DNA of 64,000 nt from Falsigemmobacter intermedius (lineage in GTDB: Bacteria > Pseudomonadota > Alphaproteobacteria > Rhodobacterales > Rhodobacteraceae): contig NZ_SBLC01000015.1 of assembly GCF_004054105.1 (NCBI RefSeq), positions 1 through 64,000 on the forward strand, given 5' to 3'. The notes beneath the pieces are model-generated. The model had not been told where the DNA came from. It made no database searches and worked only from the letters and a program-made list of their open reading frames with translations. Below, piece after piece: positions 1 through 64,000 of the stretch. Numbering within the stretch: position 1 is the stretch's first letter; the number at the start of each line of letters is the position of its first letter. Both the position numbers and the translations under genes were made by a program.

Positions 1-40
1 CTTCGACACCCGCCACGATACGCCGCCCTTTCAGACCCCG

Positions 41-304
41 TCACCCATTTCCAAGCATAGCTCCGCCGTCCAGCACCATGGCATTCAGCTTATCGACAAC
101 GCCCTTGCCGAAAGCATCCTCTTCCATCTGCTTTGCCGCCGGATTGGCGGCGCTGCTGGAACGGCCCGAGGCAGAATTGCGGTCTTCACTCTCATGCTGG
201 CGCATCGGCGAGAGGCGCAGATCGCCCGCGTCGCCGCCGACTTTGTAAAGGTTGAAATTCTCGCCATCGACGACGGCAACAACGGTATTACGCGGAACGT
301 CCAT
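41..304 (-). CDS. Host-attachment family protein, C-terminally truncated
   Basis: The 87-residue product resembles the N-terminal half of the 'protein required for attachment to host cells' family: VVAVVDGENFNLYKV near residues 9-23, then a low-complexity Ser/Asn/Ala stretch and an acidic EEDAFGKGVVDKLNAMVLDG segment near the end. Family members usually run to about 140-150 residues and continue with a 'DPRTLGEMR' type segment. Here a TGA at 41-43 comes first, and I could not find the missing half in the other two frames of bases 1-60. I chose ATG at 304 (AGGTG a few bases before it) over GTG at 313. It diverges from pheT. Family assignment is by memory of the pattern; the cellular role is unknown. 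Confidence 0.5.
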   Translation of the reverse strand: MDVPRNTVVAVVDGENFNLYKVGGDAGDLRLSPMRQHESEDRNSASGRSSSAANPAAKQMEEDAFGKGVVDKLNAMVLDGGAMLGNG

Positions 305-506
305 CAGCCTCACCTGTCACTGTTACCCCTCGCCAACCCCCGGCGCTGCGCGGGGGTTCCCCGCGGAAACCTGCGAAACTGCGGGGAAACACACCGGGAA
401 TCATCGCTCCGGCCCCTGCTGCGGCGGCCTGGCCCTTCCCCTTTGCCCGCCTTTGCGCTAATCGCGGCAGGATTCCCGATGAATGCGATGTCCGAGAGGC
501 GCCACG

Positions 507-2924
507 ATGAAGTTCACCCTGTCCTGGCTCAGAGACCACCTGGAGACCGAGGCCCCGCTCGAGACGCTGCTCGATGCGCTGACGGACCTTGGCCATGAGG
601 TGGAAGAGGTCGAAGATCCGGCGAAAAAACTGGGTGCCTTCCGCATCTGCCGGGTTCTTGAAGCCAAACAGCACCCCGATGCCGACCGCCTGCGCGTCTG
701 CCGCGTCGCCACCTGGCCCAATGGCCCGGAAGGCGCGATGGAGGAAGTCCAGGTTGTCTGCGGCGCACCCAATGCCCGCACCGGCCTTGTGGGCGTTTTC
801 GCTCCGGTCGGCGCTTACGTGCCCGGCACCGATCTGCTGCTGAAAGCGGGCTCGATCCGCGGCGTTGAGTCGAACGGTATGCTCTGCTCGGAACGTGAGC
901 TTGAGCTGTCGGACGATCACAACGGCATCATCGATCTGCCCGAAGATGCCCCCGTGGGTGTCCGCTTCATCGACTATAAGGGTCTCAATGACCCGATGAT
1001 TTATATCAAAGTCACGCCGAACCGCCCCGATGCGCTTGGCGTGCGCGGAATTGCGCGTGACCTCGCGGCCCGCGGCCTTGGCAAACTGAAGCCGCTGGTG
1101 ATCGAAAAGGTCGAGGGCAAAGCCCCGGCTGGCATTAAAGTCGCCATCGCGGATGAGCTGAAGGCCAAACAGGCCCCGGTTTTCGCCGGTCGCGTGATCC
1201 GCGGCGTGAAGAACGGCCCCTCGCCGGAGTGGCTGCAACAGCGCCTGAAGGCGATTGGCCTGCGCCCGATCTCGGCGCTGGTCGATATCACCAACTTCTT
1301 CACCTTCGACCTGAACCGCCCGCTGCACGTCTTTGACGCCGATGTGGTGAAAGGCGATCTGACCATCCGCTACGCCCGTGAGGGTGAAGAGCTGCTGGCG
1401 CTTGACGGTAAGACCTATGCGCTGAAACCCAATATGATGGTCATCGCCGATGACAACGGCCCGGAATCGCTGGCCGGTGTGATGGGCGGCGAGCATTCGG
1501 GCTGCACGGATGCGACGGTCAATGTCTTCCTCGAATCGGCCTATTGGGACCCGATCACCATCGCCGCCACCGGTCGTGCGCTGAAGATCAACTCGGACGC
1601 CCGCTACCGCTTTGAGCGCGGGATTGACCCGACCTTCACCCTGGAAGGTCTGGATGCGGCGACCCGCATGGTGCTGGAACTGTGCGGCGGTGAGCCCTCG
1701 GATCTGGTCATCGACGGCGCGATCCCGGATGTTAAGCGCGAATACCGCTTTGATGCGGGCCGCGTCGGCAAACTCGTGGGCCTTGAGATCTCTGAGCAGG
1801 AACAGCGCGATATGCTGACCGCGCTTGGCTTCACCTTCAACGGCGATATGGTCACGCCGCCCGGCTGGCGCCCCGATGTTCTGGGCGAGGCCGATCTGGT
1901 GGAAGAAGTCGCCCGCGTCAAATCGCTCTCCGGTCTGGAAGGCAAGCCGATGCCGCGCCAGAAGCCCGGCGTCCCTGCCCCGGTGCTGACGCCGGCGCAG
2001 ACCCGCGAGCGGACCACCCGTCGCACCCTGGCCTCGCTTGGCTATAATGAATGCGTCACCTACAGCTTCATCGACCAGAAATCGGCCGAAGCTTTTGGCG
2101 GCGGTCAGGATGCGGTGAAGATCGACAATCCGATCTCGTCGGAAATGACCCATATGCGCCCCGATCTGCTGCCGGGCCTGCTGGCAGCCGCTGCCCGCAA
2201 CCAGGCACGCGGTTTCATGGATCTGGCGCTCTTTGAAGTGGGTCCGGTCTTCTCGGGCGGCGAGCCCGGTGAGCAGCAGGTGATTGCGACCGGCCTTCTG
2301 GTCGGACATTCCGCCCCGCGCGATCCCTGGGGCAGCCGTCGTCCGGTCGATATTTTTGATGCCAAGGCGGATGTTGAAGCGGTTCTGGCCGCCATCGGCG
2401 CTCCGGCCCGTGTTCAGGTGACCCGCAAGGTTGCCGCCTGGTGGCATCCTGGCCGCTCGGGCAATATCGCACTTGGTCCGAACACCCTTGCGACCTTTGG
2501 CGAGCTGCACCCCCGGGTGCTGCGCGACGCGGGGATCAAGGGCAATGCCGTGGCCTTCACCGTGATCCTGCCTGCGATCCCTCAGCCCAAGGCAAAGTCG
2601 GCGTCGCGTGCCGCTCTGGCGATCTCGGATCTCCAGGCGGTTGAGCGTGACTTCGCTTTCGTGGTCGATTCTCAGGTGGAAGCCCTCACCCTGGTGAACG
2701 CCGCCCTGGGCGCCGATAAGGCGCTGATCGAAAGCGTCCGGGTCTTTGACCAGTTCACCGGTGAGAAGGCTGAAGCCCAGATGGGTCCGGGCAAAAAGTC
2801 GATCGCGCTGAGCGTTCGCCTGCAGCCGGGTGACAAGACTCTGACCGACAAAGATATTGAGGCCGTCTCGGCCAAAATCGTCGAAAAAGTCAGCAAGGCA
2901 TCCGGCGGCGCCCTGCGCGGCTGA
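507..2924 (+). CDS. pheT: Phenylalanine--tRNA ligase beta subunit
   Basis: This 805-residue protein is the beta chain of the cytoplasmic alpha2-beta2 phenylalanyl-tRNA synthetase, which charges tRNA-Phe. In order it shows an N-terminal MKFTLSWLRDHLE segment, an OB-type tRNA-binding domain (about 40-150, 'VVCGAPNARTG'), the B3/B4 editing domain (about 210-400), B5, a catalytic-like core around 480-690, and a C-terminal ferredoxin-fold anticodon-binding domain (last 95 residues). Length is normal for the family. ATG 507 is preceded by a GAGAGG-type ribosome site; an upstream in-frame ATG at 483 adds residues unlike the family. No pheS lies in the 500 bases upstream, so the subunits are not directly adjacent here. 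A strong hairpin terminator follows. Confidence 0.97.
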   Translation: MKFTLSWLRDHLETEAPLETLLDALTDLGHEVEEVEDPAKKLGAFRICRVLEAKQHPDADRLRVCRVATWPNGPEGAMEEVQVVCGAPNARTGLVGVFAPVGAYVPGTDLLLKAGSIRGVESNGMLCSERELELSDDHNGIIDLPEDAPVGVRFIDYKGLNDPMIYIKVTPNRPDALGVRGIARDLAARGLGKLKPLVIEKVEGKAPAGIKVAIADELKAKQAPVFAGRVIRGVKNGPSPEWLQQRLKAIGLRPISALVDITNFFTFDLNRPLHVFDADVVKGDLTIRYAREGEELLALDGKTYALKPNMMVIADDNGPESLAGVMGGEHSGCTDATVNVFLESAYWDPITIAATGRALKINSDARYRFERGIDPTFTLEGLDAATRMVLELCGGEPSDLVIDGAIPDVKREYRFDAGRVGKLVGLEISEQEQRDMLTALGFTFNGDMVTPPGWRPDVLGEADLVEEVARVKSLSGLEGKPMPRQKPGVPAPVLTPAQTRERTTRRTLASLGYNECVTYSFIDQKSAEAFGGGQDAVKIDNPISSEMTHMRPDLLPGLLAAAARNQARGFMDLALFEVGPVFSGGEPGEQQVIATGLLVGHSAPRDPWGSRRPVDIFDAKADVEAVLAAIGAPARVQVTRKVAAWWHPGRSGNIALGPNTLATFGELHPRVLRDAGIKGNAVAFTVILPAIPQPKAKSASRAALAISDLQAVERDFAFVVDSQVEALTLVNAALGADKALIESVRVFDQFTGEKAEAQMGPGKKSIALSVRLQPGDKTLTDKDIEAVSAKIVEKVSKASGGALRG

Positions 2925-2944
2925 GGCCCTGAATGCACGGAATG

Positions 2945-2975
2945 AAAGGGCGGCTCTTCAGAGCCGCCCTTTTTC
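2945..2975 (+). terminator. Rho-independent terminator after pheT
   Basis: AAAGGGCGGCTC and GAGCCGCCCTTT form a perfect 12-bp stem around a TTCA loop (2945-2972), followed by more T residues. It lies 20 bases after the pheT stop. Confidence 0.9.
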
Positions 2976-3013
2976 ATGGCTTAACCAAATCCACAATCCA
3001 ATGTGCAGATCTG

Positions 3014-3041
3014 TTGACCTGTTCACAACTGCTTGTATGCT
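3014..3041 (+). promoter_or_regulatory. Candidate sigma-70 promoter for the polysaccharide export gene
   Basis: TTGACC at 3014-3019 and TATGCT at 3036-3041 are separated by 16 bases, about 45 bases before the chosen start codon. It sits just beyond the pheT terminator, which fits an independent transcription unit. Inferred from match to consensus only. Confidence 0.45.
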
Positions 3042-3084
3042 GAACGGATTATACCACAGTATTTCCCTGGGAGTTCGGGGCAGG

Positions 3085-4203
3085 ATGTATCGTTTTCTCG
3101 TTTTCGTGATGCTTGCCACTCTCCCCGCCGCCTGCAACCTTCCCAGGGGGGCAGCGATGCAAAGCGAGATCCTTCGCGGCTCGGCGGAAGAAACCCGTGA
3201 TTTTCAACTTGTGCCGATCACCCGCAACAATGTGGCCGCCGTCCGCGGCTGGCCCGCACCGCCCGGTGCCGGACGTCCCTGGCGGGCCTGGCCCACGGGC
3301 GGGCTGCGCAGCGCAGATCCCATCGGCATCGCGGCCGGGGATCAGATCGATGTCACCGTCTTTGACACCGAAGAAAACTCGCTGCTGACCGGCGCGGGAG
3401 AGCGGGTGAGCAACCTGCAACAGCTGGTCGTCAATGCCGACGGCAGCATCTTCCTGCCCTATTCAGGGCGCATCAAAGTCTCCGGACTGTCGGCCGAGGC
3501 CGCGCGTGAGCGGGTTCAGGATGCGCTGACCCCCTCGCTTCCTTCGGCACAGGTTCTGCTGCAGCATCGTCCGGGTCGGCGGAATACCGTTGAAATTCTG
3601 GGCTCTGTCGGTGCCCCCGGCAGCTACCCGCTGCCTGACCGCGGATTTTCGGCCCTCTCGCTCCTGAGCGTGGCGGGCGGTGCCTCGGCAGAGATGCGCA
3701 ACCCGGTGATGCGGCTGATGCGCGGCGGCGTGGGCTACGGCATCCCGCTGCGCAGCCTCTATGACCAGCCCCGGCGCGATCTCTCGCTGCGCGGTGGTGA
3801 CAGGCTGATCATTGAGGAAGATCACCGTCAGTTCCTGGCTCTCGGCGCCAGCGGTGTTCAGAACGCCATCCCCTTCCCGCGCGATAAGGTCAGCGCGCTT
3901 GATGCCGTGACGCTGATGGGCGGCATTGCCCCCTCGCGCGCAGATCCCAAAGGCGTGCTGGTGCTGCGCGATTACGGCGCAAACCAGGTCCGCAGCGATG
4001 GCCGCGGGCCCGACCGGCAGCGCGTCATCTTTGCGGTGGATCTCACCACCTCTGACGGGCTGTTCTCGGCACGGAACTTCTACATCGCGGATGGCGATGT
4101 GGTGCTGGCGACCGAATCACCGATCAGCAACACCCGCACCATCTTCTCTCTGGTGGGCCAGGTCTTTGGCGTCTTCACCAGTGCGGGCAGCATCGGCGAG
4201 TAA
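3085..4203 (+). CDS. Polysaccharide biosynthesis/export lipoprotein (Wza-like)
   Basis: The 372-residue product begins with a lipoprotein signal peptide: a hydrophobic run, then LPAAC with the lipidated Cys at about residue 17. The next part (about 80-170) matches the Poly_export domain ('GIAAGDQIDVTVFDTEENSL', 'VNADGSIFLPYSGRIKVSGLSAEAAR'), followed by two SLBB-type repeats ('VEILGSVGAPGSYPLPDRGFSALSLLSVAGG'; 'FPRDKVSALDAVTLMGGI'). Such proteins form the outer-membrane channel for capsule or exopolysaccharide. I chose ATG 3085 because the signal peptide starts there; longer in-frame starts give no signal. No Wzc, glycosyltransferase or Wzy gene is nearby, so its polysaccharide must be made elsewhere. 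Confidence 0.9.
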   Translation: MYRFLVFVMLATLPAACNLPRGAAMQSEILRGSAEETRDFQLVPITRNNVAAVRGWPAPPGAGRPWRAWPTGGLRSADPIGIAAGDQIDVTVFDTEENSLLTGAGERVSNLQQLVVNADGSIFLPYSGRIKVSGLSAEAARERVQDALTPSLPSAQVLLQHRPGRRNTVEILGSVGAPGSYPLPDRGFSALSLLSVAGGASAEMRNPVMRLMRGGVGYGIPLRSLYDQPRRDLSLRGGDRLIIEEDHRQFLALGASGVQNAIPFPRDKVSALDAVTLMGGIAPSRADPKGVLVLRDYGANQVRSDGRGPDRQRVIFAVDLTTSDGLFSARNFYIADGDVVLATESPISNTRTIFSLVGQVFGVFTSAGSIGE

Positions 4204-4224
4204 GCCCCCTGCCCCGGAAACGCA

Positions 4225-4251
4225 AAAGGCCGCAGCAGAGCTGCGGCCTTT
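4225..4251. terminator. Bidirectional terminator between convergent genes
   Basis: AAAGGCCGCAGC and GCTGCGGCCTTT make a perfect 12-bp stem with an AGA loop. A-rich and T-rich flanks on both sides let it serve both the export lipoprotein gene (plus) and carD (minus). Confidence 0.85.
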
Positions 4252-4270
4252 GTCATGACGAGGGTCCGTC

Positions 4271-4780
4271 TCAGGCAGCGCGGCCGAGCAGAACTTCGTC
4301 AACTTTCTTCTGCGCACCGGCTTCATCGACGCCCGAAACAGCAGCGACTTCGCGGGTCAGACGTTCAAGCGCAGCTTCATAGAGCTGGCGCTCAGAATAG
4401 CTCTGCTCACGCTGATCATCGGCGCGGTGCAGGTCGCGCACGACCTCTGCAATGGCCATCAGATCCCCGGAGTTGATCTTCTGTTCATATTCCTGCGCAC
4501 GACGCGACCACATGGCGCGCTTCACGCGGGCCTTACCCTTAAGGGTCTCAAGCGCCTTATTCACAACATCCGGGCTCGAGAGCGAGCGCATGCCGATTTC
4601 GGTGGCGCGGTTGGTCGGAACCCGCAGCGTCATCTTGTCCTTTTCGAACGAGATCACGAACAGTTCCAGCGACATCCCGGCAATAACCTGCTCTTCGATC
4701 GACAGGATCTTGCCAACGCCGTGGGCCGGATAGACCACGAAATCATTGGGGCGGAACTCGGGCTTCTTCGTCTTGGTCAT
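4271..4780 (-). CDS. carD: CarD family transcriptional regulator
   Basis: The 169-residue protein matches CarD/CdnL: an N-terminal RNA-polymerase-interacting Tudor-like domain (about 10-70, 'FRPNDFVVYPAHGVGKILSIEEQ ... FEKDKMTLRVPTNRA') and a helical C-terminal DNA-binding domain (about 75-165, with the 'MWSRRAQEYEQKINSGD' helix). CarD binds the RNA polymerase beta subunit and stabilises open complexes, especially at promoters with weak -10 elements. In alphaproteobacteria it tunes housekeeping and ribosomal transcription. It is monocistronic and converges on the export lipoprotein gene. Confidence 0.95.
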   Translation of the reverse strand: MTKTKKPEFRPNDFVVYPAHGVGKILSIEEQVIAGMSLELFVISFEKDKMTLRVPTNRATEIGMRSLSSPDVVNKALETLKGKARVKRAMWSRRAQEYEQKINSGDLMAIAEVVRDLHRADDQREQSYSERQLYEAALERLTREVAAVSGVDEAGAQKKVDEVLLGRAA

Positions 4781-4870
4781 TCAGCTTCTTCCTCGCACAG
4801 GACCCGTTTCGACAAAAAAGACCCACGCCGAAGGGGTACTTCGGACGACAGATCGCTTTTCATCGGAAAG

Positions 4871-4892
4871 CCGCCCCTGATTTGAGGGGCGG
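4871..4892 (-). terminator. Candidate terminator after fdxA
   Basis: CCGCCCCT and AGGGGCGG form an 8-bp stem with a 6-base loop, downstream of fdxA and followed on the minus strand by a short T-containing tract. The rest of the 247 bases between carD and fdxA shows no gene. Confidence 0.5.
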
Positions 4893-5027
4893 ATGGCAGG
4901 CTTCCAGATTCCCAGTAACGAACTTATAACACGAATCAGGCACGATTCCAACTGCGGTGGTTTTGACGCAGCCGGCAGAGCTGTGCTTTCGCCTTATCCG
5001 TTAAGAGAATCCTGGCTCTGACCCGTC

Positions 5028-5366
5028 TCAGTTACCGGGGCCGGCGGCTTCGGAGAAGTACTTCTCCAGCTTACCGGTTTCACCGTCACGGGCCTCAGCC
5101 TCGGGCAGCGGGTCTTTGCGAACCGTCAGCACCGGCCAGAGTTCGGCATATTTGCGGTTCAGTTCAACCCAGCTCTCCATCGCCGGCTCAGTGTCCGGGC
5201 GGATCGCATCGGCGGGGCATTCCGGCTCGCAGACGCCGCAGTCGATGCATTCATCCGGATGGATGACCAGCATGTTCTCGCCCTCGTAGAAACAGTCGAC
5301 CGGGCAGACTTCCACGCAGTCGGTATATTTGCAGGCGATGCAGTTGTCGGTCACGACATAGGTCAT
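5028..5366 (-). CDS. fdxA: 7Fe ferredoxin FdxA
   Basis: The 112-residue soluble electron carrier has the FdxA pattern: C9, C17 and C50 for a [3Fe-4S] cluster and C21, C40, C43 and C46 for a [4Fe-4S] cluster, in '[19 protein letters not shown]' and '[12 protein letters not shown]'. The C-terminal 50 residues ('[17 protein letters not shown]') are the usual FdxA extension. It is a separate small gene 53 bases downstream of the S4-domain gene on the same strand and may be cotranscribed with it. The electron partner is not shown by the context. Confidence 0.95.
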
Positions 5367-5419
5367 CAGAAGCCTCCGGCGTCAGTTTTCGCGAGGCACA
5401 GGTAGGCCAGTCACGCGGA

Positions 5420-5728
5420 TCATTCAATGGCATCCGCAACGCAGTGGGCTGCGTCACGTTCAACGGCATCCAGATCTTCGTAAAGGCCCTGTGCCTCAGG
5501 GGCAGGACCGCGCCGCTCTCCGGGCGCAAGGACGCGGATCAGACGGATCCGGGACCCTTGGGCGAAGGTCAGCACGTCACCCGGCTTCACGCTCTGTGCC
5601 GGGCGGGTCACAGGCTGCCCGTTCAGACGGACAGCCCCTTTCTCAATCTGAGTGGCTGACAGGCTGCGACTTTTAAAAAACCGCGCCTGCCAGAGCCATT
5701 TGTCCATCCGGATTGCGCCGGGGACCAT
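5420..5728 (-). CDS. S4-domain RNA-binding protein (Hsp15-like)
   Basis: The 102-residue protein carries one S4 RNA-binding domain ('IRMDKWLWQARFFKSRSLSATQIEKGAVRLNGQPVTRPAQSVKPGDVL', about 6-55) with a short variable tail. This is the layout of heat-shock protein 15, which binds the 50S subunit with a stalled nascent chain and helps recycle it. The gene starts 7 bases after the stop of the large RNA helicase, so the two form one operon of RNA-handling proteins. Confidence 0.88.
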   Translation of the reverse strand: MVPGAIRMDKWLWQARFFKSRSLSATQIEKGAVRLNGQPVTRPAQSVKPGDVLTFAQGSRIRLIRVLAPGERRGPAPEAQGLYEDLDAVERDAAHCVADAIE

Positions 5729-5735
5729 GGCCGCC

Positions 5736-8642
5736 TCAGGACTTGTTCTTCAGCGCGGCAAGGATCGCAAACGGGCTGTCGGGATCGGCCTTGGCTTCAC
5801 GCGGCGGGCGCGATTCAAACTTACGAGCCCCCTCGTCACGCTTGCCGTCAAACTTGCCGCCCTTACGGTCGCCGCCTTTGAAGTTCGGCTTGCCGCCTTT
5901 GCGATCGCCACGGCCTTCACCGTCACGACGCTCCGAACGCTCACCCTCGCGGCGCGGACCACGCTCACCTGCGGGCTTATCGCCAGCCGGGGCCTGACCG
6001 TCACGACGCGGACCGCGCGGGCCGTTGCCGCCTTCGCGGCGCTCACCGCCGTCACGGCGCGGACCACGATCACCACGGGGCGCACGATCACCACGCGGAC
6101 GCGGAGCCCAGACGAAGGTGTAGAAGACTTCCGTCTCAGTCGGAGCGGCTTCACCCTCAGTTGCGGTTTCAACCGCTGCCGGAGCCTCTTCCGCTGGCGC
6201 TTCAGCGGTGGCTTCCGCAACCGCTTCACCTTCCGCCGCTGCCACCGGGGCAGCCGCTTCGGCGCGAACCTTGGCGCGCTCACCCTTCTCACCACGGTAG
6301 CCCAGGCCACCCATGAGATCGGCGAACTGCTCCAGCGTCAGACCGGTGATCGACAGCATATCTGCGGTCGCTTCAAAGCCGGCGCGGCTGTCTTTGGCGC
6401 GCAGCAGGTCTGCCAGACGCTCCAGCATGTCGATGCGGATCGCGCGGGCACCAGCGGTGCGGTAACCGGCCAGGGTGTAATGCAGCGACGGGATGCCTTC
6501 GACCGAGGGAATGGTCACGAGGCCCGGGGGCGGGCTTTCGGGGAATTCCGACAGACCTTCCCAGAGCGACCAGAGCACCAGACGCAGACGGGTCGGCGCC
6601 GGTTTCAGCAGGGCGGGCAGGAAGATCGTGTACTGACCAAAGCGCACACCGTGCTTGCGCAGCACCGAGCGGGCCTCCTGGTCCAGCTGCTTGACCTCTT
6701 CGGCCACGCCTTCTCGCGGCAGAATGCCCATGCCTTCGACCAGACGGAACGCGAAACCGCGGGCCAGACCCGTCAGAGTTTCGTCGTTCTTCAGCGTGTT
6801 CAGCGGCTCAAAGAGCGCGGTGACTTTGCGGTCGATGAAATGCTGCAGGCGGCGGCGGACTTTGTCTGCCACATCCTGACCGGCTTCTTCATCAACGAAA
6901 GCCTCGACCTGCGGGCGCAGGGCATCGGGGCCCTTGACCAGCTTGCCGACCGCGGTCGTGCCCCACATCAGACCACCCTGTTCGGTGTAGTCAAATTCAG
7001 TGTCGGGGGCATTGTAGAAGCGGTCTGAGCGCAGGCTGAACTCAGGCTTCAGCGCCTCATAGGCGGCCTGACGCAGCGTTTTCGCTTCGTCCTGGCTGCC
7101 GGTGCTGTCCTGCTGGAAGCGGAACCCTTCGAGACGGCCGACGAATTCGCCTTCGACCGTCACTTCACCCTTGTCGTTCACCTCGGCCACGAGGCTCTCC
7201 TTCTGTTTCAACCGCCGCATCAATACACTTGTGCGCCGGTCTACAAATCGCTGAGTCAGCCTTGCGTGCAACGCATCTGACAGGCGGTCTTCTACAGCGC
7301 GAGTCTCGTCACGCCAATGGCTTTCGTCAGCAACCCAGCCTTTGCGCTGAGAAACATAGGTCCAGGTCCGCACGAAGGCGAGACGGCGCGAAATTGTATC
7401 AATATCGCCCTCGGTGCGGTCAATGCGCGCCAGATTGGTCTTCATCCAGTCCGAAGGGATCGTCCCGCCGCCTTTGATGAAATCGAAAATCCGCCCCAGC
7501 AGCCCCGCATGCTCTGTGGAGGAAATGCCACGAAAATCGGGAATGCGGCAAATATCCCACAAAAGCCGGACCATCGCCGGGCTGGTCACGGCGCGCATCA
7601 CCTCAGGCGTGGTCGACAGGATCTTCAGCGCGGTGATGTCATCAGCATCGCGTGCGCGGCTGAGCCATTCGTTATCGGTATGTTTCTCAAGGCTTTGCAG
7701 AAGGCGCGGCACGGTGCCGAACTCCAGCCGCGTGTTGCGCCATGAGAGTTTTCGCACCGGCAGGAACTGATGCTCTTCAATCGCCTCGATGACCTCCTCA
7801 GGCAGCGGGCGTGCCTCTCCGGTCACACCAAAGGTGCCGGGAGAGGTGTGCCGCCCGGCCCGTCCGGCGATCTGCGCCAGCTCCCAGGGGTAAAGCGCGC
7901 GCATCCGGTGGCCGTCATATTTCGCCGTGGCCGAGAAGGCGACATGGGAGATATCGAGGTTCAGCCCCATGCCGATGGCATCGGTGGCGACGAGGTAATC
8001 CACATCGCCGTTCTGATACATTTCAACCTGGGCGTTGCGGGTTCTCGGCGACAAAGCGCCCATGACCACCGCGCAGCCGCCCTTGGTGCGGCGAATCAGT
8101 TCCGCGATCCCATAGACGTTGTCGACCGAGAAGCCGACAATGGCCGAGCGCGTCGGCATCCGGCTGATCTTCTTTGAGCCGGCCCAGGACAGTTCCGACA
8201 GCCGCGGGCGCGAGACGAACTGACAGCCCGGCACCAGGGCCGCAATCGCCGGGCGCATGGTGTCAGAACCCAGAAAGAGCGTGTCTTTCAGCCCGCGCGC
8301 ATTCAGCAGCCGGTCGGTGAAGACATGTCCCCGGTCCGGGTCCGCACAAAGCTGGATTTCATCGATCACCACGATATCGGCGCCGATATCAACCGGCATG
8401 GCCTCGGTGGTGCAGACCCAATAGGCCGCGCGCTCCGGCACGATCCGCTCTTCGCCGGTGACCAGTGCCACCACCGATGGCCCGCGCGCCTTAACGATGC
8501 GGTCATAGACCTCGCGCGCCAGCAGGCGCAGCGGCAGGCCGATCACCCCGGTCCTGTGGGCCAGCATCCGCTCGATCGCGTAATGCGTTTTGCCGGTGTT
8601 CGTCGGCCCCAGGACCGCCGTCACCCTTGCGTTCTCGCGCAT
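5736..8642 (-). CDS. SUV3/MgpS-type RNA helicase with disordered RG-rich tail
   Basis: The 968-residue protein is a superfamily-2 helicase of the SUV3 group. Walker A is GPTNTGKT (12-19) and the Walker B/DExH box is DEIQ (about 94-97). The helicase C domain follows, with 'ATDAIGMGLNLDI' and 'QIAGRAGRH' motifs around 220-270. Residues about 830-870 are Ala/Glu-rich, and about 875-940 are a charged RGD/GPRRDG-rich stretch likely to bind RNA without fixed structure. Homologues in Rhodobacter have been linked to control of photosynthesis genes (mgpS, from memory), while SUV3 acts in RNA decay. It is first in an operon with the S4-domain gene. Confidence 0.9.
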   Translation of the reverse strand: MRENARVTAVLGPTNTGKTHYAIERMLAHRTGVIGLPLRLLAREVYDRIVKARGPSVVALVTGEERIVPERAAYWVCTTEAMPVDIGADIVVIDEIQLCADPDRGHVFTDRLLNARGLKDTLFLGSDTMRPAIAALVPGCQFVSRPRLSELSWAGSKKISRMPTRSAIVGFSVDNVYGIAELIRRTKGGCAVVMGALSPRTRNAQVEMYQNGDVDYLVATDAIGMGLNLDISHVAFSATAKYDGHRMRALYPWELAQIAGRAGRHTSPGTFGVTGEARPLPEEVIEAIEEHQFLPVRKLSWRNTRLEFGTVPRLLQSLEKHTDNEWLSRARDADDITALKILSTTPEVMRAVTSPAMVRLLWDICRIPDFRGISSTEHAGLLGRIFDFIKGGGTIPSDWMKTNLARIDRTEGDIDTISRRLAFVRTWTYVSQRKGWVADESHWRDETRAVEDRLSDALHARLTQRFVDRRTSVLMRRLKQKESLVAEVNDKGEVTVEGEFVGRLEGFRFQQDSTGSQDEAKTLRQAAYEALKPEFSLRSDRFYNAPDTEFDYTEQGGLMWGTTAVGKLVKGPDALRPQVEAFVDEEAGQDVADKVRRRLQHFIDRKVTALFEPLNTLKNDETLTGLARGFAFRLVEGMGILPREGVAEEVKQLDQEARSVLRKHGVRFGQYTIFLPALLKPAPTRLRLVLWSLWEGLSEFPESPPPGLVTIPSVEGIPSLHYTLAGYRTAGARAIRIDMLERLADLLRAKDSRAGFEATADMLSITGLTLEQFADLMGGLGYRGEKGERAKVRAEAAAPVAAAEGEAVAEATAEAPAEEAPAAVETATEGEAAPTETEVFYTFVWAPRPRGDRAPRGDRGPRRDGGERREGGNGPRGPRRDGQAPAGDKPAGERGPRREGERSERRDGEGRGDRKGGKPNFKGGDRKGGKFDGKRDEGARKFESRPPREAKADPDSPFAILAALKNKS

Positions 8643-8654
8643 TCACGCCTCTCT

Positions 8655-9206
8655 TCAGATTTTTTGCCCGCTCAGCGCGTCATCGAGCCGCTGAGCGGCC
8701 TTTTTTACGTCTTCCTGGCGGGGATGTATAGCAAGCGCCGCGCGGTAAGCTTTCAGCGCCTCAGCCTTCAGCCCGGTCTCTTCAAGGATGGCACCGATAC
8801 CGGCAAGGGCCACGAAATTCTGCGGGTTCAGCTCCAGGGCACGCTGCAGATCCGCCACCGCCGGGCCATAGCGGCCCGACCGGAAATAAGCCGAGGCCCG
8901 CAGATTGAAGCCTTCGGCAAAGTCAGGCGCGTGATCCGTCAGCGCGGTCAGATGGCCGATGGCCTTGTCATACTCCCCCTCTGCCAGCGCGTCGCGCCCG
9001 CGTTTGAGCAGAAGATCCAGCGCTGCGGATCCGGATTTCGACCATTCCTCAATGAGTTGGCGCTCAGTCCGCCGCCAGCCCTCATTATCGGGCCGTGCCA
9101 GATCGCCCAGCAGCACCTCTGCCCGGGACTGCGCAAAAACACCCCCGGCCGGAAGGGTCAGGGCTGCCGCCACGGCAAGGTTGAGTATGGCAAAGGCGCG
9201 CTTCAT
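8655..9206 (-). CDS. Periplasmic TPR-repeat protein
   Basis: The 183-residue product starts with a cleavable signal peptide (MKRAFAILNLAVAAALTLPAG.. ending at VFAQ) and then contains three to four tetratricopeptide repeats between about 55 and 170 ('GEYDKAIGHLTALTDHAPDFAEGFNLRASAYFRSGRYGPAVADLQRALELNPQNF'). TPRs mediate protein contacts; no enzymatic motif is visible. ATG 9206 is chosen because the signal peptide starts there; the longer in-frame start at 9251 would bury it. The stop is 12 bases from the helicase start, so it probably heads the same operon. Confidence 0.85.
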   Translation of the reverse strand: MKRAFAILNLAVAAALTLPAGGVFAQSRAEVLLGDLARPDNEGWRRTERQLIEEWSKSGSAALDLLLKRGRDALAEGEYDKAIGHLTALTDHAPDFAEGFNLRASAYFRSGRYGPAVADLQRALELNPQNFVALAGIGAILEETGLKAEALKAYRAALAIHPRQEDVKKAAQRLDDALSGQKI

Positions 9207-9270
9207 GATAGAAGAGTAATACCGCCCGCGCCGGATACAAAGCCCGCGCAATCACAATCGGGAGAGAAAA

Positions 9271-9558
9271 ATGAGCGCCATTCTGGAAGCCGTGGTCGCT
9301 GAGCTGTCGCAGAAGGACACCTCGGGCTATAACGGCAGCGCCAAATTTGAGATTGAGGGCGAAGGTTCGGTCTATCTTGATGCTGATGGCGTGCGCATCA
9401 GCGATGAGGACGCCGATGTGACCCTGAAAGCCAGCCTTGAGACCTTCCGCGGCCTTTTTGAGGGCGATGTGAACCCGACCATGGCCTTTATGACCGGCAA
9501 ACTGAAGATCGACGGCTCGATGGGCCGCGCCATGGCGCTGGCCTCCGTTCTTTCGTGA
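9271..9558 (+). CDS. SCP2 sterol-binding domain protein
   Basis: The 95-residue protein is almost entirely an SCP2 fold: 'GSAKFEIEGEGSVYLDADGVRISDEDADVTLKASLETFRGLFEGDVNPTMAFMTGKLKIDGSMGRAMAL'. Family members hold lipids or fatty acyl-CoA in a hydrophobic tunnel. GGGAGAG lies just before ATG 9271. Its stop overlaps the GTG start of the next gene by four bases (GTGA), a sign of translational coupling with the hydrolase. The lipid-related setting agrees with the beta-oxidation genes downstream. Confidence 0.92.
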   Translation: MSAILEAVVAELSQKDTSGYNGSAKFEIEGEGSVYLDADGVRISDEDADVTLKASLETFRGLFEGDVNPTMAFMTGKLKIDGSMGRAMALASVLS

Positions 9559-10484
9559 CGGGAGGGCCCGCGTGGCCGATCTGCCCGCCCGGGCGTGAGC
9601 TTCGGCTCACTGCGGCGGATGGCATCGGGCTGCGCGCAGTCCTCTGGCCGCGGCCCGACGCCTGCGGCAGCGTGCTGATCCTCAGCGGGCGCACCGAATA
9701 TGCCGAGAAATATGGCGAGGCGGCCCTGGCGCTGCAGGCCGCAGGTTTCAGCGCCGCCACCATCGACTGGCGCGGCCAGGGCCTGTCCCAGCGCCTTCTG
9801 CCGGACCCGCGCAAAGGCCATGTGAGCCGTTTTACCGATTATCAGCTGGATCTTGCGGCCCTGACCGCAGAATTGCGGGCTCCGGAGTTTCCGGGGCCCT
9901 TTTTTCTGCTCGCCCATTCCATGGGGGGTGCCATCGCGCTGCGGGCTCTGGCGGAGGGGCTTTCGGTCCGGGCGGCCGCCTTTCTGGCGCCGATGTGGGG
10001 GATCCGGATGCCCGCTCCGATCGGCGGACTTGCGCTGCAAAGCCTTGCGGCAGCGGCCCGCACACCTCTGGCAGCGCATTATGCCCCGCCCCCGGCGGGC
10101 GGCGCCGCCCCGTCGTTCCGGATCGCGGATTTCGCAGGCAATCCGCTGACCAGTGATCCCCGGCGCTGGCGCGAGATGGCAGACTATCTGTGCGCCTGCC
10201 CCGACCGCGATATTGCCGGGCCGACCATCGGCTGGCTGGCCGAAGCCCTGGCCGAATGCCGCGCGCTGCGCAGCCTGCCCTCTCCCTCGCTTCCCGCGTT
10301 GATCCTCACCGGCGGGCAGGAGCGCATCGTCAGCCGGACCGCCATCCGCCACCGCCTGGCTGCCTGGCCCGAAGCCTTCTGCCACGAGGAGCCCGAGGCC
10401 GCCCATGAGCTGCTGATGGAGTGTCAGGAGATCCGTGATTCGACGCTTGCAAGGGTGGCACGCTTCTTTCGCGCCGCCCTCTGA
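9555..10484 (+). CDS. Alpha/beta hydrolase, lysophospholipase-like
   Basis: The 309-residue protein has the serine hydrolase fold: 'DWRGQGLSQR' (oxyanion/lid region, about 75-84), the nucleophile elbow AHSMGG (about 119-124, Ser at the centre), an acidic residue in the 'LILTGGQERIVS' strand (about 250-262) and a late His in 'EEPEAAHELLME' (about 279-290). The pattern is that of monoacylglycerol lipase/lysophospholipase L2. Translation starts at GTG 9555, overlapping the SCP2 stop. It likely releases fatty acids from a lipid ester; the true substrate cannot be read from sequence. Confidence 0.85.
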   Translation: MTGGPAWPICPPGRELRLTAADGIGLRAVLWPRPDACGSVLILSGRTEYAEKYGEAALALQAAGFSAATIDWRGQGLSQRLLPDPRKGHVSRFTDYQLDLAALTAELRAPEFPGPFFLLAHSMGGAIALRALAEGLSVRAAAFLAPMWGIRMPAPIGGLALQSLAAAARTPLAAHYAPPPAGGAAPSFRIADFAGNPLTSDPRRWREMADYLCACPDRDIAGPTIGWLAEALAECRALRSLPSPSLPALILTGGQERIVSRTAIRHRLAAWPEAFCHEEPEAAHELLMECQEIRDSTLARVARFFRAAL

Positions 10485-10575
10485 GCCACCCGCAACACAG
10501 GCCACAGGCAGAACCCGCCTGGCCGTGCCGCAACCGGCAGATGTGACGCTGCGTGACTGCCCTGCCTGCGTCAGC

Positions 10576-10604
10576 TTGACGCAACGTTACGTTTACGTCA
10601 ACGT
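10576..10604. promoter_or_regulatory. ACGT-rich palindromic operator upstream of the MerR gene
   Basis: TTGACG (10576-10581) and CGTCAA (10596-10601) are inverted copies. Four ACGT blocks lie at 10584, 10589, 10595 and 10601. The inner TTACGTTTACGTCAA (10587-10601) resembles the ACGT-type sites described for LiuR-like MerR regulators of acyl-CoA catabolism. It lies 63 bases before the MerR start, so autoregulation and control of the operon are inferred. Confidence 0.6.
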
Positions 10605-10666
10605 CATGCAGCGACTATCTTCAGCCTGAGCCCCGGTGTGAGCAGACCGGGAACGGAGGACCCGGT

Positions 10667-11077
10667 TTGAAAGACGATCAGATCCACCCCGAAGTCATGA
10701 CCATCCGCGAAATGTGCGACGCCTTCGACGTCACCCCGCGGACCTTGCGCTTTTATGAGGCGAAGGAACTGCTGTTCCCGATCCGTGACGGACAAAAGCG
10801 CCTCTTCACCCGGCGCGATCGCGGGCGGCTGAAGCTGATCCTGCGCGGCAAACGCTTCGGTTTTGCCCTCGAGGAAATCCGCCAGCTGCTCGATCTTTAT
10901 GATCGCGGCGATCAGCAGGAAGAACAGCTTACCCGCACCTATAAAATCGCTCATGAGCGCCTCGCCGATATGGAGCGGCAGCGTGATGAGCTGAACGTGG
11001 CCATCGCCGAGCTGAAAAGCCAGCTCGAATGGGGGGCCGAACTGCTCGCCTCCTTCCGCCGTCCGGCCGCCGAATGA
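10667..11077 (+). CDS. MerR family regulator of acyl-CoA degradation (LiuR-like)
   Basis: The 136-residue protein has an N-terminal MerR winged helix ('[69 protein letters not shown]', about 11-80) and a coiled-coil dimerisation helix to about 125. It has no Cys cluster of the metal-sensing MerR type, so the ligand is probably a CoA ester. The start is TTG 10667, because GGAGGA ends six bases earlier; ATG 10697 is the alternative. It directly precedes two acyl-CoA dehydrogenases, thiolase and a FadB-type gene, which are its likely targets. Confidence 0.88.
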
Positions 11078-11111
11078 ATTGAGAGCGCCCCCGGGCGTCA
11101 GGGAGAAGACC

Positions 11112-12887
11112 ATGCCGATCTATAATGCCCCCGTGAGTGACCTGCAGTTTCTGCTTCAGGATGTTTTCAAGGTCACCCAAAGCGACATCCCCGGCTATGC
11201 CGATCTGGAGCGCGATTTCACCGGCGCGGTGCTGGATGAGGCAGGCAAACTGGCCTCCGGCGTGCTGGCCCCCCTGAACTTCTCCGGCGACCGCGAGGGT
11301 TGCCGGATTGAGGGGACTGAGGTTTTCACCCCGAAAGGCTTCAAAGAGGCCTTTGAGGCCCTGAAAGAGGGCGGATGGAACGGCCTCGATCTGCCCGAAG
11401 AATATGGCGGCCAGAACCTGCCCTATCTTCTGGCCACCGCCGTGGGCGAGATCATGGTCTCGGCCAATATGGCCTTTAACATGTATCAGGGCCTGACCCA
11501 TGGCGCGATCTCAGCGATCCTCGCCGCCGGGACCGAAGAGCAGAAGACCACCTATCTGCCGAAGATGACTTCGCTGGAATGGACCGGCACCATGAACCTG
11601 ACGGAGCCTCATGCGGGCACCGATCTGGGCATGATCCGCACCAAAGCCGAGCCGCAGGCGGATGGCAGCTATAAAATCACCGGCACCAAGATCTTCATCT
11701 CGGCCGGTGAACATGACATGGCCGAAAACATCATCCACCTCGTGCTGGCCAAAGCGCCCGGTGGCGGCGAAGGCACCAAAGGCATCTCGCTGTTCATCGT
11801 GCCCAAGTTCCTGGTGAATGCCGATGGCTCGCTCGGGGCGCGCAATGGCGTGACGGTGGGCAATATCGAAGAGAAGATGGGCATTCACGGCAATGCCACC
11901 TGCGTGATGAATTATGACGGCGCGACCGGCTGGCTGCTGGGCGAGCTTCATAAAGGCATGAAGCATATGTTCGTCATGATGAACGAGGCCCGCGTGGGCG
12001 TGGGCCTTCAGGGCTATGCCCAGGCCGCCGCCGCCTATCAGAACGCCGTCGTCTATGCGACCGAGCGTCTGCAGGGCCGCGCCGTCACCGGCAAAGCCAA
12101 CCCGGAAGGCCCGGCAGATCCGCTGATCGTGCATCCCGATATCCGCCGCGCGCTGATGGATCAGAAGAGCTTTGTCGAAGGGGCCCGGGCCTTCACCCTC
12201 TGGGCCGCGACGCTTCTCGATCGCACCCATCGTCTCGGCGACAAAGACGCCGAAGGGCTGGTTTCGCTGCTCACCCCGGTCATCAAGGGCTTCCAGACCG
12301 ATAAGGGCTTTGAGTCCGCCGTTCAGGCGCAGCAGATCTATGGCGGCCACGGCTATATCGAAGAACAGGGCATGTCGCAGTTCGTCCGCGATGCCCGGAT
12401 CGCCATGATCTATGAAGGCGCCAATGGCATTCAGGCGCTGGATCTGGTGGGCCGCAAGCTGGCCTCTGACGGCGGCAAAAACGTCATGGCCTTCTTCGAT
12501 CTGGTGAAGGCCGAGTGCAAAGCCCATGAGGGCGACGACCGTATGAAGCCCTTTACCGAGGCGCTGAAAGCGGCCTCAAAGCAGCTTCAGGCGGCGGGGA
12601 TGTATTTCATGCAAAATGGCATGAAAAATCCCGATGCCGCGCTCTCGGGCTCTTATGATTTCATGCATCTGACCGGCCATGTCTGCCTGGGCCTGATGTG
12701 GACCCGCATGGCAAAGGCCGCGACAGAGGCACTGGAGGCGGGGACCGTGGATCCTGCTTTCGCAGAAGCCAAAATCGCGACGGGGCGCTATTATATGGCC
12801 CGACACCTGCCCGCCTGCGCGATGCATCTCGCCCGTATCGAAAGCGGCGCCGGGACCGTCATGGCGCTCTCTGCGGATCAGTTCTGA
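11112..12887 (+). CDS. Long-form acyl-CoA dehydrogenase (DmdC/FadE-type)
   Basis: The 591-residue flavoprotein has the start [19 protein letters not shown] typical of the long Rhodobacterales acyl-CoA dehydrogenases, an FAD-binding middle domain ('[21 protein letters not shown]', about 163-183), the helical C domain with '[42 protein letters not shown]' including the catalytic-region Glu, and the extra C-terminal domain of about 120 residues. It oxidises acyl-CoA to trans-2-enoyl-CoA. The subfamily includes DmdC, which acts on 3-methylmercaptopropionyl-CoA, but these features do not fix the substrate. GGGAGAA precedes ATG 11112; an upstream TTG at 11079 is less likely. Confidence 0.92.
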
Positions 12888-12937
12888 CCCCTTTGGGGGG
12901 CGCGCCCCTCGCGCCCCCGGCTCTGCCCGAGGACCCC

Positions 12938-13150
12938 ATGCCCAAGCGCTTCCGCCTGACGCGACGTTTTCCTGCAGCCATGACCGAAGACGGCTACCGT
13001 CGCCTGAAGCGCTTTGCGGCAGAGGCCGGTCTGGATGAGGGCGAAGCTTTGTCGTTTCTCTTTGAGCATTTCGACAGCGTGACAGACCGCGAAGCGCTGC
13101 AGCACCGCCTGCGGCTCTTCAACTCTGAGCTTGAGGCCCGCAAAGGCTGA
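12938..13150 (+). CDS. Small conserved-type protein of unknown function
   Basis: This 70-residue basic protein (MPKRFRLTRRFPAAMTEDGYRR...) lies 50 bases after one acyl-CoA dehydrogenase and 25 before the next, on the same strand. It starts with a very basic segment, then two or three predicted helices ('EDGYRRLKRFAAEAGLDEGEALSFLFEHFDSV', 'DREALQHRLRLFNSELEARKG'). I see no signal peptide, metal site or known motif. The helical layout resembles small regulatory or ribbon-helix-helix-like proteins, but I cannot assign a family. The position suggests it acts with the dehydrogenases. A longer in-frame start at 12698 lies inside the previous gene and is rejected. Confidence 0.7.
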   Translation: MPKRFRLTRRFPAAMTEDGYRRLKRFAAEAGLDEGEALSFLFEHFDSVTDREALQHRLRLFNSELEARKG

Positions 13151-13175
13151 ATGACCTCTGGGAGGAGGAGAGGAT

Positions 13176-14330
13176 ATGACATTTCCGATGATCGCATCCG
13201 CCTGGATGACCGATGAGCACAAAATGCTCGCTGAGATGACCCGCGATTTCATCAACCGCGAATGGGTGCCGCAGTATGAACGCTGGCGCCACCAGGGAGA
13301 GATGGACCGCGAGACCTGGACGCAATGCGGCGATCTGGGGCTCCTGCTGCCCTCGGCTCCCGAGGAATATGGCGGCGCGGGCGGCGATTTCGGCCATGAA
13401 GCCGTGATCCTGATGGAGGGGGCGCGGGCGAACCTCTCCTCCTGGGGCCACGGCATCCACAGCTGCATTGTCGGTCATTACATCCTGAGCTACGGCACCG
13501 AAGAGCAAAAGCAGCGCTGGCTGCCCAAAATGGCGAAGGGTGAACTGGTTGCAGCCCTCGCCATGACCGAACCCTCTGGTGGTTCGGATGTGCAGAACCT
13601 CAAAACCCGCGCCGTGTGGGATGGCAATATCTATCGGCTGAACGGGTCAAAGACCTTCATCACCAACGGCAGACACGCCGATCTGATCCTCGTGGCGGCG
13701 AAAACCGATCCCACCCAGCGCGCCCGCGGCACCTCGCTGATCATGGTGGAGACCTGGGACGCCCCCGGCTTCCGCCGCGGCCGCAAGCTGGAAAAGCTTG
13801 GCATGAAATCCGCCGATACCTCGGAGCTCTTCTTCGACGATGTCCCGGTGCCGCCGGATAACATCCTCGGCGGCGAAGTGGGGCAGGGCTTTTACCAGAT
13901 GATGAAGCAACTCCCCCAGGAGCGGCTCTCAATCGGCTGCACCGCCGTCGGCGCCATGGAAGGCGCGGTCGAGCGCACCATCCAATACTGCAAAGAGCGC
14001 GAAGCCTTCGGCCAGCCGATCATCAATTTCCAGAACACCCGCTTCAAACTGGCCGAGTGCAAAACCAATACCTTCGTCGCCCGCAGTTTCCTTGACGCCT
14101 GCATCACGGCCCATCTGAAGGGAGAGCTGACGGTCGAACAGGCGGCTATGTGCAAATACTGGCTGACCGACCTGCAGTTCCAGGTGCTCGATGAATGCGT
14201 CCAGCTGCACGGGGGCTACGGGTATATGCAGGAATATGCCGTCGGCGAAATGTGGTCGGACGCCCGTGTTCAGCGGATCTACGGCGGCACCAATGAAATT
14301 ATGAAAGAACTGATCGGCCGCACGCTGTGA
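13176..14330 (+). CDS. Acyl-CoA dehydrogenase (short form)
   Basis: The 384-residue enzyme is a standard acyl-CoA dehydrogenase: N-terminal helical domain, beta domain with '[20 protein letters not shown]' (about 128-147) and '[15 protein letters not shown]', and C-terminal helical domain with '[23 protein letters not shown]' and the '[20 protein letters not shown]' ending, whose Glu is the usual catalytic base. It transfers electrons through electron-transfer flavoprotein while forming enoyl-CoA. A purine-rich GGGAGGAGGAGAGG stretch precedes ATG 13176. Substrate chain length is not evident; having two dehydrogenases in one operon suggests two chain-length or branched-chain specificities. Confidence 0.93.
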
Positions 14331-14410
14331 CCCAGGTGCCCGCCCATATCCGCGGCCCGGCGCTCAGCCGCAGCCCGTCATGGCCGCGCCAGCACGGCCG
14401 GCCTCCGGCG

Positions 14411-14435
14411 GGAGTATTTGGAAAAACCCAAAAGC
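14411..14435 (+). repeat. GGAGTATTT intergenic repeat, copy 1
   Basis: Starts with GGAGTATTT and ends CCCAAAAGC after an A-rich middle. It shares this form with copies at 14594, 20637, 26528 and 27658, all between genes. Confidence 0.7.
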
Positions 14436-14593
14436 GCGCCCTGCCCGCGGCCTGCAGGCTGCTGACAGGGCGACTTTGGCTTTTGCGGTCATCGGCTCTC
14501 CAGCCTGTACCGCAGGGCCAGATTGCGCAGGGTTTGGTTACCAAACTTTTAAAAGATGTCGCAAAAACCGCGCATCCCCCGAAAACGCGCCTG

Positions 14594-14616
14594 ATTTTGG
14601 CTTTTCTTAAATACTC
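14594..14616 (-). repeat. GGAGTATTT intergenic repeat, copy 2 (inverted)
   Basis: On the minus strand it reads GAGTATTTAAGAAAAGCC then AAAAT. It faces copy 1 at a distance of about 160 bases. Confidence 0.65.
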
Positions 14617-14745
14617 ATCTTCTCAGCTCTCTGCCGCGCTGCCCGGTCAGTGGTTCTGTTCAGCGCCGCAGCGAAGATATCCCCATTCCCCTGTCCCCGA
14701 GGGCAACACCGCCGGAGCAGGGATCTGACGATCCAAGGAGGACCC

Positions 14746-15957
14746 ATGGAAGAGGCTTATATCTATGATGCCGCCCGCACACCGCGCGGCAAGGGGCGGC
14801 CGGACGGCAGCCTGCATGAGGTGACCCCTACCCGTCTCTCGGCAGGCATCCTGAATGCCATAAAGGCGCGCAACGATCTCGACACCGCGGCTATTGAGGA
14901 TGTGATCTGGGGCAATGTCACCCAGGTGGGAGAGCAGGGGGCCTGCCTTGCGCGCACAGCCGTTCTGGCCTCGGATTTTGCCGAAAGCGTGCCGGGCCTG
15001 TCGATCAACCGCTTTTGTGCCTCGGGTATGGAGGCCGTGAACCTGGCCGCCAACCAGGTGCGCGGCGGCGCGGGCATGGCCTATGTCGCGGGCGGCGTTG
15101 AGAGCATGAGCCGCGTGCCCATGGCCTCAGACGGCGGGGCGATCGCGGTCGATCCGCAGGTGGCCGTGGGCAATTACTTCGTACCGCAGGGTATCTCGGC
15201 CGATGTGATTGCCACGGAATATGGCTTCAGCCGGGAGCAGGCGGATGCGCTTTCCGTTGAGAGCCAACGCCGCGCGGCCCAGGCCTGGGCAGAGGACCGC
15301 TTCGCAAAAAGCATCGTTCCGGTGAAAGATATCAACGGGCTGACAATCCTTGATCATGACGAATATATGCGTCCCGGCACCACGATGGAAAATCTGGCCG
15401 CGTTGAAACCTGCCTTCCAGGAGTGGGGCGAGGTCATGCCCGGCTTTGATAAGATCGCCCTGATGAAATACCCGCACCTCGAGCGGATCAGCCACATCCA
15501 CCACGCCGGGAACTCCTCTGGCATCGTGGACGGGGCGGCAGCCGTGCTGATCGGCAACAAAGCCTTTGGCGAAAAATACGGGCTGAAACCCCGCGCGCGG
15601 ATCCGCGCCACCGCCAAGATCGGCACCGATCCCACCATCATGCTGACCGGCCCGGTTCCGGTGACCGAGAAGATCCTGCGCGAGAGCGGCATGTCGATCC
15701 GCGACATTGATCTTTTTGAGGTGAATGAAGCCTTCGCCTCGGTGGTGCTGCGCTTCCAGCAGGCCTTCGGGGTCGACCCTGCGATCGTCAATGTCAACGG
15801 CGGCTCCATCGCCATGGGGCACCCCCTGGGAGCCACGGGGGCCATGATCATCGGTGCGCTGCTCGATGAACTCGAGCGCAGCGGTAAGGGCGTGGGCCTT
15901 GCCACGCTTTGCGTCGCCTCCGGCATGGGCGCCGCGACCATCATTGAACGGGTGTGA
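14746..15957 (+). CDS. Acetyl-CoA C-acyltransferase (thiolase)
   Basis: The 403-residue enzyme cleaves 3-ketoacyl-CoA to acetyl-CoA plus a shortened acyl-CoA, the last step of beta-oxidation. The nucleophilic Cys is C91 in 'INRFCASGMEAVN'. The second half has 'NVNGGSIAMGHPLGATGA' with the catalytic His and 'LCVASGMGAATIIERV' with the second Cys. It starts MEEAYIYDAARTPRGKG at ATG 14746, behind AAGGAGGA; the ORF opens further upstream but without family likeness. The bifunctional hydratase/dehydrogenase follows 7 bases later, a FadA-FadB-type pair. Confidence 0.95.
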   Translation: MEEAYIYDAARTPRGKGRPDGSLHEVTPTRLSAGILNAIKARNDLDTAAIEDVIWGNVTQVGEQGACLARTAVLASDFAESVPGLSINRFCASGMEAVNLAANQVRGGAGMAYVAGGVESMSRVPMASDGGAIAVDPQVAVGNYFVPQGISADVIATEYGFSREQADALSVESQRRAAQAWAEDRFAKSIVPVKDINGLTILDHDEYMRPGTTMENLAALKPAFQEWGEVMPGFDKIALMKYPHLERISHIHHAGNSSGIVDGAAAVLIGNKAFGEKYGLKPRARIRATAKIGTDPTIMLTGPVPVTEKILRESGMSIRDIDLFEVNEAFASVVLRFQQAFGVDPAIVNVNGGSIAMGHPLGATGAMIIGALLDELERSGKGVGLATLCVASGMGAATIIERV

Positions 15958-15964
15958 GGGACAG

Positions 15965-18160
15965 ATGAGCGATTTTCACTATGCCGTGGACGGTGATGGT
16001 GTTGCCACCATCACCTGGGATATCCCGAACAAATCGATGAACGTCCTCAGCCTCGCGGGGCTGCAGGAGCTGAGCGATCATATCGACACCGCGCTCGCCG
16101 ATGCCTCCGTCAAAGGCGTCATCATCACTTCCGGCAAGAAAGACTTCGCCGGGGGGATGGATCTCAACATCATCGCCCGCATGAAAGAAGAGGCAGGGGA
16201 CAACCCGGCCAAGGGCGTCTTTGAGGGCGTGATGGCCATGCATGGCGTGCTGCGCAAAATCGAGCGCGCGGGCATGGATCCGAAAACCCTGAAGGGCGGC
16301 AAGCCGATCGTCGCCGCCCTGCCCGGCACCGCGCTTGGCATCGGACTTGAACTGCCGCTGGCCTGCCACCGCATCATCGCAGCCGATAATCCAAAAGCCA
16401 AAATCGGCCTGCCGGAAATTATGGTCGGCATCTTCCCGGGCGCGGGCGGCACCACCCGGGTGGTGCGCAAGCTGGGCGTGATGATGGCGGCCCCGGTGAT
16501 CCTGGAGGGCAAACTCAATGACCCGAAAACGGCCCAGAGCATCGGGCTGATTGATGAGGTCGTGGCCCCCGATCAGCTTCTGGCGCGCGCAAAAGAATGG
16601 GTGCTGAGCGCAAAGCCCGCGGAGTTGCCGAAGCCCTGGGACCAGAAGGGCTATAAGCTGCCGGGCGGCGCGCCCTATACGCCTCAGGGCTTCCAGATGT
16701 TCCTTGGCGCCTCTGCCATGGTGCATGGCAAAACCTGGGGCGCTTTCCCGGCGGCCAAGGCACTGCTCTCAGCCGTCTATGAAGGCGCGCTGGTGCCCTT
16801 TGACACAGCGCTGAAGATTGAGGCACGCTGGTTCACCCATGTGCTGATGAACCCCTCTTCGGGGGCAATGATCCGCTCGCTCTTCATCAACAAAGAGGCG
16901 CTGGAAAAAGGCGCGAACCGGCCCAAAGTCCCGGATGAGACGGTGAAAAAGGTCGGTATCCTGGGCGCGGGCATGATGGGGGCGGGCATTGCCTATGTCT
17001 CGGCCATGGCCGGGATTGAGGTGGTGCTGATCGACGCCGCTCAGGAGGCTGCTGAGCGGGGCAAAGGCTACAGCCAGGGGTTGCTGGAAAGGGCCGTCAA
17101 ACGCGGCAAATCCACCGCTGAGAAGATGGCCGAAGTCCTGGGCCGCATCACCCCCACCACCGATTATGCGGCCCTTGAAGGCTGCGATCTGATCGTGGAG
17201 GCGGTCTTTGAGGACCCGAAGGTCAAGGCGGGCGTCACCGCCCAGGCCGAAGCCGTGATCCCCGAGACGGCGATCTTTGCCACCAATACCTCAACCCTGC
17301 CGATCTCAGAGCTTGCCAAAGCCTCAAAGCGGCCGGAGCAGTTCATCGGCATCCACTTCTTCTCGCCGGTCGATAAGATGCTGCTGGTTGAGATCATCAA
17401 GGGCAAAGCGACGGGCGATCGCGCGGTGGCCAAGGCGCTCGATTATGTGCGCCAGATCCGCAAGACGCCGATTGTCGTCAATGACGAGCGCTTCTTCTAC
17501 GCCAACCGCTGCATCATCCCCTATATCAACGAAGGCATGCGGATGGTCGGCGAAGGCACCGAGCCCGCACTGGTGGAAAACGCCGCCCGCCTTTTGGGCA
17601 TGCCGCTGGGGCCGCTGCAACTGGTGGATGAGACTTCGCTCGATCTGGGCAAGAAGATCGCCGTGGCCACCCGCGCGGCCATGGGCAATGCCTATCCCGA
17701 CGGGGCGGTGGATGAGATCATCTTTGGGATGGTTGATGAGGGGCGTCTGGGCAAAAAGGCCAATGCGGGCTTTTACGCCTATGACGCGAATGGCAAACGC
17801 CAGGGTCTGTGGGAGGGTCTCTCAGATCGGTTCCCGCCGGCTGAGACACAGCCCGAACTGACCGAGGTGCAGCACCGTCTGATCCTGGCTCAGGTCCTTG
17901 AGGCGGTCCGCGCCCTGGAGGCCGGGGTTCTGGAAGACATCCGCGAAGGCGACGTCGGCGCGATCCTTGGCTGGGGTTTCATGCCCTGGTCGGGTGGCCC
18001 CTTCGGCTGGCTCGACATCATGGGGGCGGCGAAAGTGGTGGAAATCTGCGACCGGCTGAGCGCAAAGCACGGCCCCCGCTTTGAGGCCCCGAAACTCCTG
18101 CGCGATATGGCCGCGAAGGGTGAGACCTTCTACGGCGGGACGGCCCGCAAAGCCGCCTGA
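15965..18160 (+). CDS. Bifunctional enoyl-CoA hydratase / 3-hydroxyacyl-CoA dehydrogenase (FadB/FadJ-type)
   Basis: The 731-residue multifunctional enzyme carries out steps two and three of beta-oxidation. Residues about 1-200 are a crotonase domain ('SGKKDFAGGMDLNIIARM', 'GTALGIGLELPLACHRIIAAD', 'GLPEIMVGIFPGAGGTTRVVRK'). The NAD-binding 3-hydroxyacyl-CoA dehydrogenase domain starts near 323 ('KVGILGAGMMGAGIAYVSAMAG', a GxGxxG fold) and includes 'GIHFFSPVDKMLLVEIIKG'. Two C-terminal domains follow ('FFYANRCIIPYINEGMRM'). Start ATG 15965 is 7 bases after the thiolase stop. Its last 31 bases overlap the 3' end of the Hint-domain gene on the other strand. Confidence 0.95.
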   Translation: MSDFHYAVDGDGVATITWDIPNKSMNVLSLAGLQELSDHIDTALADASVKGVIITSGKKDFAGGMDLNIIARMKEEAGDNPAKGVFEGVMAMHGVLRKIERAGMDPKTLKGGKPIVAALPGTALGIGLELPLACHRIIAADNPKAKIGLPEIMVGIFPGAGGTTRVVRKLGVMMAAPVILEGKLNDPKTAQSIGLIDEVVAPDQLLARAKEWVLSAKPAELPKPWDQKGYKLPGGAPYTPQGFQMFLGASAMVHGKTWGAFPAAKALLSAVYEGALVPFDTALKIEARWFTHVLMNPSSGAMIRSLFINKEALEKGANRPKVPDETVKKVGILGAGMMGAGIAYVSAMAGIEVVLIDAAQEAAERGKGYSQGLLERAVKRGKSTAEKMAEVLGRITPTTDYAALEGCDLIVEAVFEDPKVKAGVTAQAEAVIPETAIFATNTSTLPISELAKASKRPEQFIGIHFFSPVDKMLLVEIIKGKATGDRAVAKALDYVRQIRKTPIVVNDERFFYANRCIIPYINEGMRMVGEGTEPALVENAARLLGMPLGPLQLVDETSLDLGKKIAVATRAAMGNAYPDGAVDEIIFGMVDEGRLGKKANAGFYAYDANGKRQGLWEGLSDRFPPAETQPELTEVQHRLILAQVLEAVRALEAGVLEDIREGDVGAILGWGFMPWSGGPFGWLDIMGAAKVVEICDRLSAKHGPRFEAPKLLRDMAAKGETFYGGTARKAA

Positions 18161-18747
18161 GTAAGCATCAGGGCGTCCCCTTCGGGGGGCGCCTCATCCA
18201 GCGCCCGGATCAATGCGCGCGCTTCTGCCAGCCCCGCCAGCGGCAGATCAGACAGGTCAGGCGGCGCAAATCCCGGCGGCATGCCCTGATTGTCCGGCGG
18301 GCAATAAAGCTGCAGATCGCCCTCTGCGCAGACCAGCGCCCCTTTGCTGAGTTGCAGGATCACCACCTCTTCAACGCTCTCCGGTGGCGTGCGGCAGATA
18401 CCGCCCCGCCCCTCCAGCACGGCCGCAGGCAGGGCCAGGGCGTCGCTGCCTGCCGGAAGCAGAACCGGCTGTTCGGGCAAGAGCCGCAAAGCGACCCGAT
18501 TGCCCAGCGCCCCTGCCGGGATCTCGAGCGGCCAGAGCGCCTCGGGCCAGGTGTCGGGCCCGGCCAGGCAGAAAGCACGCTGCACGGCGCGGATCTCTGC
18601 AAAGCCTGCCTCTGCGGTCAGCAAAAGATCGCCGGGGCGCAGCGCCGTTACCTCGCGAAAGCCGCGCGCAGTGACGAGGCGTGTGCCGCTGAGCAGCCCT
18701 TCGGTGACGAAACTGGCAGGTGTGTCGTCCTCGGATGATACGGACAT
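18130..18747 (-). CDS. Hint-domain protein without the splicing Cys
   Basis: The 205-residue protein contains a Hedgehog/intein (Hint_2-type) domain: 'GLLSGTRLVTARGFREVTALRPGDLLLTAEAGFAEIRAVQR' (about 17-57) corresponds to the usual 'CFTPGT.I.T..G...V..LRPGD.V.T' block. The normally first, catalytic Cys is Gly17 here, so self-splicing or cleavage is unlikely. The rest (about 75-150) fits the second half of the fold, and the last 40 residues are a helix-rich tail. The start is ATG 18747; an ORF opening further upstream is probably spurious. The gene overlaps the FadB-type gene tail to tail by 31 bases. Function unknown. Confidence 0.75.
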   Translation of the reverse strand: MSVSSEDDTPASFVTEGLLSGTRLVTARGFREVTALRPGDLLLTAEAGFAEIRAVQRAFCLAGPDTWPEALWPLEIPAGALGNRVALRLLPEQPVLLPAGSDALALPAAVLEGRGGICRTPPESVEEVVILQLSKGALVCAEGDLQLYCPPDNQGMPPGFAPPDLSDLPLAGLAEARALIRALDEAPPEGDALMLTQAALRAVPP

Positions 18748-18935
18748 GGGCCATCCTCTGGCTGCGCTTTTGCGACAGATAGCCTCAAAACGGCGATGGG
18801 GGGATAAAATTCCCCCGGAGCCGCATTTCAGGAAAGATCTGCGGCTTTCCCGCCGACCCGCCTTTTGGTGTGATTTACAAAAGCCAAAGCCCCCGGAATA
18901 GTTCCCTGCAAAGAGGCTGACAGGAGGGGGGATCC

Positions 18936-20573
18936 ATGGGCTGGCTGGCAGATGAACGGGGACTTGAGAAGACACGCGCCAACCACGTGCCGCTGACGCC
19001 TTTGTCTTATCTGCGCCGCGCGGTGGCGATCTGGCCGCAGCATGAGGCGCTGGTCTATGGCACCACCCGGCGCAGCTACCGCGCATTTTACGACAGGGTC
19101 AGCCGACTGGCTTCTGCTCTTGCAAAGCGCGGGGTGCAGCCGGGGGATGTGGTGGCGACGCTGATCCCCAATCTGCCGGCCCAGGTTGAGGCGCATTTCG
19201 GCGTGCCCGCCTGCGGGGCGGTTCTCAATGCCATCAACACGCGCCTCGATGTGGAGACGGTGGCCTATATCTTTGAGCATGGCGGCGCAAAGGTCGTGAT
19301 CGTTGACACCGCCTTTCTGCCGCTGGCGGAGGCGGCCTGCGCGGCCATGACCACCCGCCCGCCGCAGATCATTGAAGCGGGCGATCCGCAGGCGGGCTTC
19401 CCCGTCACGGGGCGGCATCCGGACTATGAGGCGCTGCTGGCGGAGGGCTATCCGGCTTTTGCCTGGATCCTGCCGGAAGATGAATGGGAGAGCCTTGCGC
19501 TGAACTATACCTCAGGCACCACCGGACGGCCCAAGGGGGTGGTTTATCACCACCGCGGCGCGGCGCTGGCAGCTCAGGGGCAGGTGATCTCCTGGCGGAT
19601 GGTGCTGCATCCGCACTATCTGACGATTGTGCCGCTTTTTCACTGCAATGCCTGGTGTCATCCCTGGATGATGCCGCTGGTGGGCGGCACGATTATCTGT
19701 TGCCGCGATATCACCGCGCGCGCCATCTATGCCGCCATCGCCGATGAAGGGGTGACCCATTTCGGCGGGGCGCCCATCGTGCTCAACAGCCTGATCAACG
19801 CCAAAGAGGAGGAGCGGCGCAGCTTTCCGCAGACGGTGGAGGTTTTCACCGCCGGGGCACCGCCGGCGGCTGCCACTCTTGCGGCGATTGAGCCCCTGGG
19901 GTTCAACGTAACCCAGGTTTACGGGCTGACTGAGACCTATGGTCCGGCCACCGAATGCACCTGGCAGGCGCAGTTCGACAGCCTGCCGGAGGAGGAGCGC
20001 TTTGCCGTAAAGGCCCGCACCGGGGTGGCGATGCCCTTTATGGAAGAGGTCACCGTGCTGGGGGAAGGCGATCAACCGGTGCCTTTCGACGGGGTGAGCC
20101 TCGGCGAGATTGCCCATCGCGGCAATGGGGTGATGAAGGGCTATTATAAGAACCCGGAGGCCACGGCAGAGGCCTTTCAGGGCGGCTGGTTCCGTTCAGG
20201 CGATATCGCTTACCGTCATGAGGACGGCTATATCAAAATCGCGGACCGGGCGAAGGATATCATCATCTCGGGCGGCGAGAATGTCAGCTCGGTGGAGGTC
20301 GAAGGCGTGCTGATGGCCCATCCCGCGGTCTCGCTTTGTGCTGTTGTGGCGCTGCCGGATGAGAAATGGGGCGAGGTGCCCTGCGCCTTTGTCGAGTTGA
20401 AAGAGGGGGCCGCGGCGGATGAGGCAGAGCTGATCGCCCATTGCCGCGCCCGTCTTGCGGGTTTTAAGACGCCGAAGAAGGTGGTCTTTGGTGATCTGCC
20501 CAAGACCTCAACGGGCAAGATCCAGAAATTCGAGTTACGGGGCCGGGCAAAGGGTCTGGCCGGATCGGCGTAG
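18936..20573 (+). CDS. Acyl-CoA synthetase (AMP-forming, DmdB/AlkK-like)
   Basis: The 545-residue adenylate-forming enzyme activates a fatty acid to its CoA ester. Visible motifs: P-loop-like 'LNYTSGTTGRPKGVVYHHR' (about 189-207), 'QVYGLTETYGPATEC' (about 327-341), 'FRSGDIAYRHEDGYIKIADRAKDIIISGGENVSSVEVE' (about 418-455) and the C-terminal catalytic Lys in 'LPKTSTGKIQKFELR'. It is closest in form to medium-chain ligases and to DmdB, the methylmercaptopropionate ligase. AGGAGGGGG precedes ATG 18936. It supplies substrate for the upstream dehydrogenases and thiolase and is probably a separate transcript, since the minus-strand Hint gene lies between. Confidence 0.93.
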   Translation: MGWLADERGLEKTRANHVPLTPLSYLRRAVAIWPQHEALVYGTTRRSYRAFYDRVSRLASALAKRGVQPGDVVATLIPNLPAQVEAHFGVPACGAVLNAINTRLDVETVAYIFEHGGAKVVIVDTAFLPLAEAACAAMTTRPPQIIEAGDPQAGFPVTGRHPDYEALLAEGYPAFAWILPEDEWESLALNYTSGTTGRPKGVVYHHRGAALAAQGQVISWRMVLHPHYLTIVPLFHCNAWCHPWMMPLVGGTIICCRDITARAIYAAIADEGVTHFGGAPIVLNSLINAKEEERRSFPQTVEVFTAGAPPAAATLAAIEPLGFNVTQVYGLTETYGPATECTWQAQFDSLPEEERFAVKARTGVAMPFMEEVTVLGEGDQPVPFDGVSLGEIAHRGNGVMKGYYKNPEATAEAFQGGWFRSGDIAYRHEDGYIKIADRAKDIIISGGENVSSVEVEGVLMAHPAVSLCAVVALPDEKWGEVPCAFVELKEGAAADEAELIAHCRARLAGFKTPKKVVFGDLPKTSTGKIQKFELRGRAKGLAGSA

Positions 20574-20600
20574 CGAAGTTCTGAGCCGGAAGGGCCAAGG

Positions 20601-20660
20601 GGGGCTCTGCCCCGCCAGGGCTGCGCCCTGGCCCCCGGAGTATTTTTAAAAAGCCAAAGC
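20601..20660 (+). repeat. Hairpin plus GGAGTATTT intergenic repeat, copy 3
   Basis: Bases 20601-20636 form two GC hairpins (GGGGCTCTGCCCC, then GCCAGGG/CCCTGGC). GGAGTATTT and an A-rich block ending AAGCCAAAGC follow at 20637-20660. The 36-base hairpin part is identical to 26491-26526. It lies in the gap between the convergent ligase gene and hemN and may end transcription. Confidence 0.75.
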
Positions 20661-20672
20661 CGGGGCGGGACG

Positions 20673-22028
20673 TCAGATCGCGGCCGAATGTGCGCTGCGC
20701 GACAGGTCAAAAGCATCGAAGGCGCGGGCAATCAGGCGGGTGAGCGGGCGGCCCTGTCGCGTGATGGTGAAGGCTGCTGGGGTATTTTCGACCATGGTGC
20801 CGAACTGCGCTTCGGCTTTTGCAAAGAGCGGCCCGGCGAGGGCGGCCACCTCCGGGAAGCGCGTTTCGAGATCGGTTTTATCAATGCGGAAGTCGCACAT
20901 CAGAGCCTCAATAATGCGGGCGCGCAGCAGATCTTCAGACCGGAAGCGGTGACCACGGGCGGTGGCGAACTCTCCCGCGCGGATCCGGCTGGTATAATCG
21001 CCCGTCGCGGCGGCATTTTGGGCATAGCCCTGAGGGAAGCGCGAGATCGAGGAGGCGCCAAGGCCGATCAGCACCTGTGCCGGATCATCGGTATAGCCCT
21101 GGAAGTTGCGGCGCAGACTGCCCTTTTCAGCGGCGCGGGCGAGACCGTCTGAAGGCAGCGCGAAATGATCGATGCCAATCTGACGGTAGCCTTCGGCCTC
21201 AAAGAGGGCGCGGGCGGTGTCGAAGAGGTCGAGCCGCGCCTCGGGGGTGGGCAGGGCCTCTGAGGGGATGAGTTGCTGACGGCGGCTCATCCAGGGGACA
21301 TGGGCATAGCCGTAAAGCGCCACCCGGTCCGGGCGCAGGGTGAGCAGGCGGGTGACGGAGGCGGTGATTTTCTCAGGGGTCTGATGTGGCAGGCCGAAAA
21401 GGATGTCCGCGTTCAGGCTGTTGATGCCGCGGGCGCGCAGCCCCTCAGCCGCCGCTTTGGTGATGTCATAGCTTTGGGCGCGGCCGATGGCTTTCTGGAT
21501 CTCAGGGTCGAAATCCTGCACGCCGATGGAGGCGCGGTTCATGCCCGCGCGTGCCAGCGCATCGAGGCGGGCGTCGTCGATCTCATTGGGGTCGATCTCC
21601 ACCGAGAATTCACCGCCCGGTGCCAGGGGGGCGAGGGCGAAGACAGCCTCTGCCAGCTCAGCCATGGCGTCGGCGGGCAGCAGGGTGGGCGTGCCGCCGC
21701 CCCAGTGCAGCCGGCTGAGGGTGACGCCGTCTGGCAGATGCTGCGCGAGCAGCTGCAGTTCCGCCTTCAGGGTCTGCAGATAGGCGGTGACGGGGCTGTC
21801 AGAAGTGGTGCCCTGGGTGCGGCAGGCACAAAACCAGCACAGACGCCGGCAGAAGGGCACATGCAGATAGAGCGAGATCTGCTCTCCGGCGGGAACGGCG
21901 GCCAGAAAACCCGCGAAATCCTGCGGGCCGGTGGCCGCGCTGAAATGCGGCGCCGTGGGATAGCTGGTGTAACGGGGGACCTTCGCGTCGAAAAGTCCAA
22001 GGCGGGTGAGTTGCGGGTCTGTGTCCAT
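20673..22028 (-). CDS. hemN: Oxygen-independent coproporphyrinogen III oxidase
   Basis: The 451-residue radical-SAM enzyme converts coproporphyrinogen III to protoporphyrinogen IX without oxygen, for haem (and, where present, bacteriochlorophyll) synthesis. The [4Fe-4S]-binding Cys residues C60, C64 and C67 lie in 'LHVPFCRRLCWFCACRTQ', followed by 'LHWGGGTPTLLPADAMAEL' and 'SVEIDPNEI'. The YTSYPTAPHF start and the full HemN C-terminal domain place it in the HemN group rather than HemW. It diverges from fnrL across an FNR box 35 bases before its start, so anaerobic induction by FnrL is expected. Confidence 0.95.
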   Translation of the reverse strand: MDTDPQLTRLGLFDAKVPRYTSYPTAPHFSAATGPQDFAGFLAAVPAGEQISLYLHVPFCRRLCWFCACRTQGTTSDSPVTAYLQTLKAELQLLAQHLPDGVTLSRLHWGGGTPTLLPADAMAELAEAVFALAPLAPGGEFSVEIDPNEIDDARLDALARAGMNRASIGVQDFDPEIQKAIGRAQSYDITKAAAEGLRARGINSLNADILFGLPHQTPEKITASVTRLLTLRPDRVALYGYAHVPWMSRRQQLIPSEALPTPEARLDLFDTARALFEAEGYRQIGIDHFALPSDGLARAAEKGSLRRNFQGYTDDPAQVLIGLGASSISRFPQGYAQNAAATGDYTSRIRAGEFATARGHRFRSEDLLRARIIEALMCDFRIDKTDLETRFPEVAALAGPLFAKAEAQFGTMVENTPAAFTITRQGRPLTRLIARAFDAFDLSRSAHSAAI

Positions 22029-22062
22029 GCGTGTTAGCTACGCAACAGACGGCTGTCCGTCC

Positions 22063-22076
22063 TTGACCTGTATCAA
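22063..22076. promoter_or_regulatory. FNR box between hemN and fnrL
   Basis: TTGACCTGTATCAA matches the TTGATNNNNATCAA consensus with one change. It sits in the 78-base gap between the divergent starts, 35 bases before hemN and 31 before fnrL, so one dimer could control both. Confidence 0.85.
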
Positions 22077-22106
22077 ATTCCACCTCCTTTGCCGGATTGC
22101 ATTCAG

Positions 22107-22859
22107 ATGAGCGTTAAGCCCAGGCCGCTGGCGCCGCAGATTGCCTGCGGGGACTGTCAGATCCGCCATCGCGCGGTCTGTGCCCGCTGCGACGGGGATG
22201 AACTCAGGGCGCTGGAAGAGATCAAATATTACCGCCGCTTTGAGGCCGGTCAGACCCTCGTGTGGTCCGGCGACCGGATGGATTTCGTGGCCTCAGTCGT
22301 CAATGGCATTGCCACGCTGACCCAGACCATGGAGGACGGGCGGCGGCAGATGGTGGGGCTTTTGCTGCCCTCTGATTTCGTGGGCCGCCCCGGTCGGGCA
22401 CGGGCGCCCTATGATGTGACGGCCACCACGGATGTCATGCTGTGCTGTTTTCGCCGGGAGCCCTTTGAGGCCATGATCCGCGAGACACCGCATCTGGCGC
22501 AGCGCCTGCTGGAAATGACGCTGGATGAGCTGGATGCGGCGCGGGAATGGATGCTTCTGCTGGGCCGCAAAACCGCGCGGGAAAAGATCGCAAGCCTGCT
22601 GGCCATTCTGGCGCGGCGCAATGCAACGCTTCAGGCCCGGGCCGGGTCGGGCGGGACCATCACTTTTGATCTGCCGCTGACGCGCGAGGCGATGTCGGAT
22701 TACCTTGGCCTGACCCTTGAGACGGTGAGCCGGCAGATTTCAGCGCTCAGGCGCGATGGGGTGATCCACCTCGAGGGCAAGCGGCACATCACCGTGCCGG
22801 ATATGAACCGTCTGCTGAGTGAGGCAGGCGATGACAGTGACGGCGGTCTGGTTGACTGA
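22107..22859 (+). CDS. fnrL: FnrL, oxygen-sensing Crp/Fnr regulator
   Basis: The 250-residue protein is a Crp/Fnr regulator with the N-terminal cluster 'CGDCQIRHRAVCARC' (C14, C17, C25, C28) and a central Cys pair in 'DVMLCCFRREPF', consistent with an O2-labile [4Fe-4S] cluster. Then come a cyclic-nucleotide-type beta-barrel, a dimer helix ('QRLLEMTLDELDAAREWMLLLGRKTAREKIASLLA') and the HTH 'LTREAMSDYLGLTLETVSRQISALRRDGVI', whose recognition helix has the FNR E-SR signature. ATG 22107 is preferred; TTG 22089 is possible. Near its own FNR box, so autoregulation is likely. Confidence 0.95.
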   Translation: MSVKPRPLAPQIACGDCQIRHRAVCARCDGDELRALEEIKYYRRFEAGQTLVWSGDRMDFVASVVNGIATLTQTMEDGRRQMVGLLLPSDFVGRPGRARAPYDVTATTDVMLCCFRREPFEAMIRETPHLAQRLLEMTLDELDAAREWMLLLGRKTAREKIASLLAILARRNATLQARAGSGGTITFDLPLTREAMSDYLGLTLETVSRQISALRRDGVIHLEGKRHITVPDMNRLLSEAGDDSDGGLVD

Positions 22860-22883
22860 GCCGCAATCAGGAAAGGTCTGCCG

Positions 22884-23702
22884 ATGAAGCTGTTGTTTCT
22901 GGGCGATGTCATGGGTCGTGCCGGGCGCAATGCCATTTCGGGTCAGCTTGCAAAGCTGCGCGCGGACTGGGGGCTCGATTTTGTGGTGGTCAATGGCGAG
23001 AACGCATCAAGCGGCGCCGGGCTGACCATGGCGCATTCCAAAGCACTGCTGGAAGCGGGTGCCGATGTGGTGACGCTGGGCGATCATGCCTTTGACCAGA
23101 AAGACATGCTCAGCTTCATCGATAAAGAGCCGCGCATTCTGCGGCCGCTGAACTTCTCTAAAACCGCGCCGGGGAAAGGCGCGCGGGTCTATCAGGACCA
23201 CCGGGGACGTAAGGTGCTGGTGACCCAGGTTCTGGGCCAGGTCTTTATGAAACGCCCCTTTGACGACCCCTTCTCGGCCGTGTTGCAGGTGATGCGCGCC
23301 CATCCCCTGGGCGGCCAGGTCCAGGCGGCGATTCTGGACATCCATTGCGAGGCCACTTCTGAGAAGATGGCCATGGGTCACTGGTGCGACGGCCATATGA
23401 GCCTTGTGGTCGGCACCCATACCCATGTGCCCACCGCCGATACCATGATCCTGCCGGGCGGCACCGCCTTTCAGTCGGATGCAGGGATGTGCGGCGATTA
23501 CAACTCGGTCATCGGCATGCAGAAGGATGAGCCGATGCGCCGCTTCATCACCGGCATGCCGGGCGGGCGTTTTGAGCCTGCGGGTGGCGAGGCGACCCTG
23601 TCGGGCGTCTATGTTGAGACGGATGATAAGACCGGAAAGGCTCTGGTGGTGAAAGCCATCCGTGTGGGCGGGCGCCTGGCGCAGTCGACGCCGCTTTCCT
23701 GA
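22884..23702 (+). CDS. YmdB-family metallophosphoesterase
   Basis: The 272-residue protein matches the TIGR00282/YmdB family of di-metal phosphodiesterases: 'MKLLFLGDVMGRAGR' (Asp metal ligand), 'VVVNGENASSGAGL' (Asn/Glu ligands), 'VVTLGDHAFDQKD' (His), and 'DIHCEATSEK', 'VGTHTHVPTADTMILPGGTAFQSDAGMCG' (His ligands). B. subtilis YmdB hydrolyses 2',3'-cyclic nucleotides and affects biofilm choice; the role here is unknown. It begins 24 bases after fnrL and is probably cotranscribed. A 16-base tandem duplication spans its stop codon. Confidence 0.92.
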   Translation: MKLLFLGDVMGRAGRNAISGQLAKLRADWGLDFVVVNGENASSGAGLTMAHSKALLEAGADVVTLGDHAFDQKDMLSFIDKEPRILRPLNFSKTAPGKGARVYQDHRGRKVLVTQVLGQVFMKRPFDDPFSAVLQVMRAHPLGGQVQAAILDIHCEATSEKMAMGHWCDGHMSLVVGTHTHVPTADTMILPGGTAFQSDAGMCGDYNSVIGMQKDEPMRRFITGMPGGRFEPAGGEATLSGVYVETDDKTGKALVVKAIRVGGRLAQSTPLS

Positions 23703-23718
23703 GACGCCGCTTTCCTGA
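23687..23718 (+). repeat. 16-base tandem duplication across the stop codon
   Basis: GACGCCGCTTTCCTGA occurs twice in direct succession (23687-23702 and 23703-23718). The first copy ends with the TGA stop of the phosphodiesterase gene. Confidence 0.85.
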
Positions 23719-23808
23719 GCCGCTGCACCGCCTGCAGCGACGCAGGCCGCTTGCCGCTGCCGCGCACTCCTGCTCAGATGCAGCAGTTGCGTGGAGGAAG
23801 AGTAACGG

Positions 23809-25587
23809 ATGCTCGGTTTTGAATTTTCTCAGCCCGTCATGGCCACTCTCGCCCTGCTGATCCTGGGCGGGATGTTTGTGCTGTTCCTGCGCGAAACCTG
23901 GCCGGTTGAGGTGGTGGCGATCGCCGGGGCGGCGCTGATGCTGGTGCTTGGCATTCTGCCGATGTCCGATGCCGTGGACAGCCTCTCGAACTCGGCGCCC
24001 TGGACCATTGCCTTCATGTTCATGATCATGGGGGGGCTGGTGCGCACCGGCGCGGTGGAAATGATGGTCTCAACCGTCAGCCGCCATGTGGATGATCACC
24101 CGAAGCTGACGGTGGTGGGGCTTTTTGCTTTTGTGGCGCTGGCCTCGCCCTTTATGAACAACACGCCCCTGGTGGCGGTGATGATCCCGGTGGTGATCCG
24201 GCTGGCCGTCCGTATCGGCACCTCGCCCTCCAAGATGCTGATCCCGCTGAGTTATCTGACCGTCATGGGCGGCATGATCACCCTGATCGGCACCTCGACC
24301 AATATTCTGGTGGACGGGGTCGCACGGCGGGCGGGGCTGGAGCCCTTTTCGATCTTTGAGATCGCGCCGCTCGGTCTGGTGATCACCCTGGTGGGCGCGG
24401 CCTTTCTGGCGCTGGCTGCGAAGAGCCTGCTGCCCGACCGGCAGTCTATGGGCACCCTGCTCACGGACCGCACGCGGCGGAAGTATTTTACGGAGATGGT
24501 CGTGCCCGAAGGCTCGGCGCTGATCGGCACAAAGGCCCTGGACGCGGATCTCTTCCGCCCCGACGGGGTGCGGGTGATCGATGTGCTGCGCGGCGATCTC
24601 TCGCTGCGCCGCAACCTCGCAGAGGTGATTTTGCAAGCCGGAGACCGGGTGGTGCTGCGCTCAGATATGGCGGAACTGCTGGGGCTGAAGGACCGGCCTG
24701 AGCTGACGCTTGCGGCGCGGGTCTCCTCGGTAGAGACCGAGACCGTGGAGGTTCTGATCACCCCGGGCTGCCGGATGCTGGGGCGACAACTGGGGGAGAT
24801 GCGGCTGCGGCGGCGCTACGGCGTCTATGTGATCGCCGCGCACCGGCGCAATCAGAACATCGGGCGGCAGCTCGAGGATCTGGTGGTCCAGGTCGGCGAT
24901 ACCCTGCTGCTGGAGGGGGCGATTGCTGATATCCAGCGCCTGGCCGCCGATATGGACCTGGTGGAGGTGAACCGCCCCTCCGACCGTGCCTATCGGCGTG
25001 GGAAAGCTCCGATTGCAATTGCGGCCCTGGCGCTGGTGGTGGTGCTTTCAGCATTCGATCTGGCGCCGATCCTGGCGCTGGCGCTGGTGGGGGTGGCGCT
25101 GATCCTTGTGACGCGCTGCGTGGACCCGGATGAGGCTTTGTCCTTTGTCGACGGGCGCCTGCTGGCGATGATCTTTGCCATGGTGGCCGTGGGCGCCGGT
25201 CTCGATCATTCGGGCGCGGTGGGGCTGATCGTGGGGGGTGTTGAGCCCTGGCTGCGGGATCTGCCGCCCATGGCGCTGATTTTCTGCGTCTATCTTCTCG
25301 GGCTGATCCTGACGGAGTTTCTGTCAAACAACGCGGTGGCTGTGCTGTACACGCCGGTGGCCATCAGTCTGGCCAATGAACTCGGCCATGACCCGAGACC
25401 CTTTGTGGTGGCGGTGATGTTCTCAGCCACTTTGGCCTTTGCCACACCCATCGGCTATCAGACCAATCTGATGGTCTATGGCCCCGGTGGCTATAAATTC
25501 AGCGATTATGTGCGGGTGGGCGTCCCGTTGAACCTGATCACCTGCGTGATTGCGACGATTCTGATCCCGATCCTGTGGCCTCTGTAA
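23809..25587 (+). CDS. SLC13/DASS-type permease with central RCK_C pair
   Basis: The 592-residue inner-membrane protein has an ArsB/NhaD-like transporter layout: transmembrane helices in about 10-200 ('MNNTPLVAVMIPVVIRLAV', 'GGMITLIGTSTNILVDG') and again in about 400-590 ('EFLSNNAVAVLYTPVAISLANELG'), with two soluble TrkA-C/RCK_C domains between about 210 and 390. Family members carry anions such as sulfate, citrate or dicarboxylates; the 'GTSTNILV' and 'SNNAVAVL' hairpins are the substrate sites. The substrate is not evident. It follows the phosphodiesterase gene by 106 bases. Confidence 0.9.
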   Translation: MLGFEFSQPVMATLALLILGGMFVLFLRETWPVEVVAIAGAALMLVLGILPMSDAVDSLSNSAPWTIAFMFMIMGGLVRTGAVEMMVSTVSRHVDDHPKLTVVGLFAFVALASPFMNNTPLVAVMIPVVIRLAVRIGTSPSKMLIPLSYLTVMGGMITLIGTSTNILVDGVARRAGLEPFSIFEIAPLGLVITLVGAAFLALAAKSLLPDRQSMGTLLTDRTRRKYFTEMVVPEGSALIGTKALDADLFRPDGVRVIDVLRGDLSLRRNLAEVILQAGDRVVLRSDMAELLGLKDRPELTLAARVSSVETETVEVLITPGCRMLGRQLGEMRLRRRYGVYVIAAHRRNQNIGRQLEDLVVQVGDTLLLEGAIADIQRLAADMDLVEVNRPSDRAYRRGKAPIAIAALALVVVLSAFDLAPILALALVGVALILVTRCVDPDEALSFVDGRLLAMIFAMVAVGAGLDHSGAVGLIVGGVEPWLRDLPPMALIFCVYLLGLILTEFLSNNAVAVLYTPVAISLANELGHDPRPFVVAVMFSATLAFATPIGYQTNLMVYGPGGYKFSDYVRVGVPLNLITCVIATILIPILWPL

Positions 25588-25664
25588 GGGGCGGGGTTGC
25601 GGGAGAGGCTTTCCGCGCTTTATAGAGGCCCATCAACAGACACAGTCTCCCGGGAGAAGGTCAC

Positions 25665-26405
25665 ATGGCAGGCCATTCGAAATGGGCGAACATCCAGCAC
25701 CGCAAGGGCAAGCAGGATGGCATCCGCTCCAAGATGTTCTCGAAGCTGGCGAAGGAAATCACCGTCGCCGCCAAGATGGGCGACCCTGATCCCGATAAAA
25801 ACCCGCGTCTGCGTCTGGCCGTGAAAGCTGCGAAAGCCCAGTCGATGCCGAAAGACGTCATCGACCGCGCCATCAAGAAATCGCAGGGCGGCGATGCGGC
25901 GGATTACACCGAGATCCGTTACGAAGGCTATGGCGCAGGCGGCATTGCGATCATCGTTGAAGCGATGACCGACAACCTGAACCGCACCGCCTCAAACGTG
26001 CGCAGCTATTTCACTAAAGCGGGCGGCAATATGGGCCAGACCGGCTCGGTGAGCCATGGCTTCGACCGTCTGGGCGAGATCACCTATCCTTTGAGCGTGG
26101 GTGATGCCGATAAGGTCATGGAAGCGGCGATCGAAGCCGGTGCCGATGATGTTCAGACCGATGAAGACGGCCATTTCATCTACTGTGCGGTGGAAGATCT
26201 TTCGGCGGTCTCCGAAGCGCTGGAAGCAACACTTGGAGAATCGACCGAGTCGAAGCTGATCTGGAAGCCCCAGTCGCTGACCGAGGTGGATCTGGAAACC
26301 GCTCAGAAGCTGATGAAGCTGGTGGATCTGCTGGAAGAGGATGACGACGTTCAGACCGTCACCCATAACTTCGACGTCCCGGAGGATGTCGCAGCACAGC
26401 TCTGA
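25665..26405 (+). CDS. YebC/PmpR-family protein
   Basis: The 246-residue protein starts [18 protein letters not shown] and matches YebC throughout, with three domains and the acidic '[25 protein letters not shown]' end. It has been described as a transcription regulator and, more recently, as a ribosome-associated factor that helps translate difficult sequences such as polyproline. It is a single gene with GGGAGAAGG before ATG 25665 and a strong terminator after it. In many bacteria it neighbours ruvC; that is not so here. Confidence 0.95.
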
Positions 26406-26437
26406 TCCGTCAGACGGCTTTCGCGCTACACATTTTG

Positions 26438-26474
26438 AAGCCCCCGGCCCCGCAGCGGACCGGGGGCTTTTTTC
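26438..26474 (+). terminator. Terminator after the YebC-family gene
   Basis: AAGCCCCCGG and CCGGGGGCTT form a 10-bp stem (26438-26469), followed by a T run. Confidence 0.88.
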
Positions 26475-26490
26475 CTGCGGCAGCGGAAGA

Positions 26491-26552
26491 GGGGCTCTGC
26501 CCCGCCAGGGCTGCGCCCTGGCCCCCCGGAGTATTTTTGAAAACCCAAAGCC
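26491..26552 (+). repeat. Hairpin plus GGAGTATTT intergenic repeat, copy 4
   Basis: The first 36 bases (26491-26526) are the same double GC hairpin as at 20601-20636. GGAGTATTT and an A-rich block ending CCCAAAGCC follow at 26528-26552. It lies between the convergent YebC-family and nrdF genes. Confidence 0.75.
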
Positions 26553-26565
26553 TCAAATGAGAAGA

Positions 26566-26590
26566 CCCGGGCGCGATGGATGCGCCCGGG
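26566..26590 (-). terminator. Terminator after nrdF
   Basis: CCCGGGCGC and GCGCCCGGG form a 9-bp stem with a 7-base loop, 35 bases past the nrdF stop. The T tract on the minus strand is weak. Confidence 0.55.
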
Positions 26591-26624
26591 CCTGTTTCCC
26601 TTTGGGGACCTGGAACGGCCAGGA

Positions 26625-27710
<1,086 letters not shown>

Positions 27711-27719
27711 ACCGCGGTT

Positions 27720-29846
27720 TCACAGCGTGCAGCTGACGCAGCCTTCGACTTCCGTGCCCTCGAGCGCGGTCTGGCGCAGGCGGATGTAGTAGATCGTCTT
27801 AATGCCTTTCTTCCAGGCGTAGATCTGAGCGCGGTTGATATCGCGGGTGGTGGCTTCCGCCGGGAAGAACAGCGTCAGCGAGAGGCCCTGGTCGACGTGT
27901 TCGGTCGCCGCCGCATAGACGTCGATGATGGCATCGGGGCCGATCTCATAGGCGTCGCGGTAATATTCCAGGTTCTCGTTGTTCATGAAGGCGGCCGGGT
28001 AATAAACGCGGCCGATCTTGCCCTCTTTGCGGATCTCGATTTTTGCCACGATCGGGTGGATCGAGGAGGTCGAGTTGTTGATATAGCTGATCGAACCGGT
28101 CGGCGGCACCGCCTGAAGGTTGCGGTTGTAGAGGCCGTGTTTCATCACCTCGGCCTTCAGCTGCTCCCAGTCTTCGCGGGTCGGCAGAGCTTTGCCTTCA
28201 AAGAGACGCGTCACCTCTTCCGAGACCGGCAGCCAGTCACGGGTGGTGTATTTGTCGAAGAACTCGCCGCTCGCATATTTCGACTTTTCGAAATCTTTGA
28301 AGGTCGAGCCATGCTCCTGCGCCAGCAGGCAGGAGGTGCGGATCGCGTGATAGGCGATGGCCGCGAAATAGACGCTGGTGAATTCGACCGATTCCGGGCT
28401 GCCGTAGTGAATACGCTCACGCGCGAGGAAGCCGTGCAGGTTCATCTGACCCAGGCCCACCGCATGGGCTTCATCATTGCCGCGACGGATCGAAGGCACC
28501 GAGTCGATGGCCGACATTTCCGACACAGCCGTCAGCGCACGGATCGCCGCCTCAACGGTGGCGCCGAAATCGGGGCCGTCCATGGTGGCCGCGATGTTCA
28601 GCGAGCCGAGGTTGCAGGAAATATCCGTGCCGAGGTGCTTATAGGACAGATCGTCGTTATATTCCGAAGCCTCATTGACCTGCAGGATCTCAGAGCAGAG
28701 GTTCGACATGGTGATGCGCCCGTGGATCGGGTTGGCTTTGTTCACCGTGTCCTCGAACATCACATAGGGATAGCCCGATTCAAACTGGATCTCAGCGATG
28801 GTCTGGAAGAAGGCGCGGGCCTTGATCTTCTTTTTCTTGATGCGCTTGTCGTCGACCATCTCGTCGTATTTCTCGGTAACCGAGATCTCCGAGAAGGGCA
28901 CGCCATAGACCTTTTCCACATCATGCGGCGAGAAGAGGTACATATCCTCATTCTTCTTCGCGAGTTCAAAGGTCACATCGGGAATGACCACGCCCAGCGA
29001 CAGCGTTTTGATGCGGATTTTCTCGTCCGCGTTTTCGCGCTTGGTATCCAGGAAGCGCATGATATCGGGGTGGTGCGCGTTCAGATAAACGGCCCCCGCG
29101 CCCTGACGTGCGCCGAGCTGGTTGGCATAGGAGAAGCTGTCTTCCAGCAGTTTCATCACCGGGATGACGCCCGAGGACTGGTTCTCGATGCCTTTGATCG
29201 GGGCGCCCATCTCACGCAGGTTGGTGAGCATAAGGGCCACACCGCCGCCGCGCTTTGAAAGCTGCAGCGCCGAGTTGATCGAACGGCCGATCGATTCCAT
29301 GTTGTCTTCAAGGCGCAGCAGGAAGCAGGAGATCAGCTCGCCGCGCGATTTTTTACCGGCGTTCAGGAAGGTCGGCGTCGCAGGCTGGAAGCGGCCCGAG
29401 AGGATCTCATCCATGAACTGCATCGCCAGCTTCTGATCGCCGCGTGCCAGCGCCAGAGCAACCATCACGACGCGATCCTCATAGCGCTCAAGGAAGCGCT
29501 GACCGTCGCGGGTCTTCAGCGTGTAGCTGGTGTAATATTTGAACGCGCCCAGGAAGGTCGGGAAGCGGAACTTCTTTTTGAAAGCCGCATTCCAGATCGC
29601 ATGCAGAAACTCACGCGGATATTGCGCGAGGACTTCGGCCTCATAATAGCCTTCCTCGACGAGGTAATCGAGTTTTTCATCCAGCGAGTGGAAGAAAACG
29701 GTGTTCTGGTTCACATGCTGCAGGAAGTACTGCCGCGCCGCCATACGGTCGGCATCAAAGCGGATCTTCCCCTCATTGTCATAGAGGTTCAGCATCGCGT
29801 TCAGGGCATGGTAGTCCATGGCAGGTTTTACACTGTTGTCGAGCAT
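27720..29846 (-). CDS. nrdE: Class Ib ribonucleotide reductase large subunit NrdE
   Basis: The 708-residue catalytic subunit reduces ribonucleoside diphosphates. '[20 protein letters not shown]' carries one of the redox Cys, 'NLCSEILQ' the radical-site Cys, and '[11 protein letters not shown]' / 'NLHGFLARE' the surrounding core. The C-terminal 'GCVSCTL' gives the CxxC pair that NrdH reduces. It lacks a long N-terminal ATP-cone, as usual for NrdE. Its start overlaps the end of nrdI by 19 bases, implying coupled translation. Confidence 0.95.
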
Positions 29847-30244
29847 TCCATCCCCCGGAATTTTTCAAGACCCGCTGTCACGCGGTCAATATCAGTATCG
29901 GTTCCCGACAGCTCAAAGCTGTAGAGAACCGGAACATTGCATTTAGCCGCAATCACCCGCCCCGCAAGGGCATAGGTGACGCCGAAGTTGCGGTTGCCCG
30001 CTCCGATCACACCGCGCAGCAGCGCGCGCCGCGCGGGATCGTTCAGAAAGCGGATCACCTGCTTGGGCACCGCGCCCCGCCCGTCCCCATCCGCATAGGT
30101 CGGACAGATCAGCACGAAGGGCTCATCAGGCACCGGCATCTCCTCTTTGGGAGAGGTCGGGATGCGCAGGGCCGCAAGGCCCAGGCGCGCCACAAAGCGG
30201 GCCGTATTGCCCGAGCCGGAAGAGAAATAAACCAGACCCGCCAA
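29828..30244 (-). CDS. nrdI: NrdI, flavodoxin-like RNR maturation protein
   Basis: The 138-residue flavoprotein begins [19 protein letters not shown], the phosphate-binding loop of the NrdI flavodoxin fold, followed by '[47 protein letters not shown]'. NrdI supplies the oxidant that loads the Mn(III)2-tyrosyl cofactor into NrdF. The start is TTG 30244, 16 bases after the nrdH stop; no better start is evident. It overlaps nrdE by 19 bases. Confidence 0.95.
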
Positions 30245-30260
30245 AGCGCCCGCCCGCCGA

Positions 30261-30482
30261 TCAGGCCAGACGGCCGATCATGTCGGGACGGAAGCCCGCC
30301 CAGTGGTCTTCGCCGGCGATCACAACAGGCGCCTGACGGTAGCCGAGCGACTGGACCATCTCCATCGCAGCCGCATCCTGCGTGAGGTCGATCACGTCAT
30401 AGGACAGACCCTTGGCATCAAGCGCGCGGGTCGTCGCCGTGCACTGAACGCAGGCGGGTTTGCTGTAGACGGTGATGGTCAT
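30261..30482 (-). CDS. nrdH: NrdH glutaredoxin-like protein
   Basis: The 73-residue redox protein [22 protein letters not shown] has the CVQC active site (C11, C14) and the 'YRQAPVVI' cis-Pro segment of NrdH, which gives electrons to NrdE. It ends '[13 protein letters not shown]', close to the NrdH consensus WSGFRPD. ATG 30482 follows AGGAGTCAGGAA. The frame stays open for 95 codons further upstream, but that part has no likeness to NrdH and is taken as leader. It is first in the nrdHIEF operon. Confidence 0.95.
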
Positions 30483-30806
30483 TTCCTGACTCCTGTCCGA
30501 ACTGTTAAGTGCCGCTCCGACCGATGCCCCGGCGACGTGACGGAGGATCCGCAGCGTGCCGGAGGCCGGGCACAGCGGCAGGCCTCTCACGACCCTCCGG
30601 GCCGCATATGCACAGACACGACTGCACACCCCCCCGGCATGTGCCGGCAGCCTGTCCATTCGTATCTCTACAGAGCTTTCCAGAGGTCTGCCGATGCGGC
30701 CAATGGCTGCGCCGGCGTCCCGTCCCGTATCCGGTTGACCCGTCCTCGTGACCCCTTCATTTCGCATCGGGGAGGCTTGGAAGTCAATCAGGGAAAACTG
30801 CTCGGG

Positions 30807-30823
30807 ACCCCATATATTGGGGT
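30807..30823. promoter_or_regulatory. NrdR-type box
   Basis: ACCCCATATATTGGGGT is a 17-base near-perfect palindrome with the central ATATAT of NrdR boxes. A weaker palindrome (GCAAC...GTTGC) is centred 26 bases away at 30841, not the usual 31. Confidence 0.65.
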
Positions 30824-30854
30824 TGACGTGGCAACTGCGTATATCTGTTGCGTT

Positions 30855-30878
30855 TTATCCACAGCACCCTGTGAACAA
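30855..30878. promoter_or_regulatory. Inverted pair of DnaA boxes upstream of nrdH
   Basis: TTATCCACA (30855-30863) is the perfect consensus DnaA box. TGTGAACAA (30870-30878) is an inverted second box with one mismatch, six bases away. Confidence 0.6.
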
Positions 30879-30899
30879 CTTTCTGTGCCCGAAACCTGC

Positions 30900-31880
30900 T
30901 CAGAGCGCCTTTTCCCACAGCGCCGCAACATCGAGCATCCGGCAGGAAAAGCCCCATTCATTGTCATACCAGCCGAAAACCCGCACGATCCCACCCCCGG
31001 TGACCACCGTCTCGGGGAGCGCCATCACCACGCTTTCAGGGCGCGCCCGCAGGTCCGATGACACCAATGGCTTGTTCGTCCAGCCGATAACACCGCCCGC
31101 TGATTGCAGAATCGCGTTGACCTCTTCGGCCGTGCCATGATGACGCGGATGGAAGCTCAGATCGATGGCCGAGACGCTGGCCACCGGCACCCGCACCGCC
31201 GCACAGGACACGCGCCCGGCAATCTGCGGCAAGACCACATCGACCAGACGCCCCGCGCTGGTCGTCGTGGGCACCATCGACAGCGCCGCAGCCCGTGAGC
31301 GCGCCGGAGCCCCGCGCGGCGAATCCACCGTCGGCTGGCTGCCGGTGTAGCAGTGGATGGTGGTCATCCAGCCCGAGTCGACCCCCACCGTCTCCTCCAG
31401 CACCCGCAGCAGCGGGGCGAGCGCATTGGTGGTGCAGGAGGCATTGGAGATGATTTTCTGATCGGCCCGCAGACCCTGTTCGTTCGCCCCGAGCACCACG
31501 GTAAATTCCGCCGCCTCAGAAGGGCCGGAGATCAGTACCCGCCCCGCACCGGCCCGCAGACCCCGCGAGGCCACCTCCGGCGTATCGGCGCGTCCGGTGC
31601 ATTCCATCACCAGATCAATATCGCTCAGATCCAGCTTTGAAAGATCCGCCTCACGGGTCAGGCGCAGGGGGCGTCCGGCCACCACCAGACAGCCCGGCTC
31701 CAGCCGGATCTCTCCGGGGAAGCCCCCGAAAACGCTGTCAAATTCGGTCAGATAGGCGACATCTTCGGCGCTGGCAATATCGTTCAGGGCAACAATCTCA
31801 ATCCCCGGCCAGCGGCCCGAAATCCAGGCGCGCAGCACCGTGCGGCCAATCCGGCCCATTCCGTTAAGGGCGACCCGCAT
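30900..31880 (-). CDS. gap: Glyceraldehyde-3-phosphate dehydrogenase, divergent form
   Basis: The 326-residue NAD(P)-dependent enzyme has the Rossmann start 'MRVALNGMGRIGRTVLRAW', catalytic Cys149 in 'ISNASCTTNALAPLL', His176 in 'MTTIHCYTGSQPTVDSPRG', and 'WYDNEWGFSCRMLDV' near the end. These support GAPDH-type phosphorylating chemistry. The coenzyme loop reads NDIAS (33-37), where many have ND-L, and the 'RVPVASVSAIDLSF' strand differs from the usual 'RVPTPNVSVVDL'. It is therefore probably a second, divergent gap paralogue. It is monocistronic or linked to the downstream nrd leader only by position. Confidence 0.85.
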   Translation of the reverse strand: MRVALNGMGRIGRTVLRAWISGRWPGIEIVALNDIASAEDVAYLTEFDSVFGGFPGEIRLEPGCLVVAGRPLRLTREADLSKLDLSDIDLVMECTGRADTPEVASRGLRAGAGRVLISGPSEAAEFTVVLGANEQGLRADQKIISNASCTTNALAPLLRVLEETVGVDSGWMTTIHCYTGSQPTVDSPRGAPARSRAAALSMVPTTTSAGRLVDVVLPQIAGRVSCAAVRVPVASVSAIDLSFHPRHHGTAEEVNAILQSAGGVIGWTNKPLVSSDLRARPESVVMALPETVVTGGGIVRVFGWYDNEWGFSCRMLDVAALWEKAL

Positions 31881-31977
31881 AGCCTGAACTCCCGCGCATC
31901 CGTGATTCGTCGCGCGGCAGACTGCGCCTCACCGGAGGGAACTTCCAGAGGGCGTGGCGCATAGCCGCCCCGCGTTT

Positions 31978-33153
31978 TCAGCAGGACCGCCCCCGGGCCG
32001 AGACCGGCCAGACCGCCTCAACCCGATCGCCGCGCAGCGCGACGTAATAATCGTGCAGATTGCAGGTCGGATCGCAATGCCCGGGCACAAGCTTCAGCCG
32101 GTTGCCGATCTGCAACCGCCCCTCCGGGTCGCGGATCTGGCTGTGCTCATCCGAGACAGCGGTGCAGGTCAAATCGGGGTGTCCGAACACCAGTGGCAGT
32201 CCTGATTCCATCGTCAGGCTCTTCAGCCCGGCGTCCAGAACCGCCTGGCCGGGCCTGGCGGTGCTGATCACCTGAGCCAGCACGAAAAGCGCGTTCTGCC
32301 ACGGCCCCTCATCAAAGCGACGCCCCTCGATATCCAGGACCTGGCCGTAATCGGCATCCATAAAGGCATAGCTTCCGCATTGCAGCTCAGTGAAAACCCC
32401 CGAAGAAGTCTCAAAGGTATAGCTGCCGGTCCCCGCACCTGTGACCGTCTCAGGCGGAAGCCCTGCCTCGCGCAGCGCCCCGATCACTTCCGTCGTGCGC
32501 AAAATCGCCTCTGCGGCGGCAGCGCGGCGGGTGTTAAACTCGCTCAGATGCTGAACCGAGCCCTGATAGCTTTGCAGCCCCGCATAGCGCAGCCCCGGTG
32601 CCTCATCGATGGCCCGCGCCAGCGCCACGGCCTCTGCCGCGCTCTGGACCCCGCAGCGCCCTGCCCCGCAGTCATATTCCACCAGCACATCAAGCGAGAA
32701 GCCGTGCCGCGCCACCGCCACCGCCAGATCGGCCACCGCCTCAGGCGCATCCACACAGACCCCGATCCTGCCGCCGAAACGCGGCAGTTGCGCCAGCCGG
32801 TCGATCATGCGCGGATCGCGCACCTCATTGCTGATCAGAATATCCTTCACGCCCGCCCGGGCGAAAACCTCTGCCTCTGACACCTTCTGGCAGCAGATCC
32901 CGGTGGCACTGCCGATCTGCTCCTGCAGACGATAAACATCGACCGAGCGGTGCATCTTGCCATGCACCCGCAGCTTCATGCCATGAGTCTGCACAAAGGC
33001 ACTCATCCGGCGCAGATTGCGCTCCAGCGCATCAAGATCAAGGATCAGTGCCGGGGTGAAAACCTCTGCCAGCGACATGCCGGGCAAGGCAGGCACATCA
33101 AACCCCGGTTCAAGCCCCGACAGATGCTCAGGAAGGGAAGACTGCTGCGCCAT
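31978..33153 (-). CDS. D-threonine aldolase-family PLP enzyme (DSD1/BhcC-like)
   Basis: The 391-residue protein has the fold-type III alanine-racemase-like barrel with PLP Lys66 in 'LRVHGKMHRSVD' and the C-terminal D-serine dehydratase-like domain ending 'VPGHCDPTCNLHDYYVALRGDRVEAVW', whose His359 and Asp361 are the expected metal ligands. Relatives are D-threonine aldolase, 3-hydroxy-D-aspartate aldolase and D-serine dehydratase, which need PLP and a divalent metal. The reaction is likely retro-aldol or dehydration of a beta-hydroxy D-amino acid; which one is not shown. ATG 33153 is chosen at the family start. tRNA-Trp lies upstream on the same strand. Confidence 0.9.
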   Translation of the reverse strand: MAQQSSLPEHLSGLEPGFDVPALPGMSLAEVFTPALILDLDALERNLRRMSAFVQTHGMKLRVHGKMHRSVDVYRLQEQIGSATGICCQKVSEAEVFARAGVKDILISNEVRDPRMIDRLAQLPRFGGRIGVCVDAPEAVADLAVAVARHGFSLDVLVEYDCGAGRCGVQSAAEAVALARAIDEAPGLRYAGLQSYQGSVQHLSEFNTRRAAAAEAILRTTEVIGALREAGLPPETVTGAGTGSYTFETSSGVFTELQCGSYAFMDADYGQVLDIEGRRFDEGPWQNALFVLAQVISTARPGQAVLDAGLKSLTMESGLPLVFGHPDLTCTAVSDEHSQIRDPEGRLQIGNRLKLVPGHCDPTCNLHDYYVALRGDRVEAVWPVSARGRSC

Positions 33154-33289
33154 GATGCCTCGTTCAAACGCGCGCAGCAGAAGCAGCCCGCTGCGCGAAA
33201 CTCCGGCACGAGGGGTGACGCGCAAATCCGCGCAGGTCAAGCCAAAGGGCGCCTGAGGCGTTTTAATTTCCGGCGATGTCTGGAGAGAT

Positions 33290-33365
33290 TGGCAGGGGCA
33301 GCAGGGTTCGAACCCGCGACCTACGGTTTTGGAGACCGTCGCTCTACCAGCTGAGCTATACCCCT
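33290..33365 (-). tRNA. tRNA-Trp (CCA anticodon)
   Basis: The 76-base minus-strand sequence folds as a cloverleaf: acceptor AGGGGTA/TGCCCCT, D arm with GCTC...GAGC, anticodon arm with loop CTCCAAA (anticodon CCA), TΨC loop GTTCGAACC, and an encoded 3' CCA. Discriminator base is G. It has its own promoter just upstream. Confidence 0.97.
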
Positions 33366-33376
33366 GTCGTGCGGCC

Positions 33377-33405
33377 TGATTAGGTATTTTGCGAAAGGCC
33401 GTCAA
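33377..33405 (-). promoter_or_regulatory. Promoter of tRNA-Trp
   Basis: On the minus strand TTGACG (33400-33405) and TAATCA (33377-33382) are spaced by 17 bases. The expected start is a few bases before the tRNA 5' end at 33365. Confidence 0.7.
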
Positions 33406-33553
33406 GCAGATATCCGCGCTAAACTTCGCGCCAGGACACTTTTTTCCGCACGCGCCAGACCGGAGGGCACTGCGTGAACCCCACACAGGTTTTGTCCGGC
33501 TGCCCCCCCTTTTCCGACGTCCGGGCCCTGCGACCATACCACACCGCATTTTA

Positions 33554-33582
33554 TAAAGACGCTCTTCCCGGCCGCGTCTTTA
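33554..33582 (-). terminator. Terminator after glpK
   Basis: TAAAGACGC and GCGTCTTTA form a 9-bp stem with an 11-base loop, then TAAAAT on the minus strand, 10 bases past the glpK stop. The 150 bases from here to the tRNA promoter hold nothing I recognise. Confidence 0.75.
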
Positions 33583-33591
33583 AAACGGCTC

Positions 33592-35067
33592 TCAGAACGC
33601 GAGGGTCGCCGCCACGGCCCTTTGCCAGCGTGCACAATGCGCCTCGCGGGTCTCCTGCGACATCTGCGGAGTGAAGCGCCGCTCGGCAGCCCACGTACGG
33701 GCAAACTCCTGCGGGCCGGGGGCCAGATCAGAGGCCCAGGCCGCCAGCCAGGCAGCGCCGCGGGCCGTGGCCTCGGTGACATCGGGGCGATCCACCGGTG
33801 CGCCGAGAATATCGGCAATGAACTGCACCACCGCATCCGAATTGGCCATGCCGCCATCGACCCGCAGCACCATCCCGGCGCTGCCCTGCCAGTCTGCCTG
33901 CATCGCGCCGATCAGATCGCGGGTCTGATAGCCCGCCGATTGCAGCACGGCTCGGGCAATCTCAGCCCGGCCGCTGCGTGCACTCAGCCCCAGCAGCGCG
34001 CCTCGACTGTCGGGCGACCACCAGGGCGCGCCCAGACCCGAAAACGCCGGAACCAGCAGCGTGCCATCTGCGGGATCGGCCAGGGCGGCCAGGGCCTCCA
34101 GCTCATCGGGGCGGGCGATCAGACCGGGGCCGTCGCGCAGCCATTGCACCGCCGCTCCGGCCACGAAAATCGCCCCCTCCAGCGCATAGCTGACCTCTCC
34201 CTTCAGACGGGAAGCCACGGTGGTCAGCAGGCGGTGGCGCGACTGCACGGCCTGAGATCCGGTATTCAGAAGCACAAAGCAGCCGGTGCCATAGGTCGAT
34301 TTGACCTGCCCGGGCGCAAAGCAGCCCTGCCCCATGGCCGCCGCCTGCTGATCCCCCGCCACACCCCGGATCGGCAGAGCCTGGCCCAGCACGCCCGGAT
34401 CGGTCACACCAAAATCTCCCGCGCTGTCGCGAACCTGCGGCAAAAGCCCCATCGGGATGCGCCAGAGCGCACAAAGCTCTGCATCCCATTCCTGGGTGTG
34501 GATATTAAACAGCGCCGTCCGCGCGGCATTGGTCGCATCGGTCACATGCAGCCGCCCGCCCGTCAGATGCCAGATCAGCCAGCTGTCAACCGTGCCAAAG
34601 CAAATCTCCCCCGCCTCTGCCCGCGCGCGGGCGCCGGGCAGATGATCCAACAGCCAGGAGAGTTTGCTGGCCGAGAAATAGGGATCCGGCAGCAGGCCAC
34701 TGCGGGTGCGGATCAGATCTTCATGGCCCGCCTTCTGCACCGCTTCACAGGCGGCAGCGGTGCGGCGGTCCTGCCAGACGATGGCCGGATGCAGCGCCTC
34801 TCCGGTGGCGCGGTCCCACAACAGGGTGGTTTCGCGCTGATTGGTCAGCCCGATCGCCGCCACAGAGCCGCGCGGCACGCGGGCCAGGACCTCGCGCGCA
34901 GAGGACAGAATACCATCGAGCAGTTCGCGCGGATTATGCTCCACCTCGCCCGGGCGGGGGTAGCTTTGCGTCACCGGACGCGCGGCGCTGTGAAGCGGGC
35001 GCAGGTGATCGTCAAAAAGAATCGCCCGCGATGAGCTGGTCCCCTGATCGAGGGCAAGAATGGTCAT
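33592..35067 (-). CDS. glpK: Glycerol kinase
   Basis: The 491-residue FGGY-family kinase phosphorylates glycerol to glycerol-3-phosphate. Evidence: 'MTILALDQGTSSSRAILFDD' (phosphate 1), 'TNQRETTLLWDRATGEALHPAIVWQDRR' (glycerol site), 'DSWLIWHLTGGRLHVTDATNAARTALFNI' and 'AFSGLGAPWWSPDSRGALLGLSA' (adenosine region). Length is normal. ATG 35067 is chosen; a much longer in-frame opening upstream has no likeness. No glpF or glpD is adjacent, so glycerol uptake genes are elsewhere. A terminator follows. Confidence 0.95.
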   Translation of the reverse strand: MTILALDQGTSSSRAILFDDHLRPLHSAARPVTQSYPRPGEVEHNPRELLDGILSSAREVLARVPRGSVAAIGLTNQRETTLLWDRATGEALHPAIVWQDRRTAAACEAVQKAGHEDLIRTRSGLLPDPYFSASKLSWLLDHLPGARARAEAGEICFGTVDSWLIWHLTGGRLHVTDATNAARTALFNIHTQEWDAELCALWRIPMGLLPQVRDSAGDFGVTDPGVLGQALPIRGVAGDQQAAAMGQGCFAPGQVKSTYGTGCFVLLNTGSQAVQSRHRLLTTVASRLKGEVSYALEGAIFVAGAAVQWLRDGPGLIARPDELEALAALADPADGTLLVPAFSGLGAPWWSPDSRGALLGLSARSGRAEIARAVLQSAGYQTRDLIGAMQADWQGSAGMVLRVDGGMANSDAVVQFIADILGAPVDRPDVTEATARGAAWLAAWASDLAPGPQEFARTWAAERRFTPQMSQETREAHCARWQRAVAATLAF

Positions 35068-35225
35068 GGCACTGGTCTCCGTCCGGATCACGGCAGGATG
35101 TCGCTCAAATCCGGCCCCGGCAAGCCCGCGAGATGCCCCGGAGATATCCGAGTAAAACATTCGGACTTGCATCCGGACTGTTTTCGTCGGATTTAAGGCC
35201 CATCTGAACGCCCCGGAACACCGCC

Positions 35226-35420
35226 ATGAGCAGCCAGCTGAACGGAGCCGCCTCTGATCTCTCTGATGCCCGCGCCAGCCGCGCGGAGCTTTCGCCGGAG
35301 GTGCCCTGTCACCAGGCCCTGGATCTGACAAAAGGTGGCGCCCTCGCAGGGATTGAGCTGAACGGACAGGTCTATGCCCTGCGGATCACCCGCCAGGGCC
35401 GGCTGATTCTGACGAAGTAA
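35226..35420 (+). CDS. hemP: Hemin uptake protein HemP
   Basis: The 64-residue protein carries the HemP signature near its end, 'LNGQVYALRITRQGRLILTK', preceded by 'LTKGGALAGIE'. Small HemP proteins are induced by iron limitation and influence haem uptake, apparently as regulators of the haem receptor gene in related bacteria. It starts 158 bases from the glpK start and precedes bfd by 20 bases, so hemP and bfd are likely cotranscribed. Confidence 0.9.
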   Translation: MSSQLNGAASDLSDARASRAELSPEVPCHQALDLTKGGALAGIELNGQVYALRITRQGRLILTK

Positions 35421-35440
35421 CGAGTAAACGGACCCTGAAG

Positions 35441-35698
35441 ATGATCGTCTGCCACTGCCTGTCGATTTCGGACCATGAGATCCGCGCCGCCGTCAAATGG
35501 ATGCGCGCCGCGGACCCCGATACGATCATCACCCCCGGCAAAATTTACCATGCCCTCGGTAAACGCGCCGATTGTGGCGGCTGCATGCCGCTCTTTCTGT
35601 CGACCATGCGCGGCTGTGAGGAGTTCGGCGTGCAGACCGCACAGGACCGCCCGCCGGTGCTGCGCAGCCCGGCCCCCGCAAAGCGCGCCATCGGCTGA
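35441..35698 (+). CDS. bfd: Bacterioferritin-associated ferredoxin (BFD-like)
   Basis: The 85-residue protein has the [2Fe-2S] BFD pattern MIVCHCLSISDHEIRAAV (C4, C6) and DCGGC (C45, C48). Bfd transfers electrons to bacterioferritin so that stored iron is released as Fe(II). Sitting between hemP and bfr, it completes an iron-storage and mobilisation group. The last 25 residues are a Pro/Ala-rich tail beyond the conserved domain. Confidence 0.93.
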   Translation: MIVCHCLSISDHEIRAAVKWMRAADPDTIITPGKIYHALGKRADCGGCMPLFLSTMRGCEEFGVQTAQDRPPVLRSPAPAKRAIG

Positions 35699-35795
35699 AA
35701 TTTCCTGAAACGACTCGCGGATTTGCGCGTTCCCCTCTCGCAGGGGGTTGTGCTTTGCGCAGCGCAGAGGCGTGTCGGACGGAATGGTCCCTATT

Positions 35796-35812
35796 TTTAG
35801 AATTATTCTAAA
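35796..35812. promoter_or_regulatory. Irr-type iron control element upstream of bfr
   Basis: TTTAGAATTATTCTAAA is a perfect inverted repeat (7-3-7) and matches the ICE/Irr box form TTTAGAA-N3-TTCTAAA. It lies 98 bases before bfr, where bound Irr could repress iron storage in low iron. Confidence 0.8.
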
Positions 35813-35910
35813 TTTTATCGCCGCGAGCATAGACAAACCGGCTGGGGCGGGATTACGCTCAGACGGCACAGCGCAACTGCCTGTGGCAGGTCCAGCAAAA
35901 GGAGCGCGCC

Positions 35911-36396
35911 ATGAAGGGCGACAGCAAAGTTATTGAATATCTGAATGCCGCGCTGCGGTCGGAACTGACGGCCGTCAGCCAGTACTGGCTGCATTACCGG
36001 CTTCAGGAAGACTGGGGCTATGGCCGCCTTGCCGACAAAAGCCGCGAAGAATCCATCGAAGAGATGCGTCACGCTGACCGCCTCATCGCGCGGATCATCT
36101 TCCTTGAGGGGCACCCGAATCTGCAAAAGCTTGACCCGCTGCGGATCGGTCAGACCCTGCGCGAAACCCTTGAGTCCGATCTGGCCGCCGAGCATGAGGC
36201 CCGCACTCTCTATATCGAAGCGCGCCGCTATTGCGATGAGGCAGGCGATTACGTCAGCCGTCAGCTGTTTGATTCGCTGATCGCGGATGAAGAGGGGCAC
36301 ATCGACTTCCTCGAAACCCAGCTCGGCCTCTTTGATAAGCTGGGCGAAGAGCGTTACGGCCTGTTGAACGCCAAACCCGCCAATGAGGCGGAATAA
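35911..36396 (+). CDS. bfr: Bacterioferritin
   Basis: The 161-residue four-helix ferritin stores iron as a 24-subunit shell. The haem-ligand Met52 is in '[20 protein letters not shown]', and the ferroxidase ligands are Glu18, Glu51, His54, and the later Glu and His in '[12 protein letters not shown]' and '[13 protein letters not shown]'. The start [22 protein letters not shown] is typical. AAGGAGCGC lies before ATG 35911. Bfd and an Irr box upstream support iron-dependent expression. Confidence 0.95.
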
Positions 36397-36419
36397 ACGC
36401 AGCGCGACAGCCCTGCCAG

Positions 36420-36446
36420 ATGGCCGCCCCCGGGGCGGCCATTTTC
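36420..36446 (+). terminator. Terminator after bfr
   Basis: TGGCCGCCCC and GGGGCGGCCA pair with a very tight loop (36421-36441) and TTTTC follows. It also separates bfr from the convergent gene. Confidence 0.7.
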
Positions 36447-36456
36447 ATAAGAGATC

Positions 36457-38727
36457 TCAGGCCCTGCCCTGCAGCAGCGACCAGAGTTTCACCGGCGGGA
36501 AGGGCATATCGGCATAACCCACCCCCTGAGAGGCAAGCGCATCGCGCACCGCATTGGCCACCGCCGCCATGGCCCCCACCGTCCCGGCTTCGCCGCAGCC
36601 TTTCATGCCGAGGCTGTTGGCCGTTGAAGGCACCGGCGCGAAACCGACCGAAATCATCGGCACATCGGCTGCGCGTGGCATGGCGTAATCCATGAAGCTG
36701 CCGGTCAGAAGCTGGCCGGTCCCGTCATAGACCAGGGCCTCGCCCAGCACCTGACCAAGGCCCTGCACCACCCCGCCATGCACCTGCCCCAGAACCAGCG
36801 AGGGGGCGAGGATCGTGCCGAAATCATCAACGATGTGATAGCGATCAACCGTCGTGGCTCCGGTTTCGGGATCAATCACCACCTCGCACAGATGCGCGCC
36901 ATTGGGGAAAGAGCGGGCGGGAAGCGTGGCCTCCGCGCGGTGCGACATCAGATCGTCGCGACCCGCCTCCCGCGCAAGGGCCGCGGCCTCCTGGAGGGTG
37001 AAGCTGCGGTTCTGGCCCGGCAGGCCAAACCGGCCCTCTGCGAACTCGGGCAAGGCCCCGAATTCCGGCGTCAGAAAATCGGCAAAGGCGGCGGTCATCT
37101 GCGCCACATTGGCCCGGGTCGCATGGGTCTGCACCGTGACCGAGCGCGAGCCGCCGGTGCCGCCCCCGGTGGCGATCAGATCGCTGTCGCCCTGGATAAC
37201 GGTGATCTCCGCCGCCGGGATTCCCGTTTCATGTGCCAGAAACTCGGCAAAAACCGTCTCATGCCCCTGACCATTGGACTGGGTGCCCACCCGAAGCGTC
37301 ACCCGCCCGTCCGGCAGAAACTCAATCTGCGAGGCCTCAGAGGGCGCGCCCATGATGGCCTCAATATAGCTTGCCACCCCCATACCCCGCAGAAGGCCGC
37401 GCCCAGCATCGTCGCGGCGGCGGGCCTCAAAGCCTGCGGTATCGGCGGCGGCCTCCAGCTGACGCAGCGCGGCGTGGAAATCGCCAACGTCATAAAGCTC
37501 TCCGCTGGCGGTCTTATAGGGGAACTGACGGATGAAATTGCGGCGGCGCAGCTCAAAGCGGCACAGGCCAAGCTCCCGCGCGGCATGATCCATCAGGGTT
37601 TCCAGCACATAGATCGCTTCGGGCCGCCCCGCGCCGCGATAGGCATCGGTCTGACAGGTATTGGAATAGATCCCCTCTGCCGTCAGCAGGGCTGCAGGGA
37701 TGTCATAAACCCCGGTCAGCACGCGGGCGAACATCTCGGACTGCACGCCCTGACCGAACTGCGAATTATAAGCCCCGAGCGCCGAGCGGTTGTGCACGCG
37801 GTAGCCCAGGATGCGGTGATCCTCATCAAAAGCCAGCTCCGCCCTTGAAATCAGATCCCGCCCGGCATTGTCACTCAGCATGGCCTCGGACCGGTCGGAC
37901 ATCCAGAAGACCGGCCGGCCCAGCGCCCGGGCCGCAGCGGCAATGACGATATATTCGGGATAATTCATCGCCTTCATGCCAAAGCCACCGCCCACATCGG
38001 GGTTGGTGACCCGCACCGCCTCCGGGGGCAGGTCGAGTTGCGCCGCAAGCTGGGCCTTTTGCCCCCAGACGCCCTGGCCGTTGACGCAAAGATGGAGCCG
38101 CGCCCCGTCCCATTCGGCAAATGCCCCGCGCGGCTCCATGCTGGCGGCAGCGACCCGGTGATCCGCAATTTCAAGCGAGACATGGCGCGCGGCCACGGCA
38201 AAAGCCTGCTCTACAGCCTCTGCATCGCCCAGCGCAAAGCGGTAACCGATATTCTCAGGGGCCTCAGGGTGCAGAAGCGGACCACCGGGCGCGAGATCGG
38301 TTTTGACCGGCAGATCCTCGAGATCCGCCACAATCGCCTCGACCCCGTCGCGGGCGGCAGCGGCACTTGTGGCGACCACGCAGGCGATCAGCTCTCCGGC
38401 AAAACGCACCACATCGCGGGCGAGGACCGGGCGCTCCGGCCCCGCCCCCGGCTGCCCGTCAGGACCATTGACCCGATATCCGCGCATCGCGGGTTTCACG
38501 CCCGCCGCCTCAAGATCGGGGAGTGCCCAGACCAGCTCCACCCCGGGCAGGGCGCGGGCCGCTGTCAGATCAAGGGCCGTGAGGCGGGCATGGGCCACCG
38601 GCGCACGCAGGAAAGCCGCGTAAAGCGCCCCTGAGGGGACCAGATCGGCCACATAGCGTCCCTCGCCTTTCAAAAAGCGCAGATCCTCACGTCGCCCGCC
38701 CTGCGCCAGCCCGAACTTATCCTGCAT
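36457..38727 (-). CDS. Molybdenum hydroxylase large subunit (CoxL form II-like), orphan
   Basis: The 756-residue protein belongs to the xanthine oxidase/CO dehydrogenase large-subunit family. The molybdopterin-binding 'GGGFGMKAMNYPEY' lies near 247-259, the active-site loop is AYRGAGR (362-368), and the conserved Glu is in 'GMKGCGEAGTVGA'. The AYRGAGR loop is that of form II/aldehyde oxidase-like enzymes, not the Cys-containing AYRCSFR loop of true CO dehydrogenase. The family normally works with FAD and [2Fe-2S] subunits; none is next to it. ATG 38727 is chosen with GGGGGG upstream. Likely an aldehyde or heterocycle oxidase. Confidence 0.9.
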   Translation of the reverse strand: MQDKFGLAQGGRREDLRFLKGEGRYVADLVPSGALYAAFLRAPVAHARLTALDLTAARALPGVELVWALPDLEAAGVKPAMRGYRVNGPDGQPGAGPERPVLARDVVRFAGELIACVVATSAAAARDGVEAIVADLEDLPVKTDLAPGGPLLHPEAPENIGYRFALGDAEAVEQAFAVAARHVSLEIADHRVAAASMEPRGAFAEWDGARLHLCVNGQGVWGQKAQLAAQLDLPPEAVRVTNPDVGGGFGMKAMNYPEYIVIAAAARALGRPVFWMSDRSEAMLSDNAGRDLISRAELAFDEDHRILGYRVHNRSALGAYNSQFGQGVQSEMFARVLTGVYDIPAALLTAEGIYSNTCQTDAYRGAGRPEAIYVLETLMDHAARELGLCRFELRRRNFIRQFPYKTASGELYDVGDFHAALRQLEAAADTAGFEARRRDDAGRGLLRGMGVASYIEAIMGAPSEASQIEFLPDGRVTLRVGTQSNGQGHETVFAEFLAHETGIPAAEITVIQGDSDLIATGGGTGGSRSVTVQTHATRANVAQMTAAFADFLTPEFGALPEFAEGRFGLPGQNRSFTLQEAAALAREAGRDDLMSHRAEATLPARSFPNGAHLCEVVIDPETGATTVDRYHIVDDFGTILAPSLVLGQVHGGVVQGLGQVLGEALVYDGTGQLLTGSFMDYAMPRAADVPMISVGFAPVPSTANSLGMKGCGEAGTVGAMAAVANAVRDALASQGVGYADMPFPPVKLWSLLQGRA

Positions 38728-38833
38728 ATCCCGCCCCCCCTTTTTCACCGGAAGGTTAGGAGAGCCCCGCCGCTGCGGCAAGCAAAGCCTGCGGGTGGAC
38801 GGTCACCGATCGCCGGTCGCGGGCCAGCGCAGC

Positions 38834-39352
38834 TTACTGAACAAAGCGCAGACCCGGATGGCTGGCGTGATAAACCGCAGCACCGCGCGGCACCCGTAAA
38901 ATCCGCGCAAGGCGCAAAGCGGCGGCGATCAGCGCCGGATCCATCCGCCCGCGCCCGAGAGCGGAGATCTCCTCCCGGGCCAGAGGGGTCAGATCCTGGC
39001 GCATGGCGCGCAGCAGCCGCAACAGCGCCGCCTCATCCGCGCTCAGCCGCTGGCGGGCGTGGAGATCCAGCGGATCATGCACCGCAAGCTCCCCGCCCCG
39101 CAGCGAGAGCAGCGCCTGCACCAGATCCGCCGCAGCGCCCGCGATCTCAAGCCCGGTCACATCCCCCCAGCGCTCGGTCGCAATGGTGAAAGCATTAGCC
39201 CAGGCCTGACTTTCCGGGCGCAGATTGGCGATGGCGAAATGGCGCAGCACCGACAGCACCCCGCGCTCGGTCGGATCGCAGCCAAAACCGGTGACGGTCT
39301 GCACGGCCTGAGAGGCAGCAGCATCGGCAGAGATCGGGCGCGGCGCGGTCAT
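38834..39352 (-). CDS. Uncharacterised 172-residue protein
   Basis: I do not recognise a family. The protein is mostly helical by composition ('SVLRHFAIANLRPESQAWANAFTIATERWG', 'ADEAALLRLLRAMRQDLTPLAREEISALGRGRMDPALIAAALRLARILR'), with no signal peptide, membrane segment or metal site. ATG 39352 is preferred over 39418. It ends 106 bases before the orphan molybdenum hydroxylase on the same strand and may be cotranscribed. That position fits an accessory role, but nothing in the sequence shows one. Confidence 0.65.
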   Translation of the reverse strand: MTAPRPISADAAASQAVQTVTGFGCDPTERGVLSVLRHFAIANLRPESQAWANAFTIATERWGDVTGLEIAGAAADLVQALLSLRGGELAVHDPLDLHARQRLSADEAALLRLLRAMRQDLTPLAREEISALGRGRMDPALIAAALRLARILRVPRGAAVYHASHPGLRFVQ

Positions 39353-39446
39353 AACGGGGTCCTTCCAGGGAAAATCTGCCTTCTCCTGGTATTTTTGTCG
39401 GAAATAGGCAAGCCGCAATCCGGCACGTTCCCATAGTCGTCAGACA

Positions 39447-39477
39447 AAAAAGCCCGGAGCGGCTGCTCCGGGCTTTT
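39447..39477 (-). terminator. Terminator after the TerC-CBS gene
   Basis: AGCCCGGAGC and GCTCCGGGCT form a 10-bp stem with a 4-base loop, extended by AAAA/TTTT. On the minus strand a T run follows. Confidence 0.88.
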
Positions 39478-39494
39478 CTGCGCCTCTTTACGCA

Positions 39495-41054
39495 TCAGTA
39501 GTCCTGCGGGGCCTCGCGGCGGACGCGCACTTTGTCGATGGCGCGGCCGTCCATCGCGATCACCTCAAACTCCAGCGGTCCGGCCTTCACACGGTCGCCT
39601 GGCACCGGAAGGCGACCAAGCTGCCACAGCACATAGCCTGCCAGCGTGGAGTAGCGCTCTGCCTCATCGGCAAGATCAGCCTCCAGAAGGCGCGAGGCAT
39701 GACGGATGTCGATCCAGCCATCGACCAGCCAGGAGCCGTCTTCGGCCTGTTCGGCGGTCAGCGGGGCCTCATCCTCATCGGGGAAATCCCCGGCGATGGC
39801 TTCCAGCACGTCGGTGGGCGTTGCGATCCCTTCAAACGAGCCGAATTCATCGACGATCACCGCAAGCTGCACCGGCGATTTGCGCAGATGCTCCATCAGG
39901 CGCAGCACATCGACGCTCTCATGCACCACCAGCGGCTGACGGACCGAGCGCTCAATGTTGATCGCCCCCTCGGTCAGCAGATCGCGCATCAGATCGCGGG
40001 CCAGAGCCACACCCACAAAATCATCCAACGAGCCACGCGCCACGATGAAGCGCGAATGCGACTGGCTGAGGATCTGGCTGCGGATCTCGTCCTGCTCTGC
40101 GTTGAGATCGATCCAGTCAACCTCAGCGCGAGGCGTCATGATCGAGGTGGCGCGGCGCTCGGCCAGGCCCAGAACTCCCTCGATCATCTCTTTCTCTTCC
40201 GGCGCGAAAAGCTCCTGCTCGGCGGCCTGATCGGCGATGGCGTCGCCCGAGCCCAGATCCACATCCGAACGCTTCCCGCCCAGCAGACGCAGCACGGCAG
40301 AGGCGGTGCGGTCACGCAGATCGCCCGAAGTGATATAGCGCTCGCGGTTTTTACGACCGATCTGGTTCAGCGCCTCAATGCCCACCGAGAAGCCGATGGC
40401 AGCATAGAGATAGCCTTTGGGGACGTGATAGCCGAAGCCTTCAATAATCAGCGAGAAGCCGATCATCATCAGGAAGCCAAGGCAGAGGATCACCACCGTC
40501 GGATGCTTCAGCACAAAGGCCATCAGCGATTTCGCCATAAAGAGCATCACACCCATGGCGACGATCACCGCGATATACATGATCGACAGATGCTGAACCA
40601 TGCCGACCGCCGTGATCACACTGTCGAGCGAGAAGACCGCATCGAGCACCACGATCTGCAGAATAACCTGCCAGAAGGCGACCTGAACAACGCCGGTCTC
40701 TTTCTGCTCAACATGGCCCTCAAGCCGCTCGTGCAGCTCCATCGTGCCTTTGAACAGCAGGAAGACGCCGCCGAAGATCAAAATCAGATCGCGGCCTGAG
40801 AAGCCAAAGCCCGCAATTGAGAACAGATCCGCCTGCAGCGTCACGATCCAGGCGATCGAGGCCAGCAGGATAAGGCGCATACAGAGCGCAAGCCCAAGGC
40901 CAAGCAGCCGGGCTTTGTCGCGTTGATGCGGCGGCAGTTTTTCTGCCAGAACCGCTATAAAGACAATGTTGTCGATGCCCAGCACGATCTCAAGAATGAT
41001 CAGTGTGGCCAGTCCTGCCCAGGCGGCAGGATCCGACATCCACTCAAATAACAT
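39495..41054 (-). CDS. TerC-family membrane protein with CBS and CorC domains
   Basis: The 519-residue protein joins a TerC membrane domain (about 1-230: '[21 protein letters not shown]', '[19 protein letters not shown]' with conserved Asp residues, about seven helices) to a pair of CBS domains (about 300-430) and a C-terminal CorC/HlyC transporter-associated domain. E. coli relatives are YoaE and YegH; TerC proteins export Mn2+ or act in metalation of secreted proteins. ATG 41054 follows GGAG by 9 bases. The neighbouring CDF exporter suggests a shared role in metal handling, which is inference. Confidence 0.92.
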
Positions 41055-41326
41055 GGAAGTTTTCTCCGAAGGAGGTATGCAGCCCGCTGCCTGCAAAGCA
41101 GGGATCAGAGGCCGGCTTGCTGCACCAGACACGAAGTCGTGCCTGCGTTCCGCTCATCCTGAAAACCGCGATTGCGCCCCGCGATCGGGGCGCGCTGCTT
41201 CGCTCCCCGTCGGGGCTTTCAGCGGCGGGGGAAGATCCCGCAGGGACGGCCGGAGCCGCGGATGAGCTGTCAGAACTCTGCATCGGGTCAGTTTATGATC
41301 TATCCCCGCCCTCTGCAAAGCGGAAA
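41055..41326 (-). promoter_or_regulatory. 272-base structured leader of the TerC-CBS gene
   Basis: No gene is supported here. On the minus strand several hairpins are possible, including GCGCCCCG/CGGGGCGC (41174-41193) and, just before the start codon, CTCC-TTC-GGAG (41065-41075), which would hide the ribosome site. TerC genes often carry a manganese riboswitch, but I could not match that consensus. Confidence 0.4.
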
Positions 41327-42343
41327 TTACAGCCCCTCTGCGCCATGATCCCGCGGCATCTCTCCGGCCCGGTTCACCTCGACCGTGGCATGTTCAATGC
41401 CAAAGCGCTGCGCCAGACGGTGCCGGACAAGATCGGGCAGATCCAGCGGGTCGCTGCCCGGAGCCGGGGTGACATGAACGGTGGCCACATAGCGCTCATC
41501 CGTCAGGGTCCAGACATGGGCATGTCCCGCCTCAGCCACCTCAGGCAGGCCGGCCAGGTCCGCGCAGATCACCTCAGGGGCCAGCCCCTCGGGGGTGCCC
41601 TGCAGCAGCACATGCAAAGAGGCCCTCACAAGCCCCCAGGCAGAGCGCAGCACCAGAACGGCCACCAGAACCGAGAGAATCGGATCAAGCACGGTCCATC
41701 CCGTGAGCATAATGCCAACAGAGGCCCCGATCGCCCCGACCGAGCCCAGAAGATCGCCGATCACATGCAAAAGAGCGCCCCTGAGGTTCTGATCGCCCTT
41801 TTCACCGCGCAGGAGCACCCATGCCCCGATCAGATTGACCAGAAGCCCGATCACCGCCACCACCAGCATGGGACCGGCCAGCACCTCAACCGGGGCGCGC
41901 AACCGCGACACGGCCTCCCAGGTGATCCAGGCCACCAACAGCAAAAGCGCCGCGCCATTGGCCAGGGCCGCCAGAACCCGCACACGGTGATAGCCATAGC
42001 TTGCCCGCTGATCTGCCGCGCGGCGCGCCACGCGATAGGCCACCAGCGCCAGCGCCAGCGCCGCCGCATCCGACAGCATGTGCCCCGAATCCGCCACCAG
42101 CGCGAGCGAGCCGGAGAACCAGCCCCCCGCCGCCTGGATCAGCGCATATCCCGCCGTCAGCACCAGAACGGCAAAGATCCGCCGTTCATTGCTGCTGCTG
42201 ACCTTGGGTGCGTGGCTGTGGGCGTGACCGTGATGATCGTCCCCATGATCATGCCCCGCCGCAGAATGGAGGTGACTGTGGGTATGCGGCTGCCCCGCGT
42301 GCTCTGCGGTCTGCCGTCCGGGACGTTGCTCGGTGTCAGCCAT
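41327..42343 (-). CDS. Cation diffusion facilitator (Zn/Cd/Co exporter)
   Basis: The 338-residue inner-membrane protein has a His/Asp-rich cytoplasmic N-terminus (HDHGDDHHGHAHSH, about 30-45), six transmembrane helices with metal-site motifs 'SLALVADSGHMLSDAAAL' (HxxxD) and 'LLHVIGDLLGSVGAI' (HxxxD), and a C-terminal cytoplasmic domain ('HAHVWTLTDERYVATVHV'). This is the CzcD/ZitB layout: a proton antiporter exporting Zn2+ or a related metal. It diverges from a MerR regulator 82 bases away that most likely senses the same metal. Confidence 0.93.
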   Translation of the reverse strand: MADTEQRPGRQTAEHAGQPHTHSHLHSAAGHDHGDDHHGHAHSHAPKVSSSNERRIFAVLVLTAGYALIQAAGGWFSGSLALVADSGHMLSDAAALALALVAYRVARRAADQRASYGYHRVRVLAALANGAALLLLVAWITWEAVSRLRAPVEVLAGPMLVVAVIGLLVNLIGAWVLLRGEKGDQNLRGALLHVIGDLLGSVGAIGASVGIMLTGWTVLDPILSVLVAVLVLRSAWGLVRASLHVLLQGTPEGLAPEVICADLAGLPEVAEAGHAHVWTLTDERYVATVHVTPAPGSDPLDLPDLVRHRLAQRFGIEHATVEVNRAGEMPRDHGAEGL

Positions 42344-42425
42344 CTGTCCTCACTTTCGAATCAATCTGGTCTCTGTCGGCACCTGATGTAACGTCTCGGG
42401 TCACTGGAGGAGCAAGGAGGAAATC

Positions 42426-42878
42426 ATGCTCAGCATCGGCGATCTGAGTGCAGCCAGCGGCGTGAAGATCCCGACGATCCGCTGGTATGAAGAAACCGGA
42501 CTTCTGCCCGAGCCTGAGCGGGGCGCAAACGGACGCCGCCGCTATGGCGCGCAGGTCATCGCGCGGCTGCGCTTTATCCGCCATGCGCGGGAGCTGGGCT
42601 TCGCGCCCGAGGCCATCCGACAGCTGCTCGCCCTGTCAGACCGCGCGGGGGAAAAGACCACCGACTGCGGCCCGGCCGATGCCCTGGCGAGAGCGCAGCT
42701 GGCAGACATCCGCAGCCGCATCGCGCGGCTGAAGGCGCTTGAGGCAGAATTAACCCTTATGTTGGAGGGTCGTCACGGCAGCGCCGGGGAATGCCGCGTG
42801 CTGGAGGTTCTCTCTGATCACGCGCTGTGCGAAAGCCATGAAAGCCGCCCCGACACCGATCTTCGCCACCCGATCTGA
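42426..42878 (+). CDS. MerR-family metal-responsive regulator (ZntR/CadR-like)
   Basis: The 150-residue protein has the MerR winged helix ('IGDLSAASGVKIPTIRWYEETGLLPEPERGANGRRRYG', about 4-41), a long dimerisation helix, and Cys/His residues positioned as in zinc sensors: C81, C123, C135 and H138 (ZntR uses Cys79, Cys114/115, Cys124 and His119). It starts 82 bases from the divergent CDF exporter, the usual layout for a metal-induced exporter. AAGGAGGAAATC precedes ATG 42426. The exact metal is not fixed by sequence. Confidence 0.9.
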   Translation: MLSIGDLSAASGVKIPTIRWYEETGLLPEPERGANGRRRYGAQVIARLRFIRHARELGFAPEAIRQLLALSDRAGEKTTDCGPADALARAQLADIRSRIARLKALEAELTLMLEGRHGSAGECRVLEVLSDHALCESHESRPDTDLRHPI

Positions 42879-42957
42879 GCGGGCTTCTGTTACAGCCCGT
42901 CACGCCTTCGCGAAGGGGGATGGTTGCCGCCGCAACACCCCTTATATTGAGGATATG

Positions 42958-43578
42958 ATGCGTATAGCCCCTCTTCTCGCCCCGATCGCCGCTCTGATGA
43001 TGGCTCTGCCGGCCCAGGCCGAAAAGCTGCCTCTGTCTGAGCTGTCGCGCTATCTCAACAGCCTGACCACCGCCCAGGCGGAGTTCACGCAGGTGAATGC
43101 CGATGGCACCATTGCCACCGGCACCATCAAGATCTCGCGCCCCGGCAAGGTGCGCTTCGAATATGCGCCGCCGGATAAATCGCTGGTTCTGGCCGATGGT
43201 CAGCAGGTTGCGATCTTTGATCCGAAATCCAACCAGCCCCCTGAGGTCTATCCGCTCAACCGCACACCGCTGAGCGTGATTCTGGCTCCGAACGTCAACC
43301 TGGGCCAGGCGCGGATGGTTGTGGCGCATCGCGAAGACGGCGCGACGACCAAAGTTACGGCGCAGGATCCGCAGCACCCGGAATATGGGAAGATCGAAAT
43401 GGTCTTCACCGCCAATCCGACTGAGCTGCGTCAGTGGGTGATCACCGATGACAGCGGCTCGCAGACCACGATGATCCTGGGCGAGCTGAACAAGGGCGTC
43501 CGCCTCTCCTCCCGCCAGTTCGACATCAATGAGGCGACTGAGCGGCGTGGCAACCCCAGCGGCGCGGCCAACCGCTGA
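42958..43578 (+). CDS. lolA: Outer-membrane lipoprotein carrier protein LolA
   Basis: The 206-residue periplasmic chaperone takes lipoproteins from LolCDE and delivers them to the outer membrane. A signal peptide (MRIAPLLAPIAALMMALPAQA|EK) is followed by the LolA fold: 'LNSLTTAQAEFTQVNADGTIATGTIKISRPGKVRFEYAPPDKSLVLADGQQVAIFDP'. ATG 42958 gives the better distance from the GAGG site than 42955. It follows the MerR gene by 79 bases and ends in a strong terminator. Confidence 0.92.
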   Translation: MRIAPLLAPIAALMMALPAQAEKLPLSELSRYLNSLTTAQAEFTQVNADGTIATGTIKISRPGKVRFEYAPPDKSLVLADGQQVAIFDPKSNQPPEVYPLNRTPLSVILAPNVNLGQARMVVAHREDGATTKVTAQDPQHPEYGKIEMVFTANPTELRQWVITDDSGSQTTMILGELNKGVRLSSRQFDINEATERRGNPSGAANR

Positions 43579-43602
43579 GGCAGCCCGCCGGTGCGAAATG
43601 AC

Positions 43603-43636
43603 ACCGCCCCCTTACGCCGGGGGGGCGGTTTCTTTT
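43603..43636 (+). terminator. Terminator after lolA
   Basis: ACCGCCCCC and GGGGGCGGT form a 9-bp stem (43603-43629), followed by TTCTTTTT. Confidence 0.85.
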
Positions 43637-43661
43637 TGCCCACTTGGTGCAGGACAGCAAA

Positions 43662-43689
43662 ACGCCGCCCGCTGTGACAGGGGCGGCGT
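43662..43689 (-). terminator. Terminator after the transglycosylase gene
   Basis: ACGCCGCCC and GGGCGGCGT form a 9-bp stem; on the minus strand TTTTG follows. It lies 19 bases past the stop at 43708. Confidence 0.65.
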
Positions 43690-43707
43690 GCGGGATCTCT
43701 GCTCTGC

Positions 43708-44289
43708 TCAGCGGCAGTTCTGCAACTGAGTGCGGTAGCGTTCCGCCCGCGCCTCAACCCGGCCTGCGACGCTGAGAAGCCAGGGCTTGGCGTTATAGCT
43801 GCCACGGGCATAGCCGCTGCGCCCCTCATGATAGGCGAGATACTGGTTGCGCGCGTCATGTTTGGACAGGCCAAGCCGCTCCTGCGACTTGTGGAAATAC
43901 CAGCCCATGAAATCGGTGGCATCATGGATACGGTCGCGCTTGGCACCGCGGCCGCCTTCTTCGCGCTGATATTCGCTCCAGGTGTCATCGAGCGCCTGGC
44001 TGTAGCCGTAGGCAGAGCTTTGCCGCCCCATGGGAATCACACCAAGCGTATAGCGGAAGGGAGTCCTCGCATTGCCCACAAAGCGCGATTCCTGGTGGAT
44101 CACCGCCATCTGCACATGCAGCGGCACGCCCCAGCGACGCTCCGTCGCCTTCATGGCGCGGGCATATTTCGGCCGCTCCTGCATCAGCGCGCAGGCATTA
44201 TCAAGATTTCTCGGCGCAGAGAAATTGCCGCCACCACAGGAAGCAAGCACCAGCAAAAGCGCCGCCAGTCCGGGAATTCTGCTCTTCAT
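43708..44289 (-). CDS. Lipoprotein with transglycosylase SLT fold
   Basis: The 193-residue protein starts with a lipoprotein signal (MKSRIPGLAALLLVLASCGGG, lipidated C18). It then has a lysozyme-like transglycosylase domain: catalytic Glu in 'AVIHQESRFVGNA' (about 62-74), 'SAYGYSQALDDTWSEYQ' (about 91-107), 'ATDFMGWYFHKSQ' and 'NQYLAYHEGRSGYARGSY'. It should cleave glycan strands of peptidoglycan at the outer-membrane inner face. It diverges from hspQ. Confidence 0.88.
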   Translation of the reverse strand: MKSRIPGLAALLLVLASCGGGNFSAPRNLDNACALMQERPKYARAMKATERRWGVPLHVQMAVIHQESRFVGNARTPFRYTLGVIPMGRQSSAYGYSQALDDTWSEYQREEGGRGAKRDRIHDATDFMGWYFHKSQERLGLSKHDARNQYLAYHEGRSGYARGSYNAKPWLLSVAGRVEARAERYRTQLQNCR

Positions 44290-44490
44290 GATCTGCCTGT
44301 CATTTTTTTCCCATCATAGCCCAAAGGGGACGGCCTGAAAATCCTCTGCCGGTAAGAATGGCGTGTTTCAGAGGCCCCGCAGGCGGCAGGTGGCGGAAGC
44401 CTGCGCAACACTGCGTTTCGCATCCGGGATGCCGCTGTCCTGGACAAGCGCTCGGAGCGGGCGTAAAAGCAGGGAACGGAGGGTCTATCG

Positions 44491-44817
44491 ATGCTGAAAT
44501 CGCAGGCCAAATATCATCTTGGTCAGGTGGTGCGCCATCGCAAGCACCCCTTCCGCGGGGTCGTATTCGACGTGGACCCCAAATTCGCCAATACCGAGGA
44601 GTGGTATTCCGCCATCCCCGAAGAGGCCCGGCCCCGCCGCGATCAGCCCTTCTATCATCTGCTCGCAGAGAATGAGCAAAGCTATTACGTGGCCTATGTC
44701 TCAGAGCAGAACCTGATACCCGATGACACCGGCGAGCCGGTGGATCACCCGGATCTCGGCGATCTTTTTGGTGAATTTCAGGGCGGTCGCTACGATCTGC
44801 AGTTTCAGATGAACTGA
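44491..44817 (+). CDS. hspQ: Heat shock protein HspQ
   Basis: The 108-residue protein matches HspQ/YccV across its length: 'AKYHLGQVVRHRKHPFRGVVFDVDPKFANTEEWYSAIPEEARPRRDQPFYHLLAENEQSYYVAYVSEQNLIPD'. HspQ is a heat-induced hemimethylated-DNA-binding-type fold that acts as a specificity enhancer of the Lon protease in enterics. GGAGGG precedes ATG 44491. I could not identify a clear heat-shock promoter in the 201 bases upstream. The DUF599 gene follows after 51 bases. Confidence 0.93.
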   Translation: MLKSQAKYHLGQVVRHRKHPFRGVVFDVDPKFANTEEWYSAIPEEARPRRDQPFYHLLAENEQSYYVAYVSEQNLIPDDTGEPVDHPDLGDLFGEFQGGRYDLQFQMN

Positions 44818-44868
44818 CCTGCGGCGCGGGCTCTTGCCGCGCCTGGCCGCTTTGGTCATCTTGGACCC

Positions 44869-45618
44869 ATGACCCTGACTTCCCTTCTCAGCCAGTTCAC
44901 CCCGGCCGATGCAGCAGCACTGGCCTTTCTTTTCATCGGCTGGACGGCGCTGGTGCGCTATATCGAGCATCCGCCGAAGCATAATCCGTCAGTGACCGTG
45001 CTGATGGCGCGGATCCGGCGCGACTGGATGAAGGCCATGGTCACCCGTTCGCCACGCATTGTGGATTCGAATGTGATCGACAGCCTGCGGCAGTCGACCT
45101 CTTTTTTTGCCTCAACCTCAATGATTGCGATTGGCGGGGGCGTGGCGCTTCTGGGGGATGCGGAGCGGCTGGCGGGCTTTGCCAATGATCTGACCCTGGA
45201 GACCAGCCGCTCGGTGATTGAGGCCAAGCTGGTGCTGGTGATTCTGCTGGTCGCCAATGCCTTCCTGAAATTCGTCTGGGCGAACCGGGTCTTTGGCTAT
45301 TGCTCGATCATGATCGCCTCGGTGCCGAATGATCCGGACACCCCCGGGGCTTACCGGCGCGCGCTGCAGGCGGCTGAGATCAATATCACCGCGGCGCGGT
45401 CTTTCAACCGCGGCCTGCAGTCGGTCTATTTCGCCATTGCCGCCCTCGCCTGGCTCGCCGGGGCCGCGGCGCTGGTTCTGGCGGTGGTGGTGACGCTGGC
45501 CATGATGTGGCGGCGGGAATTTGCCTCAGCCTCGCGCCGCGCGATCTGGGTGGCGGTGCGCGAAGCGCCCCGCGAGAAAGAGGAAGCGGGGGCTGCCGCC
45601 CCCGCACCCCGGCTTTAA
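44869..45618 (+). CDS. DUF599 inner-membrane protein
   Basis: The 249-residue protein matches the DUF599 family: 'ADAAALAFLFIGWTALVRYIEH' (first membrane segment), the conserved 'MARIRRDWMKAMVTRSPRIVDSNVIDSLRQSTSFFASTSMIAIGG' loop, and further membrane segments near 120-140 and 190-220. It probably spans the membrane four times. The Arg-rich loop faces the cytoplasm by the positive-inside rule. No function is known for the family. Its stop codon lies inside the terminator hairpin that follows. Confidence 0.9.
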   Translation: MTLTSLLSQFTPADAAALAFLFIGWTALVRYIEHPPKHNPSVTVLMARIRRDWMKAMVTRSPRIVDSNVIDSLRQSTSFFASTSMIAIGGGVALLGDAERLAGFANDLTLETSRSVIEAKLVLVILLVANAFLKFVWANRVFGYCSIMIASVPNDPDTPGAYRRALQAAEINITAARSFNRGLQSVYFAIAALAWLAGAAALVLAVVVTLAMMWRREFASASRRAIWVAVREAPREKEEAGAAAPAPRL

Positions 45619-45639
45619 GGGGGCTCCCGCCCCCTTAAA
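45614..45639. terminator. Bidirectional terminator
   Basis: TTTAAGGGGG and CCCCCTTAAA form a 10-bp stem with a 6-base loop between the convergent DUF599 and aldehyde dehydrogenase genes; the DUF599 stop TAA is within the stem. Confidence 0.85.
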
Positions 45640-45648
45640 AATCCCGTC

Positions 45649-47088
45649 TCACCCGTGGTGCGCGGCAACCGTTTTCAGGACCGAGAAGCCGTAAAGCGCT
45701 TCAAACCCCTTCTCGCGGCCATGGCCGGATTTGCCGATCCCGCCGAAGGGCAGTTCCACCCCGCCTGCCGCGCCATAGTTGTTCAGAAACACCTGACCCG
45801 CGCGCAGCCGTTTCGCCATCCGCATCTGACGGCCGCCGTTTTCTGACCAGACCCCGGCCACAAGGCCGAAGTCGGTGCCATTGGCGATTTTCACGGCCTC
45901 ATCCTCATCGCTGAAGGGGATGACAACCTGCACTGGGCCGAAAATCTCTTCCTGGGCCAGGCGGTGATCGGGGTTCACCCGGGCCAGCAGGGTCGGGCGG
46001 ACATAATGGCCGCCTTTCGGCGCATCATCGGCAATCACCCCCTGGCCTGCCAGGGTCAGGTCTTTGCCCAGGTCGAGCATGCCGTTGATCATGTTGCATT
46101 GTTTGCCGGAAATCACCGGACCGACATCAAGGTCCGCAAGCGCCGCGCCGACCCGAAGCTGAGCGTAACGGGCGGCCATTTTCTCCACCACCTCATCATA
46201 GCGCGCGCGGTGCACCAGAATGCGCGAGGAGGCCGAACAGGTCTGGCCCGCATTCTGGATCCCGGCATTTACGAGGAAGGGCAGCGCCTTCTCCAGATCG
46301 GCGTCTTCAAAGACCAGTTGCGGAGACTTGCCGCCAAGCTCCAGCGTGACGGGGATCACATTGCGCGCCGCCGCTGCCTGGATCAGCTGCCCCACAGGGA
46401 CCGAGCCGGTGAAGGAGATATGGTGGATCCCGCGATGCCCCGAGAGCGCCGCCCCCGCCGCCTCGCCAAGCCCGGTGACGATGTTCAGCGCCCCCGCAGG
46501 AAGACCCGCCGCCATGGCGATACGACCAAAGGCCAGCGCCGTGAGGCTGGCCTCCTCAGCGGGTTTCAGCACCGCTGCATTGCCCATGGCCAGCGCCGCC
46601 CCCACCGAGCGGCCAAGGATCTGCATGGGGTAATTCCAGGGGATGATATGGCCGGTCACGCCATGCGGCTCGCGCAGGGTGTAGACGGTATAGCCGTCGA
46701 GAAAGGGGATCGTCTCGCCGTGGAATTTATCGCAGGCCCCGGCGTAAAACTCAAAATAACGCGCCATGGCGATGGCATCGGCGCGGGCCTGTTTCAGCGG
46801 CTTGCCGACATCGCGGGCCTCGATGAAGGCCAGTTCTTCGGTGTGCTCAAGAATTTTACGGCTGATCGCCATCAGCACGCGGCCGCGCTCAAAGGCGGGC
46901 ATGCGGCCCCAGTCGCCCTGCAAGGCTGCCTCAGCCGCCGCCACGGCCTCATCGATCTCAGCCGCGCCCCCGGCGGCAATCTCAGACCAGATCTCACCGG
47001 TGGAGGGGTCTTCGACGCCGAGCACCTCAGCGGTGCGGCGCCAGGTGCCGCCGATCAGAATTTCGCGCGGCTCATACCAAAGCGTCAT
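45649..47088 (-). CDS. NAD(P)-dependent aldehyde dehydrogenase
   Basis: The 479-residue enzyme oxidises an aldehyde to a carboxylate. It shows 'TGHIIPWNYPMQI' (about 144-156), the coenzyme-loop 'GSVPVGQLI', catalytic Glu in 'VTLELGGKSPQLVFEDAD' and catalytic Cys in 'IQNAGQTCSASSRIL', with 'EEIFGPVQVVIPF' later. It is the last gene of the ABC operon, overlapping the ATPase gene by 17 bases, so the imported compound or its product is probably an aldehyde precursor such as an amine. The substrate is not readable from sequence. Confidence 0.93.
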   Translation of the reverse strand: MTLWYEPREILIGGTWRRTAEVLGVEDPSTGEIWSEIAAGGAAEIDEAVAAAEAALQGDWGRMPAFERGRVLMAISRKILEHTEELAFIEARDVGKPLKQARADAIAMARYFEFYAGACDKFHGETIPFLDGYTVYTLREPHGVTGHIIPWNYPMQILGRSVGAALAMGNAAVLKPAEEASLTALAFGRIAMAAGLPAGALNIVTGLGEAAGAALSGHRGIHHISFTGSVPVGQLIQAAAARNVIPVTLELGGKSPQLVFEDADLEKALPFLVNAGIQNAGQTCSASSRILVHRARYDEVVEKMAARYAQLRVGAALADLDVGPVISGKQCNMINGMLDLGKDLTLAGQGVIADDAPKGGHYVRPTLLARVNPDHRLAQEEIFGPVQVVIPFSDEDEAVKIANGTDFGLVAGVWSENGGRQMRMAKRLRAGQVFLNNYGAAGGVELPFGGIGKSGHGREKGFEALYGFSVLKTVAAHHG

Positions 47089-48673
47089 TTGAAACAGTCC
47101 AGTCAGACGGGATCACCGGCGTGGCGGCAATCAGTTGGCAGGTATAGGGGTGGCGCGGCGCGGAAAACACCGCCCCCGTCAGCCCCTGCTCGACAATTTC
47201 ACCGGATTTCATCACCATAACCCGGTCGGTAATGGCACGCACCACATGCAGATCGTGGCTGATAAAGAGATAAGACAGCCCCAGCCGTCCCTGCAGATCG
47301 GCCAGCAGATCAAGGATCTGCGCCCGCACCCGCACATCAAGCGCAGAGACCGCCTCATCGAGAATGATCAGCTCAGGCCGCACGATCAGCGCGCGGGCAA
47401 TGGCGATCCGCTGGCGCTGGCCGCCGGAGAATTCGTGGATGTATTTCTCAGCATCTCCGGGTTTCAGACCCACTTCCGTGAGCGCCGCTGCCACACGGTC
47501 GCGCTGCTCGGCCTGCGGGGCCGGGGCGAGGTGGAAAGGCTCTGCCACCAGGCGACCGACCTTGTGGCGCGGGTTAAAGCTGCCATAGGGGTCCTGGAAG
47601 ACCACCTGCATCCGGGCGCGCTGCGCCGGGGTGACTGCCCCTGCGTGAATTTTCTCGCCGCAAAGGGTGATGCTGCCGCCCTGGATCGGCTCCAGCCCCA
47701 GAATGGCGCGGGTGAGGGTGGATTTCCCGCAACCCGATTCCCCGACCAGCCCCAGGCTTTCGCCCCGATGCAGGGTGAAGCTGACGCCCTTTACCGCCTC
47801 AAGGCGCGGCGGCGGACCGAAGAACGACGCCCGCGGCAGGGCATAGCTGCGCCGCACACCCTCAACGCTCAGCAAAGGCTCTGTTCCGGCGGTGGCGGCG
47901 CGGTCGGGCTGATGGGCTGAGGCCGCAAAAAGACGGCGGGTGTACTCATGGGTGCGGGTGCGAAACAGCGCCTCGGTCGGCCCCTGCTCAACAATCCGGC
48001 CCTGCTGCATGACGGCCACTTCATCGGCCACGCCCGCCACCACCGCGAGATCATGGGTGATGAGCAAAAGCCCCATGCCCTCTTCGGCGACGAGCTCTTT
48101 CAGAAGATCGAGGATCTGCGCCTGGGTGGTCACATCCAGCGCCGTGGTCGGCTCATCTGCGATCAGCAGTTTCGGGCGCAGCGCGATGGCCATGGCAATG
48201 CAGACGCGCTGGCGCTGCCCGCCCGAGAGTTCATGCGGAAAGCGGGTCAGCGGAAAGCGATCTTCCGTCAGCCCCACACGGTTCAGCTTTTCCCGCGCTA
48301 CTTTCAGCGCATCCGCCCGGCTGGCCGCGCCATGGATCACCAGGGTCTCAGCCACCTGATCGCCGATGCTTTGCACCGGGTTCAGCGCGGTCATCGGCTC
48401 CTGGAAGATCATGCCGATCTCGCGCCCGCGCACATGGCACATCTGCGCTTCTGTCAGGGACAAAAGGTCATGGCCCTGCAGCTTCGCCGCGCCTGAGACC
48501 TTTGCCCCCTCCGGCAAAAGCCCCATGACGGAAAAGGACGTCAGCGATTTGCCCGAGCCGCTTTCCCCCACCAGGCCAAAGACCTGACCCGCCTTCATGG
48601 TGAAGGAGACATCCTCAAGGATCTGCGTCCCGTGGATCGAGAGCGAGAGATTTTCAACCGACAAAAGGCTCAT
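47072..48673 (-). CDS. Fused dipeptide/oligopeptide-type ABC ATPases (DppD-DppF fusion)
   Basis: The 533-residue protein has two full nucleotide-binding domains. Each has Walker A (GESGSGKS, about 36-43; GESGCGKS, about 315-322) and signature (LSGGQRQR; FSGGQRQR) plus Walker B (LLIADEPTTALD; LIILDEAVSALD). The first copy ends with the oligopeptide-binding 'C-terminal' type segment ('GRIVEQGPTEALFRTRTHEYTRRL'). The fused form replaces separate DppD and DppF. Four-base overlap with the permease and 17-base overlap with the aldehyde dehydrogenase show tight coupling. Confidence 0.95.
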   Translation of the reverse strand: MSLLSVENLSLSIHGTQILEDVSFTMKAGQVFGLVGESGSGKSLTSFSVMGLLPEGAKVSGAAKLQGHDLLSLTEAQMCHVRGREIGMIFQEPMTALNPVQSIGDQVAETLVIHGAASRADALKVAREKLNRVGLTEDRFPLTRFPHELSGGQRQRVCIAMAIALRPKLLIADEPTTALDVTTQAQILDLLKELVAEEGMGLLLITHDLAVVAGVADEVAVMQQGRIVEQGPTEALFRTRTHEYTRRLFAASAHQPDRAATAGTEPLLSVEGVRRSYALPRASFFGPPPRLEAVKGVSFTLHRGESLGLVGESGCGKSTLTRAILGLEPIQGGSITLCGEKIHAGAVTPAQRARMQVVFQDPYGSFNPRHKVGRLVAEPFHLAPAPQAEQRDRVAAALTEVGLKPGDAEKYIHEFSGGQRQRIAIARALIVRPELIILDEAVSALDVRVRAQILDLLADLQGRLGLSYLFISHDLHVVRAITDRVMVMKSGEIVEQGLTGAVFSAPRHPYTCQLIAATPVIPSDWTVSNDALV

Positions 48674-49491
48674 CTTGCGCGCCTCAACCGCGGGTCGAGA
48701 AGATCACGCAGCCCGTCCCCCATCAGGTTCAGCCCCAGCACCGTCAGCACAATGGCCAGACCCGGCAGCACCGCCAGATGCGGGGCCATGGAAATCATCG
48801 TCTGGCTTTCCGCCAGCATCCGCCCCCAGGAGGGGATCGGCGGCTGCGCACCAAGACCCACATAAGAGAGGCCCGCCTCTGCGAGGATCCCCAGCGAAAA
48901 CTGAATGGTGCCCTGCACGATCAGCAGATTGGCGATATTGGGCAGGATATGCTCGGCCGAGATGCGGGCCTGGCCCTTCCCCGCCACCTCTGCCGCACGG
49001 ATGTAATCCAGCGTCCAGAGCGACAAGGCCCCCCCGCGCGTCACCCGCGCAAAGACCGGAATGTTGAAAATCCCGATGGCGATGATGGCATTGGTGGCTG
49101 AGGGGCCAAAGACGGCGGTGATCAGAATGGCGATGACCAGCGAGGGGAAGGCAAAGACCAGATCATTGCCGCGCATAACCAGCTCATCCACCAGCCCGCC
49201 GCGCCGCGCTGCCGCCAGAAGGCCCAGCGGCACGCCAAAGGCGATGCCGATGCCCACCGCCAGGATCGCCACCGCAATCGAGGTGCGTGCCCCCACCATC
49301 AGCATCGACAGGATATCGCGGCCAAAGTGATCGGTGCCTAAGGGAAACCCCGGCGTGCCCACCGGCTTCATCTTATTGGCGATCGCCAGCTGCTCAACCG
49401 GCACCGGCACCCAAACCAGCGAGATCAGCGCCGCCAGTGCGAAGACCCCGGCCAGCACCGCGCCAAGGATCAGGGTCCAGCGGCCCTTCAT
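48670..49491 (-). CDS. Dipeptide-type ABC permease, DppC-like
   Basis: The 273-residue inner-membrane protein has a cytoplasmic start 'MKGRWTLILGAVLAGVF', a 'GTPGFPLGTDHFGRDILSMLMVGARTSI' periplasmic segment typical of DppC/OppC, about six membrane helices and the EAA loop 'YIRAAEVAGKGQARISAEHILPNI'. It overlaps both neighbouring genes by four bases (ATGA). No substrate-binding protein gene is in the operon; the ligand is therefore undefined. Confidence 0.93.
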   Translation of the reverse strand: MKGRWTLILGAVLAGVFALAALISLVWVPVPVEQLAIANKMKPVGTPGFPLGTDHFGRDILSMLMVGARTSIAVAILAVGIGIAFGVPLGLLAAARRGGLVDELVMRGNDLVFAFPSLVIAILITAVFGPSATNAIIAIGIFNIPVFARVTRGGALSLWTLDYIRAAEVAGKGQARISAEHILPNIANLLIVQGTIQFSLGILAEAGLSYVGLGAQPPIPSWGRMLAESQTMISMAPHLAVLPGLAIVLTVLGLNLMGDGLRDLLDPRLRRAR

Positions 49492-50435
49492 GCGCGCCTC
49501 CGCAGTCGGGGGTCGACCAGGGCATAGGCCAGATCGACCAGAAAGTTCACCAGGATCACCGCGCCCACCAGGATCATCACCACCGATTTCACCACGATCA
49601 GATCACGCTGCGTGATACCCTGGAAAATCAGCCGGCCCAGTCCGGGCAGGAAAAAGACATTCTCAATGATGATCGCACCCGCCAGCAGAAAGCTGAACTG
49701 CAGCCCCAGGATGGTCAGCACCGGGATCAGCGCATTGCGAAAGGCATGGCGCAGCACGGCCTGGGTGCGGTTCAGCCCCTTGGCACGCGCAGTGCGCACA
49801 TAGTCCTGGGTCAGCGTCTCCAGCACCGAAGAGCGCATCACCCGCGCAAGGATCGACGCCTGAGGCAGCGCCAGCGCCACCGCCGGAAGGGTAAGGGCTT
49901 TGACATTGACCCAGATCCCCTTCTCCCAACCCGGAAAACCACCCGAGGGCAGCCAGCGCAGATTGACCGCGAAGATCAGCACAAGGATCATCGCGAACCA
50001 GAAATTCGGCACCGCCACGCCCAGCTGCGTCGTGCCCATCACCGCCAGATCCGTGGCCTTCCCCTGACGCGCTGCGGCCAGCAGGCCCACCGGCAGCGCG
50101 ATGGCGGTCGAGAGCACCAGCGCATAAAGCGTCAGCGGTACTGAGACCTCCATCCGGGCGGAGATCAGCTCTGCAACCGGGGTGCGGTAGGTATAAGAGG
50201 TGCCAAAATCGCCCTGCAGCATGCCGGTGACCCATCCGAGATAACGCGACAGCAGAGAGCCGTTCAGCCCAAGCTGCTCGCGCAGCGCCTCAAGCGTGTC
50301 GGGGGCGGCATTCATCCCCAGCATGAAACTGGCTGCATCGCCGGGAATGATCTCGAGCACGGCAAAAATCACGAGACTCGCCACAACGAGGCTCAGGATC
50401 AGTGAGACAAGCCGCGAAGCCGCATAGCGTAGCAT
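49488..50435 (-). CDS. Dipeptide-type ABC permease, DppB-like
   Basis: The 315-residue protein starts MLRYAASRLVSLILSLVVASLVIFAVLEIIPGDAASFMLG, the DppB/OppB N-terminus, and has the EAA loop 'DYVRTARAKGLNRTQAVLRHAFRNALIPVLT' and the ending 'VDLAYALVDPRLRRRA'. About six helices. ATG 50435 is chosen; the longer in-frame start at 50528 adds no matching sequence. It is the first gene of the operon; bases 50436-50599 hold the divergent promoter area. Confidence 0.93.
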   Translation of the reverse strand: MLRYAASRLVSLILSLVVASLVIFAVLEIIPGDAASFMLGMNAAPDTLEALREQLGLNGSLLSRYLGWVTGMLQGDFGTSYTYRTPVAELISARMEVSVPLTLYALVLSTAIALPVGLLAAARQGKATDLAVMGTTQLGVAVPNFWFAMILVLIFAVNLRWLPSGGFPGWEKGIWVNVKALTLPAVALALPQASILARVMRSSVLETLTQDYVRTARAKGLNRTQAVLRHAFRNALIPVLTILGLQFSFLLAGAIIIENVFFLPGLGRLIFQGITQRDLIVVKSVVMILVGAVILVNFLVDLAYALVDPRLRRRA

Positions 50436-50599
50436 GAATTCCCCTTCGTTGCGGCTGAGGCTAGCGAGACAGAGATTGCGGGTCCAGCAGAATGCGCATG
50501 GCTTTGCCGATGAAAACGCCGCTGGCACAACGCGGAAAATTCCGTCTTGCTCTGTGCTGCGGGGGCGTTATTGCGAAGGGGATCAACAGGAGATGCCCG

Positions 50600-51061
50600 A
50601 TGCCCCCGCTTTCACGCCGTATGCTGCTTGCCGGTCTGCTGACCACTGGCCTGACCGCCTGCGCGGGGCGTAAGGCAGACGAGGGGCGCGATTACGGCAT
50701 CGGCCCGAACCCCGAACTGAACCGGCTGATCCATCACTATGCCGATCATTATGAGGTGCCCCGCGCCCTGGTGCACCGCGTGGTTCAGCGCGAAAGCAAA
50801 TACAACCCCCGCGCCCGCAATGGCAGCTATTACGGGCTGATGCAGATCATGCCGCAGACCGCCCGCACCATGGGCTATCGCGGCAGCCCGGAGGGGCTTC
50901 TGGATGCGGAAACCAACCTGAAATATGCGGTGAAATATCTGCGCGGGGCCTGGATGGTCGCGGATGGCAGCCATGACCGCGCGGTCTCCTGGTATGCACG
51001 GGGCTACTATTATGAGGCCAAACGCCGGGGCCTGCTGCGCGAGACCGGTTTGCGGAGCTGA
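50600..51061 (+). CDS. Lytic transglycosylase lipoprotein (SLT domain)
   Basis: The 153-residue protein has a lipobox LTACAG (Cys about residue 21), then a compact soluble lytic transglycosylase domain: 'IHHYADHYEVPRALVHRVVQRESKYNPRARNGSYYGLMQIMPQTARTMGYRG' with the catalytic Glu in QRESK, and 'NLKYAVKYLRGAWMVADGSHDRAVSWYARGYY'. It cleaves peptidoglycan strands. CAGGAG lies seven bases before ATG 50600; upstream in-frame starts give no signal peptide. It ends 168 bases before xrtE and may not be cotranscribed with it. Confidence 0.92.
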   Translation: MPPLSRRMLLAGLLTTGLTACAGRKADEGRDYGIGPNPELNRLIHHYADHYEVPRALVHRVVQRESKYNPRARNGSYYGLMQIMPQTARTMGYRGSPEGLLDAETNLKYAVKYLRGAWMVADGSHDRAVSWYARGYYYEAKRRGLLRETGLRS

Positions 51062-51229
51062 GCCGGCAGCCCTTGCAGAGCCGGGCTGCGGCCGTTCCGG
51101 TTTCGGAAACACTTTCGCCTTAATCTGACTCTACTCTGCAACAAATCTCCGTGGCAGTCTGAGCGCAGCCCGAGTGCCCGATCGCTTCGTGGCCCTGTGA
51201 CCTGTGATCAGTGAAGCCGGAGAGATGTA

Positions 51230-52828
51230 ATGAACCGCCGCCCCGCCCTCCGCCGCATGGCAAAGCTCATTGCATTTTTTCTGTTCGAAATCATCATTGT
51301 GGCGGTTCTCTGGCAGGGGCTTGCCAATTTTGAATGCCAGCTGACCGGCGCTCAGGGCTTTTGCTTTTTCCTGCGCAGCCTGCCTGCAAGGGCGCTGGCG
51401 CTGCTGGCGGTCTGGGGGGTGATTCTGCTCGCCCGGCCCGGCATCCTGACGCGCTATTTCGAATTTGCCTCAGATCCGCCCGACCGCCGGGCCAAATGGA
51501 TGCATTTCGCCGGGGTAGCGCTGCTGCTGCTGCCTCTTTTCATCGGCCTGGGGCAGGATCTCTCGCCCTGGTTCCGCGCCCTGGCGGCCGTCTGGCTGAC
51601 GGGGGCTTTGCTGGCCAGTCTGGGTGGCCTGCGCTGGATTGCCCCCGCCCGGGCCTGGAGCGCGGCGCTGCGCCCGGTCCTGCCCGCGCTGGTGCTGATC
51701 AGCATTCCGGCCTTTTTTGCCCCTGAGATCACCCAGGTCTTTCAAAAGCTCTGGACCGGGGATGCCACGCTGACGCTGGTGACCTTTTATCTGGTCAGCG
51801 GGCTTTTGCAGATCGTGAACGGCACGGTGCTCAGCGATCCCTCGTCTCTGGTGATCGGCGCGGGAGAGTTCTTCGTCCGCATCGCGCCCGAATGCTCCGG
51901 GGTTGAGGGGCTGGCCCTGGTGGGGGGCTTTCTTCTGCTTTATGCCGCGCTCTTTCGTCATCAGATCCGGCCGCTGCCCTATTGGCTGATCGTGGTGCCG
52001 CTGGCACTTCTGGCCAGCTTTGTGCTGAATATTCTGCGGATCGCGGGTCTGGTGCTGATCGGGATCAACGGCAATCCGCATCTCGCGGTGGAGGGGTTTC
52101 ACTCCTATGCGGGCTGGCTGTTTTTCACCCTGCTGGCGCTTTTGCTGATCTGGGCCGCGCAATCGCTGCCCTGGCTGCGCAAAAACCCCCTCCCGCGAGA
52201 GCGGGGCGAGGGGATGCGCAGCGACTGGCTGGCCGCGCGGATGCTGCCCTTCATCGCCTTTATGGTCATCTCAGCCCTGGTCATGGCGGCCTTTCCGCAT
52301 CCGGAACTGGGATATCCGCTGAAAGCCCTGGTCATGGCGGGGGCTTTGCTCTTCTTCCTGCCCGCGCTGCGCCGGCATGACTGGCACCCCGCGCTGCTGC
52401 CCATCTTTGCGGGTCTGGTGGTGGGGCTCGGCTGGTGGCTGGGCAACACCCGCGATGAGGCCGCCGGAGAGACACTTCTGGCGCAGCTGACCCTGCTGCC
52501 GGCACCGATCCTCGGGCTTTGGGTTTTGTGCCGCGCCGCCGGGACCACGCTGCTCGTGCCGGTGATCGAAGAGCTGTTCTTCCGCGGCTATCTGCAAAGC
52601 CGTCTGAGCCTGCCAGGGCCTGCGGGGGCAGTCATCGGACTGATGGCGACCTCGCTTCTCTTCGGGCTGCTGCACGGAAGGATTCTGGCGGGCTTTCTGT
52701 CGGGCCTGGTTTTCGGCGCGCTGATGCTCTGGCGCGGACGGATTGCCGATCCGGTCTGGGCGCATATCGCCGCGAACGGGCTGATCGCCGTGATCGCGCT
52801 GATCACCCGCGATGTCGGGCTGATCTGA
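51230..52828 (+). CDS. xrtE: Exosortase E / CPBP-type protease fusion (VPEID-CTERM system)
   Basis: The 532-residue membrane protein fuses two enzymes. The exosortase part has the transpeptidase triad Cys222 ('RIAPECSGVEGLAL'), Arg270 ('FVLNILRIAG') and His291 ('VEGFHSYAGW') among hydrophobic helices. The C-terminal part (about 420-530) is a CAAX-type glutamic intramembrane protease: EELFFR (447-452), 'LLFGLLHGR' (His482) and 'WAHIAANGLI' (His512, Asn516). This matches the XrtE subtype of the VPEID-CTERM system. It should cleave the VPEID signal of the convergent small protein. GGAGAG precedes ATG 51230. Family rule: usually one substrate per genome. Confidence 0.93.
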   Translation: MNRRPALRRMAKLIAFFLFEIIIVAVLWQGLANFECQLTGAQGFCFFLRSLPARALALLAVWGVILLARPGILTRYFEFASDPPDRRAKWMHFAGVALLLLPLFIGLGQDLSPWFRALAAVWLTGALLASLGGLRWIAPARAWSAALRPVLPALVLISIPAFFAPEITQVFQKLWTGDATLTLVTFYLVSGLLQIVNGTVLSDPSSLVIGAGEFFVRIAPECSGVEGLALVGGFLLLYAALFRHQIRPLPYWLIVVPLALLASFVLNILRIAGLVLIGINGNPHLAVEGFHSYAGWLFFTLLALLLIWAAQSLPWLRKNPLPRERGEGMRSDWLAARMLPFIAFMVISALVMAAFPHPELGYPLKALVMAGALLFFLPALRRHDWHPALLPIFAGLVVGLGWWLGNTRDEAAGETLLAQLTLLPAPILGLWVLCRAAGTTLLVPVIEELFFRGYLQSRLSLPGPAGAVIGLMATSLLFGLLHGRILAGFLSGLVFGALMLWRGRIADPVWAHIAANGLIAVIALITRDVGLI

Positions 52829-52830
52829 CG

Positions 52831-52859
52831 AAAAAACCGCAGCCCGGCGGGCTGCGGTT
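52831..52859 (-). terminator. Terminator of the VPEID-CTERM gene
   Basis: AACCGCAGCC and GGCTGCGGTT pair around a 5-base loop; on the minus strand a T run follows. It also lies past the xrtE stop, so it may end both transcripts. Confidence 0.8.
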
Positions 52860-52881
52860 CTGATCTTCAGGGAAAATCCGC

Positions 52882-53112
52882 TCAGGCGCGGCGGCGCGAG
52901 CGTTCCCAGGCAAAAGCCAGCGCTGCGAGAACCGCGGCAACGGCCAGTGCCGAGCTGGTGACATCAATTTCCGGCACGGTGGTCGCCGGCGGATGGTTCC
53001 CGTTGCCGAAGATCCATCCCCAGTTCCAGCTCCAGCTCCAGGTTTGAGCCATCGCCGGAACTGCGGTGGCCAGCAAAACGCCGGCCGCAGTCAGACTTTT
53101 CACGAAAGGCAT
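52882..53112 (-). CDS. VPEID-CTERM substrate protein with Trp-alternating mature peptide
   Basis: The 76-residue protein has a signal peptide (about 1-22, ending AMA|Q), a 23-residue mature region QTWSWSWNWGWIFGNGNHPP then ATT, the VPEID sorting motif at 46-50, a hydrophobic helix (about 55-68) and the basic tail ERSRRRA. Such tripartite C-termini are cut by exosortases. The Trp at 25, 27, 29, 31 and 33 alternate with small residues, an amphipathic beta-strand pattern. The gene converges on xrtE and is the only candidate substrate in the window. Function unknown. Confidence 0.9.
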   Translation of the reverse strand: MPFVKSLTAAGVLLATAVPAMAQTWSWSWNWGWIFGNGNHPPATTVPEIDVTSSALAVAAVLAALAFAWERSRRRA

Positions 53113-53173
53113 CTTAAATACTCCACAAAGGCGTAATCACATCCGCCGTAAACGCTACGCGCCCGCCCGGGCT

Positions 53174-53191
53174 TAAAATCAAGAGATTTTA
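53174..53191. promoter_or_regulatory. Palindrome upstream of the VPEID-CTERM gene
   Basis: TAAAATC-AAGA-GATTTTA is a perfect 7-bp inverted repeat, 62 bases before the start codon. It could be an operator or a leader hairpin. The rest of 53113-53333 shows nothing I recognise. Confidence 0.4.
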
Positions 53192-53333
53192 CTGCCCCCC
53201 GGGGAATACCACACCCTCAACCGGACCTCTGATGCGGCGGCTGATGTAATCACGCGGATGCGTGGTTAATCCCTTCCAAATAAGAAACAATCAGATCAGC
53301 CCTGGGTTGCGTTAACCACCCCTCTCCGCAACT

Positions 53334-53362
53334 AAAAAAGCGCAGCGAATCACTCGCTGCGC
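53334..53362 (-). terminator. Terminator after ftsK
   Basis: GCGCAGCGA and TCGCTGCGC form a 9-bp stem with a 5-base loop; on the minus strand a T run follows, 27 bases past the ftsK stop. Confidence 0.85.
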
Positions 53363-53388
53363 CTTGTTTTGCTGGTGATCGGGGCCGC

Positions 53389-56300
53389 TCAGTGTTCCGG
53401 CAGCAGGATCTCGCGCTTGCCCACGTGGTTGGCAGAAGAGACGACGCCATTGTCTTCCATCTGCTCCACAAGGCGGGCGGCTTTCTGATAGCCGATGCCC
53501 AGTTTGCGCTGAATGTAAGAGGTCGAGCACTTGCGATCGCGGGCCACGATGGCCACGGCCTGATCGTAAAGCGCATCCTCTGAGTTCTCGCCACCGCCCA
53601 GACCAAGAATCTGGTCGATGTCATCGGCCTTCTCGTCGTCGGGGCCATCCACCACGCCCGACATATAGGTCGGCGGGCCGAAGCTCTTGAGATGGTTGAC
53701 GATCTCTTCAACCTCTTCATCCGAGACGAAGGGACCGTGGATCCGGCTGATGCGGCCGCCACCGGCCATGTAAAGCATATCCCCCATGCCCAGAAGCTGC
53801 TCAGCGCCCATCTCACCCAGGATGGTCCGCGAGTCGATCTTCGATGTAACCTGGAAGGAAATCCGGGTCGGGAAGTTCGCCTTGATCGTCCCGGTGATGA
53901 CGTCCACCGAAGGACGCTGCGTCGCCATGATGAGGTGGATCCCCGAGGCCCGCGCCATCTGCGCCAGGCGCTGGATGCAGGCTTCGATCTCTTTGCCCGC
54001 CACCATCATCAGGTCGGCCATCTCATCCACGATGACGACGATGTAGGGGAAGGGCTGCGGGGCAAATTCATCGGTCTCAAAGACCGGATCGCCCGTCTCA
54101 TCATCAAAGCCGGTCTGGATCGTGCGCTTGAACATCTCGCCCTTGGCCAGCGCCTCACGGACGCGGCCATTATAGCCTTCGATGTTGCGCACGCCCATTT
54201 TGGACATTTTGCGGTAGCGCTCTTCCATCTCGCCCACGACCCATTTCAGGGCGACGACCGCCTTTTTCGGGTCGGTCACCACGGGAGAGAGCAGATGCGG
54301 GATGCCGTCATAGACCGACAGTTCCAGCATCTTGGGGTCGATCATGATGAGGCGGCATTCTTCCGGCGTCAGCTTATAAAGCAGCGACAGGATCATGGTG
54401 TTGATCGCCACCGATTTACCCGAGCCCGTGGTCCCTGCGATCAGCAGGTGGGGCATCTTGGCAAGGTTGGCGATGATCGGCTCACCACCGATGTCTTTGC
54501 CGAGCGCCAGCGGCAGGCGCATATTGCTGTCGCCAAAATCACGCGCGGTCAGGATCTCGCGCAGCACGACCTTTTCACGGTGCACATTCGGCAGTTCGAT
54601 CCCGATCACGGAGCGGCCCGGAACCGTCGAAACACGGGCCGAGAGCGCCGACATGGACCGTGCGATGTCATCCGACAGGCCGATCACGCGGCTGGCTTTC
54701 AGACCCGGCGCGGGCTCCAGCTCATACATGGTGACCACGGGGCCGGGGCGGACCGAGACGATCTCGCCTTTGACGCCATAGTCCTCCAGCACCGATTCCA
54801 GCATGCGGGCATTGTCTTCCAACTGCTCATCAGAGAGGTGATGACGCTCAATGCTGGCCGGATTGGTCAGAAGCGACAGCGGCGGGGCCTCATAGGCAGC
54901 CGTCACGCGATCCTCAAAGGTGACCGGCGCGCGCATCGGCGGAGCGGCAGGCGCTGCGGCGACGGGGCGGGGGGCTGCGACCGGGGCGGCGGGCGCCGCT
55001 GCGGTCGGGCGGCGCAGAACCGGGGCCGCAGGCGCGGCACCGCGACGGATGTCGGGGGCGACCATGGGCGCGGCCTGAACGGCTGCGGGCGCGCGCAGCG
55101 CAGGGGCGGAAGCGGCTTCCCAGGCAGCGTCTTCATCCGCCTCTTCGTCATAGTCAAAATCATCTGCCGGCCCGGCGGCGCTGAGAACCGGCTCACGGCG
55201 CAGATCAATGCGGCGGCCCGGAGCGGCCGTCATCGGCGGCTCTTCGCTGCGCGCGATCACCGGGGCGCGCAGATCTTCGTCCTCAAATTCACTGCCGTCT
55301 CCGTCATAGCCGGTCCAGGACAGATCTTCCCCCGCCTCAATCACGGCATCATAGCTGCCGGTCTCATCAGGGGCTTCCAGCTCAAAGGCGTCTTCATACT
55401 GTGGGGCGCGCTGGGCCGCTGCCATGGGCTGAGCCGGTTGGGCAGCATAAGAAGGTGCAGGCGCGGGACCAGGGCTGACCGCAAGGCGCATCGGCGCTTC
55501 GGGCACCATGGCCGCAGCCGTCTGAGCCGCAGCCGCGCTGCCCGCGACAGCCGCAGCCGCGCCGGCAACCGCATCGCGGGCCGAGATCTGCCGCGCCTGG
55601 GCCGCAGCCACCGCGCGCGAGACCGCCGGATGAACCGGCACATCGCCCCGTCCGCGCTGAACCGGCGGCTCAATCCGGCCGCCGGGGGCGACTGCGGGCG
55701 CTGCTGCCGCACGGGATTTGGCGCGGATGGCGTCATTGATGCGCTCACGGATCCGGTCTGGTGTCGGCGCCTCAACCGCGCTGGCATGCGCGGCGGGTTC
55801 TACCAGCTCCGGCTCGGGCGCGCGACGGATCAGGCCCTCAACCCGGGCCCGCAGCGAGCGCACGGCCTCCCCTGCCCCGCTCTGGGGCGCGTGTTGGGGG
55901 GCGTAGCCCGCGGGTGCACGGCTTTCCATGCGCGGCTCAGCGGTCAGACGTGGCGCCGCGCCACGCAGACGCGGCGCAGGGGCGACGGGGATGTCAAAAT
56001 CCTCATCATCCACCACTGCATCACGCTGCGCACGGCGGGCGGCGTATTTCTCACGCATGCGGCCACCCAGATCGGTGGCACCCGAGGCGGCCCGCAGGCC
56101 GAGCTTTTGCAAAGCGCTCAGCAGCCAGCCATAGGCCACAATGCTGCCAAACATCAGGAACCGCCCGATGCTGCGCAGCTCTGCCCGGTCAAAGCCCAGC
56201 GAGAAAAGCCCGGTGGCGATCATCGCCCCGGCCAGCAGAACGGCGGCAATTTTCAGCGCCACGCCCGCACTCAGCGGAGCAACCCCGATCAGCGCGCCAA

Positions 56301-56748
56301 GGATGGTGTCACCGAAAAGCCCGCCCAGGCCAAAGCTGTGCACCCAGGTCCCGCCCGGCACATGGGTCGCCGCATAGGCGGAGGCCGCAATCACGAAAGT
56401 CCAGCCAAAGAACGCCCGGCCGAGCGCCCGGTCCGAGCCGCGGTGCAGGATGAAGCGCACGCCCCAGCCCGCCACCAGCAAGGGCAAAGTCCAGGCGGCC
56501 TTACCGATGATAATCACCAGCGTCGAGGAAATCGCCGCCCCAAGCCGGCCAAAGAAATTCTGCGCCGGTTCATCCGTGGCGACCATCCAGCCGGGATCAT
56601 CGGGCGAATACGTGCTCAGCATCAGCCCCAGGCCAAGGCCCGTAACAATCAGCAGAAGGCCCAGCAGCTCCCGGCCGCGCCGCTCCACCATCGCCTGGGT
56701 GTTGCGATCCAGAAGCGGATCGCGCTGCCTTGCGTTGTAACTCGCCAT
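53389..56748 (-). CDS. ftsK: DNA translocase FtsK
   Basis: The 1119-residue divisome protein pumps chromosome termini at division. Four membrane helices lie in the first 210 residues. A long Pro/Ala/acidic linker (about 240-640) follows. The motor domain has Walker A in '[20 protein letters not shown]' (about 785-804) and '[16 protein letters not shown]' (Walker B). The C-terminal gamma winged helix ('[43 protein letters not shown]') reads KOPS/dif. Its start is 10 bases after the aminotransferase stop on the same strand, so the two are cotranscribed. Confidence 0.97.
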
Positions 56749-56758
56749 GCGGTCAACC

Positions 56759-57937
56759 TCAGCCGTAGAGGCAATCGCGAATCCGTTCGAGGCCGCGACG
56801 CGTTTCGTCCGCAGGGGCCACGAGGGCTGCCCTGATATACTCTTTACCCGGATTTTCGCCGTTTACCGTCTGCGCCAGATAAGCGCCGGGCAGAACCCGC
56901 ACGCCGGTCTCCTGCCAGAGCTTCACCGCAGCGGCTTCGCCGTCTTCAACCGGCAACCACAGGAAGAAGCCGCCATCCGGCATGGTCACGCCCTGATGGC
57001 CCGCAAAAACGGCCTCGGCATCGCGGAACTTCGCCTGATAAAGGGCGCGGTTGGCGACGACATGGTCTTCGTCCTGGTAAAGCCGTTCGGCCACCGCCTG
57101 CAGCGGCAGCGGCACAGCCGCCCCGGCATAGGACTTCAACTGGCGCATTTCTTTGATGGATTTAACGCCGCCCGCCACAAAGCCCGTCCGCAGACCCGGC
57201 ACGTTGGAGCGTTTCGACAGCGAGTTGAAGACCACCACCCGCTCCGGATCCGCACCATGGCGATCGGCCACTTCCAGAAGGCCCGGCGGCGGGGTCAGAC
57301 GCCAGATCTCAGAATAGCATTCATCGCAGAAAACCTGGAAATCATGCTTCTCGGCCAGATCGAGCAGATCGGCCAGATATTCTGCCGAAGCCACCACACC
57401 CTGCGGGTTCGCAGGCGAGCAGATATAGGCCACCGTGGTCCGGTCGAGAATTTCTGCCGGCAGGCTGCGGTAATCCGGCAAAAAGCCGGTCGAGGCCCCG
57501 GCAGGCACATAGACAGGCTCTGCCCCGCCGGTCAGACCCGCGATCATATAGACCGGGAAGAAGGGATTCGGCATCAGAACCACGGGGCGTTTGCCGTTCT
57601 TCATCTCGGGCGACAGCGCCAGAAGCGCATTGAAGAGCGCCTCTTTTGAGCCATTGGCCACCATCAGACGATTTTCCGGCACGCTCGCGCCATAGCGGCG
57701 GCCGATCCAGCCGGAGATGGCGCTCAGAAGCCCTGGCGCGCCCTCGGCTGGCGGATATTTCGCAAATCCGCCAAGGCTTTCGGCCAAAGCCTGACCGACA
57801 AACTCCGGAAAGGGATGCTGCGGCTCGCCCAGCGTCATCGACAGGGGCGTACCACCTGCCGGCAGATGATCAAGCAGCGTCCTCAGACGCGGGAATGCAT
57901 ACTCCGGAAGATCGGAGAACCGCTCAGGAAAAGCCAT
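56759..57937 (-). CDS. Class I/II aminotransferase (DapC-like)
   Basis: The 392-residue PLP enzyme has '[11 protein letters not shown]' and '[15 protein letters not shown]' in the N-part, '[42 protein letters not shown]' with the Asp and Tyr of the cofactor site, and the Schiff-base Lys in '[22 protein letters not shown]' (about 236-257). The pattern best fits N-succinyldiaminopimelate aminotransferase (lysine and peptidoglycan precursor synthesis), but other aspartate-family aminotransferases remain possible. It sits directly upstream of ftsK. Confidence 0.88.
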
Positions 57938-58077
57938 GACTGCGCCTCGGGTCTTTCGGGGTCATCGCGCCCCGTTCCAGCCCAAACTCTAACTGCCTTT
58001 TACAGTTGGGTCCAGAAAAAGCCCGCAATCTGCAACAGTTGCGTGACTGAAATGGCACGGACCAGGCAGCGCGGCGC

Positions 58078-58287
58078 TCAGTCGATTTCGCGCGCTTCCG
58101 AGACCAGCATGACCGGAATGCCACCGCGCACGGGGAAGGCGAGATGAGCCGCCCGGCTGATCAACTCCTGGTTGGTGCTGTCCCAGGAGAGCGGTGCACG
58201 GGTCACCGGGCAGACCAGGACCTCCAGCATATGGCGGTCAAAAGCGCTTTGGGCCGGGATATCTTCGGGGCGGTCGGTGGTGGTCAT
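58078..58287 (-). CDS. Trm112-family small protein
   Basis: The 69-residue protein has the Trm112-like domain: '[54 protein letters not shown]'. Family members are small activators of methyltransferases; only one Cys of the usual four is visible, as is common in alphaproteobacterial forms. Its ATG overlaps the stop of the LON-domain gene by four bases, so the two are coupled. The 140 bases to the aminotransferase start show nothing I recognise. Confidence 0.85.
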
Positions 58288-58931
58288 TGCAGGTTTTCCT
58301 CAGGCTCAGGTCCGGCGTGAAGGGCATATTCGATCAGCGCGATCAGCGCCTCACGGCGGTCAGAGAGGGTCGGCGCTTCAAGAAGCGCCTGTTTGTCGCC
58401 CGGCCCAAAGGGGCAAAGCATGGAAATGGCGTTGATCAAAAGCTCATCCCCCGCCTCCGACAGCGCCGCCCATTCGGTCTGAAGCTGCCGCGCCTCGAAG
58501 AAACGGCGCAAAAGCGGGATAAATCGGCCCCGGTCGAGGCCGGGATCACTCTCAGCCCCCGCGCGGTCGGCGGTGAAATCCGCCCAGTCCACCCGCGCGC
58601 GCCGCCAGGGCTGAAAGCCCGACTGCTCATCAAGCAGCCGGAACCGCGAGATCCCGGTCAGCGTGATCAGATATCGCCCGTCCCCGGTTTCCGTGAACTG
58701 GGTGATGCGGCCCGCACAGCCAATCGGCACCACCGGGCCGTTTCCGTCATCGCGTTCTTCTCGCGGCTGGATCATCCCGATGATGCGCTCCGGCGTGCGG
58801 ATCGCCTCTTCGACCATGGCAAGGTAGCGCGGCTCAAAGATATGCAGCGGCAGACGCCCGCGCGGCAGCAAAAGCGCCCCCGGCAGCGGAAACAGCGGGA
58901 TTATCCCCGGCAGATCACCCTGAAGCGTCAA
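58284..58931 (-). CDS. LON peptidase substrate-binding-domain protein
   Basis: The 215-residue protein consists of one Lon N-terminal (substrate-binding) domain: '[48 protein letters not shown]' and '[30 protein letters not shown]'. It lacks the AAA and protease parts, so it is a stand-alone adaptor-like protein. I placed the start at TTG 58931, where the domain begins; the ORF is open upstream but unlike the family. The Trm112-like gene overlaps its end by four bases. Confidence 0.85.
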
Positions 58932-58987
58932 CGCCCGTCCTTTCTGTGGCGGGCAGCGGGCCGCAAAGCCCCCTGCCCCGTTCCGTC

Positions 58988-59896
58988 TCAGGCAAAAATC
59001 ATCGACGACAGACGACGACGGCCCTTCAGGACAATCGGGTCCTGGGGCTTGAGCGCGTCGAAAATCGTGAAGAGCTGCGCACGCGCCGCGCCCTCGTTCC
59101 ACTCACGGTCACGGCGGAAGAGTTCAAGAAGCTGGTCCACAGCACCTTCAACATCACCCGATGCATGCAGCGCCAGCGCCAGATCAAACCGCGCCTGCGG
59201 GTTGGCGGGATCGGCTTCAACCTGCGCGGTCAGCTCCGCCACAGGGCCGGCCTCAGCCGCCTGAAGCGCCAGATCGAGCTGCGCCTTCGCGCCTTCCCAG
59301 TCCTTTGAGGCGCGGATGGACGGAGGCGCGCTTTCCAGGATCTCAGCCGCGCGGGTGGTGTCGCCCAGGGCCAGATGCGCCCGGGCGATGCCCGCAAACG
59401 CCACCGAGCTGGTCGGATCTTCTTCAAAGATCGCCGCAAAGGTTTCCGCCGCATCCGCGGCATCCCCGTCAGCGAGCATTCCTTCCGCCGCCTCAATCGC
59501 CTCAGCCAGACCACCGTCACCGGCAAGGGCTGCGATCTTATCGACGAATTTCGTGATCTCAGACCCCGGCAGCGCGCCCTGGAAGCCATCCACCGGCTGG
59601 CCTTTGAAGAAGGCATAGACCGTGGGGATCGACTGAATGCGCAGCTGGCCTGCGATCATCTGGTTCTGGTCCACATCGACCTTGACCATTTTCACCCGAC
59701 CTTTGGCCGCGATCACCGCTGCCTCGAGCGCGGGGCCAAGGGTTTTGCAGGGGCCACACCAGGGCGCCCAGAAATCCACGATAACCGGCACCTCCTGCGA
59801 GGCGTCGATCACATCCTGCATGAAGGTGGCTTCCGAGGTGTCTTTGATCAGATCACTGCTGACAGCCTGCGGTTTCGTATCTGCGAAGCCGAACAT
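58988..59896 (-). CDS. cnoX: Thioredoxin-TPR chaperedoxin (CnoX/YbbN)
   Basis: The 302-residue protein joins an N-terminal thioredoxin domain with an active WCGPC site (C47, C50; 'VDFWAPWCGPCKTLGPALE') and cis-Pro in 'QSIPTVYAFFKG' to a C-terminal TPR region (about 125-290). E. coli CnoX lacks the redox pair, whereas this form keeps it, as in Caulobacter. It protects proteins from oxidative aggregation and hands them to GroEL. It lies upstream of the LON-domain gene with a 56-base gap on the same strand. Confidence 0.92.
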   Translation of the reverse strand: MFGFADTKPQAVSSDLIKDTSEATFMQDVIDASQEVPVIVDFWAPWCGPCKTLGPALEAAVIAAKGRVKMVKVDVDQNQMIAGQLRIQSIPTVYAFFKGQPVDGFQGALPGSEITKFVDKIAALAGDGGLAEAIEAAEGMLADGDAADAAETFAAIFEEDPTSSVAFAGIARAHLALGDTTRAAEILESAPPSIRASKDWEGAKAQLDLALQAAEAGPVAELTAQVEADPANPQARFDLALALHASGDVEGAVDQLLELFRRDREWNEGAARAQLFTIFDALKPQDPIVLKGRRRLSSMIFA

Positions 59897-59992
59897 CCGT
59901 CCCCTCCTGGAAAAAGTCTTTGACCCTATATGCGCCCGCCCGCCCCGCCTGCCAAGAGGGGCCGGGCGCGGCGCTGGGACCGTCGGGTTGGA

Positions 59993-60781
59993 TCAGAGAT
60001 CGAAGGTCGCAAAAACCGGAACGTGATCAGAGGGTTGCTCCCAGCCGCGGGTCGCACGCAGGATGCGGCTGGAATGCGCCGAAGCCCGGATGTCGCCGGT
60101 GGCCCAGATGTGATCGAGACGACGGCCCTTGTCGGCCGCATCCCAGTCCGGCGAGCGGTAAGACCACCAGGAATAAAGCTTGCCCGAGGGGATATCCTGA
60201 CGGGTCACATCGGCCCAGCCGCCTGCCTCCATCACATCGGTCAGGTGGTTCACCTCAACCGGCGTGTGGCTGACGATTTTCAGCAGTTTCTTGTGATCCC
60301 AGACGTCATCTTCCCGCGGCGCGATGTTCAGATCGCCCACCAGGATCGACTTCTGCGGCTTTTCTTCCGCAAAGACGTCACGCATCTCGGTCAGAAAATC
60401 GAGCTTCTGGCCGAATTTGATGTTCTGCTCACGGTCCGGGATATCGCCGCCTGCGGGGACGTAGAAATTGTGGATCACCACGCCGTTCTCCAGCCGCGCT
60501 GCCACATGGCGGGCATGGCCCAGGGCCGCATAATCGCGGTCGCCCGCATCCTCAAGCGGCAGTTTTGACAGGATCGCCACGCCGTTATAGCCCTTCTGGC
60601 CGCGCGCGACGACATGGGTATAGCCAAGCGCGCGAAAGGCCTCGAGCGGCATCTTATCGACCGGAGATTTGATCTCCTGGAGGCACAGAATATCGGGGGT
60701 TTCCTCGCCCAGCAGGCGCGTCACCTGAGCCTCGCGCAGACGCACGGAGTTGATGTTCCAGGTGGCTAGGGTGAAGGGCAT
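59993..60781 (-). CDS. xth: Exodeoxyribonuclease III
   Basis: The 262-residue enzyme is an endonuclease/exonuclease/phosphatase-fold AP endonuclease: 'LATWNINSVRLRE' (Asn), 'ILCLQEIKSPVDKMP' (metal Glu), 'LVGDLNIAPREDDVWD' (Asp/Asn), and the C-terminal 'SDHVPVFATFDL' (Asp-His). It removes abasic sites and 3' blocks in DNA repair. ATG 60781 is preferred over 60799. It lies 114 bases downstream of the response regulator, with a hairpin between, so is likely transcribed on its own. Confidence 0.95.
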   Translation of the reverse strand: MPFTLATWNINSVRLREAQVTRLLGEETPDILCLQEIKSPVDKMPLEAFRALGYTHVVARGQKGYNGVAILSKLPLEDAGDRDYAALGHARHVAARLENGVVIHNFYVPAGGDIPDREQNIKFGQKLDFLTEMRDVFAEEKPQKSILVGDLNIAPREDDVWDHKKLLKIVSHTPVEVNHLTDVMEAGGWADVTRQDIPSGKLYSWWSYRSPDWDAADKGRRLDHIWATGDIRASAHSSRILRATRGWEQPSDHVPVFATFDL

Positions 60782-60855
60782 GGGGGTCTCCGGCCGCAAA
60801 GGTTCGGGCGGAGATTAGCCGGGGGGCAGCAGCGAGACCAGCCCGGAGCCTGCGT

Positions 60856-60887
60856 AAAAACGCCCGGAGCGCAGGGCACTCCGGGCG
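60856..60887 (-). terminator. Terminator after the response regulator gene
   Basis: CGCCCGGAG and CTCCGGGCG form a 9-bp stem; on the minus strand five T follow. Confidence 0.85.
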
Positions 60888-60895
60888 GTCACTCG

Positions 60896-61582
60896 TTACA
60901 GAACCAGTTTGTAGCCGCCGCTTTCGGTCACGAGCAGCCGCGCATTGGCGGGATCGGGCTCAATCTTCTGGCGCAGGCGGTAGATATGGGTTTCCAGCGT
61001 ATGCGTGGTGACCGAGGCGTTATACCCCCAGACCTCATGCAGCAGCACATCGCGCGGCACCACGGCCTGGCCTGCGCGGTAGAGGAACTTCAGGATATTG
61101 GTCTCTTTCTCCGTCAGCCGCACTTTGCGGTCTTTGGCATCGACCAGCATCTTCTGCGCGGGTTTGAAGGTATAGGGGCCAAGCTGGAAGATCGCATCTT
61201 CCGACTGCTCATGCTGGCGCAGCTGCGCACGGATGCGGGCCAGAAGAACGGCGAATTTGAAGGGCTTGGTCACATAGTCATTCGCACCGGCATCCAGACC
61301 CAGAATGGTGTCCGCATCCGAGTCGTGCCCGGTCAGCATCAGGATCGGGGCCTTCACGCCACCCTTGCGCATCCGCTTGCACAGCTCACGCCCGTCGGTA
61401 TCGGGCAGGCCCACATCCAGAATGATCAGATCAAAGTGGTCCGCGCGGGCCTTTTCCATGCCGTCAGCGCCATTGGCAGCCTCAAAGACGTCGAAATCTT
61501 CGGTCATCACCAGCTGTTCAGACAGCGCCTCGCGGAGATCGTCGTCGTCATCCACCAGCAGGATTTTGCGCAGGTTCGCCAT
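60896..61582 (-). CDS. OmpR-family response regulator (CenR/PetR-like)
   Basis: The 228-residue regulator has a receiver domain with acidic pocket 'VDDDDDLRE' (11-19), phosphoacceptor Asp56 in '[10 protein letters not shown]' and Lys in 'VTKPFKF', and an OmpR-type winged helix ('[56 protein letters not shown]'). It resembles the PetR/CenR regulators of alphaproteobacteria that control envelope and division genes, from memory. No kinase gene is adjacent. GGAGGT lies just before ATG 61582. Confidence 0.88.
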
Positions 61583-61748
61583 GGGACCTCCTTTTCATTC
61601 TCTTGCCAAAGACCTGGGGCCGATGCCCGGCCGCTTCAAGCTTTACGACAGAGTTTCACACCGACGTGAGCAGATCAGCCCTTTTGTTTCAGAAATCCGC
61701 GGCTTCCTTTCCCTTGCCCCGCGCGGGCGGCAGGGATATCGCTCTGGC

Positions 61749-62837
61749 ATGAGCCTGATGCCAACCCTGACCGAACGTCTCAACCGCGCCCGCGCAGATC
61801 TGCGCATGGGTCTTCCGGTGGTGCTGAGTGATGCGGGCCGCGCCCTTCTGGTGGCGGCAGCGGAAGTGCTGACGCCTGAGCGGCTGGCCGATCTGAGAGA
61901 CCTTGGTGCGCCGGTTCTGGTGCTGACCTCGCGCCGGGCGGAAACGCTGAAGGCGCGCGCCTATGACGGCGATCTGGCCCGCATCGTCGTGCCGGGAGAT
62001 GCCGGAGTGACCTGGCTGCGTGCCGTGGCCGATCCGCGAGATGACCTCTCGACGCCGATGAAAGGCCCCTTTGCCAGCCTGCGCGACGGCGCGGCGGATC
62101 TGCACCGCGCCGGGATTTCCCTTGCAAAATCCGCGCAGCTTCTGCCTGCGGTCGTGGCCGTGACGATTGACGAAGGTTTTGCTTTTGCCGCCCGCCACGG
62201 GCTGACGCTGCTGCCGCTCACAGAGGCCGGGCCTGATCTTTTCAGCGCGGGGGCCATGCATCCGGTGGTTTCCGCCCGGGTGCCGATGGTCGCCTCAGAG
62301 GCCGGGCGCGTGCATATCTTCCGCCCCGAAGACGGCAGCACCGAGCATTACGCCATTGAGATCGGCCAGCCCGACCGCGCAAAGCCGGTTCTGGCGCGGC
62401 TTCATTCGGCCTGTTTTACCGGCGATGTGCTGGGGTCGCTGAAATGCGACTGCGGCCCGCAACTCAATGCGGCGCTGGCGCAGATGGGCACAGAGGGCGC
62501 AGGGGTGCTTTTGTACCTCAACCAGGAAGGCCGCGGCATCGGTCTGGCCAATAAGATGCGCGCCTATGCGCTGCAGGATCAGGGCTTTGATACGGTTGAA
62601 GCCAACCACCGCCTCGGCTTTGAAGATGATGAGCGCGATTTCCGCATCGGCGCCGCCATCCTGCGTGAGATGGGGTTCGGCGCGGTCAGACTGCTGACCA
62701 ACAACCCCAAAAAGGTCGCCATGATGGAGGCACGTGGCCTGCAGGTCGCAGAGCGTGTGCCTTTGAAAGTCGGCGAGACGCCGCAAAACCGCGGCTATCT
62801 GGCCACCAAGGCCGCCAAATCAGGACATCTGCTATGA
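61749..62837 (+). CDS. ribA: GTP cyclohydrolase II with degenerate N-terminal domain
   Basis: The 362-residue protein performs the first step of riboflavin synthesis in its C-terminal part (about 185-362): zinc ligands C222, C233 and C235 in '[25 protein letters not shown]', then '[18 protein letters not shown]' and 'LTNNPKKV'. The first 180 residues are in the position of a 3,4-DHBP synthase domain ('[21 protein letters not shown]') but without the RibB catalytic motif I would expect, so they are probably inactive. ATG 61749 is used; ATG 61758 is an alternative. The ATGA overlap couples it to the L,D-transpeptidase. Confidence 0.9.
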
Positions 62838-63355
62838 CGCTTTCGCCCTTTGATCTGGTCGTAACGCCCCAGGGCCTGCGCTTTATGAACCGCCTCTACC
62901 CCTGCACCGTCGGGCGCGGTGGCGTGGTCCCGGCAGCGCAAAAGCGCGAAGGCGACGGCGCAAGCCCGGAAGGCATCCACCGCATCGTCGGCATGTTCTA
63001 CCGCCCCGACCGCATCGCCAGACCTGCCCCCTGGGCAGAGCCGATCGGCCTGACCGATCTGTGGTCCGATGCCTCAGGCGATGAGGATTACAACCAGCTG
63101 GTCAAAGCGCCCTATGGCCCGAGCCATGAAAAGCTGCGCCGGGGTGATCCGATGTATGACCTGATTCTGGTCACCGACTGGAACTGGCCGCTGGCCATGC
63201 CGGGCAGGGGATCAGCGATTTTCGTGCACCAATGGCGCGGTCCCTGCGCGCCGACGGCGGGCTGCATCGGGCTTTCGCGGCCGGACCTGCACCGCATCGC
63301 CGCCCGGATTGAGCCGGGCACCCGGCTGATCATCGGACCGCGCCACGTGCAATAA
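62834..63355 (+). CDS. L,D-transpeptidase (YkuD-type)
   Basis: The 173-residue protein has the YkuD active-site block '[26 protein letters not shown]' (about 130-155), with His132 and catalytic Cys144 in the usual H-x(n)-S/T-x-G-C-I order. It forms 3-3 peptidoglycan cross-links or attaches lipoproteins. No signal peptide is evident, so export may use another signal or the protein may act in a different place. Four bases overlap ribA. A terminator follows. Confidence 0.85.
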
Positions 63356-63358
63356 AAG

Positions 63359-63378
63359 AAGGGGCCAAAGGGCCCCTT
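63359..63378. terminator. Terminator between convergent genes
   Basis: AAGGGGCC and GGCCCCTT pair around a 4-base loop, with A- and T-rich flanks on both strands. Confidence 0.8.
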
Positions 63379-63380
63379 TC

Positions 63381-64000
63381 TCATGCTTTACGCGCCGCAC
63401 GCTCACCGAAGAGCGCGGAGCCCACGCGGACATGGGTCGCGCCATGGGCGATCGCAGCCTCGAAGTCACTGCTCATCCCCATCGACAGCCCCTCGAGGCC
63501 GTTGCGCTTTGCAATCCCGGCCAGCATGGCAAAATGCGGCGAAGCTTCCTCGCCATCCGGCGGGATGCACATCAGGCCCTTCACGTTCAGATCCATCGTG
63601 CGGCAGGCGGCGATAAAATCATCCGCCATCTCCGGCAGAATCCCCGCCTTCTGCGGCTCTGCCCCGGTGTTGACCTGGATGTAGAGTTCGGGGCAAACGC
63701 CCGCCGATTGAGTCAGCCGCGCCAGACGCTCCGCAATGGAGGGGCGGTCGACCGAGTGGATCGCCTCAAAAAGCTCCAGCGCCTGAGCGGCCTTATTGGT
63801 CTGCAGCGGCCCGATCATATGAACCTTCACGCCCGGATAGCGCGCCCGCAGGCCCGGCCACTTGAAGGCCGATTCCTGGACGTAATTCTCGCCAAAGAGC
63901 AGATGCCCCTCATCGAGAACCGCCTCGATCCGGTCCAGCGGCTGAAGTTTGGATACCGCGATCAGCTCCACCGAGCCGGGGGTCCGGCCATGGGCTGCTT
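63381..64000 (-). CDS. YggS/PROSC-family PLP-binding protein (5' end outside window)
   Basis: At least 206 residues of a pyridoxal-phosphate homeostasis protein: 'GSVELIAVSKLQPLDRIEAVLDEGHLLFGENYVQESAFKWPGL' (PLP Lys in VSK), 'VHMIGPLQTNKA' and 'LSMGMSSDFEAAIAHGATHVRVGSALFGER' (phosphate-binding end). It has no known enzymatic activity and controls PLP levels and amino-acid balance. The reading frame runs off the right edge of the window (AAHGRTPGSV upstream), so the start codon and first residues are missing. Confidence 0.95.
   Translation of the reverse strand, partial: AAHGRTPGSVELIAVSKLQPLDRIEAVLDEGHLLFGENYVQESAFKWPGLRARYPGVKVHMIGPLQTNKAAQALELFEAIHSVDRPSIAERLARLTQSAGVCPELYIQVNTGAEPQKAGILPEMADDFIAACRTMDLNVKGLMCIPPDGEEASPHFAMLAGIAKRNGLEGLSMGMSSDFEAAIAHGATHVRVGSALFGERAARKA

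Follow-up and report, generated by a model that had tools for sequence, protein, structure and literature searches.

The exosortase/protease fusion XrtE of Falsigemmobacter intermedius and its co-inherited VPEID-CTERM partner with a short payload

In the window, the 64,000-nucleotide stretch of Falsigemmobacter intermedius DNA analysed here, the gene xrtE (51230-52828, + strand, 532 aa), encoding an exosortase E/protease fusion, converges with a gene for a VPEID-CTERM protein of 76 aa (52882-53112, - strand). We found that xrtE and its VPEID partner are a tightly co-inherited pair. The partner has a short payload, which in the window's group begins for the most part with aromatic residues, and both predicted active sites of the enzyme, that of the exosortase and that of the protease, are conserved. 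XrtE probably acts as an enzyme dedicated to maturing a single short peptide that is exported. The pair itself is a regular member of the already named TIGR04161/TIGR04162 system. XrtE matched the NCBIfam model TIGR04162 with 464.1 bits (cut-off 150; profile positions 2-516 of 516) and the partner matched TIGR04161 with 44.6 bits (cut-off 33; positions 1-31 of 31, spanning partner residues 46-76). Fusion and motif are those of the family, both scores lie above the curated cut-offs and no departure was seen. The nearest named relative found was Falsigemmobacter faecalis (L076), with an XrtE 86% identical.

Two catalytic domains in one XrtE chain, as proposed in an earlier sequence-only reading of this DNA, were borne out by Pfam matches above cut-off. 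The exosortase half matched PF09721 at residues 71-310 (51440-52159, + strand), and the CPBP (Rce1-like) glutamic protease half matched PF02517 at residues 431-517 (52520-52780, + strand) with 57.9 bits against a gathering score of 22.4. Residues 335-528 also exceeded the cut-off of TIGR03008 (105.1 bits vs 81.05). That reading had placed the genes and their residues correctly: Cys222 (51893-51895), Arg270 (52037-52039) and His291 (52100-52102) lie on the + strand in the exosortase half, and the EELFFR motif (Glu447-Arg452; Glu447 and Glu448 at 52568-52573, + strand) lies in the protease half. Together with His482, His512 and Asn516, Glu447, Glu448 and Arg452 give the EExxxR, His and HxxxN set of CPBP proteases. 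C222, N267, R270, H291, W431, R435, E447, E448, F451, R452 and H482 were conserved in 93 of 93 XrtE sequences. H512 and N516 were conserved in 91 of the 93, the exceptions being L083 (assembly gap) and L115 (premature stop). A Cys36...Cys45 pair between the first two helices (51335-51364, + strand), found in 91/91 XrtE sequences covering the sites, could form a disulfide, and the site is probably on the outer face.

The AlphaFold2 model of XrtE had a mean pLDDT of 89.7 and a pTM of 0.78. For the protease half, VIA-align ranked SpdC (6u0o, Z 8.2) and MmRce1 (4cad, Z 6.0) first and second, scores that are modest for helical bundles. These two proteins may share a CPBP-type fold with XrtE residues 334-530, but both are without an exosortase half. 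No match was obtained when the model was compared with the PDB by Foldseek at E<=0.001, or when PDB sequences were searched with the XrtE profile up to E 10.

The partner has the layout MPFVKSLTAAGVLLATAVPAMA / QTWSWSWNWGWIFGNGNHPPATT / VPEID / transmembrane segment plus basic tail, all encoded on the - strand. By a home-made rule of thumb, residues 1-22 (53047-53112) form a predicted signal peptide with cleavage after AMA, and by the same rule and the sequence itself the payload comprises residues 23-45 (52978-53046), with 5 Trp in 23 residues. The VPEID motif at residues 46-50 (52963-52977) was found by pattern and profile searches. It is followed by the transmembrane segment and basic tail at residues 51-76 (52885-52962), assigned from the sequence and the TIGR04161 match. 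Between the convergent genes, a hairpin read directly from the sequence (52836-52858, no strand assigned) is a likely terminator; its A-tract fits a - strand transcript, and it was absent from the terminator-scan output.

To find other VPEID-CTERM proteins the whole draft genome (4.05 Mb, 151 contigs, completeness 100) was searched by profile, and TIGR04161 gave a single match, the partner, even at E<=10. Likewise, one exosortase and one PF02517 domain were detected at E<=0.01, both in the window, and the PEP-CTERM model TIGR02595 had no match at E<=1. The VPEID codon pattern had 2 further exact DNA matches, on contigs C13 and C87, neither of which matches TIGR04161; the reversed control pattern gave one match in the genome. 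The proposal that the partner is the apparent only substrate of XrtE held for the window genome; among relatives a single substrate is usual but not universal. All 32 genomes in which TIGR04161 matched well had one match apiece, whereas 4 of 8 genomes chosen for odd loci carried 2 to 4 TIGR04161 matches. Four of these loci, when inspected, had short payloads and no xrtE within about 3 kb. In one relative (L129) there are four VPEID genes, including three consecutive ones next to xrtE, and two of those inspected were leaderless.

Co-inheritance was followed in 292 genomes of the order (Rhodobacterales), counting xrtE when above the TIGR04162 cut-off. Full-length xrtE was found in 32 of them; 28 further genomes matched through ordinary CPBP proteins only, below the cut-off. 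The VPEID profile (E<=0.01) matched 34 genomes; in 32 the E-value was below 1e-5, and in 27 the score exceeded the cut-off. By search, 31 genomes had both genes, 1 had xrtE only, 1 had a VPEIS gene only (G178, xrtE absent) and 259 had neither, which corresponds to a Fisher p of about 1.6e-39 with relatedness ignored. The single genome with xrtE only (G273) has a divergent adjacent partner that was found by pattern. A VPEID or VPEIS gene thus accompanies full-length xrtE in 32/32 genomes, in agreement with the dedicated enzyme-substrate pair that had been suggested. It is adjacent in 31 of the 32 and lies on another contig in G263. The partner is convergent and downstream in 22 of these genomes, and upstream in the same direction in 8 plus G273.

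A second set of named loci (80 of 168 relatives, mostly Rhodobacteraceae) overlaps the 292 genomes, so the counts are not additive. Here the partner was within 1.5 kb of xrtE in 75 of the 80 loci: 74 found by pattern and L083, whose convergent partner copy is interrupted by the assembly gap. Among the 74, the partner was convergent and downstream in 67 and upstream in 7 (6 in the same direction, L134 divergent). The partner of L135 lies on the same strand, 1.8 kb downstream, and the genomes of L082, L085, L116 and L120 each have a TIGR04161 match elsewhere, that of L120 below the cut-off. The upstream arrangement can be explained by 1 change on a quick tree built from 93 XrtE sequences; 8 rows were left ungrouped, namely the six without a pattern-found partner, G263 and L143.

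The sequence-only reading had not remarked on the near-absence of cargo in the partner. Counted from the assigned signal-peptidase site to VPEID, payloads of the convergent group were 9-59 residues long (median 27.5, 60 proteins); they were 20-27 residues in leaderless partners (14 proteins) and 5-20 residues in the upstream-arranged group (18 proteins, including G263 and G178). The longest payload measured was 59 residues, and no length limit had been set in the profile search or the pattern. Payload starts came from a simple rule with hand corrections. The signal rule classed 23 of the 93 distinct proteins as lacking a signal; 14 of these, from 13 loci, were retained as leaderless. For L126, L124, L105, L107, L112 and L079 a signal was accepted on inspection by eye, and the payload starts of the first five were set by hand. 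The second gene of L151 remained with the upstream group, and the payload statistics exclude L143 and L088.

Tryptophan made up 12.1% of the convergent (60), 9.6% of the leaderless (14) and 0% of the upstream-arranged payloads (18), against a background of 1.84% in neighbouring proteins. At least 3 Trp were present in 40 of 60 convergent payloads vs 1.8% of random 27-mers, and 204 of 227 payload Trp fell in the first half. As 11 of the 60 convergent and all 18 upstream-arranged payloads have none, the system can do without Trp. In the window's group the product would be a peptide of about 20-35 residues that begins with aromatic residues and continues in a linker rich in Gly, Ser and Thr; it would stay at the cell surface or be released.

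The regions upstream of the partner genes share short elements. Of 68 such regions, 19 contained the word GAAACAAT, where 0.18 was expected from the same loci, and 21 contained CGAATCA, where 0.46 was expected; both enrichments are post hoc, because the words were chosen from the same 68 regions, many of them from related species. In the window a copy of the former, ATTGTTTC on the partner strand (53284-53291, - strand), lies 172 bp before the partner ATG. The window copy of CGAATCA is in a hairpin at 53340-53362, about 230 bp upstream of the partner and near the ftsK end, and for this reason CGAATCA was not counted as an operator. When the window genome was searched for a regulon of its own, GATTGTTTC was found at 12 sites vs 3 for the reversed control pattern. 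A sigma-54 promoter, to which TGGC...GC spacings noticed by eye had pointed, was not convincing: 11 of 68 regions had at least 8 matches vs 7.2 in shuffles, and the best signature in the partner upstream regions had 9 of 11. A sigma-70 scan of 50900-53500 found none.

We compared 34 neighbourhoods by clustering of the neighbours, without profile annotation. Apart from XrtE, no gene family was present in more than 14 of the 34, and a receptor, transporter or modifying enzyme accompanying the pair was not found by this clustering. Directly upstream of xrtE, the window has a gene for a small lytic transglycosylase (50606-51061, PF01464) with a lipobox-like start, which belonged to no family common to the other 33 clustered neighbourhoods.

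In the upstream-arranged clade, a gene for a large adhesin-like protein (SdrD_B/cadherin-like) adjoins the partner in 10/10 VPEIS genomes and in 5 of 7 upstream-arranged named loci. Examples next to the VPEIS partner are L056:6594-9479, L058:5939-8773 and L065:4544-9403. In those whose start is clear, no signal peptide is apparent; a CxC stands at the C-terminal end or close to it in 10/10, and 1 of 4 scanned has a thioester-domain match below cut-off. These loci could hold a three-gene operon. As an obligate third component the adhesin-like gene was rejected: its C-terminal domain has no match in the window genome and occurs in 6 genomes without TIGR04161. No sorting tag was seen in the adhesin-like proteins of those six genomes among the matches listed.

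Thirteen loci (12 named and G140) have a partner that lacks a signal peptide and opens with an aromatic segment. On the quick XrtE tree, this leaderless state takes 4 changes by the fewest-changes count, at least 3 of them forced by starred branches. Among the Roseovarius relatives, L110 (Roseovarius nubinhibens ISM) has a partner with a signal peptide and L139 (Roseovarius sp. 217) a leaderless one. In L139 a stop codon immediately precedes the partner ATG, and nine other named leaderless loci have 1-17 in-frame residues available upstream of the start. L115 has 49 and L147 has 28 such residues, neither stretch resembling a signal peptide by eye. In 12 loci the leaderless partners have N-tails of net charge -1 to -4 and C-tails of +3 to +5, so by the positive-inside rule an N-out topology is predicted. 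In L115 (Roseovarius gaetbuli) a premature stop in xrtE stands alongside an intact leaderless partner.

The XrtE-VPEID pair resembles the XrtA/EpsH-PEP-CTERM system in its Cys-Arg-His exosortase and its tripartite C-terminal tail. According to Haft 2006 (PMC1569441), XrtA/EpsH serves up to 65 PEP-CTERM targets per genome, has exopolysaccharide neighbours and, in Proteobacteria, a sigma-54 upstream motif, and four EpsH-CAAX protease fusions were already given there as Rosetta stones. Unlike the multi-target system described there, the window genome has one VPEID target and no TIGR02595 match. A report on myxosortases (PMC11980579) describes a CPBP protease that sorts MYXO-CTERM proteins, a two-gene unit of MrtJ with a single JDVT-CTERM protein, and cleavage by MrtX that depends on a Cys in the motif. 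MrtX and MrtJ/JDVT-CTERM are like XrtE in having a CPBP protease and a tripartite C-terminal tag, but they are without an exosortase half, and VPEID lacks the Cys of the MrtX motif. The CPBP half of XrtE matched several myxosortase models, but stayed below their cut-offs (Mrt_core 43.6 bits vs 100; also MrtP, MrtC, MrtS and MrtJ). New at the family level are the short aromatic payloads, the leaderless members, the second arrangement with the adhesin-like gene and the shared promoter element. The term 'VPEID-CTERM' was not found in our literature search, which did not cover the 2012 archaeosortase/exosortase paper, where parts of this may be in print.

The sequence-only reading had suggested that the protease half removes the stub or the signal peptide; removal of the signal peptide was not supported. 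Taken in full, the model has the exosortase cutting at VPEID and the protease half taking off the signal peptide or what is left of it. In its favour, the two domains occur together and are conserved, and a signal peptide was assigned, by the rule or by eye, to the majority of partners. However, all protease residues are kept in 12 of the 13 enzymes facing leaderless partners (the 13th being L115), which disfavours signal-peptide removal as the job of the protease. Moreover, the protease half is no less constrained in leaderless groups, with dN/dS of 0.165 and 0.077 (5 and 3 loci) vs 0.189 and 0.221 in two signal-peptide groups; exosortase halves in the four groups gave 0.216, 0.121, 0.098 and 0.204, all rough values because dS was near saturation (means 1.07-1.31). 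Pairs with dS >=2 (enzyme halves) or undefined dS (partner parts) were excluded from the means. Ordinary signal peptidase I would also suffice for signal-peptide removal. We regard the full model as very unlikely, and the interpretation of that reading overall as partly supported. Some CPBP proteins are said to have roles in maturation or self-immunity, and the CPBP family membership of XrtE would suit a partner that is a membrane-active toxin or bacteriocin-like peptide, with the CPBP half serving its maturation or the producer's immunity. Short Trp-rich payloads, two Cys in 8 of 60 convergent ones and a payload dN of 0.21-0.54 vs a tail dN of 0.06-0.21 in four groups point the same way, as payloads change faster than tails. 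Yet no gene family accompanies the pair in more than 14 of the 34 neighbourhoods, the enzyme retains both active sites, and the upstream-arranged payloads are tiny and free of Trp, which leaves a toxin rather improbable.

Ordinary sorting, in which the partner is a small surface protein used in biofilm formation or attachment and its shortness has no special meaning, would be in line with the tripartite tail, the same as in PEP-CTERM proteins, and with the adhesin-like neighbour of the upstream-arranged clade. That every measured payload ended at or below 59 residues argues against it, and so does the restriction of the adhesin-like gene, whose C-terminal domain the window genome lacks and of which none was found within about 6 kb of downstream-arranged named loci; we therefore think this unlikely. 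If the partner did not serve as a substrate but belonged to XrtE as a small subunit with a regulatory or structural role, payloads as short as 5 aa and a transmembrane tail more conserved than the payload in 4/4 groups would be easily understood. This is highly improbable in our view, since the VPEI[DS]/VPEMD motif and basic tail match the curated sorting-domain model and unlinked partners occur.

Returning to XrtE as a maturation enzyme, its action may be pictured as follows. The partner would be inserted with its N-terminus outside; a signal peptide would bring this about, and in leaderless relatives the short N-terminal tail would itself be translocated. By analogy with the family, the exosortase half would then cut at VPEID, and the peptide would be released or its new C-terminus passed to an acceptor such as a lipid or sugar. 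The CPBP half would act on the same C-terminal region, most likely in clearing the membrane stub or in making a second cut. Removal of the C-terminal stub by the protease is possible, and the conservation pattern supports the view that the CPBP half does not remove the signal peptide. More tentatively, and with some doubt on our side, XrtE/VPEID might be a ribosomal peptide-maturation system and not a protein-sorting one: its product, a short peptide at the surface or released, would begin with aromatic residues and end in a processed C-terminus, perhaps linked to a lipid or a sugar. Leaderless members would then show that the signal peptide can be spared, the tail being short enough to pass through the membrane unaided.

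Exosortases and bacterial CPBP proteases are widespread, and to our knowledge their chemistry is mostly untested. The pair reduces the problem to its smallest form: a single enzyme that carries both active sites, and a single very small substrate, here of 76 residues. With such a short cargo, the intact product and its cut sites should be readable by mass spectrometry, which would give both the attachment made by the exosortase and the role of the protease, and the leaderless relatives offer a natural control for the question of the signal peptide. At the family level, the pattern of interest is a sorting system with a short, often aromatic peptide cargo that can forgo the signal peptide. That there is almost no protein cargo, and that the export signal is occasionally lost, point to the finishing of a short surface peptide and not to ordinary protein sorting. 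If the peptide-maturation reading is true, XrtE/VPEID would represent C-terminal sorting in which no protein cargo is carried, controlled from a promoter element of its own.
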